64,000 nt of DNA from Vampirovibrionales bacterium (GTDB lineage: Bacteria; Cyanobacteriota; Vampirovibrionia; Vampirovibrionales; Vampirovibrionaceae), in NCBI GenBank assembly GCA_029262635.1, contig JAJCZA010000017.1:62001-126000 (forward strand). The letters are read 5' to 3'. The notes under the pieces are model-generated. The model saw nothing but the letters and a program-made list of their open reading frames with translations. It had not been told where the DNA came from and ran no database searches. Positions 1 to 64,000 of the stretch are shown here, one piece after another. Positions within the stretch are counted from its first letter, which is position 1; the number at the start of each line of letters is the position of its first letter. A program made the position numbers and the translations under genes.

Positions 1-889
1 GATAGCATGTCAGCTCATTTGGCGAGAAGTAAGAAGTAACCGGCACGTTTTCGCCAAACGGAAGTGTTAGGTCAGCAAACCAATCGGGAGCCGCCCCTCT
101 AAAAGCTGTCAGACAAAGACGATCGTTGCCTGAAAAAACCAACTGGGTTTCTGGGTAAAGATGCCGCAAAAGCTGAAATCGCCGTTGACTTAACTCTTGT
201 GCTTCATCGATCAGAATCAGCGAGTATTGACGTTGAACCCGCTGACGCACCCTCTCGTTGGTTCGTAATAATGTCTCGGTTTGCTCGGTTAAATCCCGGT
301 AAGTCATCCAATGATGGGCTTGGCAATAATCAAAGAACCGACGCTGAAACTCAATAACTAATGCCAGCCGGTTTTCAGGGTCGTCGGATGATGGCAAACC
401 CTTTAAAACTTGTTCTAAATCAGAGGTAGAAATCCCAAACGTTTGGAACTGCCGGATGAAAGGATAAAGCTGTCGAGAAAACCCCGTCGTCTGAATAGCG
501 TAAAATAGCGGATGTTCCACCGTCAGCCGTTCTTGAGCAATCTTACGGCCTAGTTGACGCAATAGCCAATGGGCTTCTTGTTCAGAAAGCAGTTGACTGC
601 CAGGGGAAACGTGAGGCGAAAACGTCTGAAGAATCTGAAGACAAAACTGCTCAAACGTCTCAATGACCAAAGCTTGACTTGATAAGGTCTCTCCGTCACA
701 AAAATTATTCAGGTAACACGTCAGTTGTTCAACGTGAGACGGACTAGTCGTCAAAATTCTAACCGTTTCAGGCGGTACTTCACCTGCCTGAACCCGCCGG
801 ACGGCTTCCCGGATTAAAGCCCACGATTTCCCGGTGCCGGGCGCCCCTTCAATTTTGGTTATCGTTGCTTCTAAAGTGGTTTGAGTCAT
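1..889 (-). CDS. UvrD/Rep-type superfamily 1 helicase, N-terminal part (C-terminus beyond window start)
   Basis: The reading frame is open from an ATG at 889 back to base 1, so 296 residues are visible and the rest lies outside the window. A Walker A motif GAPGTGKS sits at residues 15-22, and a Walker B/DEAQ-box, LILIDEAQEL, lies near residues 224-233. It is followed by GNDRLCLTAFRGA, which resembles SF1 motif III (GDxxQxIYxFRGA). These motifs define an ATP-dependent DNA translocase of the UvrD/Rep/PcrA class. Whether a nuclease domain follows, as in AddA or RecB-like proteins, cannot be seen. The gene lies 10 bp downstream of a small membrane-protein gene on the same strand and is probably co-transcribed with it. 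Family assignment is secure; the specific role is not. Confidence 0.85.
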   Translation of the reverse strand, partial: MTQTTLEATITKIEGAPGTGKSWALIREAVRRVQAGEVPPETVRILTTSPSHVEQLTCYLNNFCDGETLSSQALVIETFEQFCLQILQTFSPHVSPGSQLLSEQEAHWLLRQLGRKIAQERLTVEHPLFYAIQTTGFSRQLYPFIRQFQTFGISTSDLEQVLKGLPSSDDPENRLALVIEFQRRFFDYCQAHHWMTYRDLTEQTETLLRTNERVRQRVQRQYSLILIDEAQELSQRRFQLLRHLYPETQLVFSGNDRLCLTAFRGAAPDWFADLTLPFGENVPVTSYFSPNELTCY

Positions 890-899
890 CGTTTCGGTC

Positions 900-1172
900 T
901 CAATTTTTGCTTCCGGTAAATAAAGTGCTTTTTATCCCACGCCACAGAGTGTCGTCCGTCACATAACGCACCGTAAACGTCACCCCGTTTTCATCTGCAC
1001 CGAGGGTTATCCGTAGTGCGACACGCGCGTCTTCAATCATGTATTTACGTACGACTGTTACCATTCCCCAGATAACGGCAAAAAGAAAGAAAACCGTTAT
1101 CATGCCCGTTAACGGATCAAGTACTCTTTTTTCAAGATAGGGCTGAAGGTTTATTCCCCAATTTTTATCCAT
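900..1172 (-). CDS. Small single-pass membrane protein, unknown function
   Basis: This 90-residue protein has one hydrophobic segment at about residues 22-40 (GMITVFFLFAVIWGMVTVV). A basic patch and a short soluble domain of about 48 residues rich in T, V and R follow. I recognise no family. The ATG at 1172 has a possible AGGAGA ribosome site about 15 nt upstream, which is a rather long spacing. Its stop codon lies 10 bp before the start of the UvrD-like helicase gene, which suggests a two-gene operon. The predicted topology has a short N-terminus on one side of the membrane and the larger C-terminal part on the other. It could be a real gene or a marginal one; the tight spacing to the helicase supports it. 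Confidence 0.5.
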   Translation of the reverse strand: MDKNWGINLQPYLEKRVLDPLTGMITVFFLFAVIWGMVTVVRKYMIEDARVALRITLGADENGVTFTVRYVTDDTLWRGIKSTLFTGSKN

Positions 1173-1311
1173 GCAAGTCAGCCCTTTTCTCCTATCCCAG
1201 CTTAAACGGCCAATACCCTCAAATTACCACAAACACGAAGCCGCCACGAACAGCCCCTATCGATTCATGGATCCGTTCGCCTCTTCCTAACCCTCTCTCT
1301 ATCTTTCCTCT

Positions 1312-1340
1312 TTGACGACAGGGTGTTTCTCTTTCATAAT
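1312..1340 (+). promoter_or_regulatory. Sigma-70-type promoter of the polyprenyl synthase gene
   Basis: TTGACG at 1312-1317 and CATAAT at 1335-1340 are separated by exactly 17 bp. Both hexamers match the consensus at five of six positions. The predicted transcription start, near 1347, gives a leader of about 40 nt before the ATG at 1388. It is the best-formed promoter in the window. Confidence 0.7.
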
Positions 1341-1387
1341 AAGAATGAAAAACTACCCGGTTCAATTATCCAGCAAGGGAATTGTTG

Positions 1388-2434
1388 ATGACCACACCAG
1401 CCGCAGAAAAAATGACCTCAAAGCAATCCATTCAGGCTTATTATCAGCCCGTTTTACCCTATCTGGATACGGTGAGGGAAAAATTGCTCAATATTGTACC
1501 GCCAGAGTCACAATTACTTGCGGAAGCCCTCCATCACTCTCTTGGCACCGGCGGTAAACTGCTCCGCCCGGTGGTCTGTTTACTGGCCTGCGGTGCCACA
1601 GGTAAGATTAAAGATAGCCACCTGGAAACCTCGGCTATTTCCGAAATGATCCACATTGCGACCCTGCTTCACGATGATGTGCTGGACGACGCGGATCTTC
1701 GTCGAGGCAAGGTTACGGTCCGTTCTTTGTGGGGAAACCCGGTCTCTATTCTTAGCGGCGACTATTTACTGGCGCAAGCCAGTCGAAAGCTAGCTCAAGT
1801 TGGCTCAATCCGGATTGTGTCTATTTATTCCGATGTGTTAGCGGATCTATGCGACGGAGAAGTGGAACAGATTCGAGCCAGTTACAATCTGGATGCGCTT
1901 GACTGGGACAGTTACTACCGAAAAACCATCTGCAAAACCGCCACTCTATTTTCCGCTGGTTGCGAAGCCGCTGGTGTTTTAAACGACTTGCCCGAAGAAC
2001 ACGTCCAGAAGCTGAAACAGTTTGGGAAAAATTTTGGTATTGCCTTCCAGATCGTCGATGACCTGCTGGACTATACCAGCAACGAAGCCGACATGGGTAA
2101 ACCGGTTTTTGACGACCTAAAAAACGGCTTGGTTAATGCGCCAGTCCTACTGGCTCTGAAATCGGATCAGGCTTTGAATGATACGGAGAAAACCGAATTC
2201 AAGCAGGTCATCCGCCGGTTTTTTGACGTGGATGCAACTTCTAAAAACGAAGCAACAGAACTGGTTCAGTCCATCCAAATGTACCTGGGCAAAGCCCGTG
2301 CCATTGAAGAGACGCAAGCATTGGCCGAATCCTTTATTACTAAGGCATTAAACGCTATTGATTTCCTACCGAACACGCCAGAAAAAGAGGCGCTCATAGG
2401 ACTGGGGCGTTTTGTTATCGAGCGAAAAACCTAG
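1388..2434 (+). CDS. Long-chain polyprenyl diphosphate synthase (IspB/heptaprenyl-octaprenyl-solanesyl type)
   Basis: This 348-residue trans-prenyltransferase extends allylic diphosphates with isopentenyl diphosphate to make a long isoprenoid chain, typically the side chain of a quinone. GGKLLRP at 55-61 is the conserved substrate-binding region. The first aspartate-rich motif is LLHDDVLDD (D96, D97, D100) and the second is VDDLLDY (D224, D225, D228). Both are needed for Mg2+-diphosphate binding. Small residues before the first motif and the overall length fit medium- to long-chain enzymes rather than FPP synthase, but chain length cannot be read from sequence alone. Two TTG codons lie just before the ATG. 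The ATG at 1388 is preferred because AAGGGA ends 7 nt upstream. A strong promoter precedes it at 1312-1340. Confidence 0.93.
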   Translation: MTTPAAEKMTSKQSIQAYYQPVLPYLDTVREKLLNIVPPESQLLAEALHHSLGTGGKLLRPVVCLLACGATGKIKDSHLETSAISEMIHIATLLHDDVLDDADLRRGKVTVRSLWGNPVSILSGDYLLAQASRKLAQVGSIRIVSIYSDVLADLCDGEVEQIRASYNLDALDWDSYYRKTICKTATLFSAGCEAAGVLNDLPEEHVQKLKQFGKNFGIAFQIVDDLLDYTSNEADMGKPVFDDLKNGLVNAPVLLALKSDQALNDTEKTEFKQVIRRFFDVDATSKNEATELVQSIQMYLGKARAIEETQALAESFITKALNAIDFLPNTPEKEALIGLGRFVIERKT

Positions 2435-2604
2435 CCTGTGTGTCAGCCTAGAAAAAAGCCCTCTAAATAAAGGATTTCCGAATAAACCCTTGAAGGCATC
2501 GCTGAGTTTACCGATACTCTCTGAAAAGGGAGGGTTTCATACTAGCGGTTCCAAAAAGTCGTTTGTTGAGATTATCCCATCTGAGTTTTGAGGAGAATAC
2601 CCCT

Positions 2605-3021
2605 ATGCCCCAAGCATCTGACCCATCACAAGCCAAAGCAAGTCCCTCGAAGAGTCCATTGGTACAGGAAGAAGCAAAACAGAAACGATCAAAAATGATG
2701 CCGGTGGAAGTGACCCTGCTTACGGCGGATCATGAAATTAGAGGGATTGTTTACGTTTCTCGAGAAACACGCCCGGAACGCCGGTTAACAGAAATGCTAA
2801 ACGGATCGGACCGTCGTTTTCTCGCAATTAAAGATGTGGAAATGACCTTGCGTACCCAGCCTTCAACAGCACGTATGTATGATTTTCTACAGATTCACAT
2901 TGATAACATCATGATGATTCATCCCTCAGCTCAGTCCGTCGCAAAGCACACCGCATATTCAAAAGAGGAAGCACTTCGGCTTGACTCATTTCGAGAAAAA
3001 TTTAAACGCGGTTCCTTTTAG
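2605..3021 (+). CDS. Small conserved protein with a beta-rich domain, function unknown
   Basis: This 138-residue protein has a disordered, Lys/Ser/Gln-rich N-terminus (about 40 residues). A compact domain begins MPVEVTLLTADHEIRGIVYV and continues through RRLTEMLNGSDRRFLAIKDVEM. The pattern 'VxLxTxxHxIxG...LN...RRFLxIxDxEM' resembles the small DUF6812-type domain, but I recall this only weakly and could not search. The ATG at 2605 is chosen because GAGGAG lies 9 nt upstream; an in-frame TTG upstream at 2563 lacks such a site. It lies 170 bp after the polyprenyl synthase gene and may have its own promoter. The charged C-terminus (EKFKRGSF) has no membrane or signal features, so it is probably cytoplasmic. 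Confidence 0.6.
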   Translation: MPQASDPSQAKASPSKSPLVQEEAKQKRSKMMPVEVTLLTADHEIRGIVYVSRETRPERRLTEMLNGSDRRFLAIKDVEMTLRTQPSTARMYDFLQIHIDNIMMIHPSAQSVAKHTAYSKEEALRLDSFREKFKRGSF

Positions 3022-3348
3022 GCTTAATGTAAACAATTCGTAATATAATCGCACAAGAATCTTATTGATTGTTTTTATGCAATCACAACAGTTAAACTAA
3101 ATCATCTCTATGTTAAAACAACATTATTCTGTTTCTCTCAAAACATCTCATTTTCTCAGTTCATCTCAGTTTCATTTCAAGAAAAACAACGTTTGGTTAT
3201 TTCCTATCATTTATACAAATGTTGAAAAACCAGCGTTATTTAATCAGTTCGCTTCACTGAAAAGATCCGATTGAACTTATAGTCAATCAATAGGAATCCG
3301 CAAGTTAGCGAGCCAGTGTGTGTAGGAATCTCAACGGGGGTAGTTGGT
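3022..3348. other. AT-rich intergenic region upstream of the glycine-rich protein gene
   Basis: These 327 bp are much richer in A and T than the neighbouring genes and contain no credible ORF. A TATAAT hexamer sits at 3044-3049 without a good -35 partner. Several tracts such as CTCATTTTCTC and CATCTCAG repeat loosely between 3120 and 3180. I see no riboswitch, tRNA or terminator. The region probably holds the promoter and a long leader of the downstream gene. Confidence 0.4.
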
Positions 3349-4137
3349 ATGCTCAGACAGACATTACCAGGTGTTAGAAATAATAATAGTACCGGACGTG
3401 TTATTAGACGGACAACCATTCGTCGAAGCGGCGGTAGTAGTGGTCATCATCACGGAGAAGGCCAAAGCGGTGGCGGTACCACCATCATTATTAATAATTA
3501 CGGCGGCGCTAACGGAGGCGGTCCCAGACCGGGAGGTCATATGCCTGCATTCGGTAGCGGGTTTGGCCATAATCCTTTTGGCGGTATTCAGGGCGTAGGC
3601 GGCTACGAAAGCCTGTTGCTTGCGGATGGATTTCCAGGAAGTCAAGGATTTAATTACGGGTATCCACGTATGTTAAGCCAACCTGGCCTCTACGGCAGTG
3701 GCTTTGGAAACAGTTTCCACGGTGGAGGAAGATTCGGAAGACCTTTCCCAACCAGTTCTTTTGGTGGCGGCGGCCTCATGGGTCTCGGCTTCGATGGCGG
3801 ACTGACGGGCAACGGCGCGCTTAATGGGGTGCTTGGAACAGTCGGCGGAGCTGCTGCATCGAATAAATTTGGTGGATCGGCTATTGGCGGCGGCGGCGGG
3901 GCTGCAATCGGCTCTATATTTGGCGATAACGCACAGGAATCGGCGGTTATTGGTGGACTGGCCGGTGCGGGACTCGACCTTGCTTCTCAAGTGTTTAACA
4001 ACCGGGGAGAATCTTCAGCCGAGTCACCTTTCGGATTCAAAGGAGCCCTTGATAAGACCGACTTTGGTAGCGTATTGGCCAGCGGTGTTGGCGGCTTAAT
4101 GGGTGGGTTAACCCAGCCGAAAGGTAGACGATTCTAA
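3349..4137 (+). CDS. Glycine-rich protein with glycine-zipper segment
   Basis: This 262-residue protein is roughly one third glycine. It starts with an Arg/Asn-rich segment, then a His/Gly stretch near residue 33 (GHHHGEG) and a short TTIIINNYGG strand. A long Gly/Phe/Pro linker covers about residues 50-150. From about residue 156 to 212 small residues repeat every fourth position (GTVGGAAA, AIGGGGGAAIGSIFG, AVIGGLAGAGLDLA). This pattern matches glycine-zipper segments of outer-membrane or pore-forming lipoproteins. No signal peptide is visible at the chosen ATG (3349). An in-frame GTG at 3316 adds eleven residues and no clear signal. GGGGG about 8 nt upstream may act as a weak ribosome site. 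A strong intrinsic terminator follows, so it is probably monocistronic. Function is unknown. Confidence 0.65.
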   Translation: MLRQTLPGVRNNNSTGRVIRRTTIRRSGGSSGHHHGEGQSGGGTTIIINNYGGANGGGPRPGGHMPAFGSGFGHNPFGGIQGVGGYESLLLADGFPGSQGFNYGYPRMLSQPGLYGSGFGNSFHGGGRFGRPFPTSSFGGGGLMGLGFDGGLTGNGALNGVLGTVGGAAASNKFGGSAIGGGGGAAIGSIFGDNAQESAVIGGLAGAGLDLASQVFNNRGESSAESPFGFKGALDKTDFGSVLASGVGGLMGGLTQPKGRRF

Positions 4138-4202
4138 AACTTGACAACAAACGGTGGGACATCGTAACAGACACACGAAATAGGAATAACTGGGGAACAA
4201 AA

Positions 4203-4244
4203 CCCGCTTCACGATAGGGGAATCAATGAAGCGGGATTTTTTTT
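4203..4244 (+). terminator. Intrinsic terminator after the glycine-rich protein gene
   Basis: A perfect 9-bp stem, CCCGCTTCA (4203-4211) with TGAAGCGGG (4227-4235), encloses a 15-nt loop and is followed by A and eight T residues. It lies 65 bp after the stop codon and separates this gene from the riboflavin operon. Confidence 0.9.
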
Positions 4245-4384
4245 GCCTATTTTAAAGCTTTCTGGACGGGTGGATGTTTTTTTATTACTCTATTAAATAT
4301 TGAGCAGGATGCAATTTTCGGTTGCCGTCGTTTTTATTTACTCAACCCTTACCCGCCCTCTCAAACACTTAAGGATTAGTGCTT

Positions 4385-5152
4385 ATGTTTACTGGCCTGA
4401 TTGAAGAAATAGGTATTGTGGATTCCATCCAGACCACATCGGCCGGCTCGGTTTTGACGATCAAAGCCCAAGTCGTTTTAGAAGGTGTTAAAAAAGGGGA
4501 TAGTCTTGCCATTGACGGGGTCTGCACGACAGTCGTTGATTTTAACAATGACGGTTTTACCATTGAGGCCTCGCCGGAAACCCTCTCTAAAACAATATTG
4601 AGTTCACTGGAGCCCGGCTCCCGTGTTAATCTGGAACGCCCGTTAACGCCCATTAGCCGACTTGGCGGACATTTTGTCACGGGCCATATCGATGGCACGG
4701 CCTTAATCATTTCCAAGGAACAGGACGGCATGAGCTGGATTTATCATTTTCGACTCGACAACCCGGCATTGGCACCACTTCTAATTTCCAAAGGCTCTGT
4801 CGCAATTAACGGCATCAGCCTAACGGTAAACACTGTAGATAAACTGATTTTTTCCGTTGCTATTATTCCCCACACCTTAGCCCACACCAGCCTGGGCGAC
4901 TATGAACCGGATAGTCAAGTCAACATTGAAACGGACATGCTCGGCAAGTATGTTCAAAAGCTAATGCCCAATATGACGGCGGGCACACTGGAGCCAAAAA
5001 AATATTCAGACCATCCCTCATTAGGCTTGCAGCCGAAAGCCACCGAACGTATTGGCAATTCCAATTTCCATACCGGCATCTGGTTTAATCTGGAAAAGCC
5101 GATCTCTTCTGAAGATTCTGAGCGTTTACAAGCGACAAAAGGGAGTGTATGA
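4385..5152 (+). CDS. ribE: Riboflavin synthase, alpha subunit
   Basis: The enzyme dismutates two 6,7-dimethyl-8-ribityllumazine molecules into riboflavin and the pyrimidinedione. The N-terminus MFTGLIEEIG is the family signature, and the two lumazine-binding barrels are visible as an internal duplication. The second half begins near GGHFVTGHIDGTA and contains SKGSVAINGISLTVN. At 255 residues it is about 40-50 longer than usual. The extra C-terminal tail, after about residue 200, contains no obvious domain. The ATG at 4385 has AAGGA 9 nt upstream. Its TGA overlaps by one base the start of a small downstream ORF, and ribBA and ribH follow. No FMN riboswitch is apparent in the 140 bp upstream. 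Confidence 0.95.
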   Translation: MFTGLIEEIGIVDSIQTTSAGSVLTIKAQVVLEGVKKGDSLAIDGVCTTVVDFNNDGFTIEASPETLSKTILSSLEPGSRVNLERPLTPISRLGGHFVTGHIDGTALIISKEQDGMSWIYHFRLDNPALAPLLISKGSVAINGISLTVNTVDKLIFSVAIIPHTLAHTSLGDYEPDSQVNIETDMLGKYVQKLMPNMTAGTLEPKKYSDHPSLGLQPKATERIGNSNFHTGIWFNLEKPISSEDSERLQATKGSV

Positions 5153-5337
5153 TGACCCAACCCTCTATGCCAGAAAAGAAAACCCGCCCTGCGACAATCG
5201 CCTTTACTGGACTCACTGGATTTGAAGAACGTTTGGCGATCCGCAAACAAGAAAAACAGAATTTCAGCCATCTTCAAAAGATTTATATCAAAAAAATTAT
5301 TTCAGAAGTTTTTAACACAGCATCTCTTAAATTTTAA
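5152..5337 (+). CDS. Small basic protein inside the riboflavin operon
   Basis: This 61-residue basic protein is rich in Lys and Arg and matches nothing I recognise. Its ATG overlaps the ribE stop codon by one base, and AAGGGAG lies 6 nt upstream inside ribE. That arrangement is typical of translational coupling. A second ATG directly before it (5149) would give one more residue. The stop is 29 bp before ribBA. The sequence includes ATIAFTGLTGFEERLAIRKQEK and a hydrophobic-basic C-terminus. It could be a small partner of riboflavin synthesis or a chance ORF filling a gap; position and ribosome site favour expression. Confidence 0.5.
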   Translation: MTQPSMPEKKTRPATIAFTGLTGFEERLAIRKQEKQNFSHLQKIYIKKIISEVFNTASLKF

Positions 5338-5366
5338 GCCCATAACCCTTAGGTTCGACGATTTCT

Positions 5367-6650
5367 ATGCCCTCTGAAAACACCTCCTCTCCCTCGGAAT
5401 TTCAGTTTAGTACGGTGCCTGAAGCCATTGAAGCCATTAAAAATGGTGAAATGGTCATTGTTGCAGATGACGAAGATCGCGAAAACGAAGGCGATTTTGT
5501 CTGTGCCGCCGAAAAAGTGACGCCGGAAATCATTAACTTTATGGCCACCCATGGCCGGGGACTTATCTGTCTGACCCTCACACCGGAAACCTGTGATCAA
5601 CTCAAACTGTTCCAGATGGTGAATCAAAACACGGATCCACTGGGCACCGCCTTTACTGTTAGCGTAGACGCACATCCCCGGTTTGACGTAACGACTGGTA
5701 TTTCGGCCCAGGATCGTGCCAAAACTATCCAAGTGGCCATGGCGGATGATGCTGTTCCTCTGGATCTTCGGCGACCTGGCCATATTTTTCCGCTTCAGGC
5801 CAAGCCGGGTGGCGTACTCGAACGGGTCGGACAAACGGAAGCAAGCATGGATCTGGCTCGGCTGGCAGGACTTAAACCGGCTGGCGTGATTTGTGAAATT
5901 TTAAAAGATGACGGCACCATGGCTCGCCGGGATGAACTCCATCAAATTGCTCAAGAATACCAAATGAAATTTATTACCGTGGCACAATTGATTCAGTACC
6001 GTCTGGAGAATGAACGCATGGTTCGTCGGGTAACCGCCACAAAACTGCCTACACGCCATGGCGAATTTAAAGTCGTTGGTTTTAAAAACAATGTGGATGG
6101 CTCAGAGCATCTGGCGTTGGTTATGGGCGACCTGAAAAAGAATGACGGTAATGTTCCGTTGGTTCGAATGCACAGCGAATGCCTGACGGGTGATTTATTG
6201 GGTAGCCTCCGATGTGATTGCGGCTTCCAGCTTCATGGAGCCATGCAGCAAATCGCGGAATCCGGTAAAGGTGTATTGGTCTACATGAGAAAGCATGAGG
6301 GCCGAGGCATCGGCCTGTTAAATAAGCTGAAAGCTTACGAATTACAGGATCAGGGCCGAGATACGGTAGAGGCGAATCTTGAGATGGGTTTCCCCGCTGA
6401 TTTGCGTCATTATGGTGTTGGGGCTCAAATTTTACTGGATCTAGGGCTTAAAGAATTTAACCTGTTGACGAACAACCCTCGAAAAATAAAAGGGCTGGAT
6501 GGTTACGGACTAACCGTCAAAAAGCGACTCTCTCTGCTGACGGAACAGTTACCCGAAAATGAATTCTATCTTAAAACCAAACAATCCAAACTCGGCCATA
6601 TATTAGGGTTTGATAACAGTAACGTTAATCCAGAACCGGTGGAGATCTAA
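5367..6650 (+). CDS. ribBA: Bifunctional 3,4-dihydroxy-2-butanone-4-phosphate synthase / GTP cyclohydrolase II
   Basis: This 427-residue fusion makes both precursors of the riboflavin pathway. The N-terminal DHBP synthase half (residues about 10-210) shows the metal-binding [12 protein letters not shown] loop. It also has [20 protein letters not shown] and the conserved [16 protein letters not shown]. The C-terminal GTP cyclohydrolase II half carries the zinc site in [18 protein letters not shown], with three cysteines, and [13 protein letters not shown] plus [11 protein letters not shown] around the active site. Key residues appear intact in both halves, so both activities are expected. It sits in the order ribE, small ORF, ribBA, ribH, with ribH starting at the base after the stop codon. 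Confidence 0.96.
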
Positions 6651-7145
6651 ATGCTCATGAGCAAGATACTAGAAGCAAATATGATTGGTACGGCACTGAA
6701 AATCGGTATTATTGTCAGCCGGTTTAACGAAGCCATTACAGAAAAACTTTTGTCAGGTGCCACAGGCTCTTTAATTTCTCATGGTGTCGATGAAGCGGAC
6801 ATCACAATGGCCTGGGTTCCGGGTGCCTTTGAACTGCCTTTAATGGCTAAAAAGCTGGCTGAATCTAATCAGTATGACGCCATTATTACTCTGGGGTGTG
6901 TTATTCGAGGGGCTACCACTCATTACGACTATGTTTGCTCCCAAGCGGCCTCGGGTGTCCTTCAAGCGGGGCTTTCCACGAATGTTCCTGTTATTTTTGG
7001 TGTGTTAACCACGGAAACCATTGAGCAGGCGATTGAACGCTCCGGTACGAAGGCGGGTAATAAAGGGGCCGATGCGGCCATGGCGGCCATCGAGATGGCG
7101 AACCTTCTGAAGCAGGTCTCTAAATCACCCTTACCATCAATTTAG
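6651..7145 (+). CDS. ribH: 6,7-dimethyl-8-ribityllumazine synthase
   Basis: The enzyme condenses 5-amino-6-ribitylamino-uracil with 3,4-dihydroxy-2-butanone-4-phosphate to make lumazine, the substrate of RibE. Visible signatures are [12 protein letters not shown] near the N-terminus, [16 protein letters not shown], and [15 protein letters not shown], which contains the active-site histidine. The length of 164 residues is normal. The ATG directly abuts the ribBA stop, and GGAG inside the ribBA end lies 6 nt upstream. A second ATG two codons later is possible. It is the last gene of the operon; a terminator-like hairpin lies at 7260-7296. No ribD is present here, so that step must be encoded elsewhere. 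Confidence 0.96.
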
Positions 7146-7259
7146 AGACCGTTTTTAAAGGAAAAAGAACAAGGATTTTGGTTCAAAAGAACCCTAACCC
7201 TTTGTTTAATTCTCACCGAAGATTAGTTTGTAAGACACTCCAACTAAATCCCTTAATTC

Positions 7260-7296
7260 AGACAGGGCGTTTTTCTTAAAACAGCCCTGTCTTTCT
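7260..7296 (+). terminator. Intrinsic terminator of the riboflavin operon
   Basis: AGACAGGGC (7260-7268) pairs with GCCCTGTCT (7284-7292) across a 15-nt loop, followed by a short T-rich run. It lies between ribH and the convergent gene at 7321, 115 bp after the ribH stop. Confidence 0.75.
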
Positions 7297-7320
7297 ATTG
7301 TGCTGCTTTAAGCCCTTTGC

Positions 7321-8244
7321 TTAAAACATTTTATTGATAAAGAACATGGGTGCGTTATTCTTTGTGTCAAACCCGGCAGAAACCCCATCCACAACCGGGT
7401 TTTTAGGGAGTGCACATCGGGCGCCTAAAATGCTGTAGCCTCCTTTTTTTGCAGGTTTAAAATTAAACTCTCCCCGGGCTGCACAAGGTTCTAATTTCTG
7501 CAAGATTTTCCCCAGCGGCTGTTCAACGGTTAAAACCGGTGAAACGGTTTCCGTTAGCGGCATATTTTGAGGTGATATACTTTGAGACATAGTCATACCG
7601 GAGTTCACAGAATGTGGCATCATGGCCATGTTATTCATTCCGTTTCCCATTTCCATGGTCATTGGATGCATTCGAGTATAATTTACCCCGACATCAACCC
7701 GAGTATCTAAAGGCCCTATTTTATCGCCAACGAGTGCAAATACGTTTACGTTCAGGTCTTTTCCCATGGGGGGCTTTATAAAAAGAGGCGCCAAGGTGAC
7801 TTTCAAATCAGGCCGTTTTTCCGCCATCGGCTTTAGAATCGTTTTTATTCCAAGCAACCAGCCGGCTTTCCAAGGGTCTTCCATAACCGGTGAACCAAGA
7901 ATCAGCGTGTTATTGCTATTAACATAAGGTAAGAGATCTCCCAATCCAACAAACGCTCTTCCCAAATGCTTGCTGGGCTCCCCCTGTTCGGTCATCAGGT
8001 TCCCCATCACTTTTCCCTTCATAGACTCTGTCGCTGAAGGGGTTTTCCAAAAATCCGCCGCACCGATAAGAGGCGAAAAAAGCGATGTGATTAAAGCCAA
8101 TACTAAATAGGTCGGGCTTTTTGCCGCAACTTTATTTTTTTCCTCTTGATCTTGATTGGATGAAAAAAGAAGGGCCTGTTTTTGGGTGTTTTTTTTTCCT
8201 TTTTCAAGCGAACTATGACCATCAATTAAAGGTGTTAGACGCAT
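7321..8244 (-). CDS. Hypothetical exported or membrane-anchored protein with a Met-rich segment
   Basis: The protein has 307 residues and I recognise no family. A polar, basic N-terminus of about 42 residues precedes a hydrophobic stretch (TYLVLALITSLFSPLIGAA, about 45-63), which would be a late signal or a single anchor. The mature part has the motif LILGSPVMEDPWKAGWLLGIK and ends near two cysteines (CAARGEF and ARCALPKN) that could form a disulfide. Between about residues 192 and 232 it is unusually rich in methionine (MHPMTMEMGNGMNNMAMM). That composition is common in copper-handling or low-complexity linkers, but a metal role is only a guess. AGGGGAG about 12 nt upstream supports the ATG at 8244. 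It is convergent with the riboflavin operon. Confidence 0.6.
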   Translation of the reverse strand: MRLTPLIDGHSSLEKGKKNTQKQALLFSSNQDQEEKNKVAAKSPTYLVLALITSLFSPLIGAADFWKTPSATESMKGKVMGNLMTEQGEPSKHLGRAFVGLGDLLPYVNSNNTLILGSPVMEDPWKAGWLLGIKTILKPMAEKRPDLKVTLAPLFIKPPMGKDLNVNVFALVGDKIGPLDTRVDVGVNYTRMHPMTMEMGNGMNNMAMMPHSVNSGMTMSQSISPQNMPLTETVSPVLTVEQPLGKILQKLEPCAARGEFNFKPAKKGGYSILGARCALPKNPVVDGVSAGFDTKNNAPMFFINKMF

Positions 8245-8359
8245 GTTTGACCCCGCTCCCCTATTTTTTTACACTTTTCTTTCTGTTAGAATATCAAATA
8301 AAAGTTGTAAGGCAATAGAAACAGGAAATTGATCGTTTATAAAATAGGGCTGACGCAAC

Positions 8360-8387
8360 TAGACGGTGGGTCTGTTTGCAGTACAAT
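8360..8387 (+). promoter_or_regulatory. Putative promoter of the cysteine dioxygenase gene
   Basis: TAGACG (8360-8365) and TACAAT (8382-8387) are spaced by 16 bp, about 54 nt before the ATG at 8441. The -10 matches five of six positions; the -35 is weaker. Confidence 0.4.
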
Positions 8388-8440
8388 GAGCCTGAAGGGT
8401 ATTTAAAATAAAAGATGATCATGGGTAGGAGCTATCATTT

Positions 8441-8911
8441 ATGTTGAACTTGGTTGATTTCAAAACGTTCGATGATGAACGCTATGCACGTCACCTGGTA
8501 CTCAAAACCGATAATATGGAAATCCTGGTTGTCTGCTGGATGCCAGGGCAGGAAACGGTAGTGCACGGCCATGGCCCAACGGATGGGGTGGTTATTGTAC
8601 TGGAGGGAGAAATTCAAAACACGGATTATCATCCTGATGGCAAAGTGGTGACAGCCACCTACAAAAAAGGGGCCATTCTACATGCTCCCGTTGGTTTCCG
8701 GCACAAAATCGCAAACTGTTCGAGGGAGAAGTGTATTACGCTTCATATTTACTCCCCTCCTCTCGGAAAAGAATATTTGAATCCGGATTTGGGCTATTCC
8801 AATGAAGTGAAAGTGGAAGAAATTCAACTGCCCGACGAAGTGGTTCGTTATATGATGGCCTGTCCGAAAAGCCCGAACGAAGAAATTGGCGACCCAAGCT
8901 GTAGCATTTAA
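8441..8911 (+). CDS. Cysteine dioxygenase-like cupin
   Basis: This 156-residue cupin most resembles bacterial cysteine dioxygenases, which oxidise L-cysteine to cysteine sulfinate with a mononuclear Fe(II) held by three histidines. The likely ligands are H42 and H44 in VHGHGPTDG and H88 in GFRHKI. The barrel runs from about residue 25 to 110, with VIVLEGEI as the core strand. Related thiol dioxygenases (for example 3-mercaptopropionate dioxygenase) share this arrangement, so the exact thiol is uncertain. GTAGGAG lies 9 nt before the ATG. The next gene, a cysteine desulfurase, starts 14 bp after its stop. This makes a two-gene cysteine-handling operon likely and supports a cysteine substrate. 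Confidence 0.85.
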   Translation: MLNLVDFKTFDDERYARHLVLKTDNMEILVVCWMPGQETVVHGHGPTDGVVIVLEGEIQNTDYHPDGKVVTATYKKGAILHAPVGFRHKIANCSREKCITLHIYSPPLGKEYLNPDLGYSNEVKVEEIQLPDEVVRYMMACPKSPNEEIGDPSCSI

Positions 8912-8925
8912 TAGGAGCGAGTACC

Positions 8926-10095
8926 GTGTTTTATCTCGATAACAGTGCCACAACCTGGCCAAAACCTGACATTGTTTACACCACCATGGATTCTTCCTTT
9001 CGACAGATGTTTAGCCCGAAGCGTGGAACCTCTAGGGCTTCTCGCATGGGTGGTGCCAAACTGGATGAAGCCCGGCAGGCCATCGCTAATTTGTGTCATA
9101 TCCCTCACCCAAATCAGGTCTTTTTCACCTCAGGGGCTACTCATGCCTTGAATTTAGCCATTCAGTCCTTTCCCTGGAAGGCAGGCGATGGGGTGGTTAT
9201 GAGTGCTATCGAGCATCATGCGGTTTCTCGCCCTATCCGTAAAATGGCTCGGGAAAAAGGAATCCAGTTTTATATTGTGCCTTATACGGATGAGCTTCCG
9301 TTTGATCTAGCCGCTTACGAAGGCCTCTTGAAAAAGCATCCCAACATTCGTATGGTGGCCACCACCCATGCCAGCAATGTGATTGGGTCAATTCTCCCGA
9401 TTGAAGCCATTGGTCGTTTGGCCCATCAATATGACTCAGTTTATCTGGTGGATGCGGCTCAGACTGCAGGCGTATTTCCCATTGATGTCCAGGCCCAGAA
9501 TATTGATATTTTAGCGCTTCCGGGACACAAAAGCCTGTATGGCCCGCCAGGTGTCGGAGCGTTGTACCTGAATCCATCCCTCCAGCTCAATTCCTTTATG
9601 GAAGGCGGCACCGGAGGGGATTCTGGCAAGCATGATATGGCGTTTGAGGTGGAAGTTGGCACCATCCCCTTACCTCTTATCCTTGCCTTTGCTGAAGGCG
9701 TTAAATGGGTTCAGGAAAAAGGCATTGAGACCATTCATGCCCACGAAAAAGCCTTACTCGAACAACTTTTGTCGGGTTTAAACCAGCTGTCCGAGGTCAC
9801 GATTTACGGTCATCAACGTCCGGATGAAAAAACACCCGTTGTGTCCTTTACGGTTAGAGGGTACGAGCCTGAAATTCTTGGTGCTATTCTCTTTGATGAC
9901 TATGGCATCGCCTTGCGTTCAGGGTACCACTGCGCCCCCATGGCGCACGAAGCGATTGACACCTTAGGTAAAGGTGGAACCATCCGAGCCAGTATTGGCT
10001 ATTTCACGAAGGCGGAAGATATCACAGCCTTGCTTAGTGCTCTAAAAGAGGTGATCACTCAAAACTGCTCCGTTGATACAGCTAGTGTGGGCTAA
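8926..10095 (+). CDS. Cysteine desulfurase-family aminotransferase class V (SufS-like group)
   Basis: This 389-residue PLP enzyme should remove sulfur from cysteine to give alanine and a protein persulfide. The PLP lysine is K202 in LPGHKSLYGPPG, after the cofactor-binding VDAAQTAG. The probable catalytic cysteine is C336 in ALRSGYHCAPMAH, which has the RxGxHCA context of group II (SufS/CsdA) enzymes. The N-terminal MFYLDNSATTWPKP resembles the family of stand-alone desulfurases found outside isc/suf operons. The start is GTG, with TAGGAG 7-8 nt upstream. It follows the dioxygenase by 14 bp and ends at a bidirectional terminator. Together the pair could divide cysteine between sulfide supply and oxidation, which is inference. 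Confidence 0.88.
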   Translation: MFYLDNSATTWPKPDIVYTTMDSSFRQMFSPKRGTSRASRMGGAKLDEARQAIANLCHIPHPNQVFFTSGATHALNLAIQSFPWKAGDGVVMSAIEHHAVSRPIRKMAREKGIQFYIVPYTDELPFDLAAYEGLLKKHPNIRMVATTHASNVIGSILPIEAIGRLAHQYDSVYLVDAAQTAGVFPIDVQAQNIDILALPGHKSLYGPPGVGALYLNPSLQLNSFMEGGTGGDSGKHDMAFEVEVGTIPLPLILAFAEGVKWVQEKGIETIHAHEKALLEQLLSGLNQLSEVTIYGHQRPDEKTPVVSFTVRGYEPEILGAILFDDYGIALRSGYHCAPMAHEAIDTLGKGGTIRASIGYFTKAEDITALLSALKEVITQNCSVDTASVG

Positions 10096-10116
10096 TCTAA
10101 TTAATAAAAACTAAAA

Positions 10117-10155
10117 ATAAAAACCGGCTTACTTTAGTAACAAAGCCGGCTTTTA
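10117..10155. terminator. Bidirectional intrinsic terminator
   Basis: CCGGCTT (10124-10130) pairs with AAGCCGG (10143-10149). An A-tract lies on the left side and a T-tract on the right, so it can end both the desulfurase transcript on the plus strand and the convergent ferredoxin transcript. Confidence 0.8.
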
Positions 10156-10176
10156 TAAAGTTTTCAGATAAAAAGA

Positions 10177-10419
10177 CTAACCTGCGGTTTTTGTCGCATT
10201 CAGTTCAATATATTCTTGCATGTCATCAGGTACTTCTGAGTCCGGATAGATGGCACTAACCGGGCAAACGGGTTGACAGGCGCCACAGTCAATGCACTCA
10301 TCGGGATTGATGTAGAGCATCGGCTCACCGTCAAGTTCGATAATACAATCAACAGGACACACGCCAACACAGGCTTTATCTTTAACCCCTTTACAGGGTT
10401 CGGTAATTACGAATGGCAT
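10177..10419 (-). CDS. Seven-iron (3Fe-4S / 4Fe-4S) ferredoxin
   Basis: This 80-residue bacterial ferredoxin carries electrons. The first cluster region has the spacing C-x7-C-x3-CP (CKGVKDKACVGVCPVDC). The second is CIDCGACQPVCPVSA. That spacing is typical of ferredoxins with one [3Fe-4S] and one [4Fe-4S] cluster, as in FdxA. Compared with FdxA the central extra cysteine of the first motif (CxxC) is absent, which fits the 3Fe site. The C-terminal acidic tail (VPDDMQEYIE) is usual. Two ATGs occur in frame. The second, at 10419, is chosen because GGAGG lies 7 nt upstream, whereas it would be only 1 nt from the first. A promoter is visible at 10498-10525. Confidence 0.93.
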   Translation of the reverse strand: MPFVITEPCKGVKDKACVGVCPVDCIIELDGEPMLYINPDECIDCGACQPVCPVSAIYPDSEVPDDMQEYIELNATKTAG

Positions 10420-10497
10420 TAACATTCCTCCAATACAGAAACACGTTTATTATTGAGAATTTAATTTTTTAAGTTAAGTACAGACCTTCCAATAGAA

Positions 10498-10525
10498 ACT
10501 ATAGTATATAACCGGATTTTTTCAA
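10498..10525 (-). promoter_or_regulatory. Promoter of the ferredoxin gene
   Basis: Read on the minus strand, TTGAAA (10525-10520) and TATAGT (10503-10498) are separated by 16 bp. Each matches the sigma-70 consensus at four or five of six positions. The leader before the ATG would be about 70 nt. Confidence 0.55.
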
Positions 10526-10603
10526 TAGGTTTTGTCATAAAAATGAGACGAAAGGCTTAAACTTCTATCGTACAATAGGAGCAAAACTTGAGTTCTATAA
10601 TGA

Positions 10604-12010
10604 CTAAGCTTTTACAGGCCGTACTTTACTAGGCGTTTTAATTTCATCCAGCAGATGAGCCAGCTTGGGATCCCCCATAAGGGCCTTAGCATACTTCTTT
10701 CCATCTTCCACACCGGGTTGGTTGAAGGGGTCTATATTAAAGAGTCCGCCTGCAATCGCTGTTTGTACTTCAAGCAGATAGAGCAGTTGAGCAAAATGAT
10801 AGGCATCCACCTGAGGCAAGGTTAATGTGGTTGTAGGACGCTGGTTATGAGTCAGGCTGGCACGTGTCCCCTCAAATTCAGCATTGAGTAGTTGATGGAA
10901 AGGTTTGTCCGAAAGGTAACTCAAGGATTCCAGCTCCGGGAAAGCGTTTGGAATAACGAGTGACCGCTCCGGTTTTTCCACAACCACAAATGTGATGACC
11001 TTGTCATTGGGGCCGTGGTTAAACAGCTGAATTTGCGAATGCTGATCCGTTGCACCCACGGCCCGGACTGCCGTTGGGCCAACACAGACCTCATTCCCTT
11101 GCAAATCATGACGCTTCCCTAATGACTCGGCCCAAAGTTGGACGTACCAGTCGGAAACAGAACTGAGCGCATTGCTGTAAGGCATAAACACAGAGATCGG
11201 CTTGCCTTTTTGGTAGAGTAAATACTGAATAAGCGCCAGTTGTGCTGCCGGGTTTTGCTGAATATCCGGATTTTTAAGAATTGCATCCAGTTCTCGGACT
11301 CCCCGTTGAAGCGCCAGAATATCCACACCGCAAAGCGCAGCTGGAACCAGTCCGACGGCAGAAAAGATAGAGAAACGCCCTCCCACATCATCGGGTACTT
11401 CAAAAGTTTGATAGCCTTCTCTTTCAGCCAATGGGCGTAAAATGCCTTTTTCTTTATCCGTAATCGCAACCACATGATTGGGCGTGTTTTCTTTTCCCAG
11501 AGCTTCGTCCATTCGTTGTTTAAAGAGCATAAATGCGCTCATGGGTTCGGCGGTCGAGCCGGACTTACTAATAATTATTACCAGCGTGCGGTTAAAGTCC
11601 AAATGATCCAGCAGACCAGCAATCTGATCGCTATCTACGTTTTCAAGAAAATGATACCGTGGGTAGCCACCTCGTTTTTCCGGTGACGATAATTGGTTCC
11701 ACTGTGGATGGCGTAGCGCTTTCAGCAGAGCATACCCCCCAAGCGATGATCCTCCAATGCCTAGAATGACCAAGTCATCAAAATTCCCCTTAACTGACTG
11801 GGCGTAGTGATTAATGGAATGCGCCAACGGTTCGTCATATCCAAGATTAAGCCATTTTGTCCAATGACCAGGCTTATCTTTAGAAGCATACAGGTCCTTT
11901 ACAATCTCTTCAATTTTCAATGCGTGAGCGGCGTATTCTTTGTCCAAATCAAGACCATGTTCGGAGTCAATGACTTGAGTATCTACGTGGGAGGTCGTCA
12001 GTTGAATCAT
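10604..12010 (-). CDS. pgi: Glucose-6-phosphate isomerase
   Basis: This 468-residue enzyme interconverts glucose-6-phosphate and fructose-6-phosphate in glycolysis and gluconeogenesis. Family motifs are clear: VILGIGGSSLGGYALL (phosphate site), IIISKSGSTAEPMSAFML (PGI signature 1), DDVGGRFSIFSAVGLVPAAL, and GATDQHSQIQLFNHGPND with the catalytic His region. Its length resembles the shorter bacterial form (about 450 residues, as in Bacillus) rather than the 549-residue E. coli type. AAGGATGG lies about 9 nt before the ATG. It is transcribed away from the divergent methyltransferase gene, with a 120-bp spacer. Confidence 0.96.
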   Translation of the reverse strand: MIQLTTSHVDTQVIDSEHGLDLDKEYAAHALKIEEIVKDLYASKDKPGHWTKWLNLGYDEPLAHSINHYAQSVKGNFDDLVILGIGGSSLGGYALLKALRHPQWNQLSSPEKRGGYPRYHFLENVDSDQIAGLLDHLDFNRTLVIIISKSGSTAEPMSAFMLFKQRMDEALGKENTPNHVVAITDKEKGILRPLAEREGYQTFEVPDDVGGRFSIFSAVGLVPAALCGVDILALQRGVRELDAILKNPDIQQNPAAQLALIQYLLYQKGKPISVFMPYSNALSSVSDWYVQLWAESLGKRHDLQGNEVCVGPTAVRAVGATDQHSQIQLFNHGPNDKVITFVVVEKPERSLVIPNAFPELESLSYLSDKPFHQLLNAEFEGTRASLTHNQRPTTTLTLPQVDAYHFAQLLYLLEVQTAIAGGLFNIDPFNQPGVEDGKKYAKALMGDPKLAHLLDEIKTPSKVRPVKA

Positions 12011-12118
12011 AGGAAAACCATCCTTCTCTCAAAAGCGAGTAAACAACAGGGTAATTCAGGATTTCCCGATTTTACCTGAAAAGCGTTCAAGAAAAACCCC
12101 CGCTTTTTCAAGCCGTTT

Positions 12119-12124
12119 TATAAT
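12119..12124 (+). promoter_or_regulatory. -10 element placed 6 nt before a start codon
   Basis: A perfect TATAAT ends 6 nt before the ATG at 12131. A transcript from it would start at or very near the start codon. No clear -35 hexamer is seen at the normal spacing. Confidence 0.5.
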
Positions 12125-12130
12125 AGAAAC

Positions 12131-12760
12131 ATGACACCTTCGAAAAACACTCAAAAAACTGAAAAACGTGTGCTTCCGGCCACATTTTGGGAAGCCCACT
12201 ATGCTGAAAATACATTGCCATGGGATTTAGGTGAGCCTGCTTTACCGTTTGTCCAGCTTATGGCTAACCAAGCGACTAGTTTTCTCCCTGAAAAAATGGC
12301 TGTATTGGGCTGTGGTCAAGGCCATGACGCCGGGTTCTTTGGTAAGCTGGGATTCGACGTTACTGGCTTTGATTACACGATGGATGCCGTTATACGAGCT
12401 AAGGAAAGATATGGGGATATGGCTCAGTTTAACTGTATCGATATCTTTCAGCTCCCAGAACACTTGAGCAACACATTTGACTATGTTTTGGAGCACACCT
12501 GTCTTTGCGCCCTTCATCCGGATTTACGACCCGACTATGCGGCCCTTGTTCAGCGTCTTCTAAAACCGGGTGGGCAGCTTATTGCCCTGTTTTTTGTCCA
12601 TGGTCAACCCGGCGGCCCGCCGTATAATATAACCCTGGAAGAAATTCAGACTCTATTTTCCGGTGGCTTTAAATTAACAACCCTCGAACGGACTCCCCAC
12701 TCTCATGAAAGCCGAAAGGGGATGGAATATTTGGGGGTTTTTAAGAAAAAAGAGAGTTAA
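12131..12760 (+). CDS. Class I SAM methyltransferase, thiopurine methyltransferase-like
   Basis: This 209-residue methyltransferase opens with FWEAHYAENTLPWDLGEPALPF. The PWDLG-x-P region is characteristic of the TPMT and halide/thiol methyltransferase group. Motif I is VLGCGQGHDAGFFGKLGFDVTGFD, followed by an acidic loop at motif II and a post-motif LKPGGQLIALFF. Substrates in this family are often toxic thiols, halides or metalloids, so a detoxification role is plausible but not shown by sequence. No Shine-Dalgarno sequence precedes the ATG. Instead a TATAAT lies 6 nt upstream, suggesting a leaderless mRNA. It is divergent from pgi and ends before a 10-bp inverted repeat at 12776-12806. Confidence 0.8.
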   Translation: MTPSKNTQKTEKRVLPATFWEAHYAENTLPWDLGEPALPFVQLMANQATSFLPEKMAVLGCGQGHDAGFFGKLGFDVTGFDYTMDAVIRAKERYGDMAQFNCIDIFQLPEHLSNTFDYVLEHTCLCALHPDLRPDYAALVQRLLKPGGQLIALFFVHGQPGGPPYNITLEEIQTLFSGGFKLTTLERTPHSHESRKGMEYLGVFKKKES

Positions 12761-12775
12761 AGGTTCTCCTGTTTT

Positions 12776-12806
12776 TAATCCTCTTTCTCCTGCATGAAGA
12801 GGATTA
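12776..12806. repeat. Perfect 10-bp inverted repeat downstream of the methyltransferase gene
   Basis: TAATCCTCTT (12776-12785) and AAGAGGATTA (12797-12806) form a hairpin with an 11-nt loop. No T-tract follows on either strand, so it is not a classical terminator. It may stabilise the 3' end of the mRNA or bind a regulator. Confidence 0.55.
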
Positions 12807-12920
12807 GCCTAAAAGAAGGTCAATTGTTTGGCGTATGGGCAAACAAGCCCTGTTCCATTATGATAGAAGTCGAGAAGAGAAACGATGTGAGTTAGTTTGG
12901 GATTGTTGGGGACACCGACT

Positions 12921-13382
12921 TTGAGCATTAGCAAAGCCTTTTATGCATTTTATAACGAACTTATCCAGCAGGACTGTGCCCATTTACGGGTAAATATTAG
13001 CAAAAGTGCCTGCTTTTGTCCTGATTGCGGCTACAAAGTTAAGCTTCTTTGGGCGCAAGTTAAATGCCGAGGATGCAATTCACGGCGGGTACCTAAAAAA
13101 TCGTTTGACGGAAGCGTCAGTCCCCTGCATAAATATTGCCGCTATTGCGGTGCCGGAGATGTTCGCCTCGTCAAGAAAAACAAAATTGAAAGCCATGAAC
13201 TAGCCTATAGCGTGGCTTTAAAAGAAGTGGACTATACCGAAGAAAAGCGGAACGACAAAAAAATATCTGCCCATACCGGCTCGTCCACGGCCTCTGATTT
13301 TATCCGAATGTTCAATACCCGTTTCACGTCGCAGCCAACCGATATTCATGAGGGCGAAGTCATCCGAAAGCGATTTGCCTAG
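12921..13382 (+). CDS. Zinc-ribbon protein of unknown function
   Basis: The protein has about 153 residues and three CxxC pairs: CPDC, CRGC and YCRYC. These fall in the middle third (KSACFCPDCGYKV, VKCRGCNSRRV, HKYCRYCGAG), so one or two zinc ribbons are likely. The rest is basic and hydrophilic, with no membrane segment. I do not recognise the family. The start is uncertain: no ATG is available. TTG at 12921 is chosen because GGGGA lies 8 nt upstream; TTG codons from 12897 are alternatives. It is convergent with yggT, and a GC-rich 6-bp hairpin (13383-13397) lies just after the stop. Nucleic-acid or protein binding would suit a ribbon protein but is not demonstrated. Confidence 0.6.
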   Translation: MSISKAFYAFYNELIQQDCAHLRVNISKSACFCPDCGYKVKLLWAQVKCRGCNSRRVPKKSFDGSVSPLHKYCRYCGAGDVRLVKKNKIESHELAYSVALKEVDYTEEKRNDKKISAHTGSSTASDFIRMFNTRFTSQPTDIHEGEVIRKRFA

Positions 13383-13438
13383 GCCCGCGAAGCGGGCTCC
13401 ATTTAGGGCTGGAGACGTAACTTTTTATAGGGTCTTCT

Positions 13439-13723
13439 TTAAAACGGCAGTTGTGAATGGACGCCAAAAGCTTTTCCGATGATGCCTTGAAGGATTTGAA
13501 GCAGAATAAACAGAATAATCGGAGAGAAATCCAGCCCGCCAATGGAGGGAACGATCTGCCGAAAGGGCTTCATGGCCACTTCTGTGACTGAATGAAGTCC
13601 GGCCCAAGGTTGTTCATGCCAGTTGATTGCGGGAAACCACGACAATAAAATTCGGACAATCAGCAGTATGATAAACAGATCAATGGCCGTAATCAAAAAG
13701 AATCCAATGGCTTGTGGGTTCAT
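13439..13723 (-). CDS. YggT family membrane protein
   Basis: This 94-residue protein has two hydrophobic segments: about 7-29 (GFFLITAIDLFIILLIVRILL) and about 67-88 (SPIILFILLQILQGIIGKAF). Between them is the family pattern PFRQIVPSIGGLDFSPI. YggT proteins are inner-membrane proteins linked to cell division, chloroplast/cyanobacterial membrane organisation or ion homeostasis in various bacteria; none of these roles can be assigned here. AAAAGGA lies 6 nt before the ATG. It is downstream of mtnP on the same strand (51 bp) and may share its transcript. Confidence 0.88.
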   Translation of the reverse strand: MNPQAIGFFLITAIDLFIILLIVRILLSWFPAINWHEQPWAGLHSVTEVAMKPFRQIVPSIGGLDFSPIILFILLQILQGIIGKAFGVHSQLPF

Positions 13724-13774
13724 CCGGTGTCCTTTTTTTAAAACTTTATGAGAAGAGGGTGCTTAAATCGGCGC

Positions 13775-14611
13775 CTAGCCCATTCGAGCCCCTTCGAGAA
13801 CACGAGTAGAACCTGTTTCCAGCGTGTCTTTAGGCATGAGTTCAATCAGTTTGAAAAGCAGGTTGCGTAACTTGTCGTTATTCTCGGTAAAGACCTTGAT
13901 TACTTCCTCATGACTGACGGGAGCAACACCTTCCACGCCGGTATCGTAATCTGTAATCAGGGAAATATTCAAGGAACCCATCTCCAGTTCTTTTACCAGA
14001 TGCACTTCCGGGTATTGGGTCATGTTAATCACTTCCCAACCCTGATTGCGGAACCAGATGGATTCGGAACGGGTGCTGAAGCGAGGTCCCTGAATAACAA
14101 CCACGGTGCCTTTATCATGGCAGGTAATGCCACAAGCATCCGCCGCTTGTTTGGCCAGGTTTCTCAAGTCTTCATCAAACGGATCCGCCGCACTGACATG
14201 GGTGGTAATGGGGCCATCAAAAAAAGTGTCTAGCCGTCCACTGGTACGATCCACATATTGGTCACAAATCACAAATTCGCCCGGTTTCACGTGGGCCTGC
14301 AAACTGCCGGCGGCACACGGGCTAATGACCTTGGTAATGCCCAAAGATTTAAACGCCCATACATTAGCCCGGTAGTTTATTTTGTGAGGAGGCAAACGGT
14401 GATCCCGGCCATGGCGGGGCAAAAAAGCCACACGCTTGTTGGCAATGGTGCCAATGGTAATCGCGTCACTCGGGCAACCGTAGGGGGTTTCGATTTGAAC
14501 CGATTCTGGATCCGTTAAGAAATCATAAAAACCGGATCCCCCAAACACGCCTATTTCGGCTTTACGCTCGGTCAGTTGTTCGGGTGAATCAATAAAGTTA
14601 AAGGCTGGCAT
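13775..14611 (-). CDS. mtnP: S-methyl-5'-thioadenosine phosphorylase
   Basis: This 278-residue purine-nucleoside-phosphorylase-family enzyme splits methylthioadenosine into adenine and methylthioribose-1-phosphate, recycling the by-product of polyamine and other SAM-dependent syntheses. Visible motifs are GVFGGSGFYDFL (phosphate site), FLPRHGRDHRLPPHKINYRANVWA and SPCAAGSLQ. NMTQYPE is the purine-site region that in MTA phosphorylases reads NMT rather than GMT. The catalytic regions are intact. The ATG at 14611 is used, with GGGAG about 11 nt upstream; a TTG six codons earlier is less likely. The homologous 6-oxopurine phosphorylase remains a small possibility. Confidence 0.92.
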   Translation of the reverse strand: MPAFNFIDSPEQLTERKAEIGVFGGSGFYDFLTDPESVQIETPYGCPSDAITIGTIANKRVAFLPRHGRDHRLPPHKINYRANVWAFKSLGITKVISPCAAGSLQAHVKPGEFVICDQYVDRTSGRLDTFFDGPITTHVSAADPFDEDLRNLAKQAADACGITCHDKGTVVVIQGPRFSTRSESIWFRNQGWEVINMTQYPEVHLVKELEMGSLNISLITDYDTGVEGVAPVSHEEVIKVFTENNDKLRNLLFKLIELMPKDTLETGSTRVLEGARMG

Positions 14612-14816
14612 GGTCAAATCGTCTCCCAAAAGTTATGGTTAATAAACGTGAATAAACACACGGATCGCTCTCATTTCCGTAATACGGCTATGGTAGGCAA
14701 AAGCCAAACAGAATTCAAGCTAAGGGTAATATTATATTGCTCCCAATCCAACTAGCAATAAATAACATTGATGGTTTTTATACTGATTAGTAAGTCACCC
14801 AAAAGGAGTTTTTCTC

Positions 14817-15293
14817 ATGTTCCCCACAATTCACTTTGGCACTCAAAAACAGCTGATTCCACATCAATCCAAGACAATCGAAGGTGACGTTATTTCCAAA
14901 GGAAAGCCGATTGAAGGTTACCATAACGCAACTAGCCTGAACCCGCACCCTGCATTAAGTAAGCTGATAGCTGAAATAGACAAATTGGATATCCCCACCA
15001 TTCTTATTATGGGCTCCATCAACAGTCCTGATGGGCTAGATGAAAGCTTAACTCGACCACCGATTAAGGACAAAGACACGAGTGCTCAAGGCAAATTAAT
15101 TGGAAAAAACGAGCTTGATCTTGGATCTATCATGCTAGACATGGGTGAGATTGCAAGTAAAGGACTCTCTAATGAGGATATTAAGCAAATCGTTGATAGC
15201 ATGAAACAGAATGAATACATTGAAGGTGAAGCCGTTAGAATAGAAGAGTCTCCAAAATTGCCCTCTTCCAATAAACTGGATGAACAAGGATAA
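14817..15293 (+). CDS. Hypothetical protein with N-terminal FGTQ peptide
   Basis: This 158-residue acidic, soluble protein has no recognised domain. It begins MFPTIHFGTQKQL. The HFGTQ at residues 6-10 matches a short peptide also found near the N-termini of three unrelated proteins in this window. The remainder is Lys/Ile/Ser-rich and ends ESPKLPSSNKLDEQG. There is no membrane segment and no cysteine. AAAAGGAG precedes the ATG by 8 nt, so translation is well supported. Flanking gaps of 205 and 122 bp suggest a monocistronic gene. Function is unknown; lineage-specific genes of this kind are typical targets for surface or effector roles, but nothing here shows it. Confidence 0.65.
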   Translation: MFPTIHFGTQKQLIPHQSKTIEGDVISKGKPIEGYHNATSLNPHPALSKLIAEIDKLDIPTILIMGSINSPDGLDESLTRPPIKDKDTSAQGKLIGKNELDLGSIMLDMGEIASKGLSNEDIKQIVDSMKQNEYIEGEAVRIEESPKLPSSNKLDEQG

Positions 15294-15372
15294 TCGGCGT
15301 TTGTCATCGTTCGCTTTACTTTTGAACCTCTATTCAAACCGTCTATTTTCTATTTGAGTAAAGTCTTCGATT

Positions 15373-15398
15373 CGACTATTCTAATAATAGAATAATCG
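15373..15398. promoter_or_regulatory. 26-bp operator-like dyad upstream of the hemerythrin-cupin gene
   Basis: CGACTATTCTA (15373-15383) and TAGAATAATCG (15388-15398) form an 11-bp inverted repeat with one mismatch around a 4-bp centre. It ends 17 nt before the start codon at 15416. The dyad symmetry and position fit a dimeric repressor or activator site. It also contains AT-rich -10-like sequence. Confidence 0.5.
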
Positions 15399-15415
15399 TC
15401 ATGGAGGGCAACTTA

Positions 15416-16243
15416 ATGCCTGGAAAAATTCCACACGTTCAAACAGAAGCATGTGCCCGTCTAATTCAGGATCACCGGCACATGGAACAATTACTGGCGA
15501 ATCTGGAAAACGCTTTGGCGGAACCCGATCCCGATCGCCTTGTGGAAAAGGCAAAAAGGGTCATGGGTGAGGTTGAATCAGAGATCAATACCCATTTCGC
15601 TTGCGAGGAACAGGTCCTCTTTCCGGCGGTAGCACCCTATCACCCCATGGTATTGATGGAAGTTGAACATGACGAGTTAATTGCCCTGAAGGATAGTCTG
15701 CTGGCGTCGCTTCAAACAGATAAACCCACTTCAGAAACGCTGAATACAGTAAAAGATGTTGGCCAGCGCTTTATTCAGGAGATGCTGGATCACATGGGCC
15801 GGGAAAACAGCGGTATTTTTCCGACTTGTGAGCAGGCGCTATCCGATACAGAAAAAGAGGAAGTCATTGCGGGCATAGAGGCGATTCGAAGCCAAGCGCT
15901 CAAAACACCGACGCCTTCCATTACACGGCCTGATCGAACCTTTCAGTACTATTCACTGAACCTTTCGGACGATCCGCAAAGAAAAATTATGGCTCATCGG
16001 ATTTTTGATGACGCCATTCAGGAGTCAAAACACATTGTCATTCAGGCCGGTGAAGCTTTGGCTGAACACTGGGCACCGAAAAGAGCTCTGTTGATTTGCC
16101 TTCAGGGCGAAGCCGTTTTTTCCGCTAACGAGCAAAGCCAGCCCATGACACCGGGGACTATCATCGCCATGACACCCCAGCTTCGGCATGCGATTCAGGC
16201 TAAAACCCGGTGTGATATTTTATTACTTCTACAAAATGATTGA
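15416..16243 (+). CDS. Hemerythrin HHE domain protein with C-terminal cupin domain
   Basis: This 275-residue protein fuses two domains. Residues about 8-145 form a hemerythrin-like four-helix bundle with probable di-iron ligands H20, H60, E64, H85, H126 and E130. Residues about 190-275 look like a small cupin barrel (GEALAEHWAPKRALLICLQGEAVF ... MTPGTIIAMTPQLRHAI). Hemerythrin-like proteins bind O2 or NO or help repair iron centres under stress (for example RIC/YtfE). The added cupin suggests a second metal or ligand site. An ATG five codons upstream is possible, but GGAGGG 7-8 nt before 15416 decides for this start. A 26-bp dyad lies immediately upstream. The gene is convergent with uppP, 7 bp away. 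Confidence 0.82.
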   Translation: MPGKIPHVQTEACARLIQDHRHMEQLLANLENALAEPDPDRLVEKAKRVMGEVESEINTHFACEEQVLFPAVAPYHPMVLMEVEHDELIALKDSLLASLQTDKPTSETLNTVKDVGQRFIQEMLDHMGRENSGIFPTCEQALSDTEKEEVIAGIEAIRSQALKTPTPSITRPDRTFQYYSLNLSDDPQRKIMAHRIFDDAIQESKHIVIQAGEALAEHWAPKRALLICLQGEAVFSANEQSQPMTPGTIIAMTPQLRHAIQAKTRCDILLLLQND

Positions 16244-16250
16244 GACCTTC

Positions 16251-17171
16251 TCAAGCGCTTTGTAACCCGAAGTAAAAAGCCATCAGCAAGCCCACAGCCC
16301 AGCAGTAATAGGCAAACCCCTTGAGACTATGCTTTGCCACAAACAGAATGAAATATTTGACACAAAAATAGGCGACCACCGTGGTCACAAGGACTCCCAC
16401 GAGCATGACCGGCCAGTTAAACCCTTGACCGAGGTCATGGTGGCTAACTTTAATTGATTCGTAAACAATGGCCAATAAAAAGGCTGGGATACTAATGAGA
16501 AAGGAATACCGTGTTGCTGTTAGTCGGTCGCTTCCGGCGATGAGGCCACCCGAAATGGTTGAGCCTGAACGGGAAATACCTCGAAAAATAGCCGCGGCCC
16601 CTTGAAAGACTCCGATAAGGCAAGCTTGTTTCAGAGTGAATGGCTGGGTCCCTTCAGGCTGTTTTTTAGCAGAATAGCTTTCCGTAAAAAAGAGCAAACC
16701 ACCGGTTAATATCAGATGCACACCAACCCACATGGGGTGCGCCCGATAATATTCGGAAATATCGGTGACCTGAGCTGTTGTCCAGCCCATTGCCGCCATC
16801 CCCCATTCTGATCCCTTAAGCAGAGCCAGGATAAACACCACGGTAATCCCGGTGGTAATCATGATTTGAAGCGGTAACTTTTTCTCCTCAAAAGGCCGAA
16901 TAGAATACCCATCAAAGTCAGGGATTTTTCGCTTCAGCAGGGTCATAATCAAAATAGTGAGATCCCGCCGAAAGTAATAAACCACCGCAATGAGTGTGCC
17001 CATATGCAAGAGGATATCGTAGAACTCCGCCTCTATAAGGCTATTAGAAGCGTTCCACCCTAAAGCTTTGGTGATTTCCTCGGTAAAGATCAGGTGAGCA
17101 GAGCTACTTACGGGTAAAAATTCGGTTAACCCCTGAACAACAGCCTTAATCACCGCATGGCTAATATCCAT
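16251..17171 (-). CDS. uppP: Undecaprenyl-diphosphatase
   Basis: This 306-residue integral membrane enzyme dephosphorylates undecaprenyl diphosphate so the lipid carrier can be reused for peptidoglycan and other envelope polymers; overproduction gives bacitracin resistance. The catalytic regions are visible: GLTEFLPVSSSAHL near the N-terminus and RGISRSGSTISGGLIAGSDR in the second half, each with the conserved Glu/Ser/Arg residues. Seven or eight hydrophobic segments are apparent. It is about 30-40 residues longer than E. coli BacA because of an extra loop near residues 125-150. It follows arcC at 66 bp on the same strand, probably in one transcript. Confidence 0.95.
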   Translation of the reverse strand: MDISHAVIKAVVQGLTEFLPVSSSAHLIFTEEITKALGWNASNSLIEAEFYDILLHMGTLIAVVYYFRRDLTILIMTLLKRKIPDFDGYSIRPFEEKKLPLQIMITTGITVVFILALLKGSEWGMAAMGWTTAQVTDISEYYRAHPMWVGVHLILTGGLLFFTESYSAKKQPEGTQPFTLKQACLIGVFQGAAAIFRGISRSGSTISGGLIAGSDRLTATRYSFLISIPAFLLAIVYESIKVSHHDLGQGFNWPVMLVGVLVTTVVAYFCVKYFILFVAKHSLKGFAYYCWAVGLLMAFYFGLQSA

Positions 17172-17237
17172 TGCCGACCTGTCTTTCCTCGTAACAAACT
17201 TTCTATCCTTTAATAGTACCGTATTTTTTCGTTTTAT

Positions 17238-18176
17238 TTAGAGTGAGCAAGAAATAGCAGTACCCACGTTCCCATCCAAGGCTTCGGACATTTGAGGAAT
17301 ACTGGTAATAAGTGCCCGCTTTCCCCCACTCTTAAGGTAATCAATGAGTGCCGCTACCTTTGGGCCCATACTGCCTTCGGAAAATTGCCCTTCGGCCAGG
17401 TAGCGCTCCGCCTCGGCCAACGTCATTTGACCCAACGCTTTTTCTTGCGATGTACCATAGTTCAGGTAAACGTAATCCACTTCCGTGCAAATGATCAGAT
17501 TTTCAATTTGCAGATTTTTTGCCAACAAACAAGAGGTGTAGTCCTTGTCGATGACGGCTTCAATCCCTTTTACCCCTTCATCCGACCAAAACACCGGTAC
17601 GCCACCACCGCCGCAACACAAGGTGATAATGTTTTGTTCCACCAGCTTTTGGATGGCTCTTTCTTCTAATATTTTAAGGGGTTTAGGCGATGGAACCAGG
17701 CGACGGTAACCCCGCCCGGCGTCCTGAGTAACGATGTACCCTCGATCTTCATAAAGTTCCTGGGCTTCAGACTGAGTTAAAAATCGACCCACCGGCTTGG
17801 AGGGTTTTTGAAACGCCGGATCCTCTGGAGAAACTTCTACAGTAGTGTTAATGGCTACTACATGATAGTCCAGGCCAATGTTAATAAGCTGGGTATAAAT
17901 TTCGTTGGCCAGCCAATAGCCGATTTCTCCCTGAGTCCATGAAACACACGTATCCAACGGAATCGGCGAAGGGAACAAGTCGGCCGATTTTTCCGCCATG
18001 GCTAATAAATTACCGACTTGTGGGCCGTTCCCAAACGTAATAATAGGCAAATAGCCCCGTTTCACCACATGGGCAATATGGAAACAAACCTCTCGTAAGA
18101 GGTGAAGTTCCAGGTTATTCCCCTGATCCTTATCGTATAAGGCGTTCCCGCCAATGGCAATTAAAACCCGCTTCAT
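17238..18176 (-). CDS. arcC: Carbamate kinase
   Basis: This 312-residue amino-acid-kinase-family enzyme reversibly transfers phosphate between carbamoyl phosphate and ADP. The start MKRVLIAIGGNALYD and the later GNGPQVGNLL, AQEL..DAGRGYRRLVPSP, CCGGGGVPV and EAVIDKDYTSCLLA are carbamate-kinase signatures. The C-terminal GSMGPKVAALIDYLKSGGKRALIT is also typical. No arginine deiminase (arcA), ornithine transcarbamylase (arcB) or arginine transporter gene is next to it, so its usual catabolic partners are missing here. It may serve another carbamoyl-phosphate source. GTAGGA precedes the ATG by about 6 nt. It is divergent from the desulfurase at 18297. Confidence 0.94.
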   Translation of the reverse strand: MKRVLIAIGGNALYDKDQGNNLELHLLREVCFHIAHVVKRGYLPIITFGNGPQVGNLLAMAEKSADLFPSPIPLDTCVSWTQGEIGYWLANEIYTQLINIGLDYHVVAINTTVEVSPEDPAFQKPSKPVGRFLTQSEAQELYEDRGYIVTQDAGRGYRRLVPSPKPLKILEERAIQKLVEQNIITLCCGGGGVPVFWSDEGVKGIEAVIDKDYTSCLLAKNLQIENLIICTEVDYVYLNYGTSQEKALGQMTLAEAERYLAEGQFSEGSMGPKVAALIDYLKSGGKRALITSIPQMSEALDGNVGTAISCSL

Positions 18177-18230
18177 ATTTGTTCCTACAAAACATTATGT
18201 CTAAAATTTCTGATTAGGGCAGGGTTTCAT

Positions 18231-18236
18231 TATAAT
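18231..18236 (+). promoter_or_regulatory. -10 element of the NifS/IscS-type gene
   Basis: A perfect TATAAT lies 60 nt before the ATG at 18297. A plausible -35 such as TTTCTG lies about 17 bp upstream but is weak. Confidence 0.4.
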
Positions 18237-18296
18237 AGAGGTTTGTAAAAAGCACCTTAAAAATATTCTCAATAACCTCCTGGATCTCTTTTACTC

Positions 18297-19514
18297 ATGT
18301 TTTATTTTGATCACGCTGCCACCACACCTTTATCGCCTTCTGTCAAAAAGGCCATGTTGCCTTGGCTTGAAGAAGCATCAGGTTATGGCAATCCATCCAG
18401 TTTGCATCAAGCTGGACGACTGGCCCGTCAAACGGTAGAAGAGGCTCGCGCCCAAATCGCTCGCCATCTGGGCGCTCAATCGGATGAGATTTTCTTTACC
18501 AGTGGAGGGACAGAAGCCAATAATTGGGCGGTTCGAGGGTTGGCTGACATGCGAGAAACCCAAAAACCCAACAGTAGACACCACCTAATTACCACCCAAG
18601 TTGAACACCCTTCTGTTCTCAACCCTTGCCAACATTTAAAGACACTTGGCTGGGAAGTAACCCAACTTAGCGTTAACGCCGAAGGGTTTGTATCGCTGGA
18701 CGAACTAGAAGCCGCCCTTCAGCCTAATACGGCTCTGGTTTCGGTGATTCACGGTCACAATGAAATCGGTACCCTTCAGCCCATTGAAGCGTGTGGTACC
18801 TTGCTCCGTAAAAAAAATATCCTCTTTCACACGGACGCTGTGCAGACACTAGGAAAGGTTCCAATTGACCTAAATACCCTGCCTGTAGATTACCTCTCGT
18901 TTTCCGGACACAAGTTTTACGGCCCCAAAGGAATCGGTGGGCTTTTCATTCGAAAATCCGCTCCGCGCCCAGTGCCACTTCTCTGGGGCGGTGGTCAGGA
19001 AGCTAGCCTGCGTTCAGGAACCGAGAACGTCGCCGGAATCGTAGGAATGGCTAAGGCTGTTCAGCTTGCTTGTCAAGAAATGGGTGAAGAGAGCCAGCGG
19101 TTAAGAGAACTACAAATCTATTTAATCCAGCAGCTGGGCACTGCGCTTAAGGGAACAGCCGTTCAGTGGCACTTAAACGGTCCAAAAGATTTATCCCGCC
19201 GGGTGCCGGGCAATATTCATATCTCCTTAACCTGTGAAAATGGTGTCATCATTGAGGGTGAATCGCTCGTACTTCAACTGGATCTCAAAGGGATCTGTGC
19301 TTCCAGTGGTTCTGCCTGCCACAGTGCCACTATTGAGCCCTCTAAAACCATTTTATCATTAGGAAAATCCCGTGCCGAGGCGACCAGCACGCTTCGTCTT
19401 TCTTTTGGTCACAGGACAACCACCGAAGCCATCGATAAATTTCTGGAAACACTGCCTCAAATTATTAACCGACTTGCTCGTTCGCCTTCTTCTTTTAACT
19501 CACGGTCTATTTAA
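18297..19514 (+). CDS. Cysteine desulfurase, NifS/IscS type
   Basis: This 405-residue PLP enzyme delivers sulfur to Fe-S cluster scaffolds and thio-modified tRNAs. It opens with FDHAATTPL and carries GNPSSLHQAGR. The PLP lysine is K206 in SFSGHKFYGPKGIGG. The catalytic cysteine is C341, in the group I context CASSGSACHSATIEPSK. The mobile-loop cysteine thus differs from the SufS-like enzyme at 8926, so the two desulfurases are not duplicates. IHGHNEIGTLQP replaces the more common MHANNEIG. No iscU, iscR or thiI is adjacent. The start has only a weak ribosome site. A promoter-like TATAAT is upstream. Confidence 0.92.
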   Translation: MFYFDHAATTPLSPSVKKAMLPWLEEASGYGNPSSLHQAGRLARQTVEEARAQIARHLGAQSDEIFFTSGGTEANNWAVRGLADMRETQKPNSRHHLITTQVEHPSVLNPCQHLKTLGWEVTQLSVNAEGFVSLDELEAALQPNTALVSVIHGHNEIGTLQPIEACGTLLRKKNILFHTDAVQTLGKVPIDLNTLPVDYLSFSGHKFYGPKGIGGLFIRKSAPRPVPLLWGGGQEASLRSGTENVAGIVGMAKAVQLACQEMGEESQRLRELQIYLIQQLGTALKGTAVQWHLNGPKDLSRRVPGNIHISLTCENGVIIEGESLVLQLDLKGICASSGSACHSATIEPSKTILSLGKSRAEATSTLRLSFGHRTTTEAIDKFLETLPQIINRLARSPSSFNSRSI

Positions 19515-19684
19515 AAGGAGTAATGGCCTCAAATACCTTAAGCCCAGGAAAACAGACGAGAGTAAACGAAGTCGTTCCGTTGCATGTCAACCCTCCGTAA
19601 CATGAGGACGTTTCTCCTGCATTAAAATGTTAGAATGGCAAGGGACACTCCTTTCAGTTAGCGACCGATTTAGAGCGACTTCTT

Positions 19685-20800
19685 ATGGCTATCAGCTATT
19701 CAAACGATAATGATGTACCCAATAACACACGCCAGCCCCGTAAAAAAGAGGTGGATTCAGCTGAACGAACCGGTTTGCTAAAGAAAACAGAAACCGATTA
19801 CGATGAACGGCAAGAGCAGACCATTCGCCCGAAAACACTGGATGATTATATTGGGCAATCCGCCTTAAAAGAAAGCCTACTCATTAGCATCCATGCCGCC
19901 ACAGGGCGAGGAGAACCGTTAGAGCATACTCTGCTCTATGGCCCACCGGGCTTAGGGAAAACAACACTGGCCATGGTACTGGCCAATGAGATGAACACTA
20001 ATATTCATGTGACCTCTGCTCCGGCCCTAGAGCGACCACGGGATATTCTTGGGATCCTTATGTCACTGGAGCCTGGTAGTGTCCTGTTTATCGATGAAAT
20101 TCACCGCCTGAATAAAGTCGCCGAAGAGATTCTCTATCCGGCCATGGAAGATTTTACACTGGATCGAACCATCGGCAAGGGCCATGCGGCCAAAATTCTT
20201 CGGGTGCCTCTGCCTAAATTCACCCTGATTGGCGCGACCACCAAGGCAGGCGCTTTATCCAGTCCTCTTCGAGATCGCTTTGGGATTGTGTACCGTCTGA
20301 ATTTTTATAATGAGATTGAATTAAACGCGATTATTCGCCGCTCTGCGGAAATCCTTGGAATTGCCGTAGAACCACAAGGGGCTTCAACGATTGGGCAACG
20401 TTCACGAGGAACGCCCCGAATTGCCAATCGGCTCCTTCGCCGAGTTCGAGATTTTGTTGAGGTTCGGCGAAAAGGGCAGAAAAGTATTAATTCCGCCGCC
20501 GCTGAAGAGGCACTGAATCTTTTTGAAATTGACCCATTAGGGCTAGATCCCACGGATCGACGTCTTTTAAGTCTGATTATTGAAAATTTTAATGGCGGCC
20601 CGGTCGGAGTGGAAACACTGGCTTCCGCTCTGGGCGAAGACGCCCGAACCATTGAAGACGTCTACGAGCCGTATCTGTTGCAAGCAGGGCTACTTAACCG
20701 AACCCCTCGTGGCCGAACCGTTACTCCAAATACCTTAAGGCATTTAGGTCTTACCTCTCTTGATGATGTTGTTGAGCAAAAAAAGCTGATTTCAGAATAA
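19685..20800 (+). CDS. ruvB: Holliday junction branch migration helicase RuvB
   Basis: RuvB is the hexameric AAA+ motor that, with RuvA, drives Holliday junction migration. Walker A is [14 protein letters not shown] and Walker B is [11 protein letters not shown]. Sensor 1 sits in [20 protein letters not shown] and the winged-helix C-terminal domain in [29 protein letters not shown]. Length (371) exceeds E. coli RuvB (336) because of a longer hydrophilic N-terminus of about 35 residues. No ruvA or ruvC is adjacent. The 170 bp before it hold no convincing gene. It is convergent with uvrB across a 194-bp spacer in which I see nothing notable. Confidence 0.97.
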
Positions 20801-20994
20801 AGAGTCTTCTCCTGTAACAGGGGGCTTATGGCTTAGTTTTTGGGTTCACCAAAACAAAACACCTTTCCTCTTCTGATTTAAAACCTGAAGAATTTTCAAT
20901 TGTCGAAGTGAGCGAACAACTGACCCTGCTGGTTTGAGTCCACCTTATTTTAAACACACTAAAGGCCTTACTGAACCTTGGGAAACAATTTAAT

Positions 20995-23028
20995 TCAAGA
21001 AACTGTTTTTCCTGCTTTTTTCGGCGAGCCTTCGTCCATCAGATTGATCAACGCCATACGCTGATCCCGCAGGTTGGCGGCTTTTTCAAATTCCAACATC
21101 TGAGCAGCCTCTTTCATCTGGACTTCCAACTGTTCTACCAGTCCGCTTAATTCATCCGAAGAAAGCATACGGGCTTCCGTGGTCAGTTCTTCCAATGCCT
21201 GATCCGTTTTGTTCCGCGGATCGGCACCCAGCATGTCCAGTAATCCGTTAGAAATGGCTTTTTTAATGGTTTTTGGAACAATACCATGGTCTGTATTGTA
21301 AGCGATTTGGAGATCTCGGCGCCGCTTGGTTTCATCCAATGCTTTTTTCATACTATTAGTTACTTTGTCGGCAAACAATAATACCTGTCCATCAGCGTTT
21401 CGCGCGGCGCGGCCAATGGTCTGAATTAAGCTGGACTCGGAACGTAAAAAGCCTTCTTTATCGGCGTCCATAATGACGACAAGCGACACCTCCGGCAAGT
21501 CAAGCCCTTCTCTCAGTAAATTAACCCCGATTAGTACATCGAAGTGACCGAGCCTTAAATCTCGCAAGATTTCAATCCGCTCCAGCGATTTAATATCGCT
21601 GTGCAAATACCTAACCCGCACATTCAACGACTCGTAATATTCCGCCAAATCTTCCGCCATGCGCTTGGTCAGCGTTGTAATCAACACTCGTTCATCCCGC
21701 TTGACCCGTGCTTGAATTTCATCCAGTAAAACATCCACCTGATTTTCGGTGGGACGAATCATCACCTCAGGATCCACCAGTCCAGTAGGCCGAATAATTT
21801 GTTCTGCCACCTGAACCGATTCATCCAGTTCGTATGATGATGGCGTGGCAGACACAAAGATACGCTGACCAATTCGTTCTAAAAATTCGTTAAAATTTAG
21901 TGGGCGGTTGTCTCGCGCGCAGGGTAAGCGAAAACCGTAATCAATCAGTGTGTTTTTTCGAGACTGATCACCGTGATACATGCCGCGAACCTGTGGCACG
22001 GTCACGTGGGATTCATCCACGAATAACAAAAAGTCATCAGAGAAGTAGTCCAACAGGGTTTTGGGTGGGGTACCCGGTGCGCGCTTTTCAAAAATCCGGC
22101 TGTAATTTTCAATGCCGTTGCAATACCCTAACTGACGAATCATTTCTAAATCCCGCTGAGTCCGTTGTTCCAACCGTTGGGCTTCTAGCAGTTTACCGGA
22201 CTCACCCAATTCAGCGGTTCTCAGTTTTAATTCCAGTTCAATTTGCTGACAGGCATCCTGAATGTCATCGGGATTCGCCACGTAGTGTATTGCCGGGTAG
22301 ATAACCACCTCTTCCGGCTCGTCTTTCACATCGCCTGTTAACGGATTGACAATGCGAATCCGCTCAATCTCGTCGCCAAACAATTCCAGACGAATCAACA
22401 TTTCTTCGTAGGCGGGCATCACTTCAATGACATCACCTCGAACGCGAAACTCGGCACGGGAAACCTGAATATCATTTCGCTGATATTGGTTTCGGATGAG
22501 GGTGCGTAAAATAGTGTCTCGTTCAATCTGTTGGCCTATCGATAGCCTTAGGGCGGCGTTAAAATAATTCTCCGGCATCCCCAAACCATAAATACAGCTG
22601 ACACTAGACACTACGATAACATCCCGCCGTTCGAAGAGGCTCCGGGTAGCCGAGTGGCGCAGACGATCGATTTCGTCGTTAATACTTGCCGTTTTTTCAA
22701 TATAGGTATCCGTCCGGGGGATATAGGCTTCTGGCTGATAGTAATCGTAGTAGCTAATGAAATATTCCACTGCACTATCGGGAAAAAATGATTTCATCTC
22801 GTTATACAATTGAGCGGCCAGCGTTTTGTTGTGAGACATAATTAACGCCGGACGCTGGGTTTTCTCGATGACACTGGCCATGGTGAATGTCTTCCCCGAA
22901 CCGGTAACACCTAAAAGCGTTTGCGCCTCATGCCCCAAATCCACACCCTCTACAAGAGATTCAATCGCCTTTGGCTGATCGCCTGCCGGGGCGTATTCGG
23001 AAATTAATTTAAAAGGTCGTTCCAGCAT
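20995..23028 (-). CDS. uvrB: Excinuclease ABC subunit B
   Basis: UvrB (677 residues) is the DNA-damage-verifying helicase-like subunit of nucleotide excision repair. Visible regions are Walker [15 protein letters not shown] near the N-terminus, the beta-hairpin [12 protein letters not shown], and motif II DESHV. Motif V/VI appear in [14 protein letters not shown] and QTIGRAARN, and a C-terminal UVR domain ends in [23 protein letters not shown]. Everything needed for function appears present. The ATG lies only 6 nt after a TACAAT -10 element on the minus strand (23034-23039), with AGGGA between them, so the leader would be extremely short. It is divergent from the exported protein at 23111. 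Confidence 0.97.
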
Positions 23029-23030
23029 GT

Positions 23031-23068
23031 CCCTATTGTAAGAGCCATTGAGACCGCTTACAATAGGG
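23031..23068. promoter_or_regulatory. Perfect 12-bp inverted repeat carrying divergent -10 elements
   Basis: CCCTATTGTAAG (23031-23042) and CTTACAATAGGG (23057-23068) are perfect reverse complements with 14 bp between them. Each arm contains TACAAT in the direction facing one of the divergent genes, uvrB or the gene at 23111. It may be a pair of promoters, a regulator site, or both. It does not match the usual LexA box. Confidence 0.6.
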
Positions 23069-23110
23069 TGAGCTTATTTTTTTACGTATTGGCCCAAAGG
23101 AGAATATCAC

Positions 23111-23611
23111 TTGAGTTGTTTGAAAAAACAGTTGTTCATGGGACTCATCGCCGCTTATAGCATGTTTGTTCTGGTGTTTACGCCGGTATTCGATGCCAAA
23201 TCCGAGTTTAAAGAAAGCGAAATCGGAATTCCGGTGGCGGCAGAGCGTTTATTTAACGAATACGTCTCATTAGAAAAAGCTTTTGATGTCCGCTTAGCGG
23301 ATCTTTATTCGGATACGGCCATGATTAAGTCGACCCGCAAGTTTTCTGATGGCCATACAGAAACTCTTCACATTCCTCCTCAACGCTATAAAGCCATGAT
23401 TCGTCAACTGATGCCCATGGCCCAAGCGGTTAACGATCGGGGCGACTATTCTAACGTGGAATTTGCTGCCTTGGATGACGGACGGGTTCGTATCCATGCT
23501 ACCCGCTATGCCATTAACAAAAACTATTCCGCCCCGGTTATTCTTCTGGTCGGGCCGGATAATCAGGGAAAATGGGTCATTCTTGAAGAATACTCAGAAA
23601 CCCAGCCTTAA
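23111..23611 (+). CDS. Hypothetical exported protein
   Basis: This 166-residue protein has an N-terminal signal-like segment (KKQLFMGLIAAYSMFVLVFTPVFDA, about residues 5-29). A soluble domain of about 135 residues follows, with the pattern FNEYVSLEKAFDVRLADLYSDTAMI. Later KWVILEEYSE suggests an NTF2/SnoaL-like fold, though that is a weak impression. TTG at 23111 is taken as start because AAAGGAG lies 8 nt upstream; ATG at 23138 would remove the basic part of the signal. It is divergent from uvrB across the inverted repeat and immediately upstream of rnpB. Confidence 0.6.
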   Translation: MSCLKKQLFMGLIAAYSMFVLVFTPVFDAKSEFKESEIGIPVAAERLFNEYVSLEKAFDVRLADLYSDTAMIKSTRKFSDGHTETLHIPPQRYKAMIRQLMPMAQAVNDRGDYSNVEFAALDDGRVRIHATRYAINKNYSAPVILLVGPDNQGKWVILEEYSETQP

Positions 23612-23677
23612 TGCCGCGTTTGTTTTACAACACGAAAAGGCCGAAGAGAAAAGATAGAAATTTGAATGGAATATGGC

Positions 23678-23683
23678 TATAAT
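23678..23683 (+). promoter_or_regulatory. -10 element of rnpB
   Basis: A perfect TATAAT ends 8 nt before the predicted first base of RNase P RNA at 23691, the expected distance to a transcription start. The -35 region is poor. Confidence 0.65.
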
Positions 23684-23690
23684 ATTGGGC

Positions 23691-24066
23691 AGAACGAGTT
23701 GGACAGACGGTCGCGGATGGTATGACCTATCATCTGAGGAAAGTCCGGGCTCCACAGGGCATGTCGCCGGGTAACGCCCGGTGTGGGTGACCACGAGGAT
23801 AGTGCCACAGAAATAAACCGCCGATGGCTGGATGGGAGTAATCTCAAAAAGCACAGGCAAGGGTGCAACGGTGGAGTAAGAGCCCACCAGCAGGGTCGAG
23901 AGGCTCTGGCTAGGTAAACCCCGACAGCGTGCAAGGCACTGGAGGCTGTGTTTAATCACAAAGGCGGCCCGCCTGCTTCCGATAAGACCGCTAGAGCTTA
24001 TTGGAGACAATAAGTCGAGACAGATGACCGTCCCCGACAGAACCCGGCTTATGGCCAACTCGTTCT
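23691..24066 (+). ncRNA. rnpB: RNase P RNA, bacterial class A
   Basis: This catalytic RNA trims tRNA 5' leaders. The conserved core GAGGAAAGTCCGGGCTCCAC (from about 23736) and ACAGAAATAAACCGCC (about 23809) are present. So is the 3' core with AGACAGATGACCG and ACAGAACCCGGCTTA, including the region that pairs with tRNA CCA. The ends are fixed by helix P1: AGAACGAGTT (23691-23700) pairs perfectly with AACTCGTTCT (24057-24066). A T-rich run follows. The length of 376 nt and the layout fit the ancestral class A form used by most bacteria. Confidence 0.96.
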
Positions 24067-24262
24067 ATTTTACCGGCTGAGTGCCTGAATGAGCCTTTGA
24101 TGTTTATCTGAATACGTTACAAATGTTCATCAAATTAAGATAAGAAGTCAGTCTTTTTTTGCCTTTTATAAGTAAGAGGGGCCAGCATGTTTCTACTCAT
24201 GACACCTTATCGATCTATTTTTAGACGAGGCAAATAAATCCATATTAATGTTTTATTATATA

Positions 24263-24273
24263 TATAATATAAT
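24263..24273 (+). promoter_or_regulatory. Overlapping TATAAT elements before the halogenase-like gene
   Basis: Two overlapping TATAAT hexamers (24263-24268 and 24268-24273) lie in an AT-rich run about 45 nt before the chosen TTG start. No good -35 is seen. Confidence 0.35.
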
Positions 24274-24317
24274 TGCCGTATGTTACTTTACAATCCCATT
24301 CGATAGGTGGCCGACCC

Positions 24318-25640
24318 TTGTTTTTATTTGAAAAATTTAAAAAAATGATGCTCAAAACGCCAACACCGGATCATCAGTGCCCCATATCATCAGAACTGGA
24401 ACCAGAACCAAAGGTCGAATTAGGGCCGCAACAAGAGCCAGAAGTCTCCGGCCTTAAAAAGAAACGAAAATTAGGTGTTATTGGAGTGGGTTCTGCCGGC
24501 TTGTTGAGCTTGGTGCATTTTTGCACATGGCTTGAAGAGGATTGGGAAATCTATTCGATTCATAATCCAGCCAAGGAAATTCTGGGTATTGGCGAAAGCA
24601 CGAATGGAGAATTTGTGGGCCTTCTGGAACGAGGAACCCATTTTTGTCTGGGCAGCCAAGAAGACTTAAAAGCACTGGATGCGACCATTAAGTTTGGCAG
24701 CAAGTTTAGTGGTTGGCGAGAGGCTTCCTGGATTAACCCCTTGCTTGATGGAAATACGGCCGTTCATTTCAACAATTATTTCTTTAAGGATTTTATTTAT
24801 TCAAGACTTGAGAAATTGTGGCCAAAGCAGTTTCGCTTTATCGAAGGCGATGTTAAAGAACTGGTCAACCATTCTGATCGAGTCACCGTAACCATTGATG
24901 AGTCTGAACATGAGTTCGATTTTGTTATCGACTGTATGGGCTTTCCCAGCAATTATGATGACTACGTTATTAGTGACTGCACCCCAGTGAATCGATGCCT
25001 GGTTCACAGTATCGAAGATTTTGAATATGAGCCCTTTACCGACCATATCGCCCATGCCCATGGGTGGATGTTTGGGGTTCCTCTGCAATCTCGAAAGACT
25101 TATGGCTACCTTTATAATGACAAGATTACGGCGAAAGAAGAGGCCGTTGAGGATATGAAACGGATTCTTGAGGTGGATGAAATTGAAGATAAAGAATACG
25201 TTTTCAAGTGTTATTACACCCCAAAGTTGGTTGAAGGCCGCATTTTTAAAAATGGGAACAAGGCGCTATTTTTTGAACCCCTGGTTGCTAATTCTATTGC
25301 GCTTTATACATACGCCATGCGTCTTATTTATGACCGCATGATGGGAAACACGACCGAAGAGGAAACGAATACATCCTTCGTTGACGCTGTTCAGCCCGTC
25401 GAAAATATTATCAGTTATTATTATCAAGGAGGGTCAACCTTTGAGTCGGCATTTTGGGACCATGCCACTCGCCATACGAAGGCCCGCCTGGAAAACCAAC
25501 AGGCTTTTAAAGACATGATGGCGACCTATAAGAACCTGAAGGATCGTGGCATCCTGAACATGGGAAGTATTTATGGATTTAAGCCCTTAACCTGGGAAAT
25601 CGTTGATGAGCAAATGGGCTATGGCTATATTGGCAAATAA
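24318..25640 (+). CDS. FAD-dependent tryptophan-halogenase-like protein
   Basis: This protein of about 440 residues resembles the flavin-dependent tryptophan halogenase family. It has a Rossmann motif GVIGVGSAG (about residues 53-61). GIGESTNGEF (about 90-99) corresponds to the family's GEAT/GEST region, where a catalytic lysine usually follows. DCMGFPSNYDD and a later FFEPLVANSIALYTYAM complete the fold. The halogenase hallmark WxWxIP appears as WMFGVP, with Phe and Val substituted. This, and the absence of an obvious catalytic lysine near GEST, leaves halogenation unproven; hydroxylation or another flavin reaction is possible. An N-terminal segment is Pro/Glu-rich. The start is uncertain: TTG at 24318 has GGTGG 7-8 nt upstream, while the ATG at 24345 lacks a site. 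Confidence 0.7.
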   Translation: MFLFEKFKKMMLKTPTPDHQCPISSELEPEPKVELGPQQEPEVSGLKKKRKLGVIGVGSAGLLSLVHFCTWLEEDWEIYSIHNPAKEILGIGESTNGEFVGLLERGTHFCLGSQEDLKALDATIKFGSKFSGWREASWINPLLDGNTAVHFNNYFFKDFIYSRLEKLWPKQFRFIEGDVKELVNHSDRVTVTIDESEHEFDFVIDCMGFPSNYDDYVISDCTPVNRCLVHSIEDFEYEPFTDHIAHAHGWMFGVPLQSRKTYGYLYNDKITAKEEAVEDMKRILEVDEIEDKEYVFKCYYTPKLVEGRIFKNGNKALFFEPLVANSIALYTYAMRLIYDRMMGNTTEEETNTSFVDAVQPVENIISYYYQGGSTFESAFWDHATRHTKARLENQQAFKDMMATYKNLKDRGILNMGSIYGFKPLTWEIVDEQMGYGYIGK

Positions 25641-25675
25641 AAAGCTTATAAAACACCAAACATCGCACCCAACAT

Positions 25676-27337
25676 TTACGAGATAAGCTCTAGAGACTGG
25701 TGTCGGGTTTTAATTTCTTGGACCGCTTCATCAAAAGTGAGGTGGCTTTGGCCTTCTAAATGCAAGTGCTTAAGGATATCAAAGCGGGAAAGAATGGCTC
25801 GCACGTCACCAGTAAGATCCACAATATAAACCGCTTTATTAGCTTCTTCAATTTTCCGAATAGCGTCCTCTAAAGCGTAAGCACCCGTTTGGTCGACAAT
25901 AGGCACATTGGCAAAATGGAGAATAATATTTTCGTACTGAAGTAATTTAGATAGATTGTTGTTAAAATTTTTCGCTTCGCCAAAGAATAACGGCCCATTA
26001 AACTGATAGACATAGACCTTATGCTGAAGGGTTTCGTCAATTTTATGTTCTTGGTCGGTGCCTTTATACCACTTGTTATACCATTGATCGAGTTCACCGT
26101 GTTCTGAAAACTGAGAGTCACTGAGGTGTTTTACAAATAGAATGCTGGCCAGAGCGACGCCAACACCCACCGCAACAATGAGGTTATCAAAAACCGTGAG
26201 AAACAAAACCACTCCCATAACCAGAACATCAGCTTTTGGGGCATGGAGAATATGTTTTAAACCCCGGCGGTCAATAATAGAAATACCAACAGACACGAGT
26301 ATACCAGCCAGACAGGCTAATGGAATAAGAGAAACAAAAGGCTTCAACCAAAAAACGGTAATTAGAATAATCAGACCATGGACAACCCCAGGAAGATAAT
26401 TTGTACCCCCTGCATTAACCGAAGCGACGCTTCGCATGGTTGCACCGGCCCCGGGGAGCCCGCCGATAAAACCGCTGACCATATTGCCAAGTCCTTGGCC
26501 AATGAGTTCTTGGTCACTATTATGGCGAGTATCTGTCATTTGATCGACAACAACAGACGTTAAGAGCGAATCAATGGCACCAAGTAAAGCCAGTGTAATG
26601 GCACCCGTAAAAATAACCTGAAGCTCACTTAAATGGTGAAGCGAGGGGAGTTGAAACTGAATAAAACCATCAGGAATGGCCGGAATGGTTGGAATATTCC
26701 AACCAAGCCATATCACCACTCCAGTACCGACAACTAAGGCAACGAGGGTCGAAGGTATCTTTCTTGTGATTTTTGGAAAAAGATAAATAACGGCCAATGT
26801 TATCAAACCAACCATGAAGGCTTGGATATTCGTTTCGCTCAGTTGAGATTGAGTAATAATGGTAAAAAAGGCTTCAATAGATTCGAGAACATCGCCTTTT
26901 CCCTTAAAACCAATGATGGGCAAGAGTTGAAGGCAAAGAATAATAATACCAATACCACTCATGAACCCAGAAATAACCGAATAAGGGAGGTAATAGACGT
27001 ATTGACCTGTTTTTAACCAAGCTAAGACCAGTTGAAGAAAGCCACCTAGAACAACAGCAAAAAATAGAAGTTCAGGTTTATCTGGGTTACTAGCGATAAT
27101 GGCCGCCGCCACAACAGTCATCGGACCGGTGGGGCCTGTGATCTGATTTTTTGTCCCACCGAATAAAGCGGCAAGAATACCGCAAGCCATGGCCCCGTAT
27201 AAACCCGAAAGAGCCCCAAGCCCAGAGGCTTCTCCAAAAGCAAGAGAAATAGGCAAGGCAACAATGGCGGCAACAAGGCCAGCAACCAGGTTCTGCGGAA
27301 TATGTGTTAGAAAACGGTCTTGAATGCTCTTTAGCAA
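25676..27337 (-). CDS. SulP-family anion transporter with STAS domain
   Basis: The protein has 553 residues: ten to twelve hydrophobic segments (about 15-400) and a C-terminal STAS domain (about 440-545). The core FGGTKNQITGPTGPMTVV matches the SulP TM3 half-helix region, and GFIGGLPGAGATMRSVASVNAGG the TM8-10 region. SulP proteins import sulfate, bicarbonate, or dicarboxylates; substrate cannot be decided here. The STAS part VDQTGAYALEDAIRKI is typical. TTG at 27337 is the likely start because GAGGA lies 7-8 nt upstream. It is convergent with the halogenase-like gene. A second, distinct SulP gene lies at 35756. Confidence 0.9.
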   Translation of the reverse strand: MLKSIQDRFLTHIPQNLVAGLVAAIVALPISLAFGEASGLGALSGLYGAMACGILAALFGGTKNQITGPTGPMTVVAAAIIASNPDKPELLFFAVVLGGFLQLVLAWLKTGQYVYYLPYSVISGFMSGIGIIILCLQLLPIIGFKGKGDVLESIEAFFTIITQSQLSETNIQAFMVGLITLAVIYLFPKITRKIPSTLVALVVGTGVVIWLGWNIPTIPAIPDGFIQFQLPSLHHLSELQVIFTGAITLALLGAIDSLLTSVVVDQMTDTRHNSDQELIGQGLGNMVSGFIGGLPGAGATMRSVASVNAGGTNYLPGVVHGLIILITVFWLKPFVSLIPLACLAGILVSVGISIIDRRGLKHILHAPKADVLVMGVVLFLTVFDNLIVAVGVGVALASILFVKHLSDSQFSEHGELDQWYNKWYKGTDQEHKIDETLQHKVYVYQFNGPLFFGEAKNFNNNLSKLLQYENIILHFANVPIVDQTGAYALEDAIRKIEEANKAVYIVDLTGDVRAILSRFDILKHLHLEGQSHLTFDEAVQEIKTRHQSLELIS

Positions 27338-27589
27338 GTGTCTTTCCTCTCTTTAATCCTTAACCCCCAGAGAAACCCGTAAATAGGAGTCATTTTATGA
27401 TGACTGAGGCCATATCATATCATAGGTAAGGTCGTGTAGCGAGTCATTCCATCGAGCCGCGAGCACTAAACCTATGCCTTCTAATTACCCCTTTTACATC
27501 AGAGCATTTTGAATCGTGAACGGAACATAGATGTTTTATCGGGTAATCAAAATTTAAATCTTCTAAACTCACAGAAATTCGTTTTTAAA

Positions 27590-29062
27590 TTAAGGTATTA
27601 AAGGGGCGGCGTAGGAGGTTCCTTTTCGTCGAGTATCATAATCAAGAACACCGTCTTCATTTTCTATCATTTTCAGCTTTGAATTCGGGAGGCAATAAAA
27701 AGAGAGGTTCGCGTACTTCGCTAATTTCAATTCTTTTCTGCTCAATCGACCTCTTAAAACATTAAGCTCCATATTTGAATACAATTTATCTGGCTCCAGA
27801 TCTTCTAAAAACGCTTTCCATGCTTTTTTTGGAATAATTCCGTCGTGCTTTCCTCGTAGAGTTTTCGCCCGTTTTTCAATTTCAGGCGTGATTTTGCCTT
27901 GAACTTCGCTCAGTTTCTTGCCCTTAAACTTCTTACCTTCAAATAAAGGCTCTGTATCATCAAAATTCAATATACTCAACGGAAAATCAGGAATGTTATC
28001 GCCTGTAATATCAATCCCATCTTTAAGGGTTTTTACCGTGTAAACGCCGGGTCGCCGGTGGGTTATCAAGGAATGATCAGCAGAAAAAGCGGCCTTGTTG
28101 CCAAATTCATCCAGGGCGCCCACACTCACCACATGCTTTCCTAATGAATAAGCATTGATGGTTTCATCGCTTGTATTGACCAACCCGGCATTACCTCCAG
28201 AAACAACGGTTGTGACTTCGACACGATTTAGACGCTGAACATGTCGATCCATTCCAACTGTCTTTTCTATAAAAATCAGATCATTAACCGCTTGAGAATT
28301 TTTTGATTTGCCTTTTTTACCCTTACGTTCATCCTTACGTTCAGCCTCAGTGGAGCGGCGAGAGGCTTTATACCGCGCTTCAAAAGCCTTCATGATAGCC
28401 TCTTCTTTCTCATGAAGGTTTTCAGGTGTAATACCGCTGACGCCACTCAAGCGTTCTAAATCAGCATAGGTCATTTTTTTCCATTCGCCTTTAGACGTAT
28501 AAGGAGGATTAAGTGAAAGCTGAACGATATCCACCTTAATTTCACCTCGTTCTATTTTAGAGATCCATTCCTCTCGCCTTTTAGAAAGGGTATAAAGAGA
28601 ATCATTCTGTTGTTCCGGGCGCACACCGCTAATGTCCGCCGGAATCACTCGAACGCCGTTACTTCGATTAAAAGCGGCCACAAGATCACCATGCATTACC
28701 TTGTCGAGATAGCCATCCACATTGATATCCGATTGCTTATCTCGCTTTCGCTCCAAACGGTCTTGCTCTTCAGGAGAATTTAAATCCCCATCGCTTTCTT
28801 CCTGATAAAAACTATCGAACACGAGTGCCGTTAACGTTTCACCTCGGTCTTGTTTCTTTTTAAGGAAAGCGACTCGCTCTTGAGGCGAACGATTGAAAAA
28901 TGGCGTTTGCTCAAAAGCATCCACTTGCGCTTGATACGGCTTTGTTTTAAACGCATTTTCTTGAGTACTCGACGTCTTTAAAGCCTTACTTTTTTTTGTC
29001 AAATCAGGCGTTATTTGGCCTGATTCCATTTCTAAACTGTTATTTGATATATTTAACACCAT
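27590..29062 (-). CDS. Divergent subtilisin-like (S8) protein without signal peptide, ending just after the catalytic serine
   Basis: This 490-residue protein has a probable subtilase triad. D83 lies in ALVFDSF, H124 in HGDLVAAF and S483 in GTSYAAP. The oxyanion Asn is N291 in VVSGGNAG, and VVSVGALDEFGNKAAFS is also typical of the fold. Three things are odd. No signal peptide is seen. The Asn-to-Ser distance is about 190 residues instead of about 65, owing to a charged insert. The protein stops seven residues after S483, removing the helix that normally follows. All three frames stop soon after, so a single frameshift does not rescue it. DINVDGYLD (112-120) resembles an EF-hand/dockerin calcium loop. 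It could be an unusual protease, an inactive relative, or a decaying gene. Confidence 0.6.
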   Translation of the reverse strand: MVLNISNNSLEMESGQITPDLTKKSKALKTSSTQENAFKTKPYQAQVDAFEQTPFFNRSPQERVAFLKKKQDRGETLTALVFDSFYQEESDGDLNSPEEQDRLERKRDKQSDINVDGYLDKVMHGDLVAAFNRSNGVRVIPADISGVRPEQQNDSLYTLSKRREEWISKIERGEIKVDIVQLSLNPPYTSKGEWKKMTYADLERLSGVSGITPENLHEKEEAIMKAFEARYKASRRSTEAERKDERKGKKGKSKNSQAVNDLIFIEKTVGMDRHVQRLNRVEVTTVVSGGNAGLVNTSDETINAYSLGKHVVSVGALDEFGNKAAFSADHSLITHRRPGVYTVKTLKDGIDITGDNIPDFPLSILNFDDTEPLFEGKKFKGKKLSEVQGKITPEIEKRAKTLRGKHDGIIPKKAWKAFLEDLEPDKLYSNMELNVLRGRLSRKELKLAKYANLSFYCLPNSKLKMIENEDGVLDYDTRRKGTSYAAPLIP

Positions 29063-29172
29063 CGAATACGACCCTGATACCTATCCCTAATTATATTTGT
29101 ATAAAAACAAAATAAAGAGGCCTAATGCTAGGCAAAAACGAGAATTAAGGATTCTTTAATATTTATTGGAAT

Positions 29173-31488
29173 TTATGCGGTTTCATCAGAGCCATCGGAT
29201 GCTTTTTTGTTCTTATTCTCGTTTTTTGCATTTAAGGGAGCCACTCGGAACTGTTGGCGTTTCACACTGATTACATCAGGGATTTTTTGGATGGCGCGCT
29301 TGACGCCGTCTAAATGTTCAAGGTTAGAAACATCGACGGTGAGTTCAATATTAGCTGTATTGTCTTTATGCATTTTGACCCGGATATTGGACACATTGGT
29401 ATGAATTTCTGCGACTTTGCCCAAAATATCCTTGAGTACTCCCAGACGATCAATGACGTGGACCTCTAGACGAACCGTGTGGTTTTTATTGCTTTTGACT
29501 TCACCAATCCAGTCCAATTCCATCACCCGTTCCGGGTTGACATGACTCATGTTCACGCAGTCGACCCGGTGCACCATCACGCCGCGAGAACGAGTGACCA
29601 CACCACAAATTTCTTCACCCGGTACCGGTGTACAGCATTTGGCCAGATGATAGAGCATTCCCTGAAGCCCTCTTATTTCCGAGGTGTCTTTTACTGAACG
29701 GCCTTTGCCGCTTTGCCTCGATTCATCATCTGTCGCTCCTGAAAGCGTTTTAAATTTTAGAATACGGCTTAGGGCTTCTTCCTGATTGGCCACGGACTGA
29801 ACTTTTTTCAGTCGATTGACCACCCGGGTTAAATTCAGTTCGCCATAGCCAATAGCGGTATACATGTCCTCCAGAGTTGAGTAATTAATTTCTTTTGCCA
29901 CTTCCAGCATGCGACCCGTACGTACCATTTCTTCTACCCGGGCACGGGTCAATTCGTCTTCCAGCAGGCGTCGCCCCTGTTGCTCATGTTCTTCCCGCAA
30001 ATTTTTCTTAAACCACTGACGAATCCGACTTTTAGCGGTTTGAGTATGAACAAAATTAATCCAGTCTAGGCGTGGCGTACTTTTTTTATTGGTGACAATT
30101 TCAACAATATCTCCGTTTTCCAGAACAGCATTCATGGGTACCATTTTTCCATTGACCACGGCACCCGTACACATGTTGCCCACTTCCGTGTGAATGCGAT
30201 AGGCGAAGTCCACTGGCGTTGAGCCCATGGGCATATCCAACACCCGCCCTTTGGGCGTAAAGACAAACACCTGATCCTGAAACAGATCCATTTTGACGGA
30301 TTCAACATAATCAGACGCGTCTTGCGCTTCGTCTTTCATTTCCAACATTTGCCGAAGCCAGGTCAGTTTTTCCTCATCCCGGTTAAGGCCGGAATCATCC
30401 GGCCCGCCAGAGCGTTTTTCTTTATATTTCCAATGGGCCGCAATCCCGTATTCAGCAATCCGGTGCATATCCTCGGTTCGAATCTGGATCTCAAGGGGAC
30501 GACCACTAGGCCCCATAACCGTGGTGTGGAGAGATTGATACAAGTTGCTTTTGGGCATGGCAATGTAATCTTTAAAACGACCCGGAATGGGTTTAAAGGC
30601 GTTATGGATGACACCCAAGACCTCGTAACATTCTTTTTCCGAAGAGACAATAACCCGGATGGCACTGATGTCATGAATATCGTGAATATCTTTTTGCTGG
30701 GTTAGCATTTTTTTATAGATGCTGTAATAATTTTTTACGCGCCCGTAAATATTGGCTTTCACATGGATCGTATCCAGATTGTCGCGGATTTTACCGACCA
30801 CTTCATTAATGGTTTCCTCTCGATGGGTTTTGGTATGGGCAATTTCATCTTCAATATTCTGGTAGTTATCGGGCTTTAAAAATTTCAATGATAAATCTTC
30901 CAGTTCGGCCCTGATTTTTCCCATTCCCATTCGGTTGGCAAGTGGGGCAAAGATTTCCAGCGTCTCCGTAGCGGTTTTCAATTGTTTTTCAGGTTTCATG
31001 TAGTGAAGCGTCCGCATATTATGAGTTCGGTCGCTAAGCTTAACCAAAATCACTCGAATGTCATGGGCCATGGCCAAAAACATACGCCGAAAATTTTCCG
31101 CCTGCCGATCTTCTGCCGAGGAAAACTCAAATTTGCCCAGCTTGGTAACCCCTTCGACCACCCGTAAGACATCGTCACCAAAGTTTTTCCGAAGCTCTTC
31201 CGATGTCGCATCTGTATCTTCCAGCGTATCGTGCAAAATAGCTGATGCGACGCTCACCCCATCAACCGGAATATCCGTAATGATAATTGCGACACTAACA
31301 GGGTGAACAATATAATTCTCGCCGTTCTTTCTTTTTTGTCCCTGATGTTTTTCCCGGGCATAAACAAACGCCCGCTGAACGAGCCCCATATCATCAGACG
31401 ATCGTTCCTGCTTACGCAAGATCGCCATAAGTTCATCAAATAGTTGATCTTCTTTCAGCGGATTCTCTTTTTCCTTGGTTTCAGACAT
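29173..31488 (-). CDS. Bifunctional (p)ppGpp synthetase/hydrolase (Rel/SpoT)
   Basis: This protein of about 771 residues controls the stringent-response alarmone. The N-terminal HD hydrolase has HPVSVA, ILHDTLEDT and KLSDRTHNMRTL. The synthetase domain carries GRFKDYIAMPKSNLYQSLHTTV and EIQIRTEDMHRIAEYGIAAHWKYKE. The RFKD (RxKD) motif is that of bifunctional enzymes rather than RelA-type ExDD synthetases. A TGS domain (VFTPKGRVLDMPMGSTPVDFAYRIH), a zinc-finger-like CCTPVPGEEICG region and a C-terminal ACT domain follow. ATG at 31488 is used; TTG and GTG codons up to 31515 give alternatives. It is the only long Rel homologue here, so it likely performs both activities. Confidence 0.95.
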   Translation of the reverse strand: MSETKEKENPLKEDQLFDELMAILRKQERSSDDMGLVQRAFVYAREKHQGQKRKNGENYIVHPVSVAIIITDIPVDGVSVASAILHDTLEDTDATSEELRKNFGDDVLRVVEGVTKLGKFEFSSAEDRQAENFRRMFLAMAHDIRVILVKLSDRTHNMRTLHYMKPEKQLKTATETLEIFAPLANRMGMGKIRAELEDLSLKFLKPDNYQNIEDEIAHTKTHREETINEVVGKIRDNLDTIHVKANIYGRVKNYYSIYKKMLTQQKDIHDIHDISAIRVIVSSEKECYEVLGVIHNAFKPIPGRFKDYIAMPKSNLYQSLHTTVMGPSGRPLEIQIRTEDMHRIAEYGIAAHWKYKEKRSGGPDDSGLNRDEEKLTWLRQMLEMKDEAQDASDYVESVKMDLFQDQVFVFTPKGRVLDMPMGSTPVDFAYRIHTEVGNMCTGAVVNGKMVPMNAVLENGDIVEIVTNKKSTPRLDWINFVHTQTAKSRIRQWFKKNLREEHEQQGRRLLEDELTRARVEEMVRTGRMLEVAKEINYSTLEDMYTAIGYGELNLTRVVNRLKKVQSVANQEEALSRILKFKTLSGATDDESRQSGKGRSVKDTSEIRGLQGMLYHLAKCCTPVPGEEICGVVTRSRGVMVHRVDCVNMSHVNPERVMELDWIGEVKSNKNHTVRLEVHVIDRLGVLKDILGKVAEIHTNVSNIRVKMHKDNTANIELTVDVSNLEHLDGVKRAIQKIPDVISVKRQQFRVAPLNAKNENKNKKASDGSDETA

Positions 31489-31620
31489 TTCTTTTTCAGA
31501 CACCGACAAACCCAAAATCGCTAAACAAACACATGATCCTATTCCACAGTAAAACGGGCCATGGCTTATCCTGCTATTTTAACCGATGTTCTCTCCTGAC
31601 GTAACCCCTGCGAGTTTCTT

Positions 31621-33057
31621 TTATTTGGAGTTTACCTGTAGTTCAGGAGCCTGTTTAAGCAGGTCATAAATGAGCCACTCGTTCGGTGTGCGCTCTCCAT
31701 CTTCCGGGTGCAATGCATCCTCGGTTCGAATCCGTTTTTTAAACAAAGCATATTCACCAATGTGCATATGATCGATGTTGACGAACACTCGCGCTTTTTT
31801 CACATCAATAAAATCCACTAGCTCCGAAAAATTTTCGTTATAAGGCTTATCCTGTGCCGGTAAATACAACATGCTCGTAATCGGGAACACTCCATCATTA
31901 TAGCGGTACAAATGGCTTTCCACCCCTTTGGGGTGTTCAGGATCGTAGGTTGGCAACGTCGCTAATTGGGCATTCATATAGGAAAATACGGAATGAACGG
32001 ACTTGCCATAGATAGGTAGAACAGAACCCAGCACCGCTTTTGGGAGCTGAAAGGGCTTTTCAATGATTTTGGATACCCCTTTTTCCGAGGCTTCAGTGTA
32101 TTGGTTTTCAAGATAGCTGGTATAAATAACTACTTTTTCTTTTAATACCCTTTCCGCCGGATGTGGGGTATAGGAATAAACGGGCGAAATAAGCATATCC
32201 CCATTCAGTTCCGCTTTTTCGTACATGGGTTTTGAGCCGTCAAAGTTACTCCAATGCAGTCCTCGTTTAAGGTTATCTTTACCCATCATGTAAGCGCTAA
32301 ACACCGCTTGGTCCCATAGCTTTCGGATGGGAGAATGATTAGGCGGGCGTAAATATTTAGTAAACCACTCTGTATCAAACATGGGAGACCCATGAAAAGG
32401 GACTGCCACGGCATAGACCGTTTTTGTTAACTGATCAATCTCTTTGTCCATCATTGCTTCGCGCAGGATCATCCCGCCTAAGCTATAGCTAATGGCTATG
32501 ACTTGTCGGTTAACGGCTGGGAGGTCCCCAAAGTAAGCCTTTAATTCCCGAACATAATCATCGGCTTGTTCTTCAACTTCTTCCGTGGAGTCATAAATAA
32601 AGGCGTACAGTTTGTAGTGCTGCTTAAAGGCCTTATTCTTTTTCGTCATTTTTCGGATTTTTTTCCACCATGAGCTACGTTGAAACTCTTCCGCTCGTCC
32701 TGGTAGCAAGACGACCGGGACCCGCTGCCCCAGTTCTGAGTGTTCAAACTGATAAATATGGTTCAGGTTATCTACCCGCCGTGTACGCACCATGGGCACG
32801 GCTTTCCGCAATGCGGGCCGATCGTGAACAAAAGTGGTATCCGGTTCTTTGTCTTTTTCAAGGGGAAATCCTTTCATTCCCATCACCATACTGCCGCTCA
32901 TCAGTAAAAGAAGGAACGTCAAAGCGAGACGCTTTTTCAACGGATTCCATTTTAAGTATTTCCAAACTTTAGGGCAGATGAAAGACATACCATTCCATAA
33001 TAACCAACAACAAAATAAGAGGCTTGTCACTGTTTGACCTGATGGGGCATGTGTCAT
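31621..33057 (-). CDS. Membrane-anchored alpha/beta hydrolase (lipase-like)
   Basis: This 478-residue protein has two hydrophobic N-terminal stretches (about 11-28 and 44-61). It would be anchored or exported. The hydrolase part begins RVPVVLLPGRAEEF. The nucleophile elbow is AISYSLGGM (Ser in SxSxGG). Candidate acid and base are Asp in YNDGVFPI and His in NIDHMHIGEYAL. A long linker region between (about 235-360) could form a lid. It resembles PGAP1/lipase-like esterases in overall logic, but no substrate can be named. The start is uncertain: an in-frame ATG 23 codons downstream (MSFICPK) is an alternative with a single anchor. Confidence 0.7.
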   Translation of the reverse strand: MTHAPSGQTVTSLLFCCWLLWNGMSFICPKVWKYLKWNPLKKRLALTFLLLLMSGSMVMGMKGFPLEKDKEPDTTFVHDRPALRKAVPMVRTRRVDNLNHIYQFEHSELGQRVPVVLLPGRAEEFQRSSWWKKIRKMTKKNKAFKQHYKLYAFIYDSTEEVEEQADDYVRELKAYFGDLPAVNRQVIAISYSLGGMILREAMMDKEIDQLTKTVYAVAVPFHGSPMFDTEWFTKYLRPPNHSPIRKLWDQAVFSAYMMGKDNLKRGLHWSNFDGSKPMYEKAELNGDMLISPVYSYTPHPAERVLKEKVVIYTSYLENQYTEASEKGVSKIIEKPFQLPKAVLGSVLPIYGKSVHSVFSYMNAQLATLPTYDPEHPKGVESHLYRYNDGVFPITSMLYLPAQDKPYNENFSELVDFIDVKKARVFVNIDHMHIGEYALFKKRIRTEDALHPEDGERTPNEWLIYDLLKQAPELQVNSK

Positions 33058-33180
33058 GTGTTCGACTAAGCTAGGCTCATGCCTGTATCGATTATATCTA
33101 AAGTTTATAGAGAAAACATCCCCAAAAGCTTAATTTTCTTAAAAATGCCGTCTTCAGCGGATACCTGAAGTCGGTAGGCG

Positions 33181-35742
33181 TCAAATACTCGAGAAACGAG
33201 CTTTTCCATTTGACCTCTGTTTCTTAAGAATCCGAAGTATTTCCAGCAGGAGAAGAGAGGATAGCCCGGCAATAAAACAAACCCCATAACTCCCAAAGCT
33301 GAGCGGGCTAAAGTGAAACAGGTCTCTTAAAAAAGGGAGGGTCAGGATCAGGAGTAATAAAATGAAGGCAGAGGCAAGAATGAGCCAGTAAGCTCGATTT
33401 TTAAGGAAAGGCATTTTTATAACGGGCGTTTCGCCAGATAGGTTAGCAGTAATGAGCATTAAATTCGCAATCACTAACGTGGTAAAGCTCATGGTTCGAA
33501 TCTCAGCTTCTCCGTACCCTTGGCTTATTGAAAAACCGTAGACACCAAAAACCGCCAACAGCAAGATATTCCCCTGGAGAGCTGAGTAAAAAAGTGAACC
33601 TCGCGTAAATAAGGGCTCTAAAGTCGGTCGAGGCGGCCGTTTCATCACATCCCTTTCGGAAGGTTCGGACTCAAACGCAATGGAGCAGGCCGGGTCAATG
33701 ATCATTTCCAGGAACGCCACATGAGCCGGGAATAGAACAAGGGGTAAATTAAACACAACCGGTAAAATAGAGATGCCGGCAATGGGGATGTGGATTGAAA
33801 AAATAAAACCCATGGCTTTGCGAAGGTTGTCAAAAATTCGTCGACCCAGCCCAACCGCTTGAACAATCGAAGAGAAATCATCTTCGAGCAAAACCAAATG
33901 AGCGGCCTCTCGTGCGACATCGGTCCCTCGCTTCCCCATCGCGATTCCGATGTGGGAAGCCTTTAAGGCTGGAGCGTCGTTCACTCCGTCACCGGTCATG
34001 GCAACAATCTCTCCATTGGCCTTCAAGGCGTTGACCAGTCGAAGCTTCTGCTCAGGTAGCATCCGAGCAAAAACGTCTGTTTCAGCGACTTGTTCTTTTA
34101 ACAAATCGTCCGACATGTTGGCCAGCTGAGTTCCGGTTATCATCTGATCCAGATGACCAAGTCCGATTTGCCGTGCGATACTTCGAGCCGTCTCTTCATA
34201 ATCTCCAGTCATCATAATCACCCGAATACCGGCTTGATGGCACGATTGAATTGCCGCAGGTACTTCCGGGCGAATCGGGTCCTGATAACCAATAAGTCCC
34301 ACCCATTCAAAAGAAATTTTTTCAGGGTCTTCCGGTAATTCAGTCACTTCATCATGCCAATGTGCTTTAGCAACCGCTAAAACCCGGAACCCGTTCTGTG
34401 CCATGGTCTGAAGTTGTTTTAAAATCGCCTTTTGTCTGGGTAGCGATAATTGGCAACGTGCCATGACCTTTTCGGGCGCCCCTTTAATGGCGATAACTAA
34501 GCTCGTCCCATCATCGGATAGTGACTTCCAAACCTGCGTCATGGCCATTGTTTTACTTGTAATTGGATAGAGCTTAAGCAGCTCACAGCTTGTCATTGTT
34601 TGCTGAGTCTCTACAGGCAGGTACCGTTTAGAAGCTTCCAAAGCGGCTTGGTCCATGGGATCGACCCCTTGACGTTGACTGGCAAGGGCGGCGTAATAAA
34701 ATGTTTCTGAAAACGGGTTAGGTGTGCTATTTGGATTACCTGTTGCTATCCATAACTCACCTTGTGTGTTGGTGACACAAGCGACGGTCATTCGGTTCAA
34801 GGTGAGTGTTCCTGTTTTGTCCACACAAAGAACCGTTGCGGATCCAAGAGCTTCAATGGCTCGAGGTTGTCGGGTCAGTACCTGTTTCTGGGCAATTCGC
34901 CAAGCGCCCAAAGCGAAGAAAACGGTTAAGACCATGGGCAGCTCCTCGGGCAAAAGCGTCATGGCGAGTGTAATTCCAGCTAATAGTCCCTCTATCCAAT
35001 GGTGATGCACCCAGCCATAAATTAAAAAGACAGAAAGACACAAAATACCGCCCCAAGTGGCAAACAAAACAACAAACCGACGTATCTCTTTTTGTAAGAG
35101 GGTATTTTCTGAACCCAAGGTATCCAACGAACGGCCAATTTTGCCCAATTCGGTTTGCATTCCAGTCTGTTGCACTTTGAGAACGCCTTGTCCTTGTACA
35201 ATTAACGTGCCCGAAAAAAGGCGACTCGCCTCCCCAGCGTCCGGGTTTCTACGTACTGAAACCGATTCCCCAGTTAATAGGGATTCATCAATAGAGACCC
35301 CCGGACCAGAAATCAAGATGCCATCCGCAGGAACTCGGTCACCTTCCGATAAAATGACCCAGTCACCTCGAACCACTTCATTTCCAGCAATACGGCAAGT
35401 TTTTCCATCCCGAATAACCAAAGCCCTTGGACTGGAAAGACTCCTCAAGGCTTCCAAAGCGTTTTCTGTTTTAGCTTGCTGATAAAAGGTAATCCCAATC
35501 ACCAGAAGAATCATACCGACCAGCATCAAGGCTTCATACGTGTCGCCTAAAAACAGGTAGATCAGACTGCTGGCAAGTAACAACAAAAACATGGGCTCCC
35601 GGAGTACCTCCAGGATAATAGCGAATCTGGTTTGCTTTTTATTTTTCGAGAGCTCATTAGGGCCATCTTCTAGAAGTCGACGTTGAGCTTCGGCATTCGA
35701 GAGACCCTTTTCTAAAGCATCACTTTTAAGGGGCGCTGCCAT
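33181..35742 (-). CDS. P-type cation-transporting ATPase (calcium-pump-like, P2)
   Basis: The protein has about 853 residues. The phosphorylation site is CVDKTGTLTLN, the hinge MTGDGVNDAPALKASHIGIAMG. TM4 contains LLPEELPMVLTVFFALGAWRIA, and the actuator TGES loop is LLTGESVSVRR. Ten hydrophobic segments are visible. The N-terminal cation-ATPase domain (LKSDALEKGLSNAEAQRRLLEDGPNEL) and the C-terminal DPACSIAFESEPSERDVMKRPPR place it in the P2 group. PEELP in TM4 instead of PEGLP leaves the ion (Ca2+, Mn2+ or other) open. It starts 13 bp after the SulP gene, with AGAG 9 nt before the ATG at 35742, so the two are co-transcribed. Confidence 0.93.
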   Translation of the reverse strand: MAAPLKSDALEKGLSNAEAQRRLLEDGPNELSKNKKQTRFAIILEVLREPMFLLLLASSLIYLFLGDTYEALMLVGMILLVIGITFYQQAKTENALEALRSLSSPRALVIRDGKTCRIAGNEVVRGDWVILSEGDRVPADGILISGPGVSIDESLLTGESVSVRRNPDAGEASRLFSGTLIVQGQGVLKVQQTGMQTELGKIGRSLDTLGSENTLLQKEIRRFVVLFATWGGILCLSVFLIYGWVHHHWIEGLLAGITLAMTLLPEELPMVLTVFFALGAWRIAQKQVLTRQPRAIEALGSATVLCVDKTGTLTLNRMTVACVTNTQGELWIATGNPNSTPNPFSETFYYAALASQRQGVDPMDQAALEASKRYLPVETQQTMTSCELLKLYPITSKTMAMTQVWKSLSDDGTSLVIAIKGAPEKVMARCQLSLPRQKAILKQLQTMAQNGFRVLAVAKAHWHDEVTELPEDPEKISFEWVGLIGYQDPIRPEVPAAIQSCHQAGIRVIMMTGDYEETARSIARQIGLGHLDQMITGTQLANMSDDLLKEQVAETDVFARMLPEQKLRLVNALKANGEIVAMTGDGVNDAPALKASHIGIAMGKRGTDVAREAAHLVLLEDDFSSIVQAVGLGRRIFDNLRKAMGFIFSIHIPIAGISILPVVFNLPLVLFPAHVAFLEMIIDPACSIAFESEPSERDVMKRPPRPTLEPLFTRGSLFYSALQGNILLLAVFGVYGFSISQGYGEAEIRTMSFTTLVIANLMLITANLSGETPVIKMPFLKNRAYWLILASAFILLLLILTLPFLRDLFHFSPLSFGSYGVCFIAGLSSLLLLEILRILKKQRSNGKARFSSI

Positions 35743-35755
35743 AGGATACATCTCT

Positions 35756-37357
35756 TTATTGCTTATCTTTTTGAGGGGTCTGGTCCGTTGTAGAAGTCGC
35801 TGTGTTAAAAAGTTCTTCCCAGTCAATGATCAGTTTTCCCTGGGTGGCGACGTGTTCTTTTTCCCAGTTCATCATGAGTTCCAAACAGGCGTGATCAATA
35901 TAGTCTAGTTTATTCACATGGATATGAACTTCCGCATCTTCCGGCAAGTCTTCGAGTGTTTCCGCAAGGAGAGGTAAGCGCATAAACGTGGCTGAGCCGA
36001 TCAAATCAATATGAATGACCCGGTTATTATAGTCCTCTTTCACATCAATTTCTAAATGGGTAAAAATATAGAGAATTTTTATGGCCGCCAGGACGACCCC
36101 CAGGGCAATGCCAAACAGTAAATCCTTAACAACAATCGCAAGAACCGTCACGGCAAAAATAACCAACTCACTTTTTCCATAAGAAGAAAGCTCTCGAATG
36201 GCGCTGATATCAATCAGTTTAAATCCGGTATAAACCAAAACAGCTCCTAAACAAGACATAGGGACCCAGTTAAGAAATTGTGGCAAATGAAAAACCAAAG
36301 GTAAGAGCAAGAGAAACAAGATCAACCACATTCCCAGAAAGAGGGAGGAGTATTTGCTTGTTGCCCCGGCTTCGACATTAACCGCACTCCGAACGATAAT
36401 GCCTGAGAGTGGCAAAACGCCTAAAATACCGCTTACCAAATTTCCCACACCAATGGATGTCAGTGATTTATTATAGTCTGGCCGTCGGGCGCCTTTGCTC
36501 ATTTTGGTAATCGCCATAGAAACCAGTAGCGTTTCGGCACTAGAGATAAAAACCAGTGCAAGAACACTGAGCAATACATCATACCGCCCAAGTAACCCAA
36601 GCCAATTTGTATATTCAGGCCAGTGGAGGGTGTTAAAAATATTCTCTGGAAGGTCTACGAATTTGACCGGGAGTCCAAAAAAGTTCGCAATAAACGCAAC
36701 CAGAATCACCGAGAACAAAGTTGCCGGGAGCATCTTAAGTTGAGGGCTAACGCGAATGACTCCCTGCCATAGTAATAAAGTGATAATGGTTAAAACGCCA
36801 AGCATTGCCGCCAGCTTATGCGACATTTTTTCGCCGGGTTGAGCCATATGCCATAAAGCGCCTGGAATGGTCAGCAAGTTATCAATCCCTGTTCCAGCCG
36901 GCTTTGTGTCCAACATGACATGAATTTGGCTAAAAATAATGAGTAAGCCGATCCCCGTCAGCATGCCTAGAATAACGGAGGGTGAGATCGCTCTAAAAAC
37001 CTGGGCTAAGCGAAGTTTTCCGGCCAGCATTTGGACGGCTCCAGCAAGAAAAACAACGAACCCTAAAACTTCAACACCGAGCATATGAACAATTTCATAG
37101 CAAATAACAATGAGGCCAGGCGAAGGTCCATTAATTTGTAGCGGAACACCGCTAATGATACCGGCTGTAATTCCGCCAACCATAGCGGAAAACAAACCCC
37201 ATGCCGGATCAACACCCGAAGCGACCGCAACACCAATAGACAAAGGAAGCGCGACAAAGAAAACCGTTAACGCAGCACCCAAATCCTTAACTAGGTTTCG
37301 TTGTTTCCCTTTTTTCTCTTCCATAGACCCTGCTGTATTTTTCGTAACCTGTGACAT
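35756..37357 (-). CDS. Second SulP-family anion transporter with STAS domain
   Basis: This protein of about 533 residues has a hydrophobic core from about residue 25 to 420. PLQINGPSPGLIVICYEIVH lies at the TM3 position and GVLPLSGIIVRSAVNVEAGA at TM8-10. A short STAS domain follows (IHIDLIGSATFMRLPLL ... LDYIDHACLELMMNWEKEH). It is clearly a paralogue and not a near-identical copy of the SulP at 25676. The final residues are polar. Its stop lies 13 bp before the P-type ATPase gene, so an anion carrier and a cation pump are expressed together; combined salt or calcium/bicarbonate handling is a guess. The start ATG at 37357 has an AGAGAG site about 10 nt upstream. Confidence 0.9.
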   Translation of the reverse strand: MSQVTKNTAGSMEEKKGKQRNLVKDLGAALTVFFVALPLSIGVAVASGVDPAWGLFSAMVGGITAGIISGVPLQINGPSPGLIVICYEIVHMLGVEVLGFVVFLAGAVQMLAGKLRLAQVFRAISPSVILGMLTGIGLLIIFSQIHVMLDTKPAGTGIDNLLTIPGALWHMAQPGEKMSHKLAAMLGVLTIITLLLWQGVIRVSPQLKMLPATLFSVILVAFIANFFGLPVKFVDLPENIFNTLHWPEYTNWLGLLGRYDVLLSVLALVFISSAETLLVSMAITKMSKGARRPDYNKSLTSIGVGNLVSGILGVLPLSGIIVRSAVNVEAGATSKYSSLFLGMWLILFLLLLPLVFHLPQFLNWVPMSCLGAVLVYTGFKLIDISAIRELSSYGKSELVIFAVTVLAIVVKDLLFGIALGVVLAAIKILYIFTHLEIDVKEDYNNRVIHIDLIGSATFMRLPLLAETLEDLPEDAEVHIHVNKLDYIDHACLELMMNWEKEHVATQGKLIIDWEELFNTATSTTDQTPQKDKQ

Positions 37358-37510
37358 AAAAGTCAGTCTCTCTAATAACAATAATACGACTAAGTTGATA
37401 AAGGGAAGATGGCTCCTTTTTTCTTCCTGTATTATTCACTCTTTCTGTTGTTGATTCAATATTTTATATTGATAATGACAATTATGACTCAGAATCGGGG
37501 AAACCATTTT

Positions 37511-40500
37511 TTAGGTTCGAGGTGATTTTAGTCGTTTAATGACAGGGCCATTAACCCTTTTTCTGGCGTGCGCAAGTGTTTTATTAAACGTTTTTCGTTC
37601 GAGAGGTGACATTTCCAAGTGTTCTGAAGCGGTTTGAATATGTTTTAGCATATTTTCCGTTCGGCGAATGGCATTAAAAATGGCACCACGTTCCGGGTGA
37701 TTTTGAATCGAACCCCAATGAGAAGTATCCCGTATCCAATGCCGAATAACATCCACATGTTTCATGTTGATAAAAGGGACAGGCAGAAACCCTCCTACTT
37801 CTCGCTGCGCATGCTCATAACTATTTCGGCTTAACTGACGCAGTTTGTTCAGTGCCAAATCAAACGGGTAGGATTCCTTGGTATTTTCATCCCCTTCCTC
37901 TCGGCTATCCAACTGATTAACTTCGCCGAGTTCCTCAACGGGCTTGTTAACCATGGTGGATAACAAAGTAATTAGGTGATAGGCATCCAGCTCTTGTAAT
38001 ACGCCTTGCTCTAATGCCTTGGCAAGAAGCAAGTGGTTCTGTCCTGGAATTTCACTGGCTATTTTTCCTCGTCGGGTCAGGCGATTTTTTGCATCCAGAA
38101 AGCCTTCTCGGAAGAGAGAGCTTCTTATCCGGTGATAAGAATTAACGAAGCGACTTGAAGGATCTTCCACTTCGGTCGTGTTATCTGGATTTTCAGCTAA
38201 CAATTTTTCTTGTTCTTTTCGTGCTTGAAAAACAGCCAGCGAGCGTTGAATTAACTTTTCAACCACATCCGTTTCGTTGCGGTTAAGCAAGTTTAAAATC
38301 TGATAGGTAGATAGCTTAAGCTGGCTTTGAATGGGCAACGCCGGCTCGGTGATCATGTCAATAAAGGCGGAGCGTTCTTCTTGAAGGGTCACTGGCTTCT
38401 TAGGGCTTTCTAAAGGGGTCTCTAAGCCTGTTTTCGTATAGGGCAGGATATAAAACCCTTCCTCATGCTTGCCTTTTCGGCCCGCACGCCCACCGGTTTG
38501 GATCAGGGTGGATGAATCGATCATCTCGCCTACCCGCTCGTAAGAAAACTGCACGACAGTTCTAAAAGGTGCGTCTAGCCCTACGGCGAGTGTATCGGTT
38601 CCAAAGACAACTTTCAAAAGCCCCTGATCCAATAGCGTTTCCACCAGTTTTTTCTCACTAGGGAGCATACCCGCGTGATGAGCGGCAACCCCTTTTCGAG
38701 CCCATCTTAACACGTCACTATCCGTCTGTACTTTCTGTTTAACGAGTTTACCTTCAGCGTCTAAGGTTTCAACCATCTGTTCTTCACGTAATTCAGGAAA
38801 CCGATTCGGCTGTATGAACTCCTGAATGACCTCTTCAATAGCATCTTTTTCATCCTGTGTCACTAAGGGTCGAAGCTTTTTGGGCGACCACTGTTGATGC
38901 TCTTCGGTTAAAGGTTCGTCGGATAAGGCTTCCGCTAATTTTAGTGCTTTGCGACGACATCCGTCCCGGCTGTAGATGACAAAGAGAGCGGGCAGTAGGT
39001 TATGGGACCGTGACCCATTTTCGCGTTGGAGTAGCCCGACCACTTCCAGTACGTTGGGGGCTTCTTGAGAATTAAGTTGGCGCGTTGTTTGAAAGGCCTG
39101 TTTAAAAGTTTTGGTTAACGGGGGTAAGGTAAGTGAGAGTTCAGCCTCTCTTTCCAGAGCCTTAACACGGCTTTCTTGGCGTTCAATGCTCTGCTCTGTT
39201 CTCCGAATCTGTTGAGCTTGCCCGCCGGGTCGATCGGTTTTGTTTTTCAGGTTTTCCAGTTCACGCTGGTAGCCCGCCAGCTTCTTTTTGGCATAGGTTA
39301 GTTTAAATTCAAATTCTCTTTTCTGCAGGGCTTTTAACTGGTTTGTGGTTGCGTTTAATTCGGATTGAAGATCCGAAAGTTCTTTTTGCATGGTCTTAAA
39401 ATTAATGAGAGGTTGCCCTGAAGAGTCCTTTTCATTTTGAAGTGAGTGCCATTGGTCTGATAGTTGCTGCGTTTCTTTTTGTAAAGCCTCTTCCAAAAGA
39501 GAATACTGATAGTCGTATTGGGTTATTTCCTCTTCCATTTGTTGAATGCGCTTTTGAGGGTTGTTTAAATATTGAACAGAAGGAAACTGCTCTTGAACTT
39601 GAAAGCTTTCATTTCTATATTGCCGCTTGAGCGAACGTATTTTTTCCTTGAGTCCATTCAGGCTTTTTAGGGAATTTATAAAGTCAGCCTCCCCTTTAAT
39701 CTTACTCTTATCAAGGTGTTTCTCTATAAGTGTTTGTTCTATTTTTTGATGTTTGTCTGAGACGTCCTGAAGTGCTTTAGACGTCCTTCTTATTAAATGA
39801 GAAAGCCATTGCCCGCGTAATGTTCGCGCGTTTTGTTTGAGAGTATGAATCTCCTGTTTTAGGCGTTCTATCTCTTCTAGGTTCCTTTGTGATAAGTGGG
39901 TGTCAATATGGCGCTGACGGGACTGGCGAAGCTTCTTGTAAGCATTTTGTTTTTCTTCCAGCATGGTGGTTTGGTTTTCAATAGCTAACCGAAGGGCTTT
40001 GACTTGATCTTGTTGACCCTGATCCCGTTCAAAAATTTCAATCAATGTGGGCGAACCGTTTTTTGAGCGGCCTAAAAACATATGGCGAAGCGGGACAGGG
40101 CGCTCATCCGCTTGAATCAGTTTGACGACTTTTGGGGATGTTGCTTCTCCTGAACCCAATGATGGCTTGACACCTAATTTTCCTGCTAAAGTGCTCAACC
40201 CCCCTACAAGACGTGATTTCCAGGGGGTTTTACTTGAATCGAGGGGTAAAAGAGGGCCTTCCTGACGGTTTCTTTCGCGAAGTTCATTGAGCCACTCCAC
40301 GATGACTGGCGCGTTGCCAATCGAGGCGGATAAATAGACTTGTTGGATCTGATTGGGTGTTAATATAATGGCTTCTTCCCAAGTGGTTCCTCGGTCTTCA
40401 TCGCCAATAAAATGGAGTTCATCAGGGACGGCAGTTTGAACCGAGTGGAGTAGATCCAGATTCTTTTCCGGAGCTGTTAATATATTTTGCCAAACCTCAG

Positions 40501-41014
40501 CCGTCATGAACAAAATAGGGGCATCCCGATTTTGAGTAACATCCCCGGTCATCAGCCCCACATTTTCCTCGCCATAGATTTCGGCAAATTTTTCATATTT
40601 TTCATTTAGTACAGCTTTTCGGGGCAGTGTATAAACCAACCGCTTGGACTGCAGAAGTGATGAATGGTTTAAGGCACGCTGAACCAAAAATTCAGGAATC
40701 AATGTCTTTCCTGAGCCTGTAGGGGCTGCAACAAGGAGGCTATCCCCTTTGGCTAGTATTTGGACCCCTTCCCTCTGAAAGGGTTCTAACGCTTTAATAT
40801 GAGGGTACTTCTGCCGGATCAATTCTTCAAATAGTTGCACCTGAGATTCCGGCGAAGGCGTTTGTGAACCAAAACGGACAGACTCCTTAGAGGCCTTAAA
40901 AGCATCATTGCTCTCCGCTTCCTTCTGAAGGGGCAGACGCACTAAAGGGTCCAGAAGTGTTGACACGGACCTCTGGTTAGTTTGAGAGGATTGAATTAAC
41001 CCATTCAACTGCAT
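37511..41014 (-). CDS. Large Ski2-like DExH helicase with coiled-coil insert
   Basis: The protein has 1167 residues. A disordered N-terminus contains VRFGSQ (46-51). RecA domain 1 has FQREGVQIL (Q-motif-like), Walker A APTGSGKT (97-104), DELH (198-201) and LSASIG (motif III). From about residue 335 to 640 the sequence is a heptad-rich, Lys/Glu/Gln/Arg coiled coil between the two RecA domains. RecA domain 2 follows, with AAHHAGMLPSEKKLVE, VVFGTDTLAVGLDAP and QTGGRAGRKGK. A helical C-terminal part resembles Ski2/Brr2/Hel308-type helicases, which remodel RNA or DNA. The insert at this position is reminiscent of the arch in Mtr4/Ski2, but it is sequence-unlike. No partner gene is evident nearby. 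Confidence 0.85.
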   Translation of the reverse strand: MQLNGLIQSSQTNQRSVSTLLDPLVRLPLQKEAESNDAFKASKESVRFGSQTPSPESQVQLFEELIRQKYPHIKALEPFQREGVQILAKGDSLLVAAPTGSGKTLIPEFLVQRALNHSSLLQSKRLVYTLPRKAVLNEKYEKFAEIYGEENVGLMTGDVTQNRDAPILFMTAEVWQNILTAPEKNLDLLHSVQTAVPDELHFIGDEDRGTTWEEAIILTPNQIQQVYLSASIGNAPVIVEWLNELRERNRQEGPLLPLDSSKTPWKSRLVGGLSTLAGKLGVKPSLGSGEATSPKVVKLIQADERPVPLRHMFLGRSKNGSPTLIEIFERDQGQQDQVKALRLAIENQTTMLEEKQNAYKKLRQSRQRHIDTHLSQRNLEEIERLKQEIHTLKQNARTLRGQWLSHLIRRTSKALQDVSDKHQKIEQTLIEKHLDKSKIKGEADFINSLKSLNGLKEKIRSLKRQYRNESFQVQEQFPSVQYLNNPQKRIQQMEEEITQYDYQYSLLEEALQKETQQLSDQWHSLQNEKDSSGQPLINFKTMQKELSDLQSELNATTNQLKALQKREFEFKLTYAKKKLAGYQRELENLKNKTDRPGGQAQQIRRTEQSIERQESRVKALEREAELSLTLPPLTKTFKQAFQTTRQLNSQEAPNVLEVVGLLQRENGSRSHNLLPALFVIYSRDGCRRKALKLAEALSDEPLTEEHQQWSPKKLRPLVTQDEKDAIEEVIQEFIQPNRFPELREEQMVETLDAEGKLVKQKVQTDSDVLRWARKGVAAHHAGMLPSEKKLVETLLDQGLLKVVFGTDTLAVGLDAPFRTVVQFSYERVGEMIDSSTLIQTGGRAGRKGKHEEGFYILPYTKTGLETPLESPKKPVTLQEERSAFIDMITEPALPIQSQLKLSTYQILNLLNRNETDVVEKLIQRSLAVFQARKEQEKLLAENPDNTTEVEDPSSRFVNSYHRIRSSLFREGFLDAKNRLTRRGKIASEIPGQNHLLLAKALEQGVLQELDAYHLITLLSTMVNKPVEELGEVNQLDSREEGDENTKESYPFDLALNKLRQLSRNSYEHAQREVGGFLPVPFINMKHVDVIRHWIRDTSHWGSIQNHPERGAIFNAIRRTENMLKHIQTASEHLEMSPLERKTFNKTLAHARKRVNGPVIKRLKSPRT

Positions 41015-41240
41015 TGAAAACCATTCCCAACCGATAGGCTACTGTTATTTGAGCCAAGTTCTAATCTATCGCCAATCATAGATTAAAAATCAAAAGAATA
41101 CTACAATCTTAAAACATAAAACCCAACCCCTTCGTTAGAATTGCCCAACCCAAAGCACCTTTCTTGACTTTCCTCTTGATTACAACATGTTACAAAATGG
41201 CTTCTCCGCTTACGATCCAGTTTCTCTTTTTCGTTTGGGG

Positions 41241-41246
41241 TACAAT
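41241..41246 (+). promoter_or_regulatory. -10 element of the LmeA-like gene
   Basis: TACAAT lies 32 nt before the ATG at 41278, giving a leader of about 25 nt that contains GGAG. The -35 is weak. Confidence 0.35.
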
Positions 41247-41277
41247 AAATCACGCCCCACACAATGGAGATCACCCA

Positions 41278-42159
41278 ATGAAAATAAGCTACTCTAAATT
41301 GCTCGCTTTTCTATCTGTTTTACTCTTTCTCCTGACACTGGCTTTACCTTTTTCGATCGCACAAGCCGAAGAGGTGACTCTGATTAACGCGGGGACTGTT
41401 GGAATCACCGATTTACCCACCAGTAGCGCTCGTTCCATTACATTGGATATTCAGGACGCACGATTTTCTAGCCGTTCCGTGGGTCGGCTTAAGCTTCAGG
41501 CCAATGGTATCGATTTCAAGCAGGGCGTTCTCCAGTCACTCAAAGCGGATATGATCAATGGTCACTTTGACAATAATATTAAAGTGGATGAATTTATTAT
41601 CAATACAAACAGTTTTTCGTTCGATACGCTGGAACTCCTAAGCCATCAGCGGTTTATTCTAGATCAACCGGTAACTGCCCAAGTTGAATTACATATTTCT
41701 GAAGAAAACTTGCAAAACTTTTTTGCCCACCCTAAAACGGTTACCAAGCTGGAGCAAGCCATTCGCAAGAAAACCGGTGGGATGGACCTCATCCGTTTTT
41801 CTAACCCAACCCTGGATTTATTGGGTGGCGAAAAAATCCGAATGAACCTAATGGTCGTGGTGGGTCAAGCTATTGCCGCTCCCATTACCATTGAAGGACA
41901 AATGAAAATTAAACGGCAAAAACTCATGTTTCGAGATTTAAAAGTAACCTCCAGCGATACCGCTTTACCTGTGGACATTGCCTCGGCCATTCAAAGCCAA
42001 TTGAATAAGCTGGTGGATCTGGAAAAACTGGGTGCCAAAAATAATTTTGTTATTCTGGCTCGAAGCGTGAAAGGCACCAAGCATAAAGTGTCCATCACCG
42101 GACTGGCCACCATGACTCGTCTTGAGTTTGGCTCTCATGACCGTATTTCCAAACACTAA
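41278..42159 (+). CDS. DUF2993/LmeA-like lipid-binding exported protein
   Basis: This protein of about 293 residues has a clear signal peptide (KISYSKLLAFLSVLLFLLTLALPFSIAQAEE; cleavage likely after AQA). The mature part is beta-rich and resembles DUF2993, whose actinobacterial member LmeA binds phospholipids in the periplasm. Characteristic regions are VGRLKLQANGIDFKQGVLQSLKADM and AQVELHISEENLQNFF. DFxLxxS-like motifs recur. The ATG at 41278 has GGAG 8 nt upstream. It starts the queA operon: queA begins 22 bp after its stop. It may bind lipid or protect the envelope, which is inference from the family. Confidence 0.75.
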   Translation: MKISYSKLLAFLSVLLFLLTLALPFSIAQAEEVTLINAGTVGITDLPTSSARSITLDIQDARFSSRSVGRLKLQANGIDFKQGVLQSLKADMINGHFDNNIKVDEFIINTNSFSFDTLELLSHQRFILDQPVTAQVELHISEENLQNFFAHPKTVTKLEQAIRKKTGGMDLIRFSNPTLDLLGGEKIRMNLMVVVGQAIAAPITIEGQMKIKRQKLMFRDLKVTSSDTALPVDIASAIQSQLNKLVDLEKLGAKNNFVILARSVKGTKHKVSITGLATMTRLEFGSHDRISKH

Positions 42160-42181
42160 ACGACACGGGTTCTCCAGTCTA

Positions 42182-43273
42182 ATGAGTACAATCAAATCAC
42201 AACCGCCGGGTCTTCAACTTTCCGATTATGACTTCACCCTCCCTCGTCATCTCGTGGCTCGCTATCCGCTAGCTCAGCGGGATCATTCCCGGATGATGAC
42301 CCTCAATAGAAGAACCGGTGCCGTTGGTCATGACTCATTCAACAACCTACTCCAGTGGGTTCAGCCCGGCGATTTACTTGTTCTAAACAACACACAGGTC
42401 TTGCCGGCCCGACTACTCGGCAATCGACAAGGGCATACGGGTAAAGTCGAAATTTTTCTCCTTCACCCTACTATTGTCAGCGATAAAACGCCTCAAACTC
42501 CGATATGGTACGCACTTATGCGCCCAGCTAAAAAGTTAAAACCCGGTACCCGCATTGAACTACCGAACACAAAAACCACTCTGACGGTTCTTTCTCAGGA
42601 AGAAAGGGGCAAAGGGCAAGTGCAAATCCATTTGGATGGTTTTGAGACCATGGAGGCTCTCATGACAGCCGTCGGCGAAATGCCCATTCCACCCTATCTC
42701 GAACGCGCCGCCGAAAAATCGGACCAAACCACGTATCAGACGATTTACGCCAAGGTCCCCGGTGCTCAAGCGGCCCCCACAGCGGGCCTGCATTTTACAG
42801 AAACCCTGTTTGACGCGTTAAAGCAACATGGGGTTAATATCGCTGAACTTACGCTTTCTGTTAGCAGTGGTACATTCCGTGATGTGGAAACCGAAGACAT
42901 CACAGGACACCTAATGGATCCTGAGCATTACAGGTTAAATTCGGAAGCCGCTCAAACGATTTTAGAAACAAAGCGTCAAGGTGGACGCGTGATTGCTGTT
43001 GGAACCACCGTCGCCAAAACACTGGAAACGATAGCGCAAAAATATAACGGTCAGCTTCAAGCTGACACCGACTGGAGCCGTTTATTTATCTACCCCGGAT
43101 TTCAGTTTCAGATGGTAGACGCCTTGTTGACCAACTTTCACCTTCCCAAAACCACCCTTCTTATGTTGGTTAGTGCTTTCTCTCGGCGAGAATTCATTCT
43201 AAACGCCTACGAAAGTGCGATTCAGGATGAATACCGATTCTTTAGTTATGGTGATTGTATGCTAATTCATTAA
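42182..43273 (+). CDS. queA: S-adenosylmethionine:tRNA ribosyltransferase-isomerase
   Basis: QueA adds the cyclopentane precursor from SAM to 7-aminomethyl-7-deazaguanine in tRNA, giving epoxyqueuosine. The 363-residue protein has the N-terminal LSDYDFTLPRHLVARYPLAQRDHSRMM, the LLVLNNTQVLPARL strand, and the family signature APTAGLHFTETLF. HLMDPEHYRLN, GTTVAKTLE and TNFHLPKTTLLMLVSAF are also present. ATG at 42182 is chosen because the family consensus begins a few residues later; earlier in-frame codons overlap the upstream gene. A terminator lies downstream at 43401-43426. Confidence 0.96.
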   Translation: MSTIKSQPPGLQLSDYDFTLPRHLVARYPLAQRDHSRMMTLNRRTGAVGHDSFNNLLQWVQPGDLLVLNNTQVLPARLLGNRQGHTGKVEIFLLHPTIVSDKTPQTPIWYALMRPAKKLKPGTRIELPNTKTTLTVLSQEERGKGQVQIHLDGFETMEALMTAVGEMPIPPYLERAAEKSDQTTYQTIYAKVPGAQAAPTAGLHFTETLFDALKQHGVNIAELTLSVSSGTFRDVETEDITGHLMDPEHYRLNSEAAQTILETKRQGGRVIAVGTTVAKTLETIAQKYNGQLQADTDWSRLFIYPGFQFQMVDALLTNFHLPKTTLLMLVSAFSRREFILNAYESAIQDEYRFFSYGDCMLIH

Positions 43274-43400
43274 CGGGCATTAAGTTGTTACAATTTTGAT
43301 ACAAAACCAAAAATCGCCCTTTAGCTTTCAAGCGAATCTACGATATTTATATTATAGCGAACATCTTGTAACATTTTTTTCTCAAATTTTTTATTCTATT

Positions 43401-43426
43401 GCCTCGATAAAAATCGAGGCTTTTTA
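43401..43426 (+). terminator. Intrinsic terminator after queA
   Basis: GCCTCGAT (43401-43408) pairs with ATCGAGGC (43413-43420) over a tetra-A loop and is followed by five T residues. It lies 128 bp after queA and before the repeat-protein gene. Confidence 0.88.
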
Positions 43427-43531
43427 TTGACGATTCTCCCTTCTTCCTCTCCCATCTGCGAGAAGGATGAAATTTCGACAAATATCGACTATGATCCTAA
43501 ATAGGCCGTGTATACCTTAAGAGGTTTCCCC

Positions 43532-44932
43532 ATGGGCAGAGACAAACAGACCATAACCCAACTGGTAGAGGCTCTTGCGAAAGTGCTTTGCACCCTAGTT
43601 TTAATCGCTTTGTTTTCGGGTAACGCATTTGCGGATCCACTAGGCGATTATGAAACGAGCCTGTTTGGGCAACGCTATGAAACCGAATCGATCACGGATC
43701 GCCTTTCCCGACTAGAGTCCAGTATTTTTGGCAAACCGCAAACCGGTGATTTAAGCCAACGGGAAGCCCGATTAAAACAAGTTCTCTCCTCCATAATACC
43801 CGAAGCACAGGAGCTAAAACGAGAACCGGTTTCCACTTTAGCTCCTGCAACGACTCCACATCGAGAGGAAGTAACGGATTACCCTGCCATTACAGCGGTT
43901 GAACAAGTGGTTTACAGCCGAACGTTTCCTCATGAAGATATTACCAAACGGCTTCAACGACTCGAATTAAAACTTTTTGAGCGCTCTTTTACTCAACAAT
44001 CCCTGTCGGACAGGGTGGATCAGCTTAAGCGTCGAGTGCCTGAGTCTATGTTTACGGCCATGCCTCGAACGCATACAGCATCGCCCTCTCGCCCTCGACA
44101 CCAGACTAATTTTCAAAACAATACTCAGGAATTAAAGGGACCGCTAGTCGGCCTTCATCAAACCCTTGACGAAATGGAGCAACATACTTTTGGCAGTGTC
44201 TCTAAAGGTAAACTTTTAACGGAACGATTGGATGCCTTGGAGCGTCAGAACTTTAGGCAGACTTTTTCTGGAGAATCCTTGGAAACCCGTGTAAGCCGAC
44301 TCCAAAGTTTTCTGCAATACTCCATCCGTCCTCAATTTCCTTCTTCTCGAGCACGACCCCACTCCAATTCCAACTACTCTTCGCCTCCCACTCAACTTGT
44401 GACCCCATCCACCACAACCCATACACAAGTCTATCAGCGACAAACCCCTTTTGGTACAAACACCCAACGTTCGAGCCAAAGTTTTTATACCAGTGCACCG
44501 GGTCAGGTTGTTTTTCAAGAAACGTATAGCTATCCAGGCTACGACCCGAAATATCAGACAGGTGGTACAGCCGGTACCCAGCGTTCCAGACGCTATACAA
44601 CTTACCCTTATACCACCACACGGACTCGAACCTATTACTCAAACCCACAACCTGCCAACACCCAATATCATTACAGCATCACACCGGACATGATCCAAAA
44701 GCTGGAATCATTAGAGGTAAAAACATTTGGTAAAATTAACCGCTCAGATCCCCTCTTGACCCGGCTAACTCGCCTAGAACTCAAACTGACCGGCAAGGTG
44801 GACTCAAACTTTTCGCCCGCTGAGCGGCTGAACCACTTACTGTATCAAAGCCACCGAAGTCGATTAAACCTTAAAAACTGGCCCCCCTTCTCTTCTTCAG
44901 CGAGTGAGAACATTGAGGTCGACCCAATTTAA
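43532..44932 (+). CDS. Exported protein built from eight ~24-residue half repeats
   Basis: This 466-residue protein has an N-terminal signal-like helix (about 12-34, ending SGNAFA). It contains four paired copies of a short unit with consensus 'LExxxFGxxxxxxxxxxRLxxLE'. Half-repeats begin near residues 40, 61, 123, 144, 215, 236, 391 and 415, for example YETSLFGQRYETESITDRL and LESSIFGKPQTGDLSQREA. Residues about 265-385 are a Tyr/Ser/Thr/Pro-rich linker. The repeat is probably a short helix-turn-helix, but I do not recognise a named domain. AAGAGG precedes the ATG by 7 nt. Its last 36 bases overlap the convergent bioF-like gene. Confidence 0.7.
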   Translation: MGRDKQTITQLVEALAKVLCTLVLIALFSGNAFADPLGDYETSLFGQRYETESITDRLSRLESSIFGKPQTGDLSQREARLKQVLSSIIPEAQELKREPVSTLAPATTPHREEVTDYPAITAVEQVVYSRTFPHEDITKRLQRLELKLFERSFTQQSLSDRVDQLKRRVPESMFTAMPRTHTASPSRPRHQTNFQNNTQELKGPLVGLHQTLDEMEQHTFGSVSKGKLLTERLDALERQNFRQTFSGESLETRVSRLQSFLQYSIRPQFPSSRARPHSNSNYSSPPTQLVTPSTTTHTQVYQRQTPFGTNTQRSSQSFYTSAPGQVVFQETYSYPGYDPKYQTGGTAGTQRSRRYTTYPYTTTRTRTYYSNPQPANTQYHYSITPDMIQKLESLEVKTFGKINRSDPLLTRLTRLELKLTGKVDSNFSPAERLNHLLYQSHRSRLNLKNWPPFSSSASENIEVDPI

Positions 44933-46084
44933 CACGGTTTTTGACAATGCCGAAGCAAACGCATCCAGTTGCTCTCGGCTATGCACGGCGGAAATAGAAA
45001 TCCGAAGCCGCTCACTTCCTTCCGGTACCGTTGGCGGACGAATACCCTGAACAAAAAAGCCTTGTTGTAAAAGGGCTTCACAAACAGGCATCGTCTGCTG
45101 GCCTAGTATAATAGGAATAATTTGCGAATGGCTTTCCGGTTGACCCTCTAAAATCGGTGCCAAGCAAGATTTAAAATAACGTACGTTATCCCACAAGCAT
45201 TCTTTTAAGCGGCTATCCGACTGGACAATGGTCAGTGCAGCTTCAGCAGTGGCAACCACGGCAGGGGGAAGAGCCGTCGAGTAGATAAACCCTCGAGAAC
45301 GGTTGGTTAATACCTCCATTAACGCTTGAGAACCAGCCACATAGGCACCAAACCCACCCAACGCCTTACTAAAGGTTCCCATGTGGAGTGTCACTCGTTC
45401 CGTTTCCCCTTCAGCTTCCACTAATCCACTGCTCCGTTTATCACCCCATAAACCAGTGGCATGTGCTTCATCTAGCATCACCAAAGCGTTATACTGTTCA
45501 GCAAGATCCAACAAGTGGCCCAACTGACCTTTTAAACTATCACCATCCATGGAAAATACGGTATCCGAGATAATCCATTTCCGTTGATCCGCAGGCACTT
45601 TTCTTAGCCGGGATTCCAAGTTCGTCATATCTAGATGAGCATAGCGTACCAGCCGGGCTCCAGAAAGTAGGCAACCATCCACGAGGCTGGCATGGTTCAA
45701 GCGATCCATAAACACGTAATCCCCTTTACCTAATAGTGCCTGGATAACTCCCACATTGGCCTGATAGCCCGAATTAAAAATTCGGGCCGATTCGGTGCCT
45801 TTAAAGCGAGCAACCGATTCTTCCAGTTGTTTGATGGGTAACGACGTTCCAGAAACCAAACGAGAAGACCCCGACCCGGTCCCATATCGCTGAATTGCTT
45901 CATAAGCGGCCGTCTTCAGCCTTTTATCCTGAGCCAAACCCAAGTAGTGATTGCTACAAAAATCTACAGCCAACTGACCATCAACTCTAACTTGAGGCCA
46001 GTTAGTCGCAGGTTCAACAGTTCGGCAGTAACGAAACCGATCCTGAGCTGTTAATTCTTCGAGTTCGGCTTCATAAGGATTCAT
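44897..46084 (-). CDS. 8-amino-7-oxononanoate synthase-like (BioF/KBL family) PLP enzyme
   Basis: This 395-residue alpha-oxoamine synthase most resembles BioF, which condenses alanine with pimeloyl-thioester in biotin synthesis. The signatures are NHYLGLAQDKRLK, the glycine-rich YGTGSGSSRLVSGTS, ARIFNSGYQANVGVIQALL, HASLVDGCLLSGA and VMLDEAHATGLWG. The PLP lysine is in LHMGTFSKALGGFGAYV. KBL (2-amino-3-ketobutyrate ligase) and serine palmitoyltransferase share these motifs. No bioB, bioD or bioA is nearby, so the assignment rests on motif similarity. Downstream partner genes are the Fe-S carriers, on the same strand. The end overlaps the convergent repeat-protein gene by 36 nt. Confidence 0.85.
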   Translation of the reverse strand: MNPYEAELEELTAQDRFRYCRTVEPATNWPQVRVDGQLAVDFCSNHYLGLAQDKRLKTAAYEAIQRYGTGSGSSRLVSGTSLPIKQLEESVARFKGTESARIFNSGYQANVGVIQALLGKGDYVFMDRLNHASLVDGCLLSGARLVRYAHLDMTNLESRLRKVPADQRKWIISDTVFSMDGDSLKGQLGHLLDLAEQYNALVMLDEAHATGLWGDKRSSGLVEAEGETERVTLHMGTFSKALGGFGAYVAGSQALMEVLTNRSRGFIYSTALPPAVVATAEAALTIVQSDSRLKECLWDNVRYFKSCLAPILEGQPESHSQIIPIILGQQTMPVCEALLQQGFFVQGIRPPTVPEGSERLRISISAVHSREQLDAFASALSKTVLNWVDLNVLTR

Positions 46085-46102
46085 TTTGAATTATCCGCGT
46101 GC

Positions 46103-46342
46103 CTAGGGAACCGCAACCACTTCTGTAATGCCGGGTACCTGCTGTTTAAGCTGTTCTTCAATACCCATTTTCAAGGTATATGTTGAACTTGGACAAGTCC
46201 CACATGCGCCCTGGAGGCGGAGTTGGACCACACCTTCATCGGTTACATCCACGAGCTCCATATCGCCACCATCGGCTTGCAGATAGGGGCGGAGGGCTTC
46301 CAAAACTTCCTGAACTTTCGCTAAATCAATGACCGAACTCAT
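46103..46342 (-). CDS. NifU C-terminal-domain (Nfu-type) Fe-S carrier
   Basis: This 79-residue protein consists of only the Nfu domain. It has [18 protein letters not shown] and the thiol pair in [18 protein letters not shown]. Nfu proteins hold a 4Fe-4S cluster between two monomers through this CxxC and hand it to apoproteins. The gene follows the A-type carrier on the same strand (39 bp) and precedes the bioF-like gene (18 bp), so a three-gene operon is likely. Nfu and A-type carriers often work together in delivery. No scaffold gene (iscU/sufBCD) is present here. Confidence 0.92.
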
Positions 46343-46381
46343 CTCTTGTTTACCTTTTTCGTTAATGAATAAATGGTTTCG

Positions 46382-46723
46382 TTAAACACCAAATGACGTA
46401 CCACAACTGCATGTACTGCTGGCGTTCGGGTTAATAAATTTAAAGCCGCCATCAACGAGATCGTCACTAAAATCAATGGTGAGCCCTTGTAAGTATGAGA
46501 CAACCTTGGGATTAACGTAAAAATGGACACCAGAGACCTCGCTCACCATATCTTCTGGCTCTTTGGAATTGCAGGGTGCCATTTTGTATTGCAGACCAGC
46601 GCAACCGCCCCCTTCAACATCTAAGCGAATTGCTGTCTCATCGGGATGCTTCTTTAGTAGCTCGGTTAAGCGCTCGGTCGCTTTTTCGGTAAGATCTACA
46701 ATTTTTTCTGTTGTTTCTACCAC
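46382..46723 (-). CDS. A-type iron-sulfur cluster carrier (IscA/ErpA/SufA family)
   Basis: This 113-residue protein has the A-type core DVEGGGCAGLQYKM, with the first cysteine, and the C-terminal STCSCGTSFGV, with the CxC pair. These three cysteines bind the iron or cluster. The central VDGGFKFINPNAS is typical. GTG at 46723 is the start, with GGAG 8 nt upstream. It is the first gene of the probable operon with Nfu and the BioF-like enzyme, which is a plausible way to supply clusters to radical-SAM steps such as BioB, although that gene is not seen. Confidence 0.94.
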   Translation of the reverse strand: MVETTEKIVDLTEKATERLTELLKKHPDETAIRLDVEGGGCAGLQYKMAPCNSKEPEDMVSEVSGVHFYVNPKVVSYLQGLTIDFSDDLVDGGFKFINPNASSTCSCGTSFGV

Positions 46724-46833
46724 GAAGGAAACTCCAATCTTACAGGCTTTTTATGCCCGTACCTAAAATCATATAAAAGGGCAAAATAACTATACCTTTA
46801 CTTTAACGTAAAGGTTACTATTTTTCAATGGGT

Positions 46834-47646
46834 TTAAATTACGGTTCCGCCGTCAATCACAATGACTTCACCCGTCATATAAGTATTGCGCTCGGACACG
46901 AGGAACACGGCAAACTCAGCCATTTCCTGAGGGGTGCCCAGTCGTCCCTTTGAACACCAGGACTGATAAATATCGAGAAACTGATCCGGTAGTTCGTTAC
47001 CCAGATCGGTATCTAGAATACCCGAGGCAATGCAGTTAACCGTAATACCAAAGGGTGCCGCCTCCCGAGACAAACATTTGGTAAAGCCAATGGCGGCGGC
47101 TTTACCGGTAGAATAATGAACCGATGTAGGTACGGCACGAACCGCAGCGATGGAACTGATGTTCAGGATGTTACCAGATCGCTGGCGCATCATCTGCTTA
47201 AAAAAGGGTTTGGTGATGTAAAACAACCCATTGACGTTAACGTCAATCACATCGAGCCATGATGACTCGCTCATGGTCGCGAAACTATTGCCACGATTAA
47301 GAGCGGCGTTATTCACCAGAATATCCACCCCACCAAATTGCTCGACCACGTCCTTGGCCATATCCCGAATTCCATCCCGGTTTGTCACCGAGACTTTATA
47401 TTTGAGGCCTTTTCGACCCTGTGCTTCAATCCGTTGAAGCGTGTCCGCGGCACCTTCATCTGAGGAATGGTAGTTAAAAGCGACATCCGCGCCTTCCCGG
47501 GCAAAAACTTCGCAAATAGCCTTGCCTAGCCCTCTAGAGCCACCACTAATGAATGCTTTTTTCCCTTTGAGCAATTGAGATGTTGCTTTTCCCGGAGAAG
47601 GGTCGGTTTCCGCTTTATGGGTTATATCCGTGGCTTTTATTGTCAA
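46834..47646 (-). CDS. Short-chain dehydrogenase/reductase, FabG-like
   Basis: This 270-residue NAD(P)-dependent SDR has the cofactor motif FISGGSRGLGKAI, then VNNAALNRGN, ISSIAAVRAVPTSVHYSTGKAAA with the YxxxK catalytic pair, and CIASGILDTDL. The C-terminal GEVIVIDGGTVI is typical of FabG. A preamble of about 25 residues before the Rossmann core is unusual. A canonical FabG is encoded at 56027, so this one may be a paralogue for another hydroxy- or keto-substrate. TTG at 47646 appears to be the start; no ATG is available upstream of the core. Confidence 0.85.
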   Translation of the reverse strand: MTIKATDITHKAETDPSPGKATSQLLKGKKAFISGGSRGLGKAICEVFAREGADVAFNYHSSDEGAADTLQRIEAQGRKGLKYKVSVTNRDGIRDMAKDVVEQFGGVDILVNNAALNRGNSFATMSESSWLDVIDVNVNGLFYITKPFFKQMMRQRSGNILNISSIAAVRAVPTSVHYSTGKAAAIGFTKCLSREAAPFGITVNCIASGILDTDLGNELPDQFLDIYQSWCSKGRLGTPQEMAEFAVFLVSERNTYMTGEVIVIDGGTVI

Positions 47647-47688
47647 CGTTTTGAAACCTGCTATCTTTGAAACGGGTATAGGAACTGT

Positions 47689-48843
47689 CTAAACGCGAGT
47701 TTGAAGGGTTCCCAGAATCTGCTTTGCAATCAAATCGGAGGCACCGGGCTTACCAAAGTTGAGTGCGGACTGACGCATCATATCACAGTGTTCGGGAGAA
47801 GCAAGCAGGGATTTCACAACCGGTATAATCTCATCAGGGCGTTTTAAAAGAATGCCAGCGCCTGAAGACTCAACAAACTCAGTTGTTCTGGCTTCTTGAG
47901 GCATGGGAGGCGTTATAGAGTCTACCAGAATCGGCAATTGACATGCCAACGCCTCGAAAGTTGTGAGTCCTCCAAGCTTTGAAACCATCACATCCGAAGC
48001 ATTCATCACTTGATCAACTTGAGCGGTGTATCCTAAAACCAAGCTCTTAAAAGGGGCCTTTCGAGCAATCGCCTCCGCCTGTGCCTGTAGCTTTTTATTA
48101 TGGCCCGCAAGGAAAACCGTTTGTATGTCTAAGCTGGATTCCGCCAACACTTCATACAAGGCAGGTACATTTCCTCCACCAATCCAGCCGGCATTTAAAA
48201 ACACCGTAAATTTTTCTGGATCAAGTCCCAATTCAGTCCGAAGCCGTCTTTTCTCACCATCTGAAGCGGGTTTAAATCGAGAGTGTACCGGCATACCAGC
48301 AACTTGAATTCGTTCTGCTGGTACACGGTAATCAACCAGCTGTTGTGCCGCATCTTCTGTCGCTACAAAATAATGAGTTACGTCGTCACAGGCCCAACCT
48401 TTCCAAAAACCGTAGCAGGGATCCGTCACAACGGTAACTAGCGGAATTTTTTCCAGAAGGCCTAATTTTCGGAGTACTTTGGCAAACAAATGCTGGGTCA
48501 TTGGATGAACAGAGATAATCACATCCGGTGTCGCCCGTTCCACCACTTTTAAGCTATAACGCAAAGCGCTTTTAATAATCAGCTTTGACTCGTTGGGTTT
48601 AAAATGTTGGATAAACCAGTAATAATACTGCATTAAGTCTTGATGATGACGAAGCAGGTAATTATATAAGTCTGAGAAATTTCGGGTCAAAAGGCTGGCT
48701 TCTTCAAGAACCTGAGCAATTTTAACAAACGCTTGTTCCGGGCTTAAGTTTTGGAAGCTGTTTTCCAATGCATGAGCAGCGCTCCGGTGTCCACCACCTG
48801 TGTTCGAGCTCAAAATTAAAATATTGTTCTGCGCTGAGGCCAT
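47689..48843 (-). CDS. Family 28-type glycosyltransferase (diacylglycerol/MGDG synthase-like)
   Basis: This protein of about 384 residues has a GT-B fold. ILILSSNTGGGHRSAAHALENSF is the GT28 N-terminal signature shared by monogalactosyl- and glucosyl-diacylglycerol synthases. The middle has ITPDVIISVHPMTQHLFAKVL and LVTVVTDPCYGFWKGWACDDVTHYFVATE. The C-terminal half carries NAGWIGGGNVPALYEVLAE and KLGGLTTFEALACQLPILV, with the nucleotide-binding GGLTT. A glycolipid product is therefore likely. The start is uncertain: the ATG at 48843 is taken; a GTG at 48861 lies directly after GGAA. Confidence 0.8.
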   Translation of the reverse strand: MASAQNNILILSSNTGGGHRSAAHALENSFQNLSPEQAFVKIAQVLEEASLLTRNFSDLYNYLLRHHQDLMQYYYWFIQHFKPNESKLIIKSALRYSLKVVERATPDVIISVHPMTQHLFAKVLRKLGLLEKIPLVTVVTDPCYGFWKGWACDDVTHYFVATEDAAQQLVDYRVPAERIQVAGMPVHSRFKPASDGEKRRLRTELGLDPEKFTVFLNAGWIGGGNVPALYEVLAESSLDIQTVFLAGHNKKLQAQAEAIARKAPFKSLVLGYTAQVDQVMNASDVMVSKLGGLTTFEALACQLPILVDSITPPMPQEARTTEFVESSGAGILLKRPDEIIPVVKSLLASPEHCDMMRQSALNFGKPGASDLIAKQILGTLQTRV

Positions 48844-48933
48844 AATGAATGCGCGAGTCACTTCCTATCTGCTGATCCCTGATCCGGTTTAACCCAAATC
48901 CCATGTCATATAATTATCCCTGAAACATAATTT

Positions 48934-50013
48934 TTACTCTACAGAATGAGCCTGATCTTTCAACAACATCTCAACCTGTGTACTTATTCGCTTAAAAATC
49001 GTTTGGGCCGATGCCATCTTATAATACGTTGCCATGGCCCCTAATGTTTTTAAGGTAAACGAGTCGCTCGGTAGAATCTCATTAGACTCATGGGTTAAAT
49101 CGGAATTTTTGAGTACTTTTTTAGGGGTCTCATGGGATTCAAACGCCTTTCTATCGAGTCCTATTTTAAAAATAACCTCCTCCAGAGTTAATTTTATCTG
49201 CTTTATCTCGCTTTTATTAAGATGCTTTGATTCGAGAAGGCTTGGCAAGACCGAAAACGCAATTCGGCGATAAGCGTTGAGTAACTCTAAACGCTCAACA
49301 GGGTTTGCTGAGGTTTTTTCGGTGGTCGAAACAACTCTATGAGCGCTTAGGATAGATTGAATCACGATTTGGGTTGAACCGTTTCCTCCCGCTAGCCGGA
49401 TTGGAGAAGGTGTTTCAATATCAAAGACAGACCCAGTCGTATAATTTTTACCGTAACCCTCAAGAACCCCACGGCATAGCTTGCCTAGAATCTGTTGCAG
49501 AAGCCGTTCGTCAACCCCATTAAAGGACTCCAGTGCGAGAGTCAGTTTTTTTATCAAATTATCAAAGAAAATACCATTACTAACAATCAAAAAGCAGGGT
49601 ACAAGTTCGTCAACCGGGTTTACTTTTTTAAGGAAAAAACCCAGTGAAAACATTTTTTCCATATGATTTAAAAATTCTTCGGCAAAATATTCTAGGTGGG
49701 TCGCATCCATAAGGCAGATAACGACATTAGGCAGTTTTCCCCGGTAAAATGAATCCGAGAACCCATTAAAAAAGCGGCCTTTGATCTCAAAAGGTACGGC
49801 TTTCTTCTTGCCTGGTTCAAGAACAGAAATTTGAGGCTTTCCTTTAAGCGCTAACGTGCTCTTATGATCTTTAATCCCTAGAAGCACATCTGCATAATCA
49901 TTATACAGATAGGACACAGCCAGATTGGTCAGAGGATAGACACCCAGCGTACCAACTTGAACTATCGGCTTAGGCAACTCTTCTCTGTCTTTTTTTGAAA
50001 CTCGAGGGGCCAT
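48934..50013 (-). CDS. Hypothetical protein, possible Rossmann-like fold
   Basis: This 359-residue protein has no domain I recognise. The N-terminal part contains VQVGTLGVYPLTNLAVSYLY and later VVICLMDATHLEYFAEEFL, then PCFLIVSNGIFFDNLIKKL. These alternating strands and helices suggest a nucleotide-type fold, perhaps related to ketopantoate or similar reductases, but this is weak. The GxGxxG pattern is imperfect (GTLGVY). The C-terminal half is helical and polar, with RIAFSVLPSLLESKHLNKSEIKQIK. AAGGA lies 4 nt before the ATG. It is next to smpB on the same strand, separated by 35 bp, and may share its transcript. Confidence 0.55.
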   Translation of the reverse strand: MAPRVSKKDREELPKPIVQVGTLGVYPLTNLAVSYLYNDYADVLLGIKDHKSTLALKGKPQISVLEPGKKKAVPFEIKGRFFNGFSDSFYRGKLPNVVICLMDATHLEYFAEEFLNHMEKMFSLGFFLKKVNPVDELVPCFLIVSNGIFFDNLIKKLTLALESFNGVDERLLQQILGKLCRGVLEGYGKNYTTGSVFDIETPSPIRLAGGNGSTQIVIQSILSAHRVVSTTEKTSANPVERLELLNAYRRIAFSVLPSLLESKHLNKSEIKQIKLTLEEVIFKIGLDRKAFESHETPKKVLKNSDLTHESNEILPSDSFTLKTLGAMATYYKMASAQTIFKRISTQVEMLLKDQAHSVE

Positions 50014-50048
50014 CTAATCCTTAAAACCTCGCTCTAATCAATGGACTT

Positions 50049-50543
50049 TTAATAATTAACCTGTTTTTTGGCGCGATCCATTTCTCGTTGATGTGTTCGT
50101 TCAGTCAATGTGGCCCGCTTATCATGGGTCTTTTTACCAAGACAAAGACCTAACGAGACCTTCACCCAGCATTTTGAAAAAAAGAGCTTGAGTGGCACCA
50201 ACGTATAGTTAGACTTTTTCATCTTATCTATCAGTTTACGGATTTCTTGCCGGGTGAGCAAGAGCTTTCGCGTTCGTTCAGGCTCATGGTTATAATGAGT
50301 ACCTTGTTCATAAGGAGCAATACTCATTCCCATTAAAAAAACCTCGCCGTCTTTGATTCGGGCAAAGCTCTGACCCAACACGGCCCCGCTTTGGCGCAAG
50401 GACTTAATTTCGGTTCCGGTCAGCACAATGCCTGCCACGTAAGTCTCTTCCACGATAAAATCGTGGTAAGCCTTTTTGTTTGAGGCAATAAGGGAGGAGG
50501 ACTTCCCCTTTCTCTTGGATTGCTTTTTCGACGAGTCAGCCAT
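50049..50543 (-). CDS. smpB: SsrA-binding protein
   Basis: SmpB (164 residues) binds tmRNA and brings it to stalled ribosomes. Visible signatures are KKAYHDFIVEETYVAGIVLTGTEIKSLRQSG, SIAPYEQGTHYNHEPERTRKLLL and the C-terminal GKKTHDKRATLTERTHQREMDRAKK. An in-frame upstream extension would add about 70 residues of hydrophobic sequence unlike SmpB. The ATG at 50543 (MADSSKKQSKRK) is therefore preferred, because it gives the normal basic N-terminus and length. It is divergent from the GNAT gene at 50715. tmRNA (ssrA) itself was not found in this window. Confidence 0.93.
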   Translation of the reverse strand: MADSSKKQSKRKGKSSSLIASNKKAYHDFIVEETYVAGIVLTGTEIKSLRQSGAVLGQSFARIKDGEVFLMGMSIAPYEQGTHYNHEPERTRKLLLTRQEIRKLIDKMKKSNYTLVPLKLFFSKCWVKVSLGLCLGKKTHDKRATLTERTHQREMDRAKKQVNY

Positions 50544-50666
50544 AATACTTATCAGTTTAACAAGAGTTTGTTGGTTTTCTAAGCTCGAAAGGTAAACAAA
50601 TACGCAAACCAGTGGAATTTTCCAAAGAATTCTCCACGTCTTGTCAAGGTGCGATACCAAAAAGAG

Positions 50667-50672
50667 TATAAT
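50667..50672 (+). promoter_or_regulatory. -10 element of the GNAT-like gene
   Basis: A perfect TATAAT lies 43 nt before the ATG at 50715. TTGTCA lies upstream, but with 20 bp spacing, so the -35 is questionable. Confidence 0.4.
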
Positions 50673-50714
50673 AAACAGAACGTTAAACGGCCTGAAATTA
50701 GATGACCCACACCA

Positions 50715-51737
50715 ATGATTAAAATACAAACCATGGGAACCAAGGAACTCAAACAAGTCCTTAGCCTGTTAGAGCGCTTTACGGAAGAGGGGTTTGAGTA
50801 CGGCATGTTGGCACATTTTCGCCAGCTTTACGCCCCTCTGCAGTGGATTAGTCAGGCTCTTCCGCCTCGATGGCAATTTGTTCCTGCCATTTACGTCGTT
50901 GTTTCCAAGGAACAGTCTCAGGAAAAGGTATTGGGCCTTATTTGGCTGAATAAAGACGGCAAAAAACACAACCGCTGGCGCATTGAGCAACTTATTATTG
51001 ATCCCGAAGAGTTTTCCTTTGATGTCGGTGCCCAGTTAATTAGCTATGTAACCAATCGTTATGGCGCTGAAGGGGTTCAAACGTTTTTGGCCACGGTTCG
51101 AAATCAATATGAGCAAGCCCTGTCTCTTTTAAAATCTTCTGGTTTCCGTCATGTAACCCGGCTTCATTACTTTTCTCACGAGAATCCAACGGCTTTATCA
51201 TCAGAAAAACCGAATATTAGAGGGCTTAGAGAAGCTTCGGCACAAGACCGTTTTCGGTTAAAAGAGCTTTATCATAGTGCCCTTCCCACGGATAAGCGGG
51301 TGTCTCTTGAAAAAAGTCATCGGGATTTTAACCCCTCCCTTCTTGAAACGTTTACGAACCATCTGAAAGGTATCTTCATCAAACGTTGGGTGGTTGAGGA
51401 TCGGCTTCATGATACGCTATTGGGTAGCATTTTAATTTATACGGAGAACTATAAAGACTTCCATCTGGAACTTATTCTCAGCCCCGCCTGGGAAGACGGC
51501 TTTGAAGATTTACTGCGTTTTGGTAATTACACTATTCTTCAACAAACGGCAAATGCCCGTATCCTTATGGAGGTTTATGCCTTTAATGCCAACCAGCTTC
51601 AATGTCTGGAGGGGTTAGGTTTTTCACGGCTTTATGACGCTGAGCTCTTGGTAAAGGATTACTGGATCCCTCTTAAAGATCAGGAAAAACGGGATTCCCC
51701 CGTTCTTCTATTTGACGGCAAACCTTCGACCGCTTAA
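50715..51737 (+). CDS. GNAT-like acyltransferase
   Basis: This 340-residue protein has two consecutive GNAT-type segments. In the first, RIEQLIIDPEEFSFDVGAQLISYVTNRYGAEGVQTFLATV resembles the acetyl-CoA-binding strand-helix. The second covers RGLREASAQDRFRLKELYHSALP. It then runs through LLGSILIYTENYKDFHLELILSPAWED to ANQLQCLEGLGFSRLYDAELLVK. Double-GNAT proteins include mycothiol synthase-like and other acyltransferases. No substrate is suggested by the neighbours, so this is only a fold assignment. It is divergent from smpB and convergent with the HU gene, with a terminator-like hairpin between. Confidence 0.65.
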   Translation: MIKIQTMGTKELKQVLSLLERFTEEGFEYGMLAHFRQLYAPLQWISQALPPRWQFVPAIYVVVSKEQSQEKVLGLIWLNKDGKKHNRWRIEQLIIDPEEFSFDVGAQLISYVTNRYGAEGVQTFLATVRNQYEQALSLLKSSGFRHVTRLHYFSHENPTALSSEKPNIRGLREASAQDRFRLKELYHSALPTDKRVSLEKSHRDFNPSLLETFTNHLKGIFIKRWVVEDRLHDTLLGSILIYTENYKDFHLELILSPAWEDGFEDLLRFGNYTILQQTANARILMEVYAFNANQLQCLEGLGFSRLYDAELLVKDYWIPLKDQEKRDSPVLLFDGKPSTA

Positions 51738-51742
51738 GGAAA

Positions 51743-51780
51743 CAAAAATTAGCGGGTGCCAGATCAACTGACACCCGCTA
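51743..51780 (-). terminator. Intrinsic terminator of the HU gene
   Basis: A 13-bp stem (51750-51762 with 51768-51780) holds one G-U pair when read on the minus strand and is followed there by AATTTTTG. On the plus strand the same position is a C-A mismatch and no T-run follows, so it serves the HU gene, whose stop lies 25 bp away. Confidence 0.8.
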
Positions 51781-51804
51781 GGGTTAGATATTTAAAAAGC
51801 TAAA

Positions 51805-52083
51805 TTACTTTTTAGCCACCATTTCCTTGAATTTTTTACCGGCAGAGAATGCAGGTACCGTTTTTGCCGCAATTTTAAGTGGTTTGCCATTTTGCGGGTT
51901 GCGCCCAGTTCGAGCGGCACGCTTACGGGGCTCAAAGGTTCCAAAGCCAACCAGGGTCACTTTTTTGCCTTTAGAGACTGTTTTTTGAATGGTCGCAACG
52001 GTTTGAGTAATGATCTCACCGACGCTTTTTTGTGAATGCTTTGTTTTCTTTGCAACTTCTTGAATTAACTCTTCTTTATTCAC
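51805..52083 (-). CDS. HU-type DNA-binding protein
   Basis: HU is a dimeric nucleoid protein that bends DNA. This 92-residue protein has the typical start MNKEELIQEVAKKTKHSQK and VTLVGFGTFEPRKRAARTGRNPQNGKPLKI, which forms the beta-arm with the conserved proline. FSAGKKFKEMV closes the fold. GTG at 52083 is the start, with GGAGG 9 nt upstream. It has its own strong terminator and a single gene unit. No IHF-specific partner gene is near, so HU is the best call. It should be abundant and abut many genes. Confidence 0.95.
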   Translation of the reverse strand: MNKEELIQEVAKKTKHSQKSVGEIITQTVATIQKTVSKGKKVTLVGFGTFEPRKRAARTGRNPQNGKPLKIAAKTVPAFSAGKKFKEMVAKK

Positions 52084-52306
52084 GAAAGGAATCCTCCATC
52101 CTATAACCTAGTATGTTACAAGCTTCTAATCTCTCCTCACTTGAAGCAAGGCTCAAATCAAAGCTTACGAAGGAATTATACTTTTGAAATTAAAATGGGG
52201 GAAGACTAAAAGAGAAAATAAGGGTCACCTAATGGATCCTTCGTCGATGTAAAAGTAGGGAGTAACCCCTATTTTTTAAAGGGCTTTAGCAGGTCACCGT
52301 TCCAAG

Positions 52307-52894
52307 TTATTCAATGGCTTCTAAGGCGGCTTGGTAGCAAGAGGTCAGCTCGTCATTAACGATACAAACATCAAATTGTTCTCGTACGGCCATTTCTTTT
52401 TCCGCAATACGCATGCGTGAGTCAATGTCCGCTTTCGTATTGGTTCCTCGTCCGGCCAGCCGCTCTCGAAGGATGCTCATGGAAGGCGGCACCAGAAAAA
52501 TTAGTCGAGCCTCATCTGGAAATTGACGCTTCACCTCCAGTGCGCCTTGAGTCTCGATCTCAAGTAACACATCTTTTCCCCCTTCAAGCTGTTTTTCTAC
52601 ATAAAATCGAGGGGTTCCATAATAACAATCGTTATATTCCGCATATTCCAGCATATCGCCCGACTGAACGATACGCTCAAACTCACCCCGTGTCAGAAAA
52701 AAATACGATTGGCCGTGTACTTCTCCGGGTCGTTTTGAACGGGTTGTGGCTGAAATAGATAAACACACGTGGGGCAACCCATGAAGTAGCTTTTTGCAAA
52801 GCGTTCCCTTTCCGACGCCGGACGGTCCCGAAATCACTATAAGGCGTCCTCGTTTCGGCCTGTTTTCTGTTTTCCGTACTTCACCCTGTGGCAT
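52307..52894 (-). CDS. gmk: Guanylate kinase
   Basis: Gmk phosphorylates GMP to GDP. The 195-residue protein has Walker A ISGPSGVGKGTLCKKLL, the GMP-binding region SISATTRSKRPGEVHGQSYFFLTRGEFE, and ETQGALEVKRQFPDEARLIFLVPPS. The lid-region RLAGRGTNTKADID then IAEKEM complete it. AAAGG lies about 8 nt before the ATG. It is divergent from the REC-kinase gene (83 bp). The extra N-terminal 16 residues before the P-loop are hydrophilic. In many bacteria rpoZ follows gmk; no such gene is seen here. Confidence 0.95.
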   Translation of the reverse strand: MPQGEVRKTENRPKRGRLIVISGPSGVGKGTLCKKLLHGLPHVCLSISATTRSKRPGEVHGQSYFFLTRGEFERIVQSGDMLEYAEYNDCYYGTPRFYVEKQLEGGKDVLLEIETQGALEVKRQFPDEARLIFLVPPSMSILRERLAGRGTNTKADIDSRMRIAEKEMAVREQFDVCIVNDELTSCYQAALEAIE

Positions 52895-52947
52895 CGTGTT
52901 GGCCTTTCTCCAAATTTTTTCTTTCTTCTCCTCTAATGGGTTCTCGA

Positions 52948-52953
52948 TATAAT
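52948..52953 (+). promoter_or_regulatory. -10 element of the REC-PAS-kinase gene
   Basis: TATAAT ends 24 nt before the TTG start at 52978, and AAAGGA lies between, 7 nt before the start. The -35 is not obvious. Confidence 0.45.
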
Positions 52954-52977
52954 GATATTAATTGAAAGGATACAACC

Positions 52978-54630
52978 TTGGCAAAAAACATGCCCCCTTA
53001 CGACCTAACACCCGATCAAAAGAAGGGTTTAACATCCTCGAATCAGCCTTCTTCTCAACCAGAGGTGTCTTTAGTAAAGCCTGGCGTGCTTTTTGTTGTA
53101 GACGATGAAGTGATGGTAACCACCAGTATCCAAACCATGTTGGAACTGGAAACATCTCATCGAGTTTTAACGTTTAATCGGCCCGATGAGGCGCTAAAAG
53201 CACTGACGAAAGAAACGCCCGATCTGGTAATTTCCGATTTTTTGATGCCCAAGATGGATGGCATTGCTTTCCTTGAAAAGGTCAAGCGGGTTTTACCTGA
53301 AGCAACATTGATTTTGCTAACCGGGTATGCGGATAAAGAGAACGCCATTGCCGCCATTAACTCGGTTGGCATCTATAAATATATTGAAAAGCCCTGGGAT
53401 AATGAGTCGCTTAAATTAACTATCCACAATGGGCTGGAACGGTCCCGACTGCTGGCCAACCTTCGAACCACCATTACGGACCTCTCTGATGCTCAAACCC
53501 AATTAGAGGCTTATAATCAGCAATTGGAAGCCTTGGTAGAAGAACGAACCGCCGATTTAACGGTTGCTTATCAACAGCTAGACTCGATTTTTCAGGAAAC
53601 AGAAGACGGGATTATTACCCTAACTCCATCCTTTCAAGTGTCCTCTATCAATCCGGCCGCTCGTCACTGGCTAAAAACAGAACTCGATCTGACGGATCCC
53701 GTAGGTTTGTCCGTTACTCACTTTCTGAGTTTACCGGGTAAGCCTCCTAAAGCCATCCTCGATTACTTTAATCCTCAAAAGGCCAATATCTTGAAAGAGG
53801 CACGAGTGGGGACCTTAGACGTTGAAATAAGTATTTCGCCGGTTTCCAACGTGGTGACGACGACAGATCGAGAAACCGCAAACCCGGCCACCGGTTTTGT
53901 TCTTGTGTTACGAGATATTTCGCAGCGCAAGGAAATGGATCGGCTCCGGGATGACTTTGTGTCAACCCTAACTCATGACCTTCGGACACCGCTACTGGCC
54001 GCTATTCAAACATTAGGATTCCTAGAAGATGGTACCCTGGGTGAATTAAACGAAAAACAAACCGATATGATTCAGATGATGACCCAAAATAACCGGGATT
54101 TGCTTGGGTTGGTTAACGTCCTGCTGGAGGTATACAAGTATGAATCTGGACAACAACGCCTGGTGATGGACACAGTGAATCTCCATGAGTTGATTCAGAA
54201 TATTGGCAAAGAACTTCAAGCACTCGCTCTACAAAAAAAGCAAACCCTGACGATCCATGTCTCATCGGACACTCCAATGGTCCGGGGAGACAAACAGGAG
54301 CTACGCCGGGTTTTTATTAACCTGATTGGTAACGCAATTCATCATACACCCGGCGGCGGGCAAATTGAGATCTTTAAATCCGAACCAGCAGACGCCGCCA
54401 ATCTGGTTTTGAATGTGAAAGATACGGGGCGAGGGATTCCGGCTCAGGATATCCCAAAGCTATTCCAACGTTTTTCTCAAGGAACCAGCAAGGTGCGTAG
54501 CTCCGGCACAGGCTTAGGGTTGTACCTTAGCCGACAGATTATTGAGGCCCATCACGGTAAAATATGGGTAAACAGCACCGAGGGGAAAGGCACCTGTTTT
54601 TCTGTCTCCCTTCCAGCGATGGACGATTAA
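52978..54630 (+). CDS. Cytoplasmic REC-PAS-histidine kinase
   Basis: This 550-residue protein joins a receiver domain to a kinase. REC (about 35-155) has the phospho-Asp D87 in VISDFLMPKMDG, acidic D42/D43 and K138 in YIEKPWD. A short coiled coil (about 165-205) follows, then a PAS-like region (about 200-315). HisKA carries H333 in STLTHDLRTP. The ATPase domain has NLIGNAIHHTP, DTGRGIP and GTGLGLYLSR. No transmembrane segment is found, so it is soluble. The N-terminal receiver suggests it is controlled by another kinase. TTG at 52978 is the start, supported by AAAGGA. No separate response regulator gene lies beside it, leaving its output partner unknown. Confidence 0.92.
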   Translation: MAKNMPPYDLTPDQKKGLTSSNQPSSQPEVSLVKPGVLFVVDDEVMVTTSIQTMLELETSHRVLTFNRPDEALKALTKETPDLVISDFLMPKMDGIAFLEKVKRVLPEATLILLTGYADKENAIAAINSVGIYKYIEKPWDNESLKLTIHNGLERSRLLANLRTTITDLSDAQTQLEAYNQQLEALVEERTADLTVAYQQLDSIFQETEDGIITLTPSFQVSSINPAARHWLKTELDLTDPVGLSVTHFLSLPGKPPKAILDYFNPQKANILKEARVGTLDVEISISPVSNVVTTTDRETANPATGFVLVLRDISQRKEMDRLRDDFVSTLTHDLRTPLLAAIQTLGFLEDGTLGELNEKQTDMIQMMTQNNRDLLGLVNVLLEVYKYESGQQRLVMDTVNLHELIQNIGKELQALALQKKQTLTIHVSSDTPMVRGDKQELRRVFINLIGNAIHHTPGGGQIEIFKSEPADAANLVLNVKDTGRGIPAQDIPKLFQRFSQGTSKVRSSGTGLGLYLSRQIIEAHHGKIWVNSTEGKGTCFSVSLPAMDD

Positions 54631-54754
54631 TCGGCTTAGAGTAATTTTATACGGGGCGGGTTTGAAATTAAGAGGTAGATTTTTTTGTTATGGACCTGTA
54701 TAGTTGTTTATTTATAGCTTGAGTGAATAAACAAGGGGGAGGTCTTTCGTCTCA

Positions 54755-55858
54755 ATGATGTCTCGATCCACTTTTACTACGGTCTCATCTTCAGCGGTCC
54801 CTTTCGGCACCCAATTTCAAACGCCTCCAAAGCGCCCCATAAAAAGCGCTCTGCTTTCAGATAAGGAGATTGCAACCGCTTTATTTAACCCGAACTTCAA
54901 TCCATCGACCGAAGAACGTCAGCTGATGGCGCGGGCTTACCTTCAGAAGGCCAATCAGGTAAAAACTCGACAACGGTGGGGTAATCTGATCCTGATGCTA
55001 TTGGCCCTAGCGTTGGGGGGAACAAATGTTTATCATTCTGTAAAACAAGCCGAACTTGAAGGAAAACAAGCCGAATTTGAAGAAAAATACCAAGTTAAGA
55101 AACCTTCCCCAGTACCTCTCAAAAGAAACCAAATTGAGAATCAGTTCGAGGTGATCGACTTTTCTCCTGAAGAGCTTGAAAAGCATTCGCGACTAAGGGG
55201 CCAGTTAAAAACGGATATGGAAAACCCTCTAATCAACGCCGTGCTTGCTCATACAGAGCGGCTGGCTCAATATGCGAAAAAAGCGGTGGTTAAGATAAAT
55301 ACGTCAGATGACTCGATGGGTAGTGGTTATTTTTATCGTTCGGACGGGATCATTGTGACAAACGAACATGTGGTGACTGATAAACAAGGCAACCCTCTGG
55401 AGTTAACCGTGTATCTGCTAAATGGTGTTCATGGCAAAGCAAAAATTTTAACCATGGATAAAGATAAAGATTTAGCCTTGATCCAGATTTTCCCGGAGGA
55501 CTTCAATGTCGATGAATTCCCGACTTTAGAGTTATCTAATGTGGAAACCTTGTCAGGAGGTACAAGAGTTATGGCTATCGGTCATCCGAAGGGCAGTTGG
55601 TGGAGTAAGACGTCTGGGATGATTAGTAGTAATAAGAGGGTAACGAAAGCCGGTGTCGAGCATGTTCAAACCGATGCAGCGATTAATTCTGGAAATTCCG
55701 GTGGCCCTTTGGTAGCTTTGAACGGTGACGTGGTGGCTTTAAATACTCTGTCGAAATTAGATTCGGACGGCCTTTCATATAGTATTACCGCCAAAGAGGT
55801 TCAAGCCTTCATCGAAAAGGCGATTCAAACCGGTGAGCTTCCCGAGAAACTTCCCTAA
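54755..55858 (+). CDS. Membrane-anchored trypsin-like (HtrA/S1C) protease without PDZ domain
   Basis: This 367-residue protein has a cytosolic N-terminus of about 73 residues, a single membrane segment (about 75-93, GNLILMLLALALGGTNV) and a protease domain. The catalytic residues are H205 (TNEHVVTD), D239 (DKDLALIQI) and S315 (NSGNSGGPLVAL). A coiled, charged linker (about 97-115, with repeated QAE.EGKQAEFEE) follows the anchor. No PDZ domain follows, which is unusual for DegP/HtrA but known in some members. The N-terminus contains VPFGTQ (15-20), the short peptide shared with other proteins in this window. Two adjacent ATGs exist; GGGGGAGG lies about 12 nt upstream. Confidence 0.88.
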   Translation: MMSRSTFTTVSSSAVPFGTQFQTPPKRPIKSALLSDKEIATALFNPNFNPSTEERQLMARAYLQKANQVKTRQRWGNLILMLLALALGGTNVYHSVKQAELEGKQAEFEEKYQVKKPSPVPLKRNQIENQFEVIDFSPEELEKHSRLRGQLKTDMENPLINAVLAHTERLAQYAKKAVVKINTSDDSMGSGYFYRSDGIIVTNEHVVTDKQGNPLELTVYLLNGVHGKAKILTMDKDKDLALIQIFPEDFNVDEFPTLELSNVETLSGGTRVMAIGHPKGSWWSKTSGMISSNKRVTKAGVEHVQTDAAINSGNSGGPLVALNGDVVALNTLSKLDSDGLSYSITAKEVQAFIEKAIQTGELPEKLP

Positions 55859-55923
55859 CTTAATATGAATAAGGACTCCATGATGTACTCTGAAGGGCAA
55901 ATTTTAAACCTATAGCATTCACT

Positions 55924-55951
55924 TTATTGTTCGCTCTGTTTCACGTATAAT
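55924..55951 (+). promoter_or_regulatory. Promoter of fabG
   Basis: TTATTG (55924-55929) and TATAAT (55946-55951) are separated by 16 bp. The leader to the ATG at 56027 is about 65 nt, with GGGAGG before the start. Confidence 0.5.
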
Positions 55952-56026
55952 CAATGGATTCCAATTTTGAAACGCAATTAAAACTTAAGGAAAAAAGAAA
56001 GAAAGAAAAGGGAGGTCATTCATCTT

Positions 56027-56779
56027 ATGAGTGAAACATCAGCAGAAAACCCTCAATCCATTGCTGTGGTTACAGGCGGTACTCGGGGCATTGGCCGTGC
56101 CATCGTTGATGAACTGGTTGAGCAGGATTACCATGTGGTTGTCACCTACCGCTCCAGTGAAAAAAGTGCCCAAGATCTTCGTGATCTATTAAAAAACAAA
56201 GTCACCGTCAAGCGAACCGATGTTTCCAAACAAAATGAAGTTGACGAACTGTTCGATGCCATTGAGCAGAAATATGGCCGGGTTGATGTTCTTGTCAATA
56301 ATGCGGGCATTACGCAGGATCGCTCGTTTATCAAGATGGATTCCAGTGATTGGAAACATGTGATTGATGTAAACCTGAATGGCGCTTTTTACTGCTCCAA
56401 GCGTGCTATTAATGCCATGCAAAAGCAAAACTCTGGCCGTATTGTGAATATCTCATCCATCGTGGGCCAGCAAGGCAATTTTGGTCAAGCGAATTATGCG
56501 GCCTCCAAAGCGGGCGTCCTTGGGTTAACGAAAACACTCGCCCTCGAAAATGCCCGAAAGGGGATTACGATTAACGCCGTGTGTCCCGGCTTTATCGCCA
56601 CGGACATGGTCGGTGCCATTCCAGAGGAAGTAAAAGAAAAAATTCAAAACGGCATTCCCATGAGGCGCTTTGGCGAGGCAAAAGAAGTGGCAAAGGCGGT
56701 TGGCTTCCTCGTTTCCAAAGATTCGGCCTATATTACCGGGCAAGAGTTAAATATTAACGGGGGTTTACTGACCCATTAG
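56027..56779 (+). CDS. fabG: 3-oxoacyl-[acyl-carrier-protein] reductase
   Basis: FabG reduces 3-ketoacyl-ACP in fatty acid elongation. The 250-residue SDR has the cofactor motif VTGGTRGIGRAI, VNNAGITQDRSFIKM, NISSIVGQQGNFGQANYAASKAGV with the YxxxK pair, and CPGFIATDMV. The C-terminal GQELNINGGLLTH is typical. This is the closest match to housekeeping FabG in the window; the SDR at 46834 is a more diverged paralogue. GGGAGG lies about 10 nt before the ATG. A bidirectional terminator follows, so it is transcribed alone. Confidence 0.92.
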   Translation: MSETSAENPQSIAVVTGGTRGIGRAIVDELVEQDYHVVVTYRSSEKSAQDLRDLLKNKVTVKRTDVSKQNEVDELFDAIEQKYGRVDVLVNNAGITQDRSFIKMDSSDWKHVIDVNLNGAFYCSKRAINAMQKQNSGRIVNISSIVGQQGNFGQANYAASKAGVLGLTKTLALENARKGITINAVCPGFIATDMVGAIPEEVKEKIQNGIPMRRFGEAKEVAKAVGFLVSKDSAYITGQELNINGGLLTH

Positions 56780-56804
56780 TCCCCATTAATGAAGCATGTG
56801 CTTG

Positions 56805-56840
56805 AAAAAAGCCTCTGATACGGTTATCAGGGGCTTTTTT
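56805..56840. terminator. Bidirectional intrinsic terminator after fabG
   Basis: AAAAAAGCC-TCTGATA and TATCAG-GGGCTTTTTT form a 15-16 bp stem with a short loop, with an A-run on one side and a T-run on the other. Confidence 0.85.
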
Positions 56841-57068
56841 GTGATTTCCTTTTTAAAATTTAGTTTGATCATTCGTCTTGTTTATCTTATTTAAATAGAT
56901 AATCCCAAAAGCCTAATGAAAAATCAGATTTTAAAAGAAGGGGGGCTTTGGGAGGGTCAAATCTAGAAAGGTAAGGACCGAAGGACCCTTGAGGTCTCCG
57001 TTTGGGTTTCTTATCGTTCATCGTTAGCCATCAAGTTACATCATTTAATAAAGGGAGCGGTATTGCGT

Positions 57069-59651
57069 ATGAATATTCAATTGTCAGGTCATCAGGTAGC
57101 CCCACAACTGACTAAAACAAAAGAACAGGCCCGTTTAAGTTCAACGTTACCCCTGTTTTCCGAGGCCCCCTTTGAAGACCGCATTCAAATCCGCTTTGGC
57201 CGAAACACTCGGGTGGAAACCCAGCAGGCTTTTCTCCAGCAAGTAAAAAACGAGGGGGTTCTCATTGCGGGTGCCGGGGGATTAATGGGTAATGAAATCG
57301 GCATGAATACCATGAATTATGGTTTCCCGGTGTATGGTCAGGATTTCACTGCGTTTAAAGACGGGATTCAGACTCAGATGGAAGCCGCTTACGCTAGTGC
57401 GGTGAAAACCGGTTTTATGACGAAAGAACAGGTAAATAAGACCTTAGCCCTTCTAAAGGATGTCGTTGGTGGAATTGATGATACGCTGAAGACTTACCCC
57501 CAAAAGCCAGCGTTGGTGATTGAGGCCATTAAAGAAAATTTAGACGCTAAAACCCAGTTATTTTCCAAACTGGATGAGTATTTAGACAAAGATACGATTT
57601 TAGCGAGTAACACGTCGTCTTTAAGTATTAATAAGCTGGCGGCCTCGACGAACCGGCCTGAAAATTTCGTCGGACTCCACTACTTCCTCCACGCCAACAA
57701 AAATCGCTTAATTGAGATTATTCCCAATGACCAGACCTCGGAAGCCACGCTTCAGAAAGTAGAAGCGTTTGCTCGTGCAACAGGTAAAAATGTGATTCGT
57801 CTGAAAAAAGATTCGCCGGGCTTTGTTGTCAATCGGATTGGCATTCCCATGATTAACGAAGGGGTTCGATTATACGACGAGATGAAAAAAGCAGATGATG
57901 CGCAATACAACCAATTCCTCGCCTCGGCCATTGATCAGGTGGCCTTTGAAACCCTTTGGCCCACAGGCTCTCAAAAACCCAGTCTTGCTCAAAAAATAAG
58001 GGAAAAAATACTACTGCCCATAGACACCCTGAATAAGCCGGCTTACATGGGACTCATTGGCGAAATCAGTGAAGTGCTGGACGAAGGGCTAAAAAATCAA
58101 TACGGGGATGCTTATCGAGCGCCGAAAACGGTTCAGGAAAAATTTGAGTTCGTTGAACAACTGATCAAGGAGGTCAAGCAAAAGACAGAAAACGGCATGT
58201 CCGGGGATAATGCGCGTGCGTGGAAAAATCAACAAATGGCTGACGCGCGTATTCCGATGTTGGAATCAAGTGAACCTCTGGATATCCCTCCCAAGCTTTA
58301 TCAAAAAATTCAGAACAACCTACTCGGCTCCGTCATGGGCGTTGCTGGCCAGTTGATTGATGAAGGAGTTTGTACGCTAGAAGATATTGAGCGGGGCACC
58401 AAAGCCGGCTTTGGTTGGGAAGTGGGACCTTTTGAAATCATGAACACTCTGGGCGTAAAAAAAGCCAACGCACTGGTTCAGGCTTATTCAAAGGCTCGTC
58501 CCGGATTTAAAGCGGCGGAGAGTATTACCAGCCAAATAAAAGTCGGACACATTTCCCTCAACTTTGTGGATACCCGCCGGGAAGGTAATGTTCAGTTTAT
58601 TACTATTAATAAACCTCAGGAATCTCACCGAAACAATGCACTGGATGCTGAGGTGATTCAAGGTATTCGTTCGGCGCTAAAAGCGGCGAACGCAGATTCT
58701 GAGGTCAAACAAATTGTCATTGAAGGCATTGGGAATAAAAGCTTTTCTTCCGGAGCAGACTTGCCATGGCTTCAAGCGCAAGTTGCGGCTTACAAGAACA
58801 GCAAAATAATGAATTTTGTGCCTAAAAAGTTACCCGCATCCATCCCCGTACTTGGGAAAATTCAGCCCCGAGAGGCGTTAACTTATTTTAATGTTGTCAA
58901 ACCCTTTCTGCTGGACGGACACAAATTAATGGATGAAATTGCCGCATCGCCCAAGGTAACCATTGCTAAAGTGGTAGGTAACGCCCTTGGCGGTGGTGCT
59001 GAGCTGGTTCTGGCCTGTGATTATAGTGTCGCGGGTGAAAGTGCCAACATCGGGACGCCTGAAGTGCTGCACGGTATTTTCCCCGCTTGGGGTGGCACAG
59101 AACGTTTGGCGGATCGGATTGGTCTTCCGTTGGCTAAATGGATGGTACTGGCTGGTGGCCTGATGGGTAAAGGTGGCAAAGGCGAAGCCATTTTGAATGG
59201 ACAAGACGCCTTTACCATTGGTTTGGTCGATAAAGTCGCGCCGGATACTCAGTTGGATGCGGTCATTCAAAAAGCGATTGATGAAGGCGAATTTACAAAA
59301 GAGAAAGCAAAAGAAAACCACATGGGTCGAATTGACTATCAGCGTGACCTATCCGGCACTCGATTTGCCGAAGCGCAACAAAAATATGCCACCCAGTCTA
59401 TTGCTGAACTTTTAGATGGTGACTTGAAAGGGTATTATGATACAATCGCCGATGAAGAGATTCGAAGCCAGATGAAAGCAACGTATCAAAAAGTGCTGAA
59501 GCTGGCCTTTAACCGGGTAGAAAAAAATCTAAAAGCTCATCCTCCCAGAGACCTTCAGCTCATGGTCACCAATATGGCCAAGGTCGGGGGCTTAAGGAAA
59601 GAAGCTGCGAAAATGGCAAAAGCGGTAAGAGCTCAAACAGAGGCAAGTTAA
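57069..59651 (+). CDS. Fused 3-hydroxyacyl-CoA dehydrogenase / enoyl-CoA hydratase (FadN-type order)
   Basis: The 860-residue protein performs two beta-oxidation steps. The dehydrogenase is N-terminal: LIAGAGGLMGNEIG (about 65-78) is the NAD-binding motif, followed by LASNTSSLSINKLA, HYFLHANKNRLIEIIP and SPGFVVNRIGIPMINEG. The hydratase is C-terminal: IEGIGNKSFSSGADL and GNALGGGAELVLACDYS form the CoA and oxyanion region. This order (dehydrogenase then hydratase) is that of Bacillus FadN, the reverse of E. coli FadB. IRFGRN at 41-46 is the peptide shared with other proteins here. No thiolase or acyl-CoA dehydrogenase gene is adjacent. ATG at 57069 is used, with AAAGGGAG about 11 nt upstream. 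Confidence 0.9.
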   Translation: MNIQLSGHQVAPQLTKTKEQARLSSTLPLFSEAPFEDRIQIRFGRNTRVETQQAFLQQVKNEGVLIAGAGGLMGNEIGMNTMNYGFPVYGQDFTAFKDGIQTQMEAAYASAVKTGFMTKEQVNKTLALLKDVVGGIDDTLKTYPQKPALVIEAIKENLDAKTQLFSKLDEYLDKDTILASNTSSLSINKLAASTNRPENFVGLHYFLHANKNRLIEIIPNDQTSEATLQKVEAFARATGKNVIRLKKDSPGFVVNRIGIPMINEGVRLYDEMKKADDAQYNQFLASAIDQVAFETLWPTGSQKPSLAQKIREKILLPIDTLNKPAYMGLIGEISEVLDEGLKNQYGDAYRAPKTVQEKFEFVEQLIKEVKQKTENGMSGDNARAWKNQQMADARIPMLESSEPLDIPPKLYQKIQNNLLGSVMGVAGQLIDEGVCTLEDIERGTKAGFGWEVGPFEIMNTLGVKKANALVQAYSKARPGFKAAESITSQIKVGHISLNFVDTRREGNVQFITINKPQESHRNNALDAEVIQGIRSALKAANADSEVKQIVIEGIGNKSFSSGADLPWLQAQVAAYKNSKIMNFVPKKLPASIPVLGKIQPREALTYFNVVKPFLLDGHKLMDEIAASPKVTIAKVVGNALGGGAELVLACDYSVAGESANIGTPEVLHGIFPAWGGTERLADRIGLPLAKWMVLAGGLMGKGGKGEAILNGQDAFTIGLVDKVAPDTQLDAVIQKAIDEGEFTKEKAKENHMGRIDYQRDLSGTRFAEAQQKYATQSIAELLDGDLKGYYDTIADEEIRSQMKATYQKVLKLAFNRVEKNLKAHPPRDLQLMVTNMAKVGGLRKEAAKMAKAVRAQTEAS

Positions 59652-59719
59652 TGAAGATAACGAAAGCATTATAAAAACTGCGATAGAGAGGCCGTCATCG
59701 CTACGGTGACGGAGGCAGT

Positions 59720-59746
59720 GCCCTGGAATGAGAGCCAGGGCTTTTT
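59720..59746 (+). terminator. Intrinsic terminator after the FadN-type gene
   Basis: GCCCTGG (59720-59726) pairs with CCAGGGC (59735-59741), with an 8-nt loop and five T residues after it. A second short hairpin lies just upstream (59692-59712). Confidence 0.8.
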
Positions 59747-59774
59747 CTTTGCTGTTCTATCGAGTACCTTGGGT

Positions 59775-59780
59775 TATAAT
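59775..59780 (+). promoter_or_regulatory. -10 element 7 nt before the start of the GT-C gene
   Basis: A perfect TATAAT ends 7 nt before the ATG at 59788, so transcription would start at about the start codon. No Shine-Dalgarno sequence is present between them. Confidence 0.5.
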
Positions 59781-59787
59781 AATCGCC

Positions 59788-61236
59788 ATGAAATTATCTC
59801 AAGGTCTTTCTGAGCGCATTCGTTATCGCCCTTTTTCGGCGATTGGGATTGTGACGCTCCTGATTTATGGTCTTTTCCTTTGGTTTTACGGCAATGACCC
59901 TCACCACTACGGGCGAATGACTCGTGAACTGTTCATCTGGCCTTCACTTATCAGCTTATTGGCTGTCTATATCTGGGGGTATTACTCTCTTAAAAAGCAT
60001 CCCCAAACCCCGGTCGTCCTCATTATCGCCTTTGGCGGATTCATTGCCCTGATGGCCTTGCTGATTACGCCGTTTCATTCAACAGATATCTACGGTTATA
60101 TTAACCGAGGATGGCAACAGCTGAGCTACGGGCTCAACCCCTATACCTCCGTTGTCGATGATATCCCTAACTGGGACTGGGATAAAATGATCACCAACCA
60201 CTGGGTTAATAACCCTTGTCCTTATGGCTTTCTGTTCGCCCTGATCGCCAAATGGCTTTGCATTCCGGCTCAGGGAAACCTCGACCTCACAGCATTGGTT
60301 TTTAAGGGATTTAATCTGCTGATTCATGGTGGCATTGGCTGGCTCGTCTGGCTTAGCGCCCGGCATCTCAATTTTCCTCATCCTGAACGGAGCTTATACC
60401 TTTACCTTTGGAACCCTCTTATCTTGCTCCATCAGTTAAGCAACGGTCATAACGATATTGTCATGGCGTTTTTTATTACACTGGCCGGCTTTCTTGTTAT
60501 TCGCCGTGCCTGGCTTTGGGTTATCCCGGCATTGGTTGCCGCAACCCTTGTTAAATATGCCGCCATTGTACTTATTCCCCTGGCTTTTATTTATATTATT
60601 CATCACAAAGGCTGGCACACGGCCTTGGAAAGCAGTCTCATTGGAGGGATCCTGTTTTTGGCCATTGGAGGTACTTTCCTTGGTGATATCGCTCAAATGC
60701 CTCTGGATAAAATCAGCGCGAATGCGACCATTACCCACGGTTCATTCCACTCAGTCTTTTACAGCTTGTATAAGGAAATAACCAAGCTTATTCCCTTCTT
60801 GCATGACTCCCGTGAAACCATTCGCTCCCTACTCAAATACCTGATTTTAATGGTTTATGCTGGGTTTTACGGTATCCAGCTCTGGCAAGCAACTCGAAAA
60901 CCATTAAGTCGACCGGCTTTTATTCAGCAATCCACCTTGATCCTCTTTGGCCTCATCGGCTTTGCCAGTCTCAAGTTTTACCCGTGGTATCTGAGCATGT
61001 TTTTCCCCCTCGCGTTGATGCTACCTTCCGGCAATTTGGTTCGTCGGTTTATCCTTGTTTTAAGCGGCTTTCAATTGTTCGCCTTTACCTTTATTGGTCA
61101 GGCTCATATTTTGAATTACCTTTTGCTAACGGGTGCCCCCATTGGTATCATTTTATGGGCGAAGAAACTGAAGCAAGACCAACCCCCACCAAAACTATCA
61201 GCCTCAACATCAACCAACACTTATATTACCGTGTAA
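59788..61236 (+). CDS. Integral-membrane GT-C mannosyltransferase-like protein (MptB/GT87-like)
   Basis: This protein of about 482 residues has ten or more hydrophobic segments. The large first loop contains STDIYGYINRGWQQLSYGLN, with acidic residues expected of the catalytic loop of polyprenol-phosphate-sugar-dependent enzymes. LYLWNPLILLHQLSNGHNDI is a family-like region, and the whole resembles MptB-type alpha-1,6-mannosyltransferases. Such enzymes use a lipid-linked mannose at the outer face of the membrane. The acceptor cannot be predicted. It opens a locus with a methyltransferase, a GT39-like transferase and another glycosyltransferase. ATG at 59788 is favoured over an upstream TTG/ATG extension. 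Confidence 0.8.
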   Translation: MKLSQGLSERIRYRPFSAIGIVTLLIYGLFLWFYGNDPHHYGRMTRELFIWPSLISLLAVYIWGYYSLKKHPQTPVVLIIAFGGFIALMALLITPFHSTDIYGYINRGWQQLSYGLNPYTSVVDDIPNWDWDKMITNHWVNNPCPYGFLFALIAKWLCIPAQGNLDLTALVFKGFNLLIHGGIGWLVWLSARHLNFPHPERSLYLYLWNPLILLHQLSNGHNDIVMAFFITLAGFLVIRRAWLWVIPALVAATLVKYAAIVLIPLAFIYIIHHKGWHTALESSLIGGILFLAIGGTFLGDIAQMPLDKISANATITHGSFHSVFYSLYKEITKLIPFLHDSRETIRSLLKYLILMVYAGFYGIQLWQATRKPLSRPAFIQQSTLILFGLIGFASLKFYPWYLSMFFPLALMLPSGNLVRRFILVLSGFQLFAFTFIGQAHILNYLLLTGAPIGIILWAKKLKQDQPPPKLSASTSTNTYITV

Positions 61237-61309
61237 GGCCAAATTAAGAGCAACATTCAGCTCTCTTTATGTTTTAATACAGGGAAGCCCAGAAGAAAGT
61301 TACTTAACC

Positions 61310-62080
61310 ATGACCACCGACACTGCTATTCCTCCAACACCATCTGAATCCTTGGAGTGTATGGAAAACGGAATTATCCGAAAGGGCGAATATTCTCGTA
61401 ATGGCGACTTTCATAAAAACCTGGATCCTAACTGGAGCTATTACCCGATCTACGTCAATAAACTGGAAGTGATTGACACCATTCTCCGGGAGAAAAAGGC
61501 GTATCAGGGAAAGATCCTGGACGCTGGTTGCGGCGAAGGTGTTTTGGTCGAAAAGTACCATGCTGAAGGTTGGGATATTCAGGGATTTGACATGAATTAC
61601 GCCTCGGCGGGAGTTCGGGAAGGTTCAATTTTGAATATCCCCTTTGAGAACAACGCCATGGACACAGTGCTTTGTCTGGATGTAATGGAGCACCTGCTTT
61701 ACCCTGATCAGCCCAAGGCGCTTAATGAATTGGGACGTGTCCTGAAGCCCGGTGGGCTTGCTGTTTTTTCGGTGCCTAATCTGGCGCATTTCACGGCACG
61801 CCTGAAGATGCTTTTCCGAGGTCGCCTGTTGCGCACGGCTTCGATTGGCCATCACCCCGGTGACCGTCCGGCATTGGAGTATGAGAAACTTTTTGAAAAA
61901 GCCGGTTTTCAGATTCAACAGACTGTGGGTATTTTCCCCACCCTACCACCGATTTATCGTTTTGTTATGAAAAACCCGGCTAAAAGCGCTGGCCTTCTGC
62001 GTCTCCTTAGAAAACTGCCGTTTCCACCCTATGTTCACTTTCAGGTGATTTTTGTTTGCCGCTATCATCCGGTAAAATAA
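61310..62080 (+). CDS. Class I SAM-dependent methyltransferase
   Basis: This 256-residue protein has the SAM motif ILDAGCGEGVLVEKYHAEGWDIQGFDMN. VLCLDVMEHLLYP (motif IV region) and LGRVLKPGGLAVFSVPN follow. These are typical of methyltransferases found in cell-surface glycan loci, where the substrate is usually a sugar or lipid carrier. Its place between the two GT-C genes supports this, but no substrate is visible. The C-terminal part is basic and proline-rich (LRKLPFPPYVHFQ) and may touch the membrane. It precedes the next gene by 5 bp, so they are co-transcribed. Confidence 0.85.
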   Translation: MTTDTAIPPTPSESLECMENGIIRKGEYSRNGDFHKNLDPNWSYYPIYVNKLEVIDTILREKKAYQGKILDAGCGEGVLVEKYHAEGWDIQGFDMNYASAGVREGSILNIPFENNAMDTVLCLDVMEHLLYPDQPKALNELGRVLKPGGLAVFSVPNLAHFTARLKMLFRGRLLRTASIGHHPGDRPALEYEKLFEKAGFQIQQTVGIFPTLPPIYRFVMKNPAKSAGLLRLLRKLPFPPYVHFQVIFVCRYHPVK

Positions 62081-62085
62081 AGGGC

Positions 62086-63813
62086 ATGAAGACACCCGTC
62101 CTCCAAAGTGAACAAAAAAACGGATTAAATATCTGGTGCCGTTTCTTAGCCAGTGATCAAAAAAAACAAACCCTGATTTTGCTTTTACTGATTACCCTTG
62201 CCGGTCTTCTTCTCCGACTTTACGGGTTGAATGAACGAAGCCTCTGGGTCGATGAAATGTTCACCATTGCCCATGCGCTAGGCAACCAAATCAACCTGAC
62301 CGCACTTGATTACCTGGGACAGGCCATGGATCCAGAAACCCCACAGGCCCTGAGCTATTACCATGATTTTCTATTACAGTCTCACGGGCTGGGCAACTGG
62401 CAAGCCACAGTAGAAGTCCTCAAACTCAACAATCACCCGCCTTTCTTTTTCTGGCTGATGAATTGGGTCATCCACCTGCTGGGCGATAGCCCGGCGATGC
62501 TTCGTTTGCCAGCGTTTCTTTGTGGTGTGGCCTGTATTCCCATGATGTTTTTGCTGGGACGAAAAATTCACAGTGTTCCATTAGGCTTGATGGCTGCCCT
62601 GTTTATGAGCCTCTCTGGCTATCAAGTCCTGCATGCTCAGGACGCTCGTCCCTACACCATGGTAACTCTGCTAGCCATCAGTCAAAGTTGGCTTTTCTTT
62701 CGGTTGATTCAACGCCCAAAAGAGCAAGTCGACTCTGAACAACACGAGAATACGGTCCAGCCAGCGGTCTGGCTTCATTGGCTGGGCTTTACCCTGTTGG
62801 GTACTCTGGGGTTATATACCCACTATTTTTACGGGCCTTTCCTCATCGGTTTATTGCTTTATGGCAGTATCCGAAAATTCCGGGACATTCAGTTTATAAC
62901 CGCTTTAATAAGCTCTTATCTATTAATCGCGTTAGCATTTTCGCCATGGCTAGAGATTTTAAATCTTCAGAAAGACTGGGTTAGCCACTCAGGACACTTT
63001 ACTGGCGGACGCTGGGATTGGATTCAGGTGCCGGAATACATCTGGCGTATGCTCAACGAGTTTGTTTCACCTAAAAACCTGCTCATGAAGCTTCTGGCCA
63101 CTTTTTTACTGATCTATGGACTATGGATACATTATCACCGCAAACCGAACCGATTCGCTATTTCACCCCTTGTGTTATTTGCCTTTTGTTGGCTTGTCTG
63201 TATTTACGGGTTCCAAATTCTAATAGATGTCTTGTCAGACAGCAGCACCCTAAACGTCCGTCGATACACTCTTCTGGCCGCACCTGCCTATTACCTGCTA
63301 TTGGGTGGTGCCATTATTAATATACGAGAAGACTGGATCCGCCCTGCCATCATTGCTGGCGTGGCTCTCATTATGGGCGTCAATACCGGGCAAATCGTCA
63401 CGAGAAGCATTCCCTTTGCCCAGCATTTTAGTGCTGTGGCGCAATGGATTAACAAGAACCCGATGTTAACACCTGATGACACCGTGCTTGTTAACCCGAG
63501 TGGCCCACATACCGTTGCTATGGCCTACTATTTAAAACGACAATCAACCCATGTTCGACTCTTGGGCTTGCCGGTAAATAGCATGTTTTCAGAAGCGGAT
63601 TACAGAACCCTTAACCGACGACTGGACAACGCTTCAACCACTTCTGAGAATTTGTGGGTGGTCCTCAGCCAGTCGTCCGATAGTGCTAAGCTGGCTATTG
63701 ATCAGCGATTAACCCATCAACACTTTATTCCATCGGCCAGCGTTGAATTTCCGAAATCGCTTAAGGTGATATTATATACCCGGACAAAACACTCTCTTCC
63801 AAAAAAAGGGTAA
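62086..63813 (+). CDS. GT39/ArnT-like membrane glycosyltransferase
   Basis: This protein of about 575 residues has an N-terminal membrane helix followed by LRLYGLNERSLWVDEMFTIAHA, the conserved GT-C/GT39 loop with the catalytic acidic residue. Further segments include DNHPPFFFWLMNWVI-like region (NNHPPFFFWLMNWV) and LRLPAFLCGVACIPMMFLLGRKIH, also typical. About eleven more hydrophobic segments are seen. The C-terminal soluble part (about 430-575) probably lies outside. ATG at 62086 is chosen; TTG at 62056, inside the previous gene with AGGTGA upstream, is an alternative start. Confidence 0.82.
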   Translation: MKTPVLQSEQKNGLNIWCRFLASDQKKQTLILLLLITLAGLLLRLYGLNERSLWVDEMFTIAHALGNQINLTALDYLGQAMDPETPQALSYYHDFLLQSHGLGNWQATVEVLKLNNHPPFFFWLMNWVIHLLGDSPAMLRLPAFLCGVACIPMMFLLGRKIHSVPLGLMAALFMSLSGYQVLHAQDARPYTMVTLLAISQSWLFFRLIQRPKEQVDSEQHENTVQPAVWLHWLGFTLLGTLGLYTHYFYGPFLIGLLLYGSIRKFRDIQFITALISSYLLIALAFSPWLEILNLQKDWVSHSGHFTGGRWDWIQVPEYIWRMLNEFVSPKNLLMKLLATFLLIYGLWIHYHRKPNRFAISPLVLFAFCWLVCIYGFQILIDVLSDSSTLNVRRYTLLAAPAYYLLLGGAIINIREDWIRPAIIAGVALIMGVNTGQIVTRSIPFAQHFSAVAQWINKNPMLTPDDTVLVNPSGPHTVAMAYYLKRQSTHVRLLGLPVNSMFSEADYRTLNRRLDNASTTSENLWVVLSQSSDSAKLAIDQRLTHQHFIPSASVEFPKSLKVILYTRTKHSLPKKG

Positions 63814-63817
63814 ACAC

Positions 63818-64000
63818 GTGATTAAACTCGGATTTAACAGCTATGTCACCCAAGGACCGGGAATTTTTCTGTGTCGCTTACAACAGGAACTGGAAAAGCG
63901 AGGGCAATTTTCGGAACAGTCACCTGATATCTGGATTCAACTCCCTTTTCAGAATCTACCTGATATCATTGCCCAGCGAGTTCAGCAGGGTCAAACACAG
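63818..64000 (+). CDS. Start of a glycosyltransferase-like gene, cut by the window end
   Basis: GTG at 63818 opens a frame to the last base, with AAGGG 8 nt upstream, 4 bp after the previous stop. The 61 visible residues begin VIKLGFNSYVTQGPGIFLCRLQQELEKRG, which resembles N-termini of GT4-type glycosyltransferases (GFN..xTqGPG...L..eL). The following part (SPDIWIQLPFQNLPDII) is too short to identify further. It fits the glycan locus. Confidence 0.6.
   Translation, partial: MIKLGFNSYVTQGPGIFLCRLQQELEKRGQFSEQSPDIWIQLPFQNLPDIIAQRVQQGQTQ

Follow-up and report, generated by a model that had tools for sequence, protein, structure and literature searches.

A trimmed, leaderless relative of subtilisin and its diverse family in the class Melainabacteria

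Can a protein that has kept the active-site residues of subtilisin, and in which the catalytic domain is trimmed at both ends, still be a protease? The question is raised by a gene for 490 amino acids in a stretch of 64,000 nucleotides from a Vampirovibrionales genome (GenBank assembly GCA_029262635.1, contig JAJCZA010000017.1, positions 62,001 to 126,000), called here the window. An earlier note, made by reading the letters of this DNA, had left the choice between a cytoplasmic protease of a new subfamily, a regulator that lost catalysis and a decaying gene. The gene is real and intact, and its family is widespread within one class. Judged from sequence, the product is an uncharacterised, trimmed relative of subtilisin in which an export signal of the classical type is absent. 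Our preferred reading, to which we give a probability of about one half, is that it would be an active, leaderless, calcium-assisted cytoplasmic protease of the S8 type.

The gene and its active-site residues

Two features define the locus:

27590..29062, minus strand: gene for the leaderless, C-terminally short S8-like protein of 490 amino acids (open reading frame, S8 matches and a paralogue)
29120..29133, minus strand: terminator-like hairpin between a relA/spoT-like open reading frame and the gene (pattern match; the number of such patterns equals the shuffle mean)

The gene starts with ATG, with an in-frame stop six codons 5' of it, and when scored by the codon usage of its neighbours only its own frame is coding-like (0.24 bits per codon, versus −0.06 to −0.23 for the other five frames). 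It follows the relA/spoT-like frame on the same strand, and the hairpin between the two suggests a possible separate transcription unit. The surroundings of the gene and of its relatives are of a housekeeping nature and indicate neither a partner gene nor a substrate, and among the adjacent genes there is no evident lanthipeptide or T7SS partner. Two genes downstream, on the opposite strand, lies a frame for 455 amino acids (window positions 24273-25640) that by eye looks like an FAD-dependent tryptophan halogenase.

The active-site positions, with their subtilisin equivalents, are as follows:

28814..28816, minus strand: codon of D83 (in V-F-D-S-F; LVFD, residues 80-83), equivalent to Asp32; alignment, D in 34 of 39 aligned members
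28691..28693, minus strand: codon of H124 (VMHG, 122-125), equivalent to His64; H in 42 of 44 aligned members
28514..28516, minus strand: codon of S183 (VQLSL), equivalent to Ser125; S in 31 of 39, collinear with SLG in alignments to PDB entries
28190..28192, minus strand: codon of N291 (SGGN, 288-291), equivalent to the oxyanion-hole Asn155; N in 41 of 47
27614..27616, minus strand: codon of S483 (GTSYAAP, 481-487), equivalent to Ser221 and followed by seven residues; alignment

The four residues named in the earlier note, D83, H124, N291 and S483, were all found where it had put them, in the S8 order D-H-N-S. It had overlooked S183, as well as an acidic loop at residues 351-360 (DITGDNIPDF). 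Ser125 is one of five residues given as functionally key in subtilisin-like proteins (PMC11593635). In a set of 40 non-redundant members, for most of which pairwise identity is only about 20-30%, H124 ranks 4th in conservation, D83 7th, S483 8th, N291 9th and S183 15th out of 305 columns, and in 26 of these 40 D, H, N and the Ser motif are all retained. The surroundings of the aspartate are D-x-F in the family, versus D-[ST]-G in canonical S8 enzymes.

Two relatives from the same taxonomic order, L046:1300-2574 (A, Q, D and D at the D, H, N and S positions) and L036:1339-2658 (S, S, G and G in the same order), have lost all catalytic residues and are, from their sequences, probable pseudoproteases.

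Relationship to S8 proteases and spread of the family

Homology of the family to S8 is well supported by profile comparisons. The protein itself matches PF00082 with E=3.9e-4 and 20.3 bits, just under the curated cut-off of 21.8, and the relatives L003 and L033 exceed this cut-off on their own (26.6 and 31.1 bits). A profile of 15 members matches solved subtilisins (E about 1e-5) collinearly over D, H, SLG, GN and GTS; with the single protein the best match to a solved structure has E=0.35. The top PDB profile match is CylA, in which the Asp, His-Gly, SLG, GN and GTS motifs are again collinear, and four of the 15 members give weak NCBIfam matches to mycosins. The processing subtilases of the CylA/NisP/mycosin kind are exported, full-length enzymes that act on defined partner systems. 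In profile-profile comparison with the three S8 proteins of ordinary type that the genome encodes, only the central region was aligned, at 73% probability. AlphaFold models with one or two sequences as input reached uninformative pLDDT values of 34.9 and 33.1 and a pTM of 0.22; for the two-sequence input, the pairwise alignment with the sole homologue misplaced N291.

The same genome holds two further members. The paralogue L009 (453 amino acids) is 40% identical to the window protein (E=2e-68) and is joined to it with full support in the tree; it terminates in GTSFAAPSIFRDE, 10 residues past the serine. The third, L045, has 364-370 amino acids, stops 22 residues past its serine and belongs to another old branch. 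Distant members were found by BLASTP, down to 7e-11. A search with the family profile in the class Vampirovibrionia/Melainabacteria gave matches in 68 of 289 genomes at E<=1e-6, the weakest of which may be ordinary S8 proteins. When 386 genomes of the phylum were searched, 36 were positive at E<=1e-12, all in this class, and a scan of genome contigs, the one search that extended to other phyla, gave at least one relative among the matches listed, in a Candidatus Caenarcanales MAG; this puts the class down as Vampirovibriophyceae/Melainabacteria. No relatives turned up in viral contigs, scanned three times, or in plasmids, scanned once. The family is old and diverse and, within the 386 genomes of the phylum, was detected solely in Melainabacteria, a non-photosynthetic class of the Cyanobacteriota. 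Our literature search found no paper that joins Vampirovibrio with a subtilase, and no description of this S8-like family.

The nearest branch to the clade of the window protein is L085:116-1378, which ends in NFGSSAFLVD, a few residues past a possible serine; a clear GTSxAxP is absent from it. A single in-frame TAA interrupts a family gene of genome G183 (L024:1249-2286); the class therefore contains at least one broken copy.

Trimmed ends, long insert and acidic loops

Three further features were mapped:

28703..28729, minus strand: EF-hand/FG-GAP-like acidic loop DINVDGYLD, codons 112-120, directly before the His motif; conserved in the family
27983..28012, minus strand: second acidic loop DITGDNIPDF, codons 351-360, at the start of the long insert; family alignment
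27623..28048, minus strand: long insert between the PG element (about 202 in subtilisin) and GTS, codons 339-480, about 142 residues versus about 18 in subtilisin; alignment and distances

By its sequence, the domain lacks a part at either end. The ending seven residues past the catalytic serine, reported earlier, is confirmed; it leaves room for only about two turns of a helix. The part of PF00082 that follows the Ser helix is absent, as is general across the family: in ordinary S8 matches of the class the alignment to the Pfam model of 288 positions mostly runs as far as 258-288, and L033, a family member above the cut-off, stops at position 246. Among 40 open reading frames with the Ser motif, 37 stop 7-29 residues past it; longer tails occur in L080 (42), L047 (75) and L051 (264). 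The distance from N291 to S483, given before as about 190 residues, measures 192, as compared to 66 between N155 and S221 of subtilisin. Family members fall into a short class of about 72-108 and a long class of about 155-268 residues for this distance.

At the other end, no more than about 15-30 residues precede the catalytic Asp in the relatives L007, L003, L005 and L045, too few for a prodomain, and the window protein has about 80 residues ahead of it. The earlier note had seen no signal peptide, in agreement with a hydropathy maximum of 0.16 near the N-terminus (17-residue Kyte-Doolittle window). A hydropathy scan detected no hydrophobic leader in the protein or its paralogues, and no transmembrane segment is evident (maximum 0.55 over the whole protein with a 19-residue window). 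The only clear leader in the family is lipoprotein-like (LLSATLLANCQSD) and belongs to L050:1489-1977, an N-terminal family fragment of 163 amino acids. A class-wide N-terminal F-x-G tag was considered and dropped, as it is not enriched in N-termini (19, versus 28 in the next 70 residues of the sampled stretches).

Both acidic loops are conserved in the family. The loop ahead of the His motif has the form D-x-[DN]-x-D-G-x-x-D, and the glycine just before the second loop, G349, is invariant (38 of 38). The first loop had been described as EF-hand- or dockerin-like; it is indeed present at residues 112-120, but it is not specific, since L010, an ordinary subtilase of 1300 amino acids from the same genome, carries DDDQNGYVDD between its Asp and His, and no fused dockerin or EF-hand domain is needed to account for it. 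The large secreted subtilases with a DDDxNGYVDD loop, of which L010 is an example, share with the family an acidic loop between Asp and His; in the family, unlike in these enzymes, the loop abuts the His motif and the remaining connecting segment is absent. From sequence we infer that both acidic loops are putative calcium sites.

Could the short ending simply reflect decay or truncation of a once longer, secreted subtilase? The tail of the window protein is the shortest in the family, which would fit such an origin, but the frame is intact and L009, at 40% identity, has the same kind of ending. Between the two genes, codon positions 1, 2 and 3 are 56, 63 and 35% identical, which implies synonymous saturation with retention of the protein sequence, that is, long purifying selection. 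None of the downstream frames continues into an S8 C-terminus, which rejects truncation by a frameshift, and no close relative among those searched was found to be long or to bear a leader, the form that the earlier note had said would expose a pseudogene. The homologues with the same ending that it proposed to look for do exist, from L009 with its tail of 10 to most of the family. Decay is thus refuted by the paralogues with like endings, the coding signature and purifying selection, and we consider it extremely improbable; as far as sequences can tell, the short ending is a family trait of which the window protein is the extreme case.

Possible functions and comparison with known systems

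The family departs from PF00082 enzymes in several respects. It has D, H, SLG-like S, N and GTSxAxP in the same order as they do and a central region that matches solved subtilisins, but the window protein scores below the cut-off, the context of the Asp is D-x-F, a long insert precedes GTS, the last approximately 40 positions of the model are missing, there is no leader, and several members lack the room for a prodomain. A precedent for subtilases without a leader is given by the intracellular subtilisins (ISPs) of Bacillaceae, which need calcium for activity (PMC6220982). They have the S8 triad and the absent leader in common with the window protein, but their Peptidase_S8 domain is complete (residues 40-311 in the example of the paper) and they have an inhibitory LIPY/F propeptide at the N-terminus (PMC6220982). 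By reading, residues 1-82 of the window protein are without this motif, and a terminal LIP is at the wrong end; moreover, there is no ISP-like full-length match and the C-terminus is missing. Since propeptide and full domain are both missing, the family is not a member of the ISPs. That part of the earlier proposal which spoke of a new subfamily is supported, as a diverse family in the class has in common that it lacks a leader, keeps the acidic loops and the catalytic residues, and ends soon after the serine; the cytoplasmic location is presumed.

By sequence, this class-specific subfamily retains all five residues that function in the active site of subtilisin, on a trimmed core extending from the strand of Asp32 to the helix of Ser221; it has no classical export leader, and at least several members have no space for a prodomain of the I9 type. 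If the preferred reading of an active cytoplasmic protease is followed, the core would fold like subtilisin, with the long insert before GTS packing in place of the missing C-terminal helices. Calcium bound at the acidic loop that touches the catalytic His may switch on or stabilise the enzyme, which would be quiet at the low calcium level of the cytoplasm and become active once calcium rises, and would then cleave intracellular proteins by the ordinary Asp-His-Ser mechanism. More tentatively, and with rather more doubt than belief, one may envisage a naturally minimal active subtilisin, trimmed at both ends, without prodomain, leader and C-terminal helices, with a replacement insert that keeps it together and a calcium loop, leading directly to the catalytic His, as its gate, and restricted to the interior of the cells of one class.

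The other readings have to be weighed against the same data. The fold may now serve for binding or for the sensing of calcium, catalysis having been lost by the trimming after the serine. The truncation of both ends and the replacement of D-[ST]-G by D-x-F agree with this, as do the several relatives that lack Asp, His, Asn or Ser, and an S8 pseudoprotease with a function is already known in CspC of C. difficile (PMC6636752). However, in the family the catalytic residues rank with the best-conserved positions, only few members have lost them and all are present in the window protein; retention of exactly these residues is not what one would expect of a binding module. A regulator that lost catalysis is therefore rather unlikely for this protein. 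Alternatively, the protease may be leaderless but exported by a non-Sec route, to act on neighbours, prey or host after being switched on by extracellular calcium through its two acidic loops. A protein without signal peptide but with calcium-like loops would suit the difference between a low-calcium inside and a high-calcium outside, and the diverse, multi-copy family occurs in a class that contains Vampirovibrio chlorellavorus, a predator for which use of a T4SS has been reported (PMC4451040). Yet the VirB4-type T4SS ATPase (PF03135) was not found in this genome, for which reason a role as T4SS effector was rejected; RTX repeats for type 1 export are not seen in the window protein, unlike in L011, an ordinary S8 protein of the same genome, and the family C-termini share no obvious signal. 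We regard export as unlikely. A function in anti-phage defence was also rejected, as PADLOC matches were at chance level only.

Should the active cytoplasmic protease be confirmed, the family would show how small a natural subtilisin core can become, and how a protease without prodomain and leader stays harmless in the cytoplasm. The family is conserved, multi-copy and uncharacterised, in a class with few cultured members. Because it lies near or below the Pfam cut-off it is missed by standard annotation, and its members are candidates for lineage-specific biology.

A different architecture is found in one genus (g67), where L025:547-2250, L026, L027, L029-L031 and L033 have an N-terminal part of about 320 residues fused to the S8-like part. 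A Pfam scan of two of these proteins named nothing in the N-terminal part, which resembles a zinc metalloprotease in its HExGH motif (e.g. LFHEIGHAV) and hydrophobic stretches.
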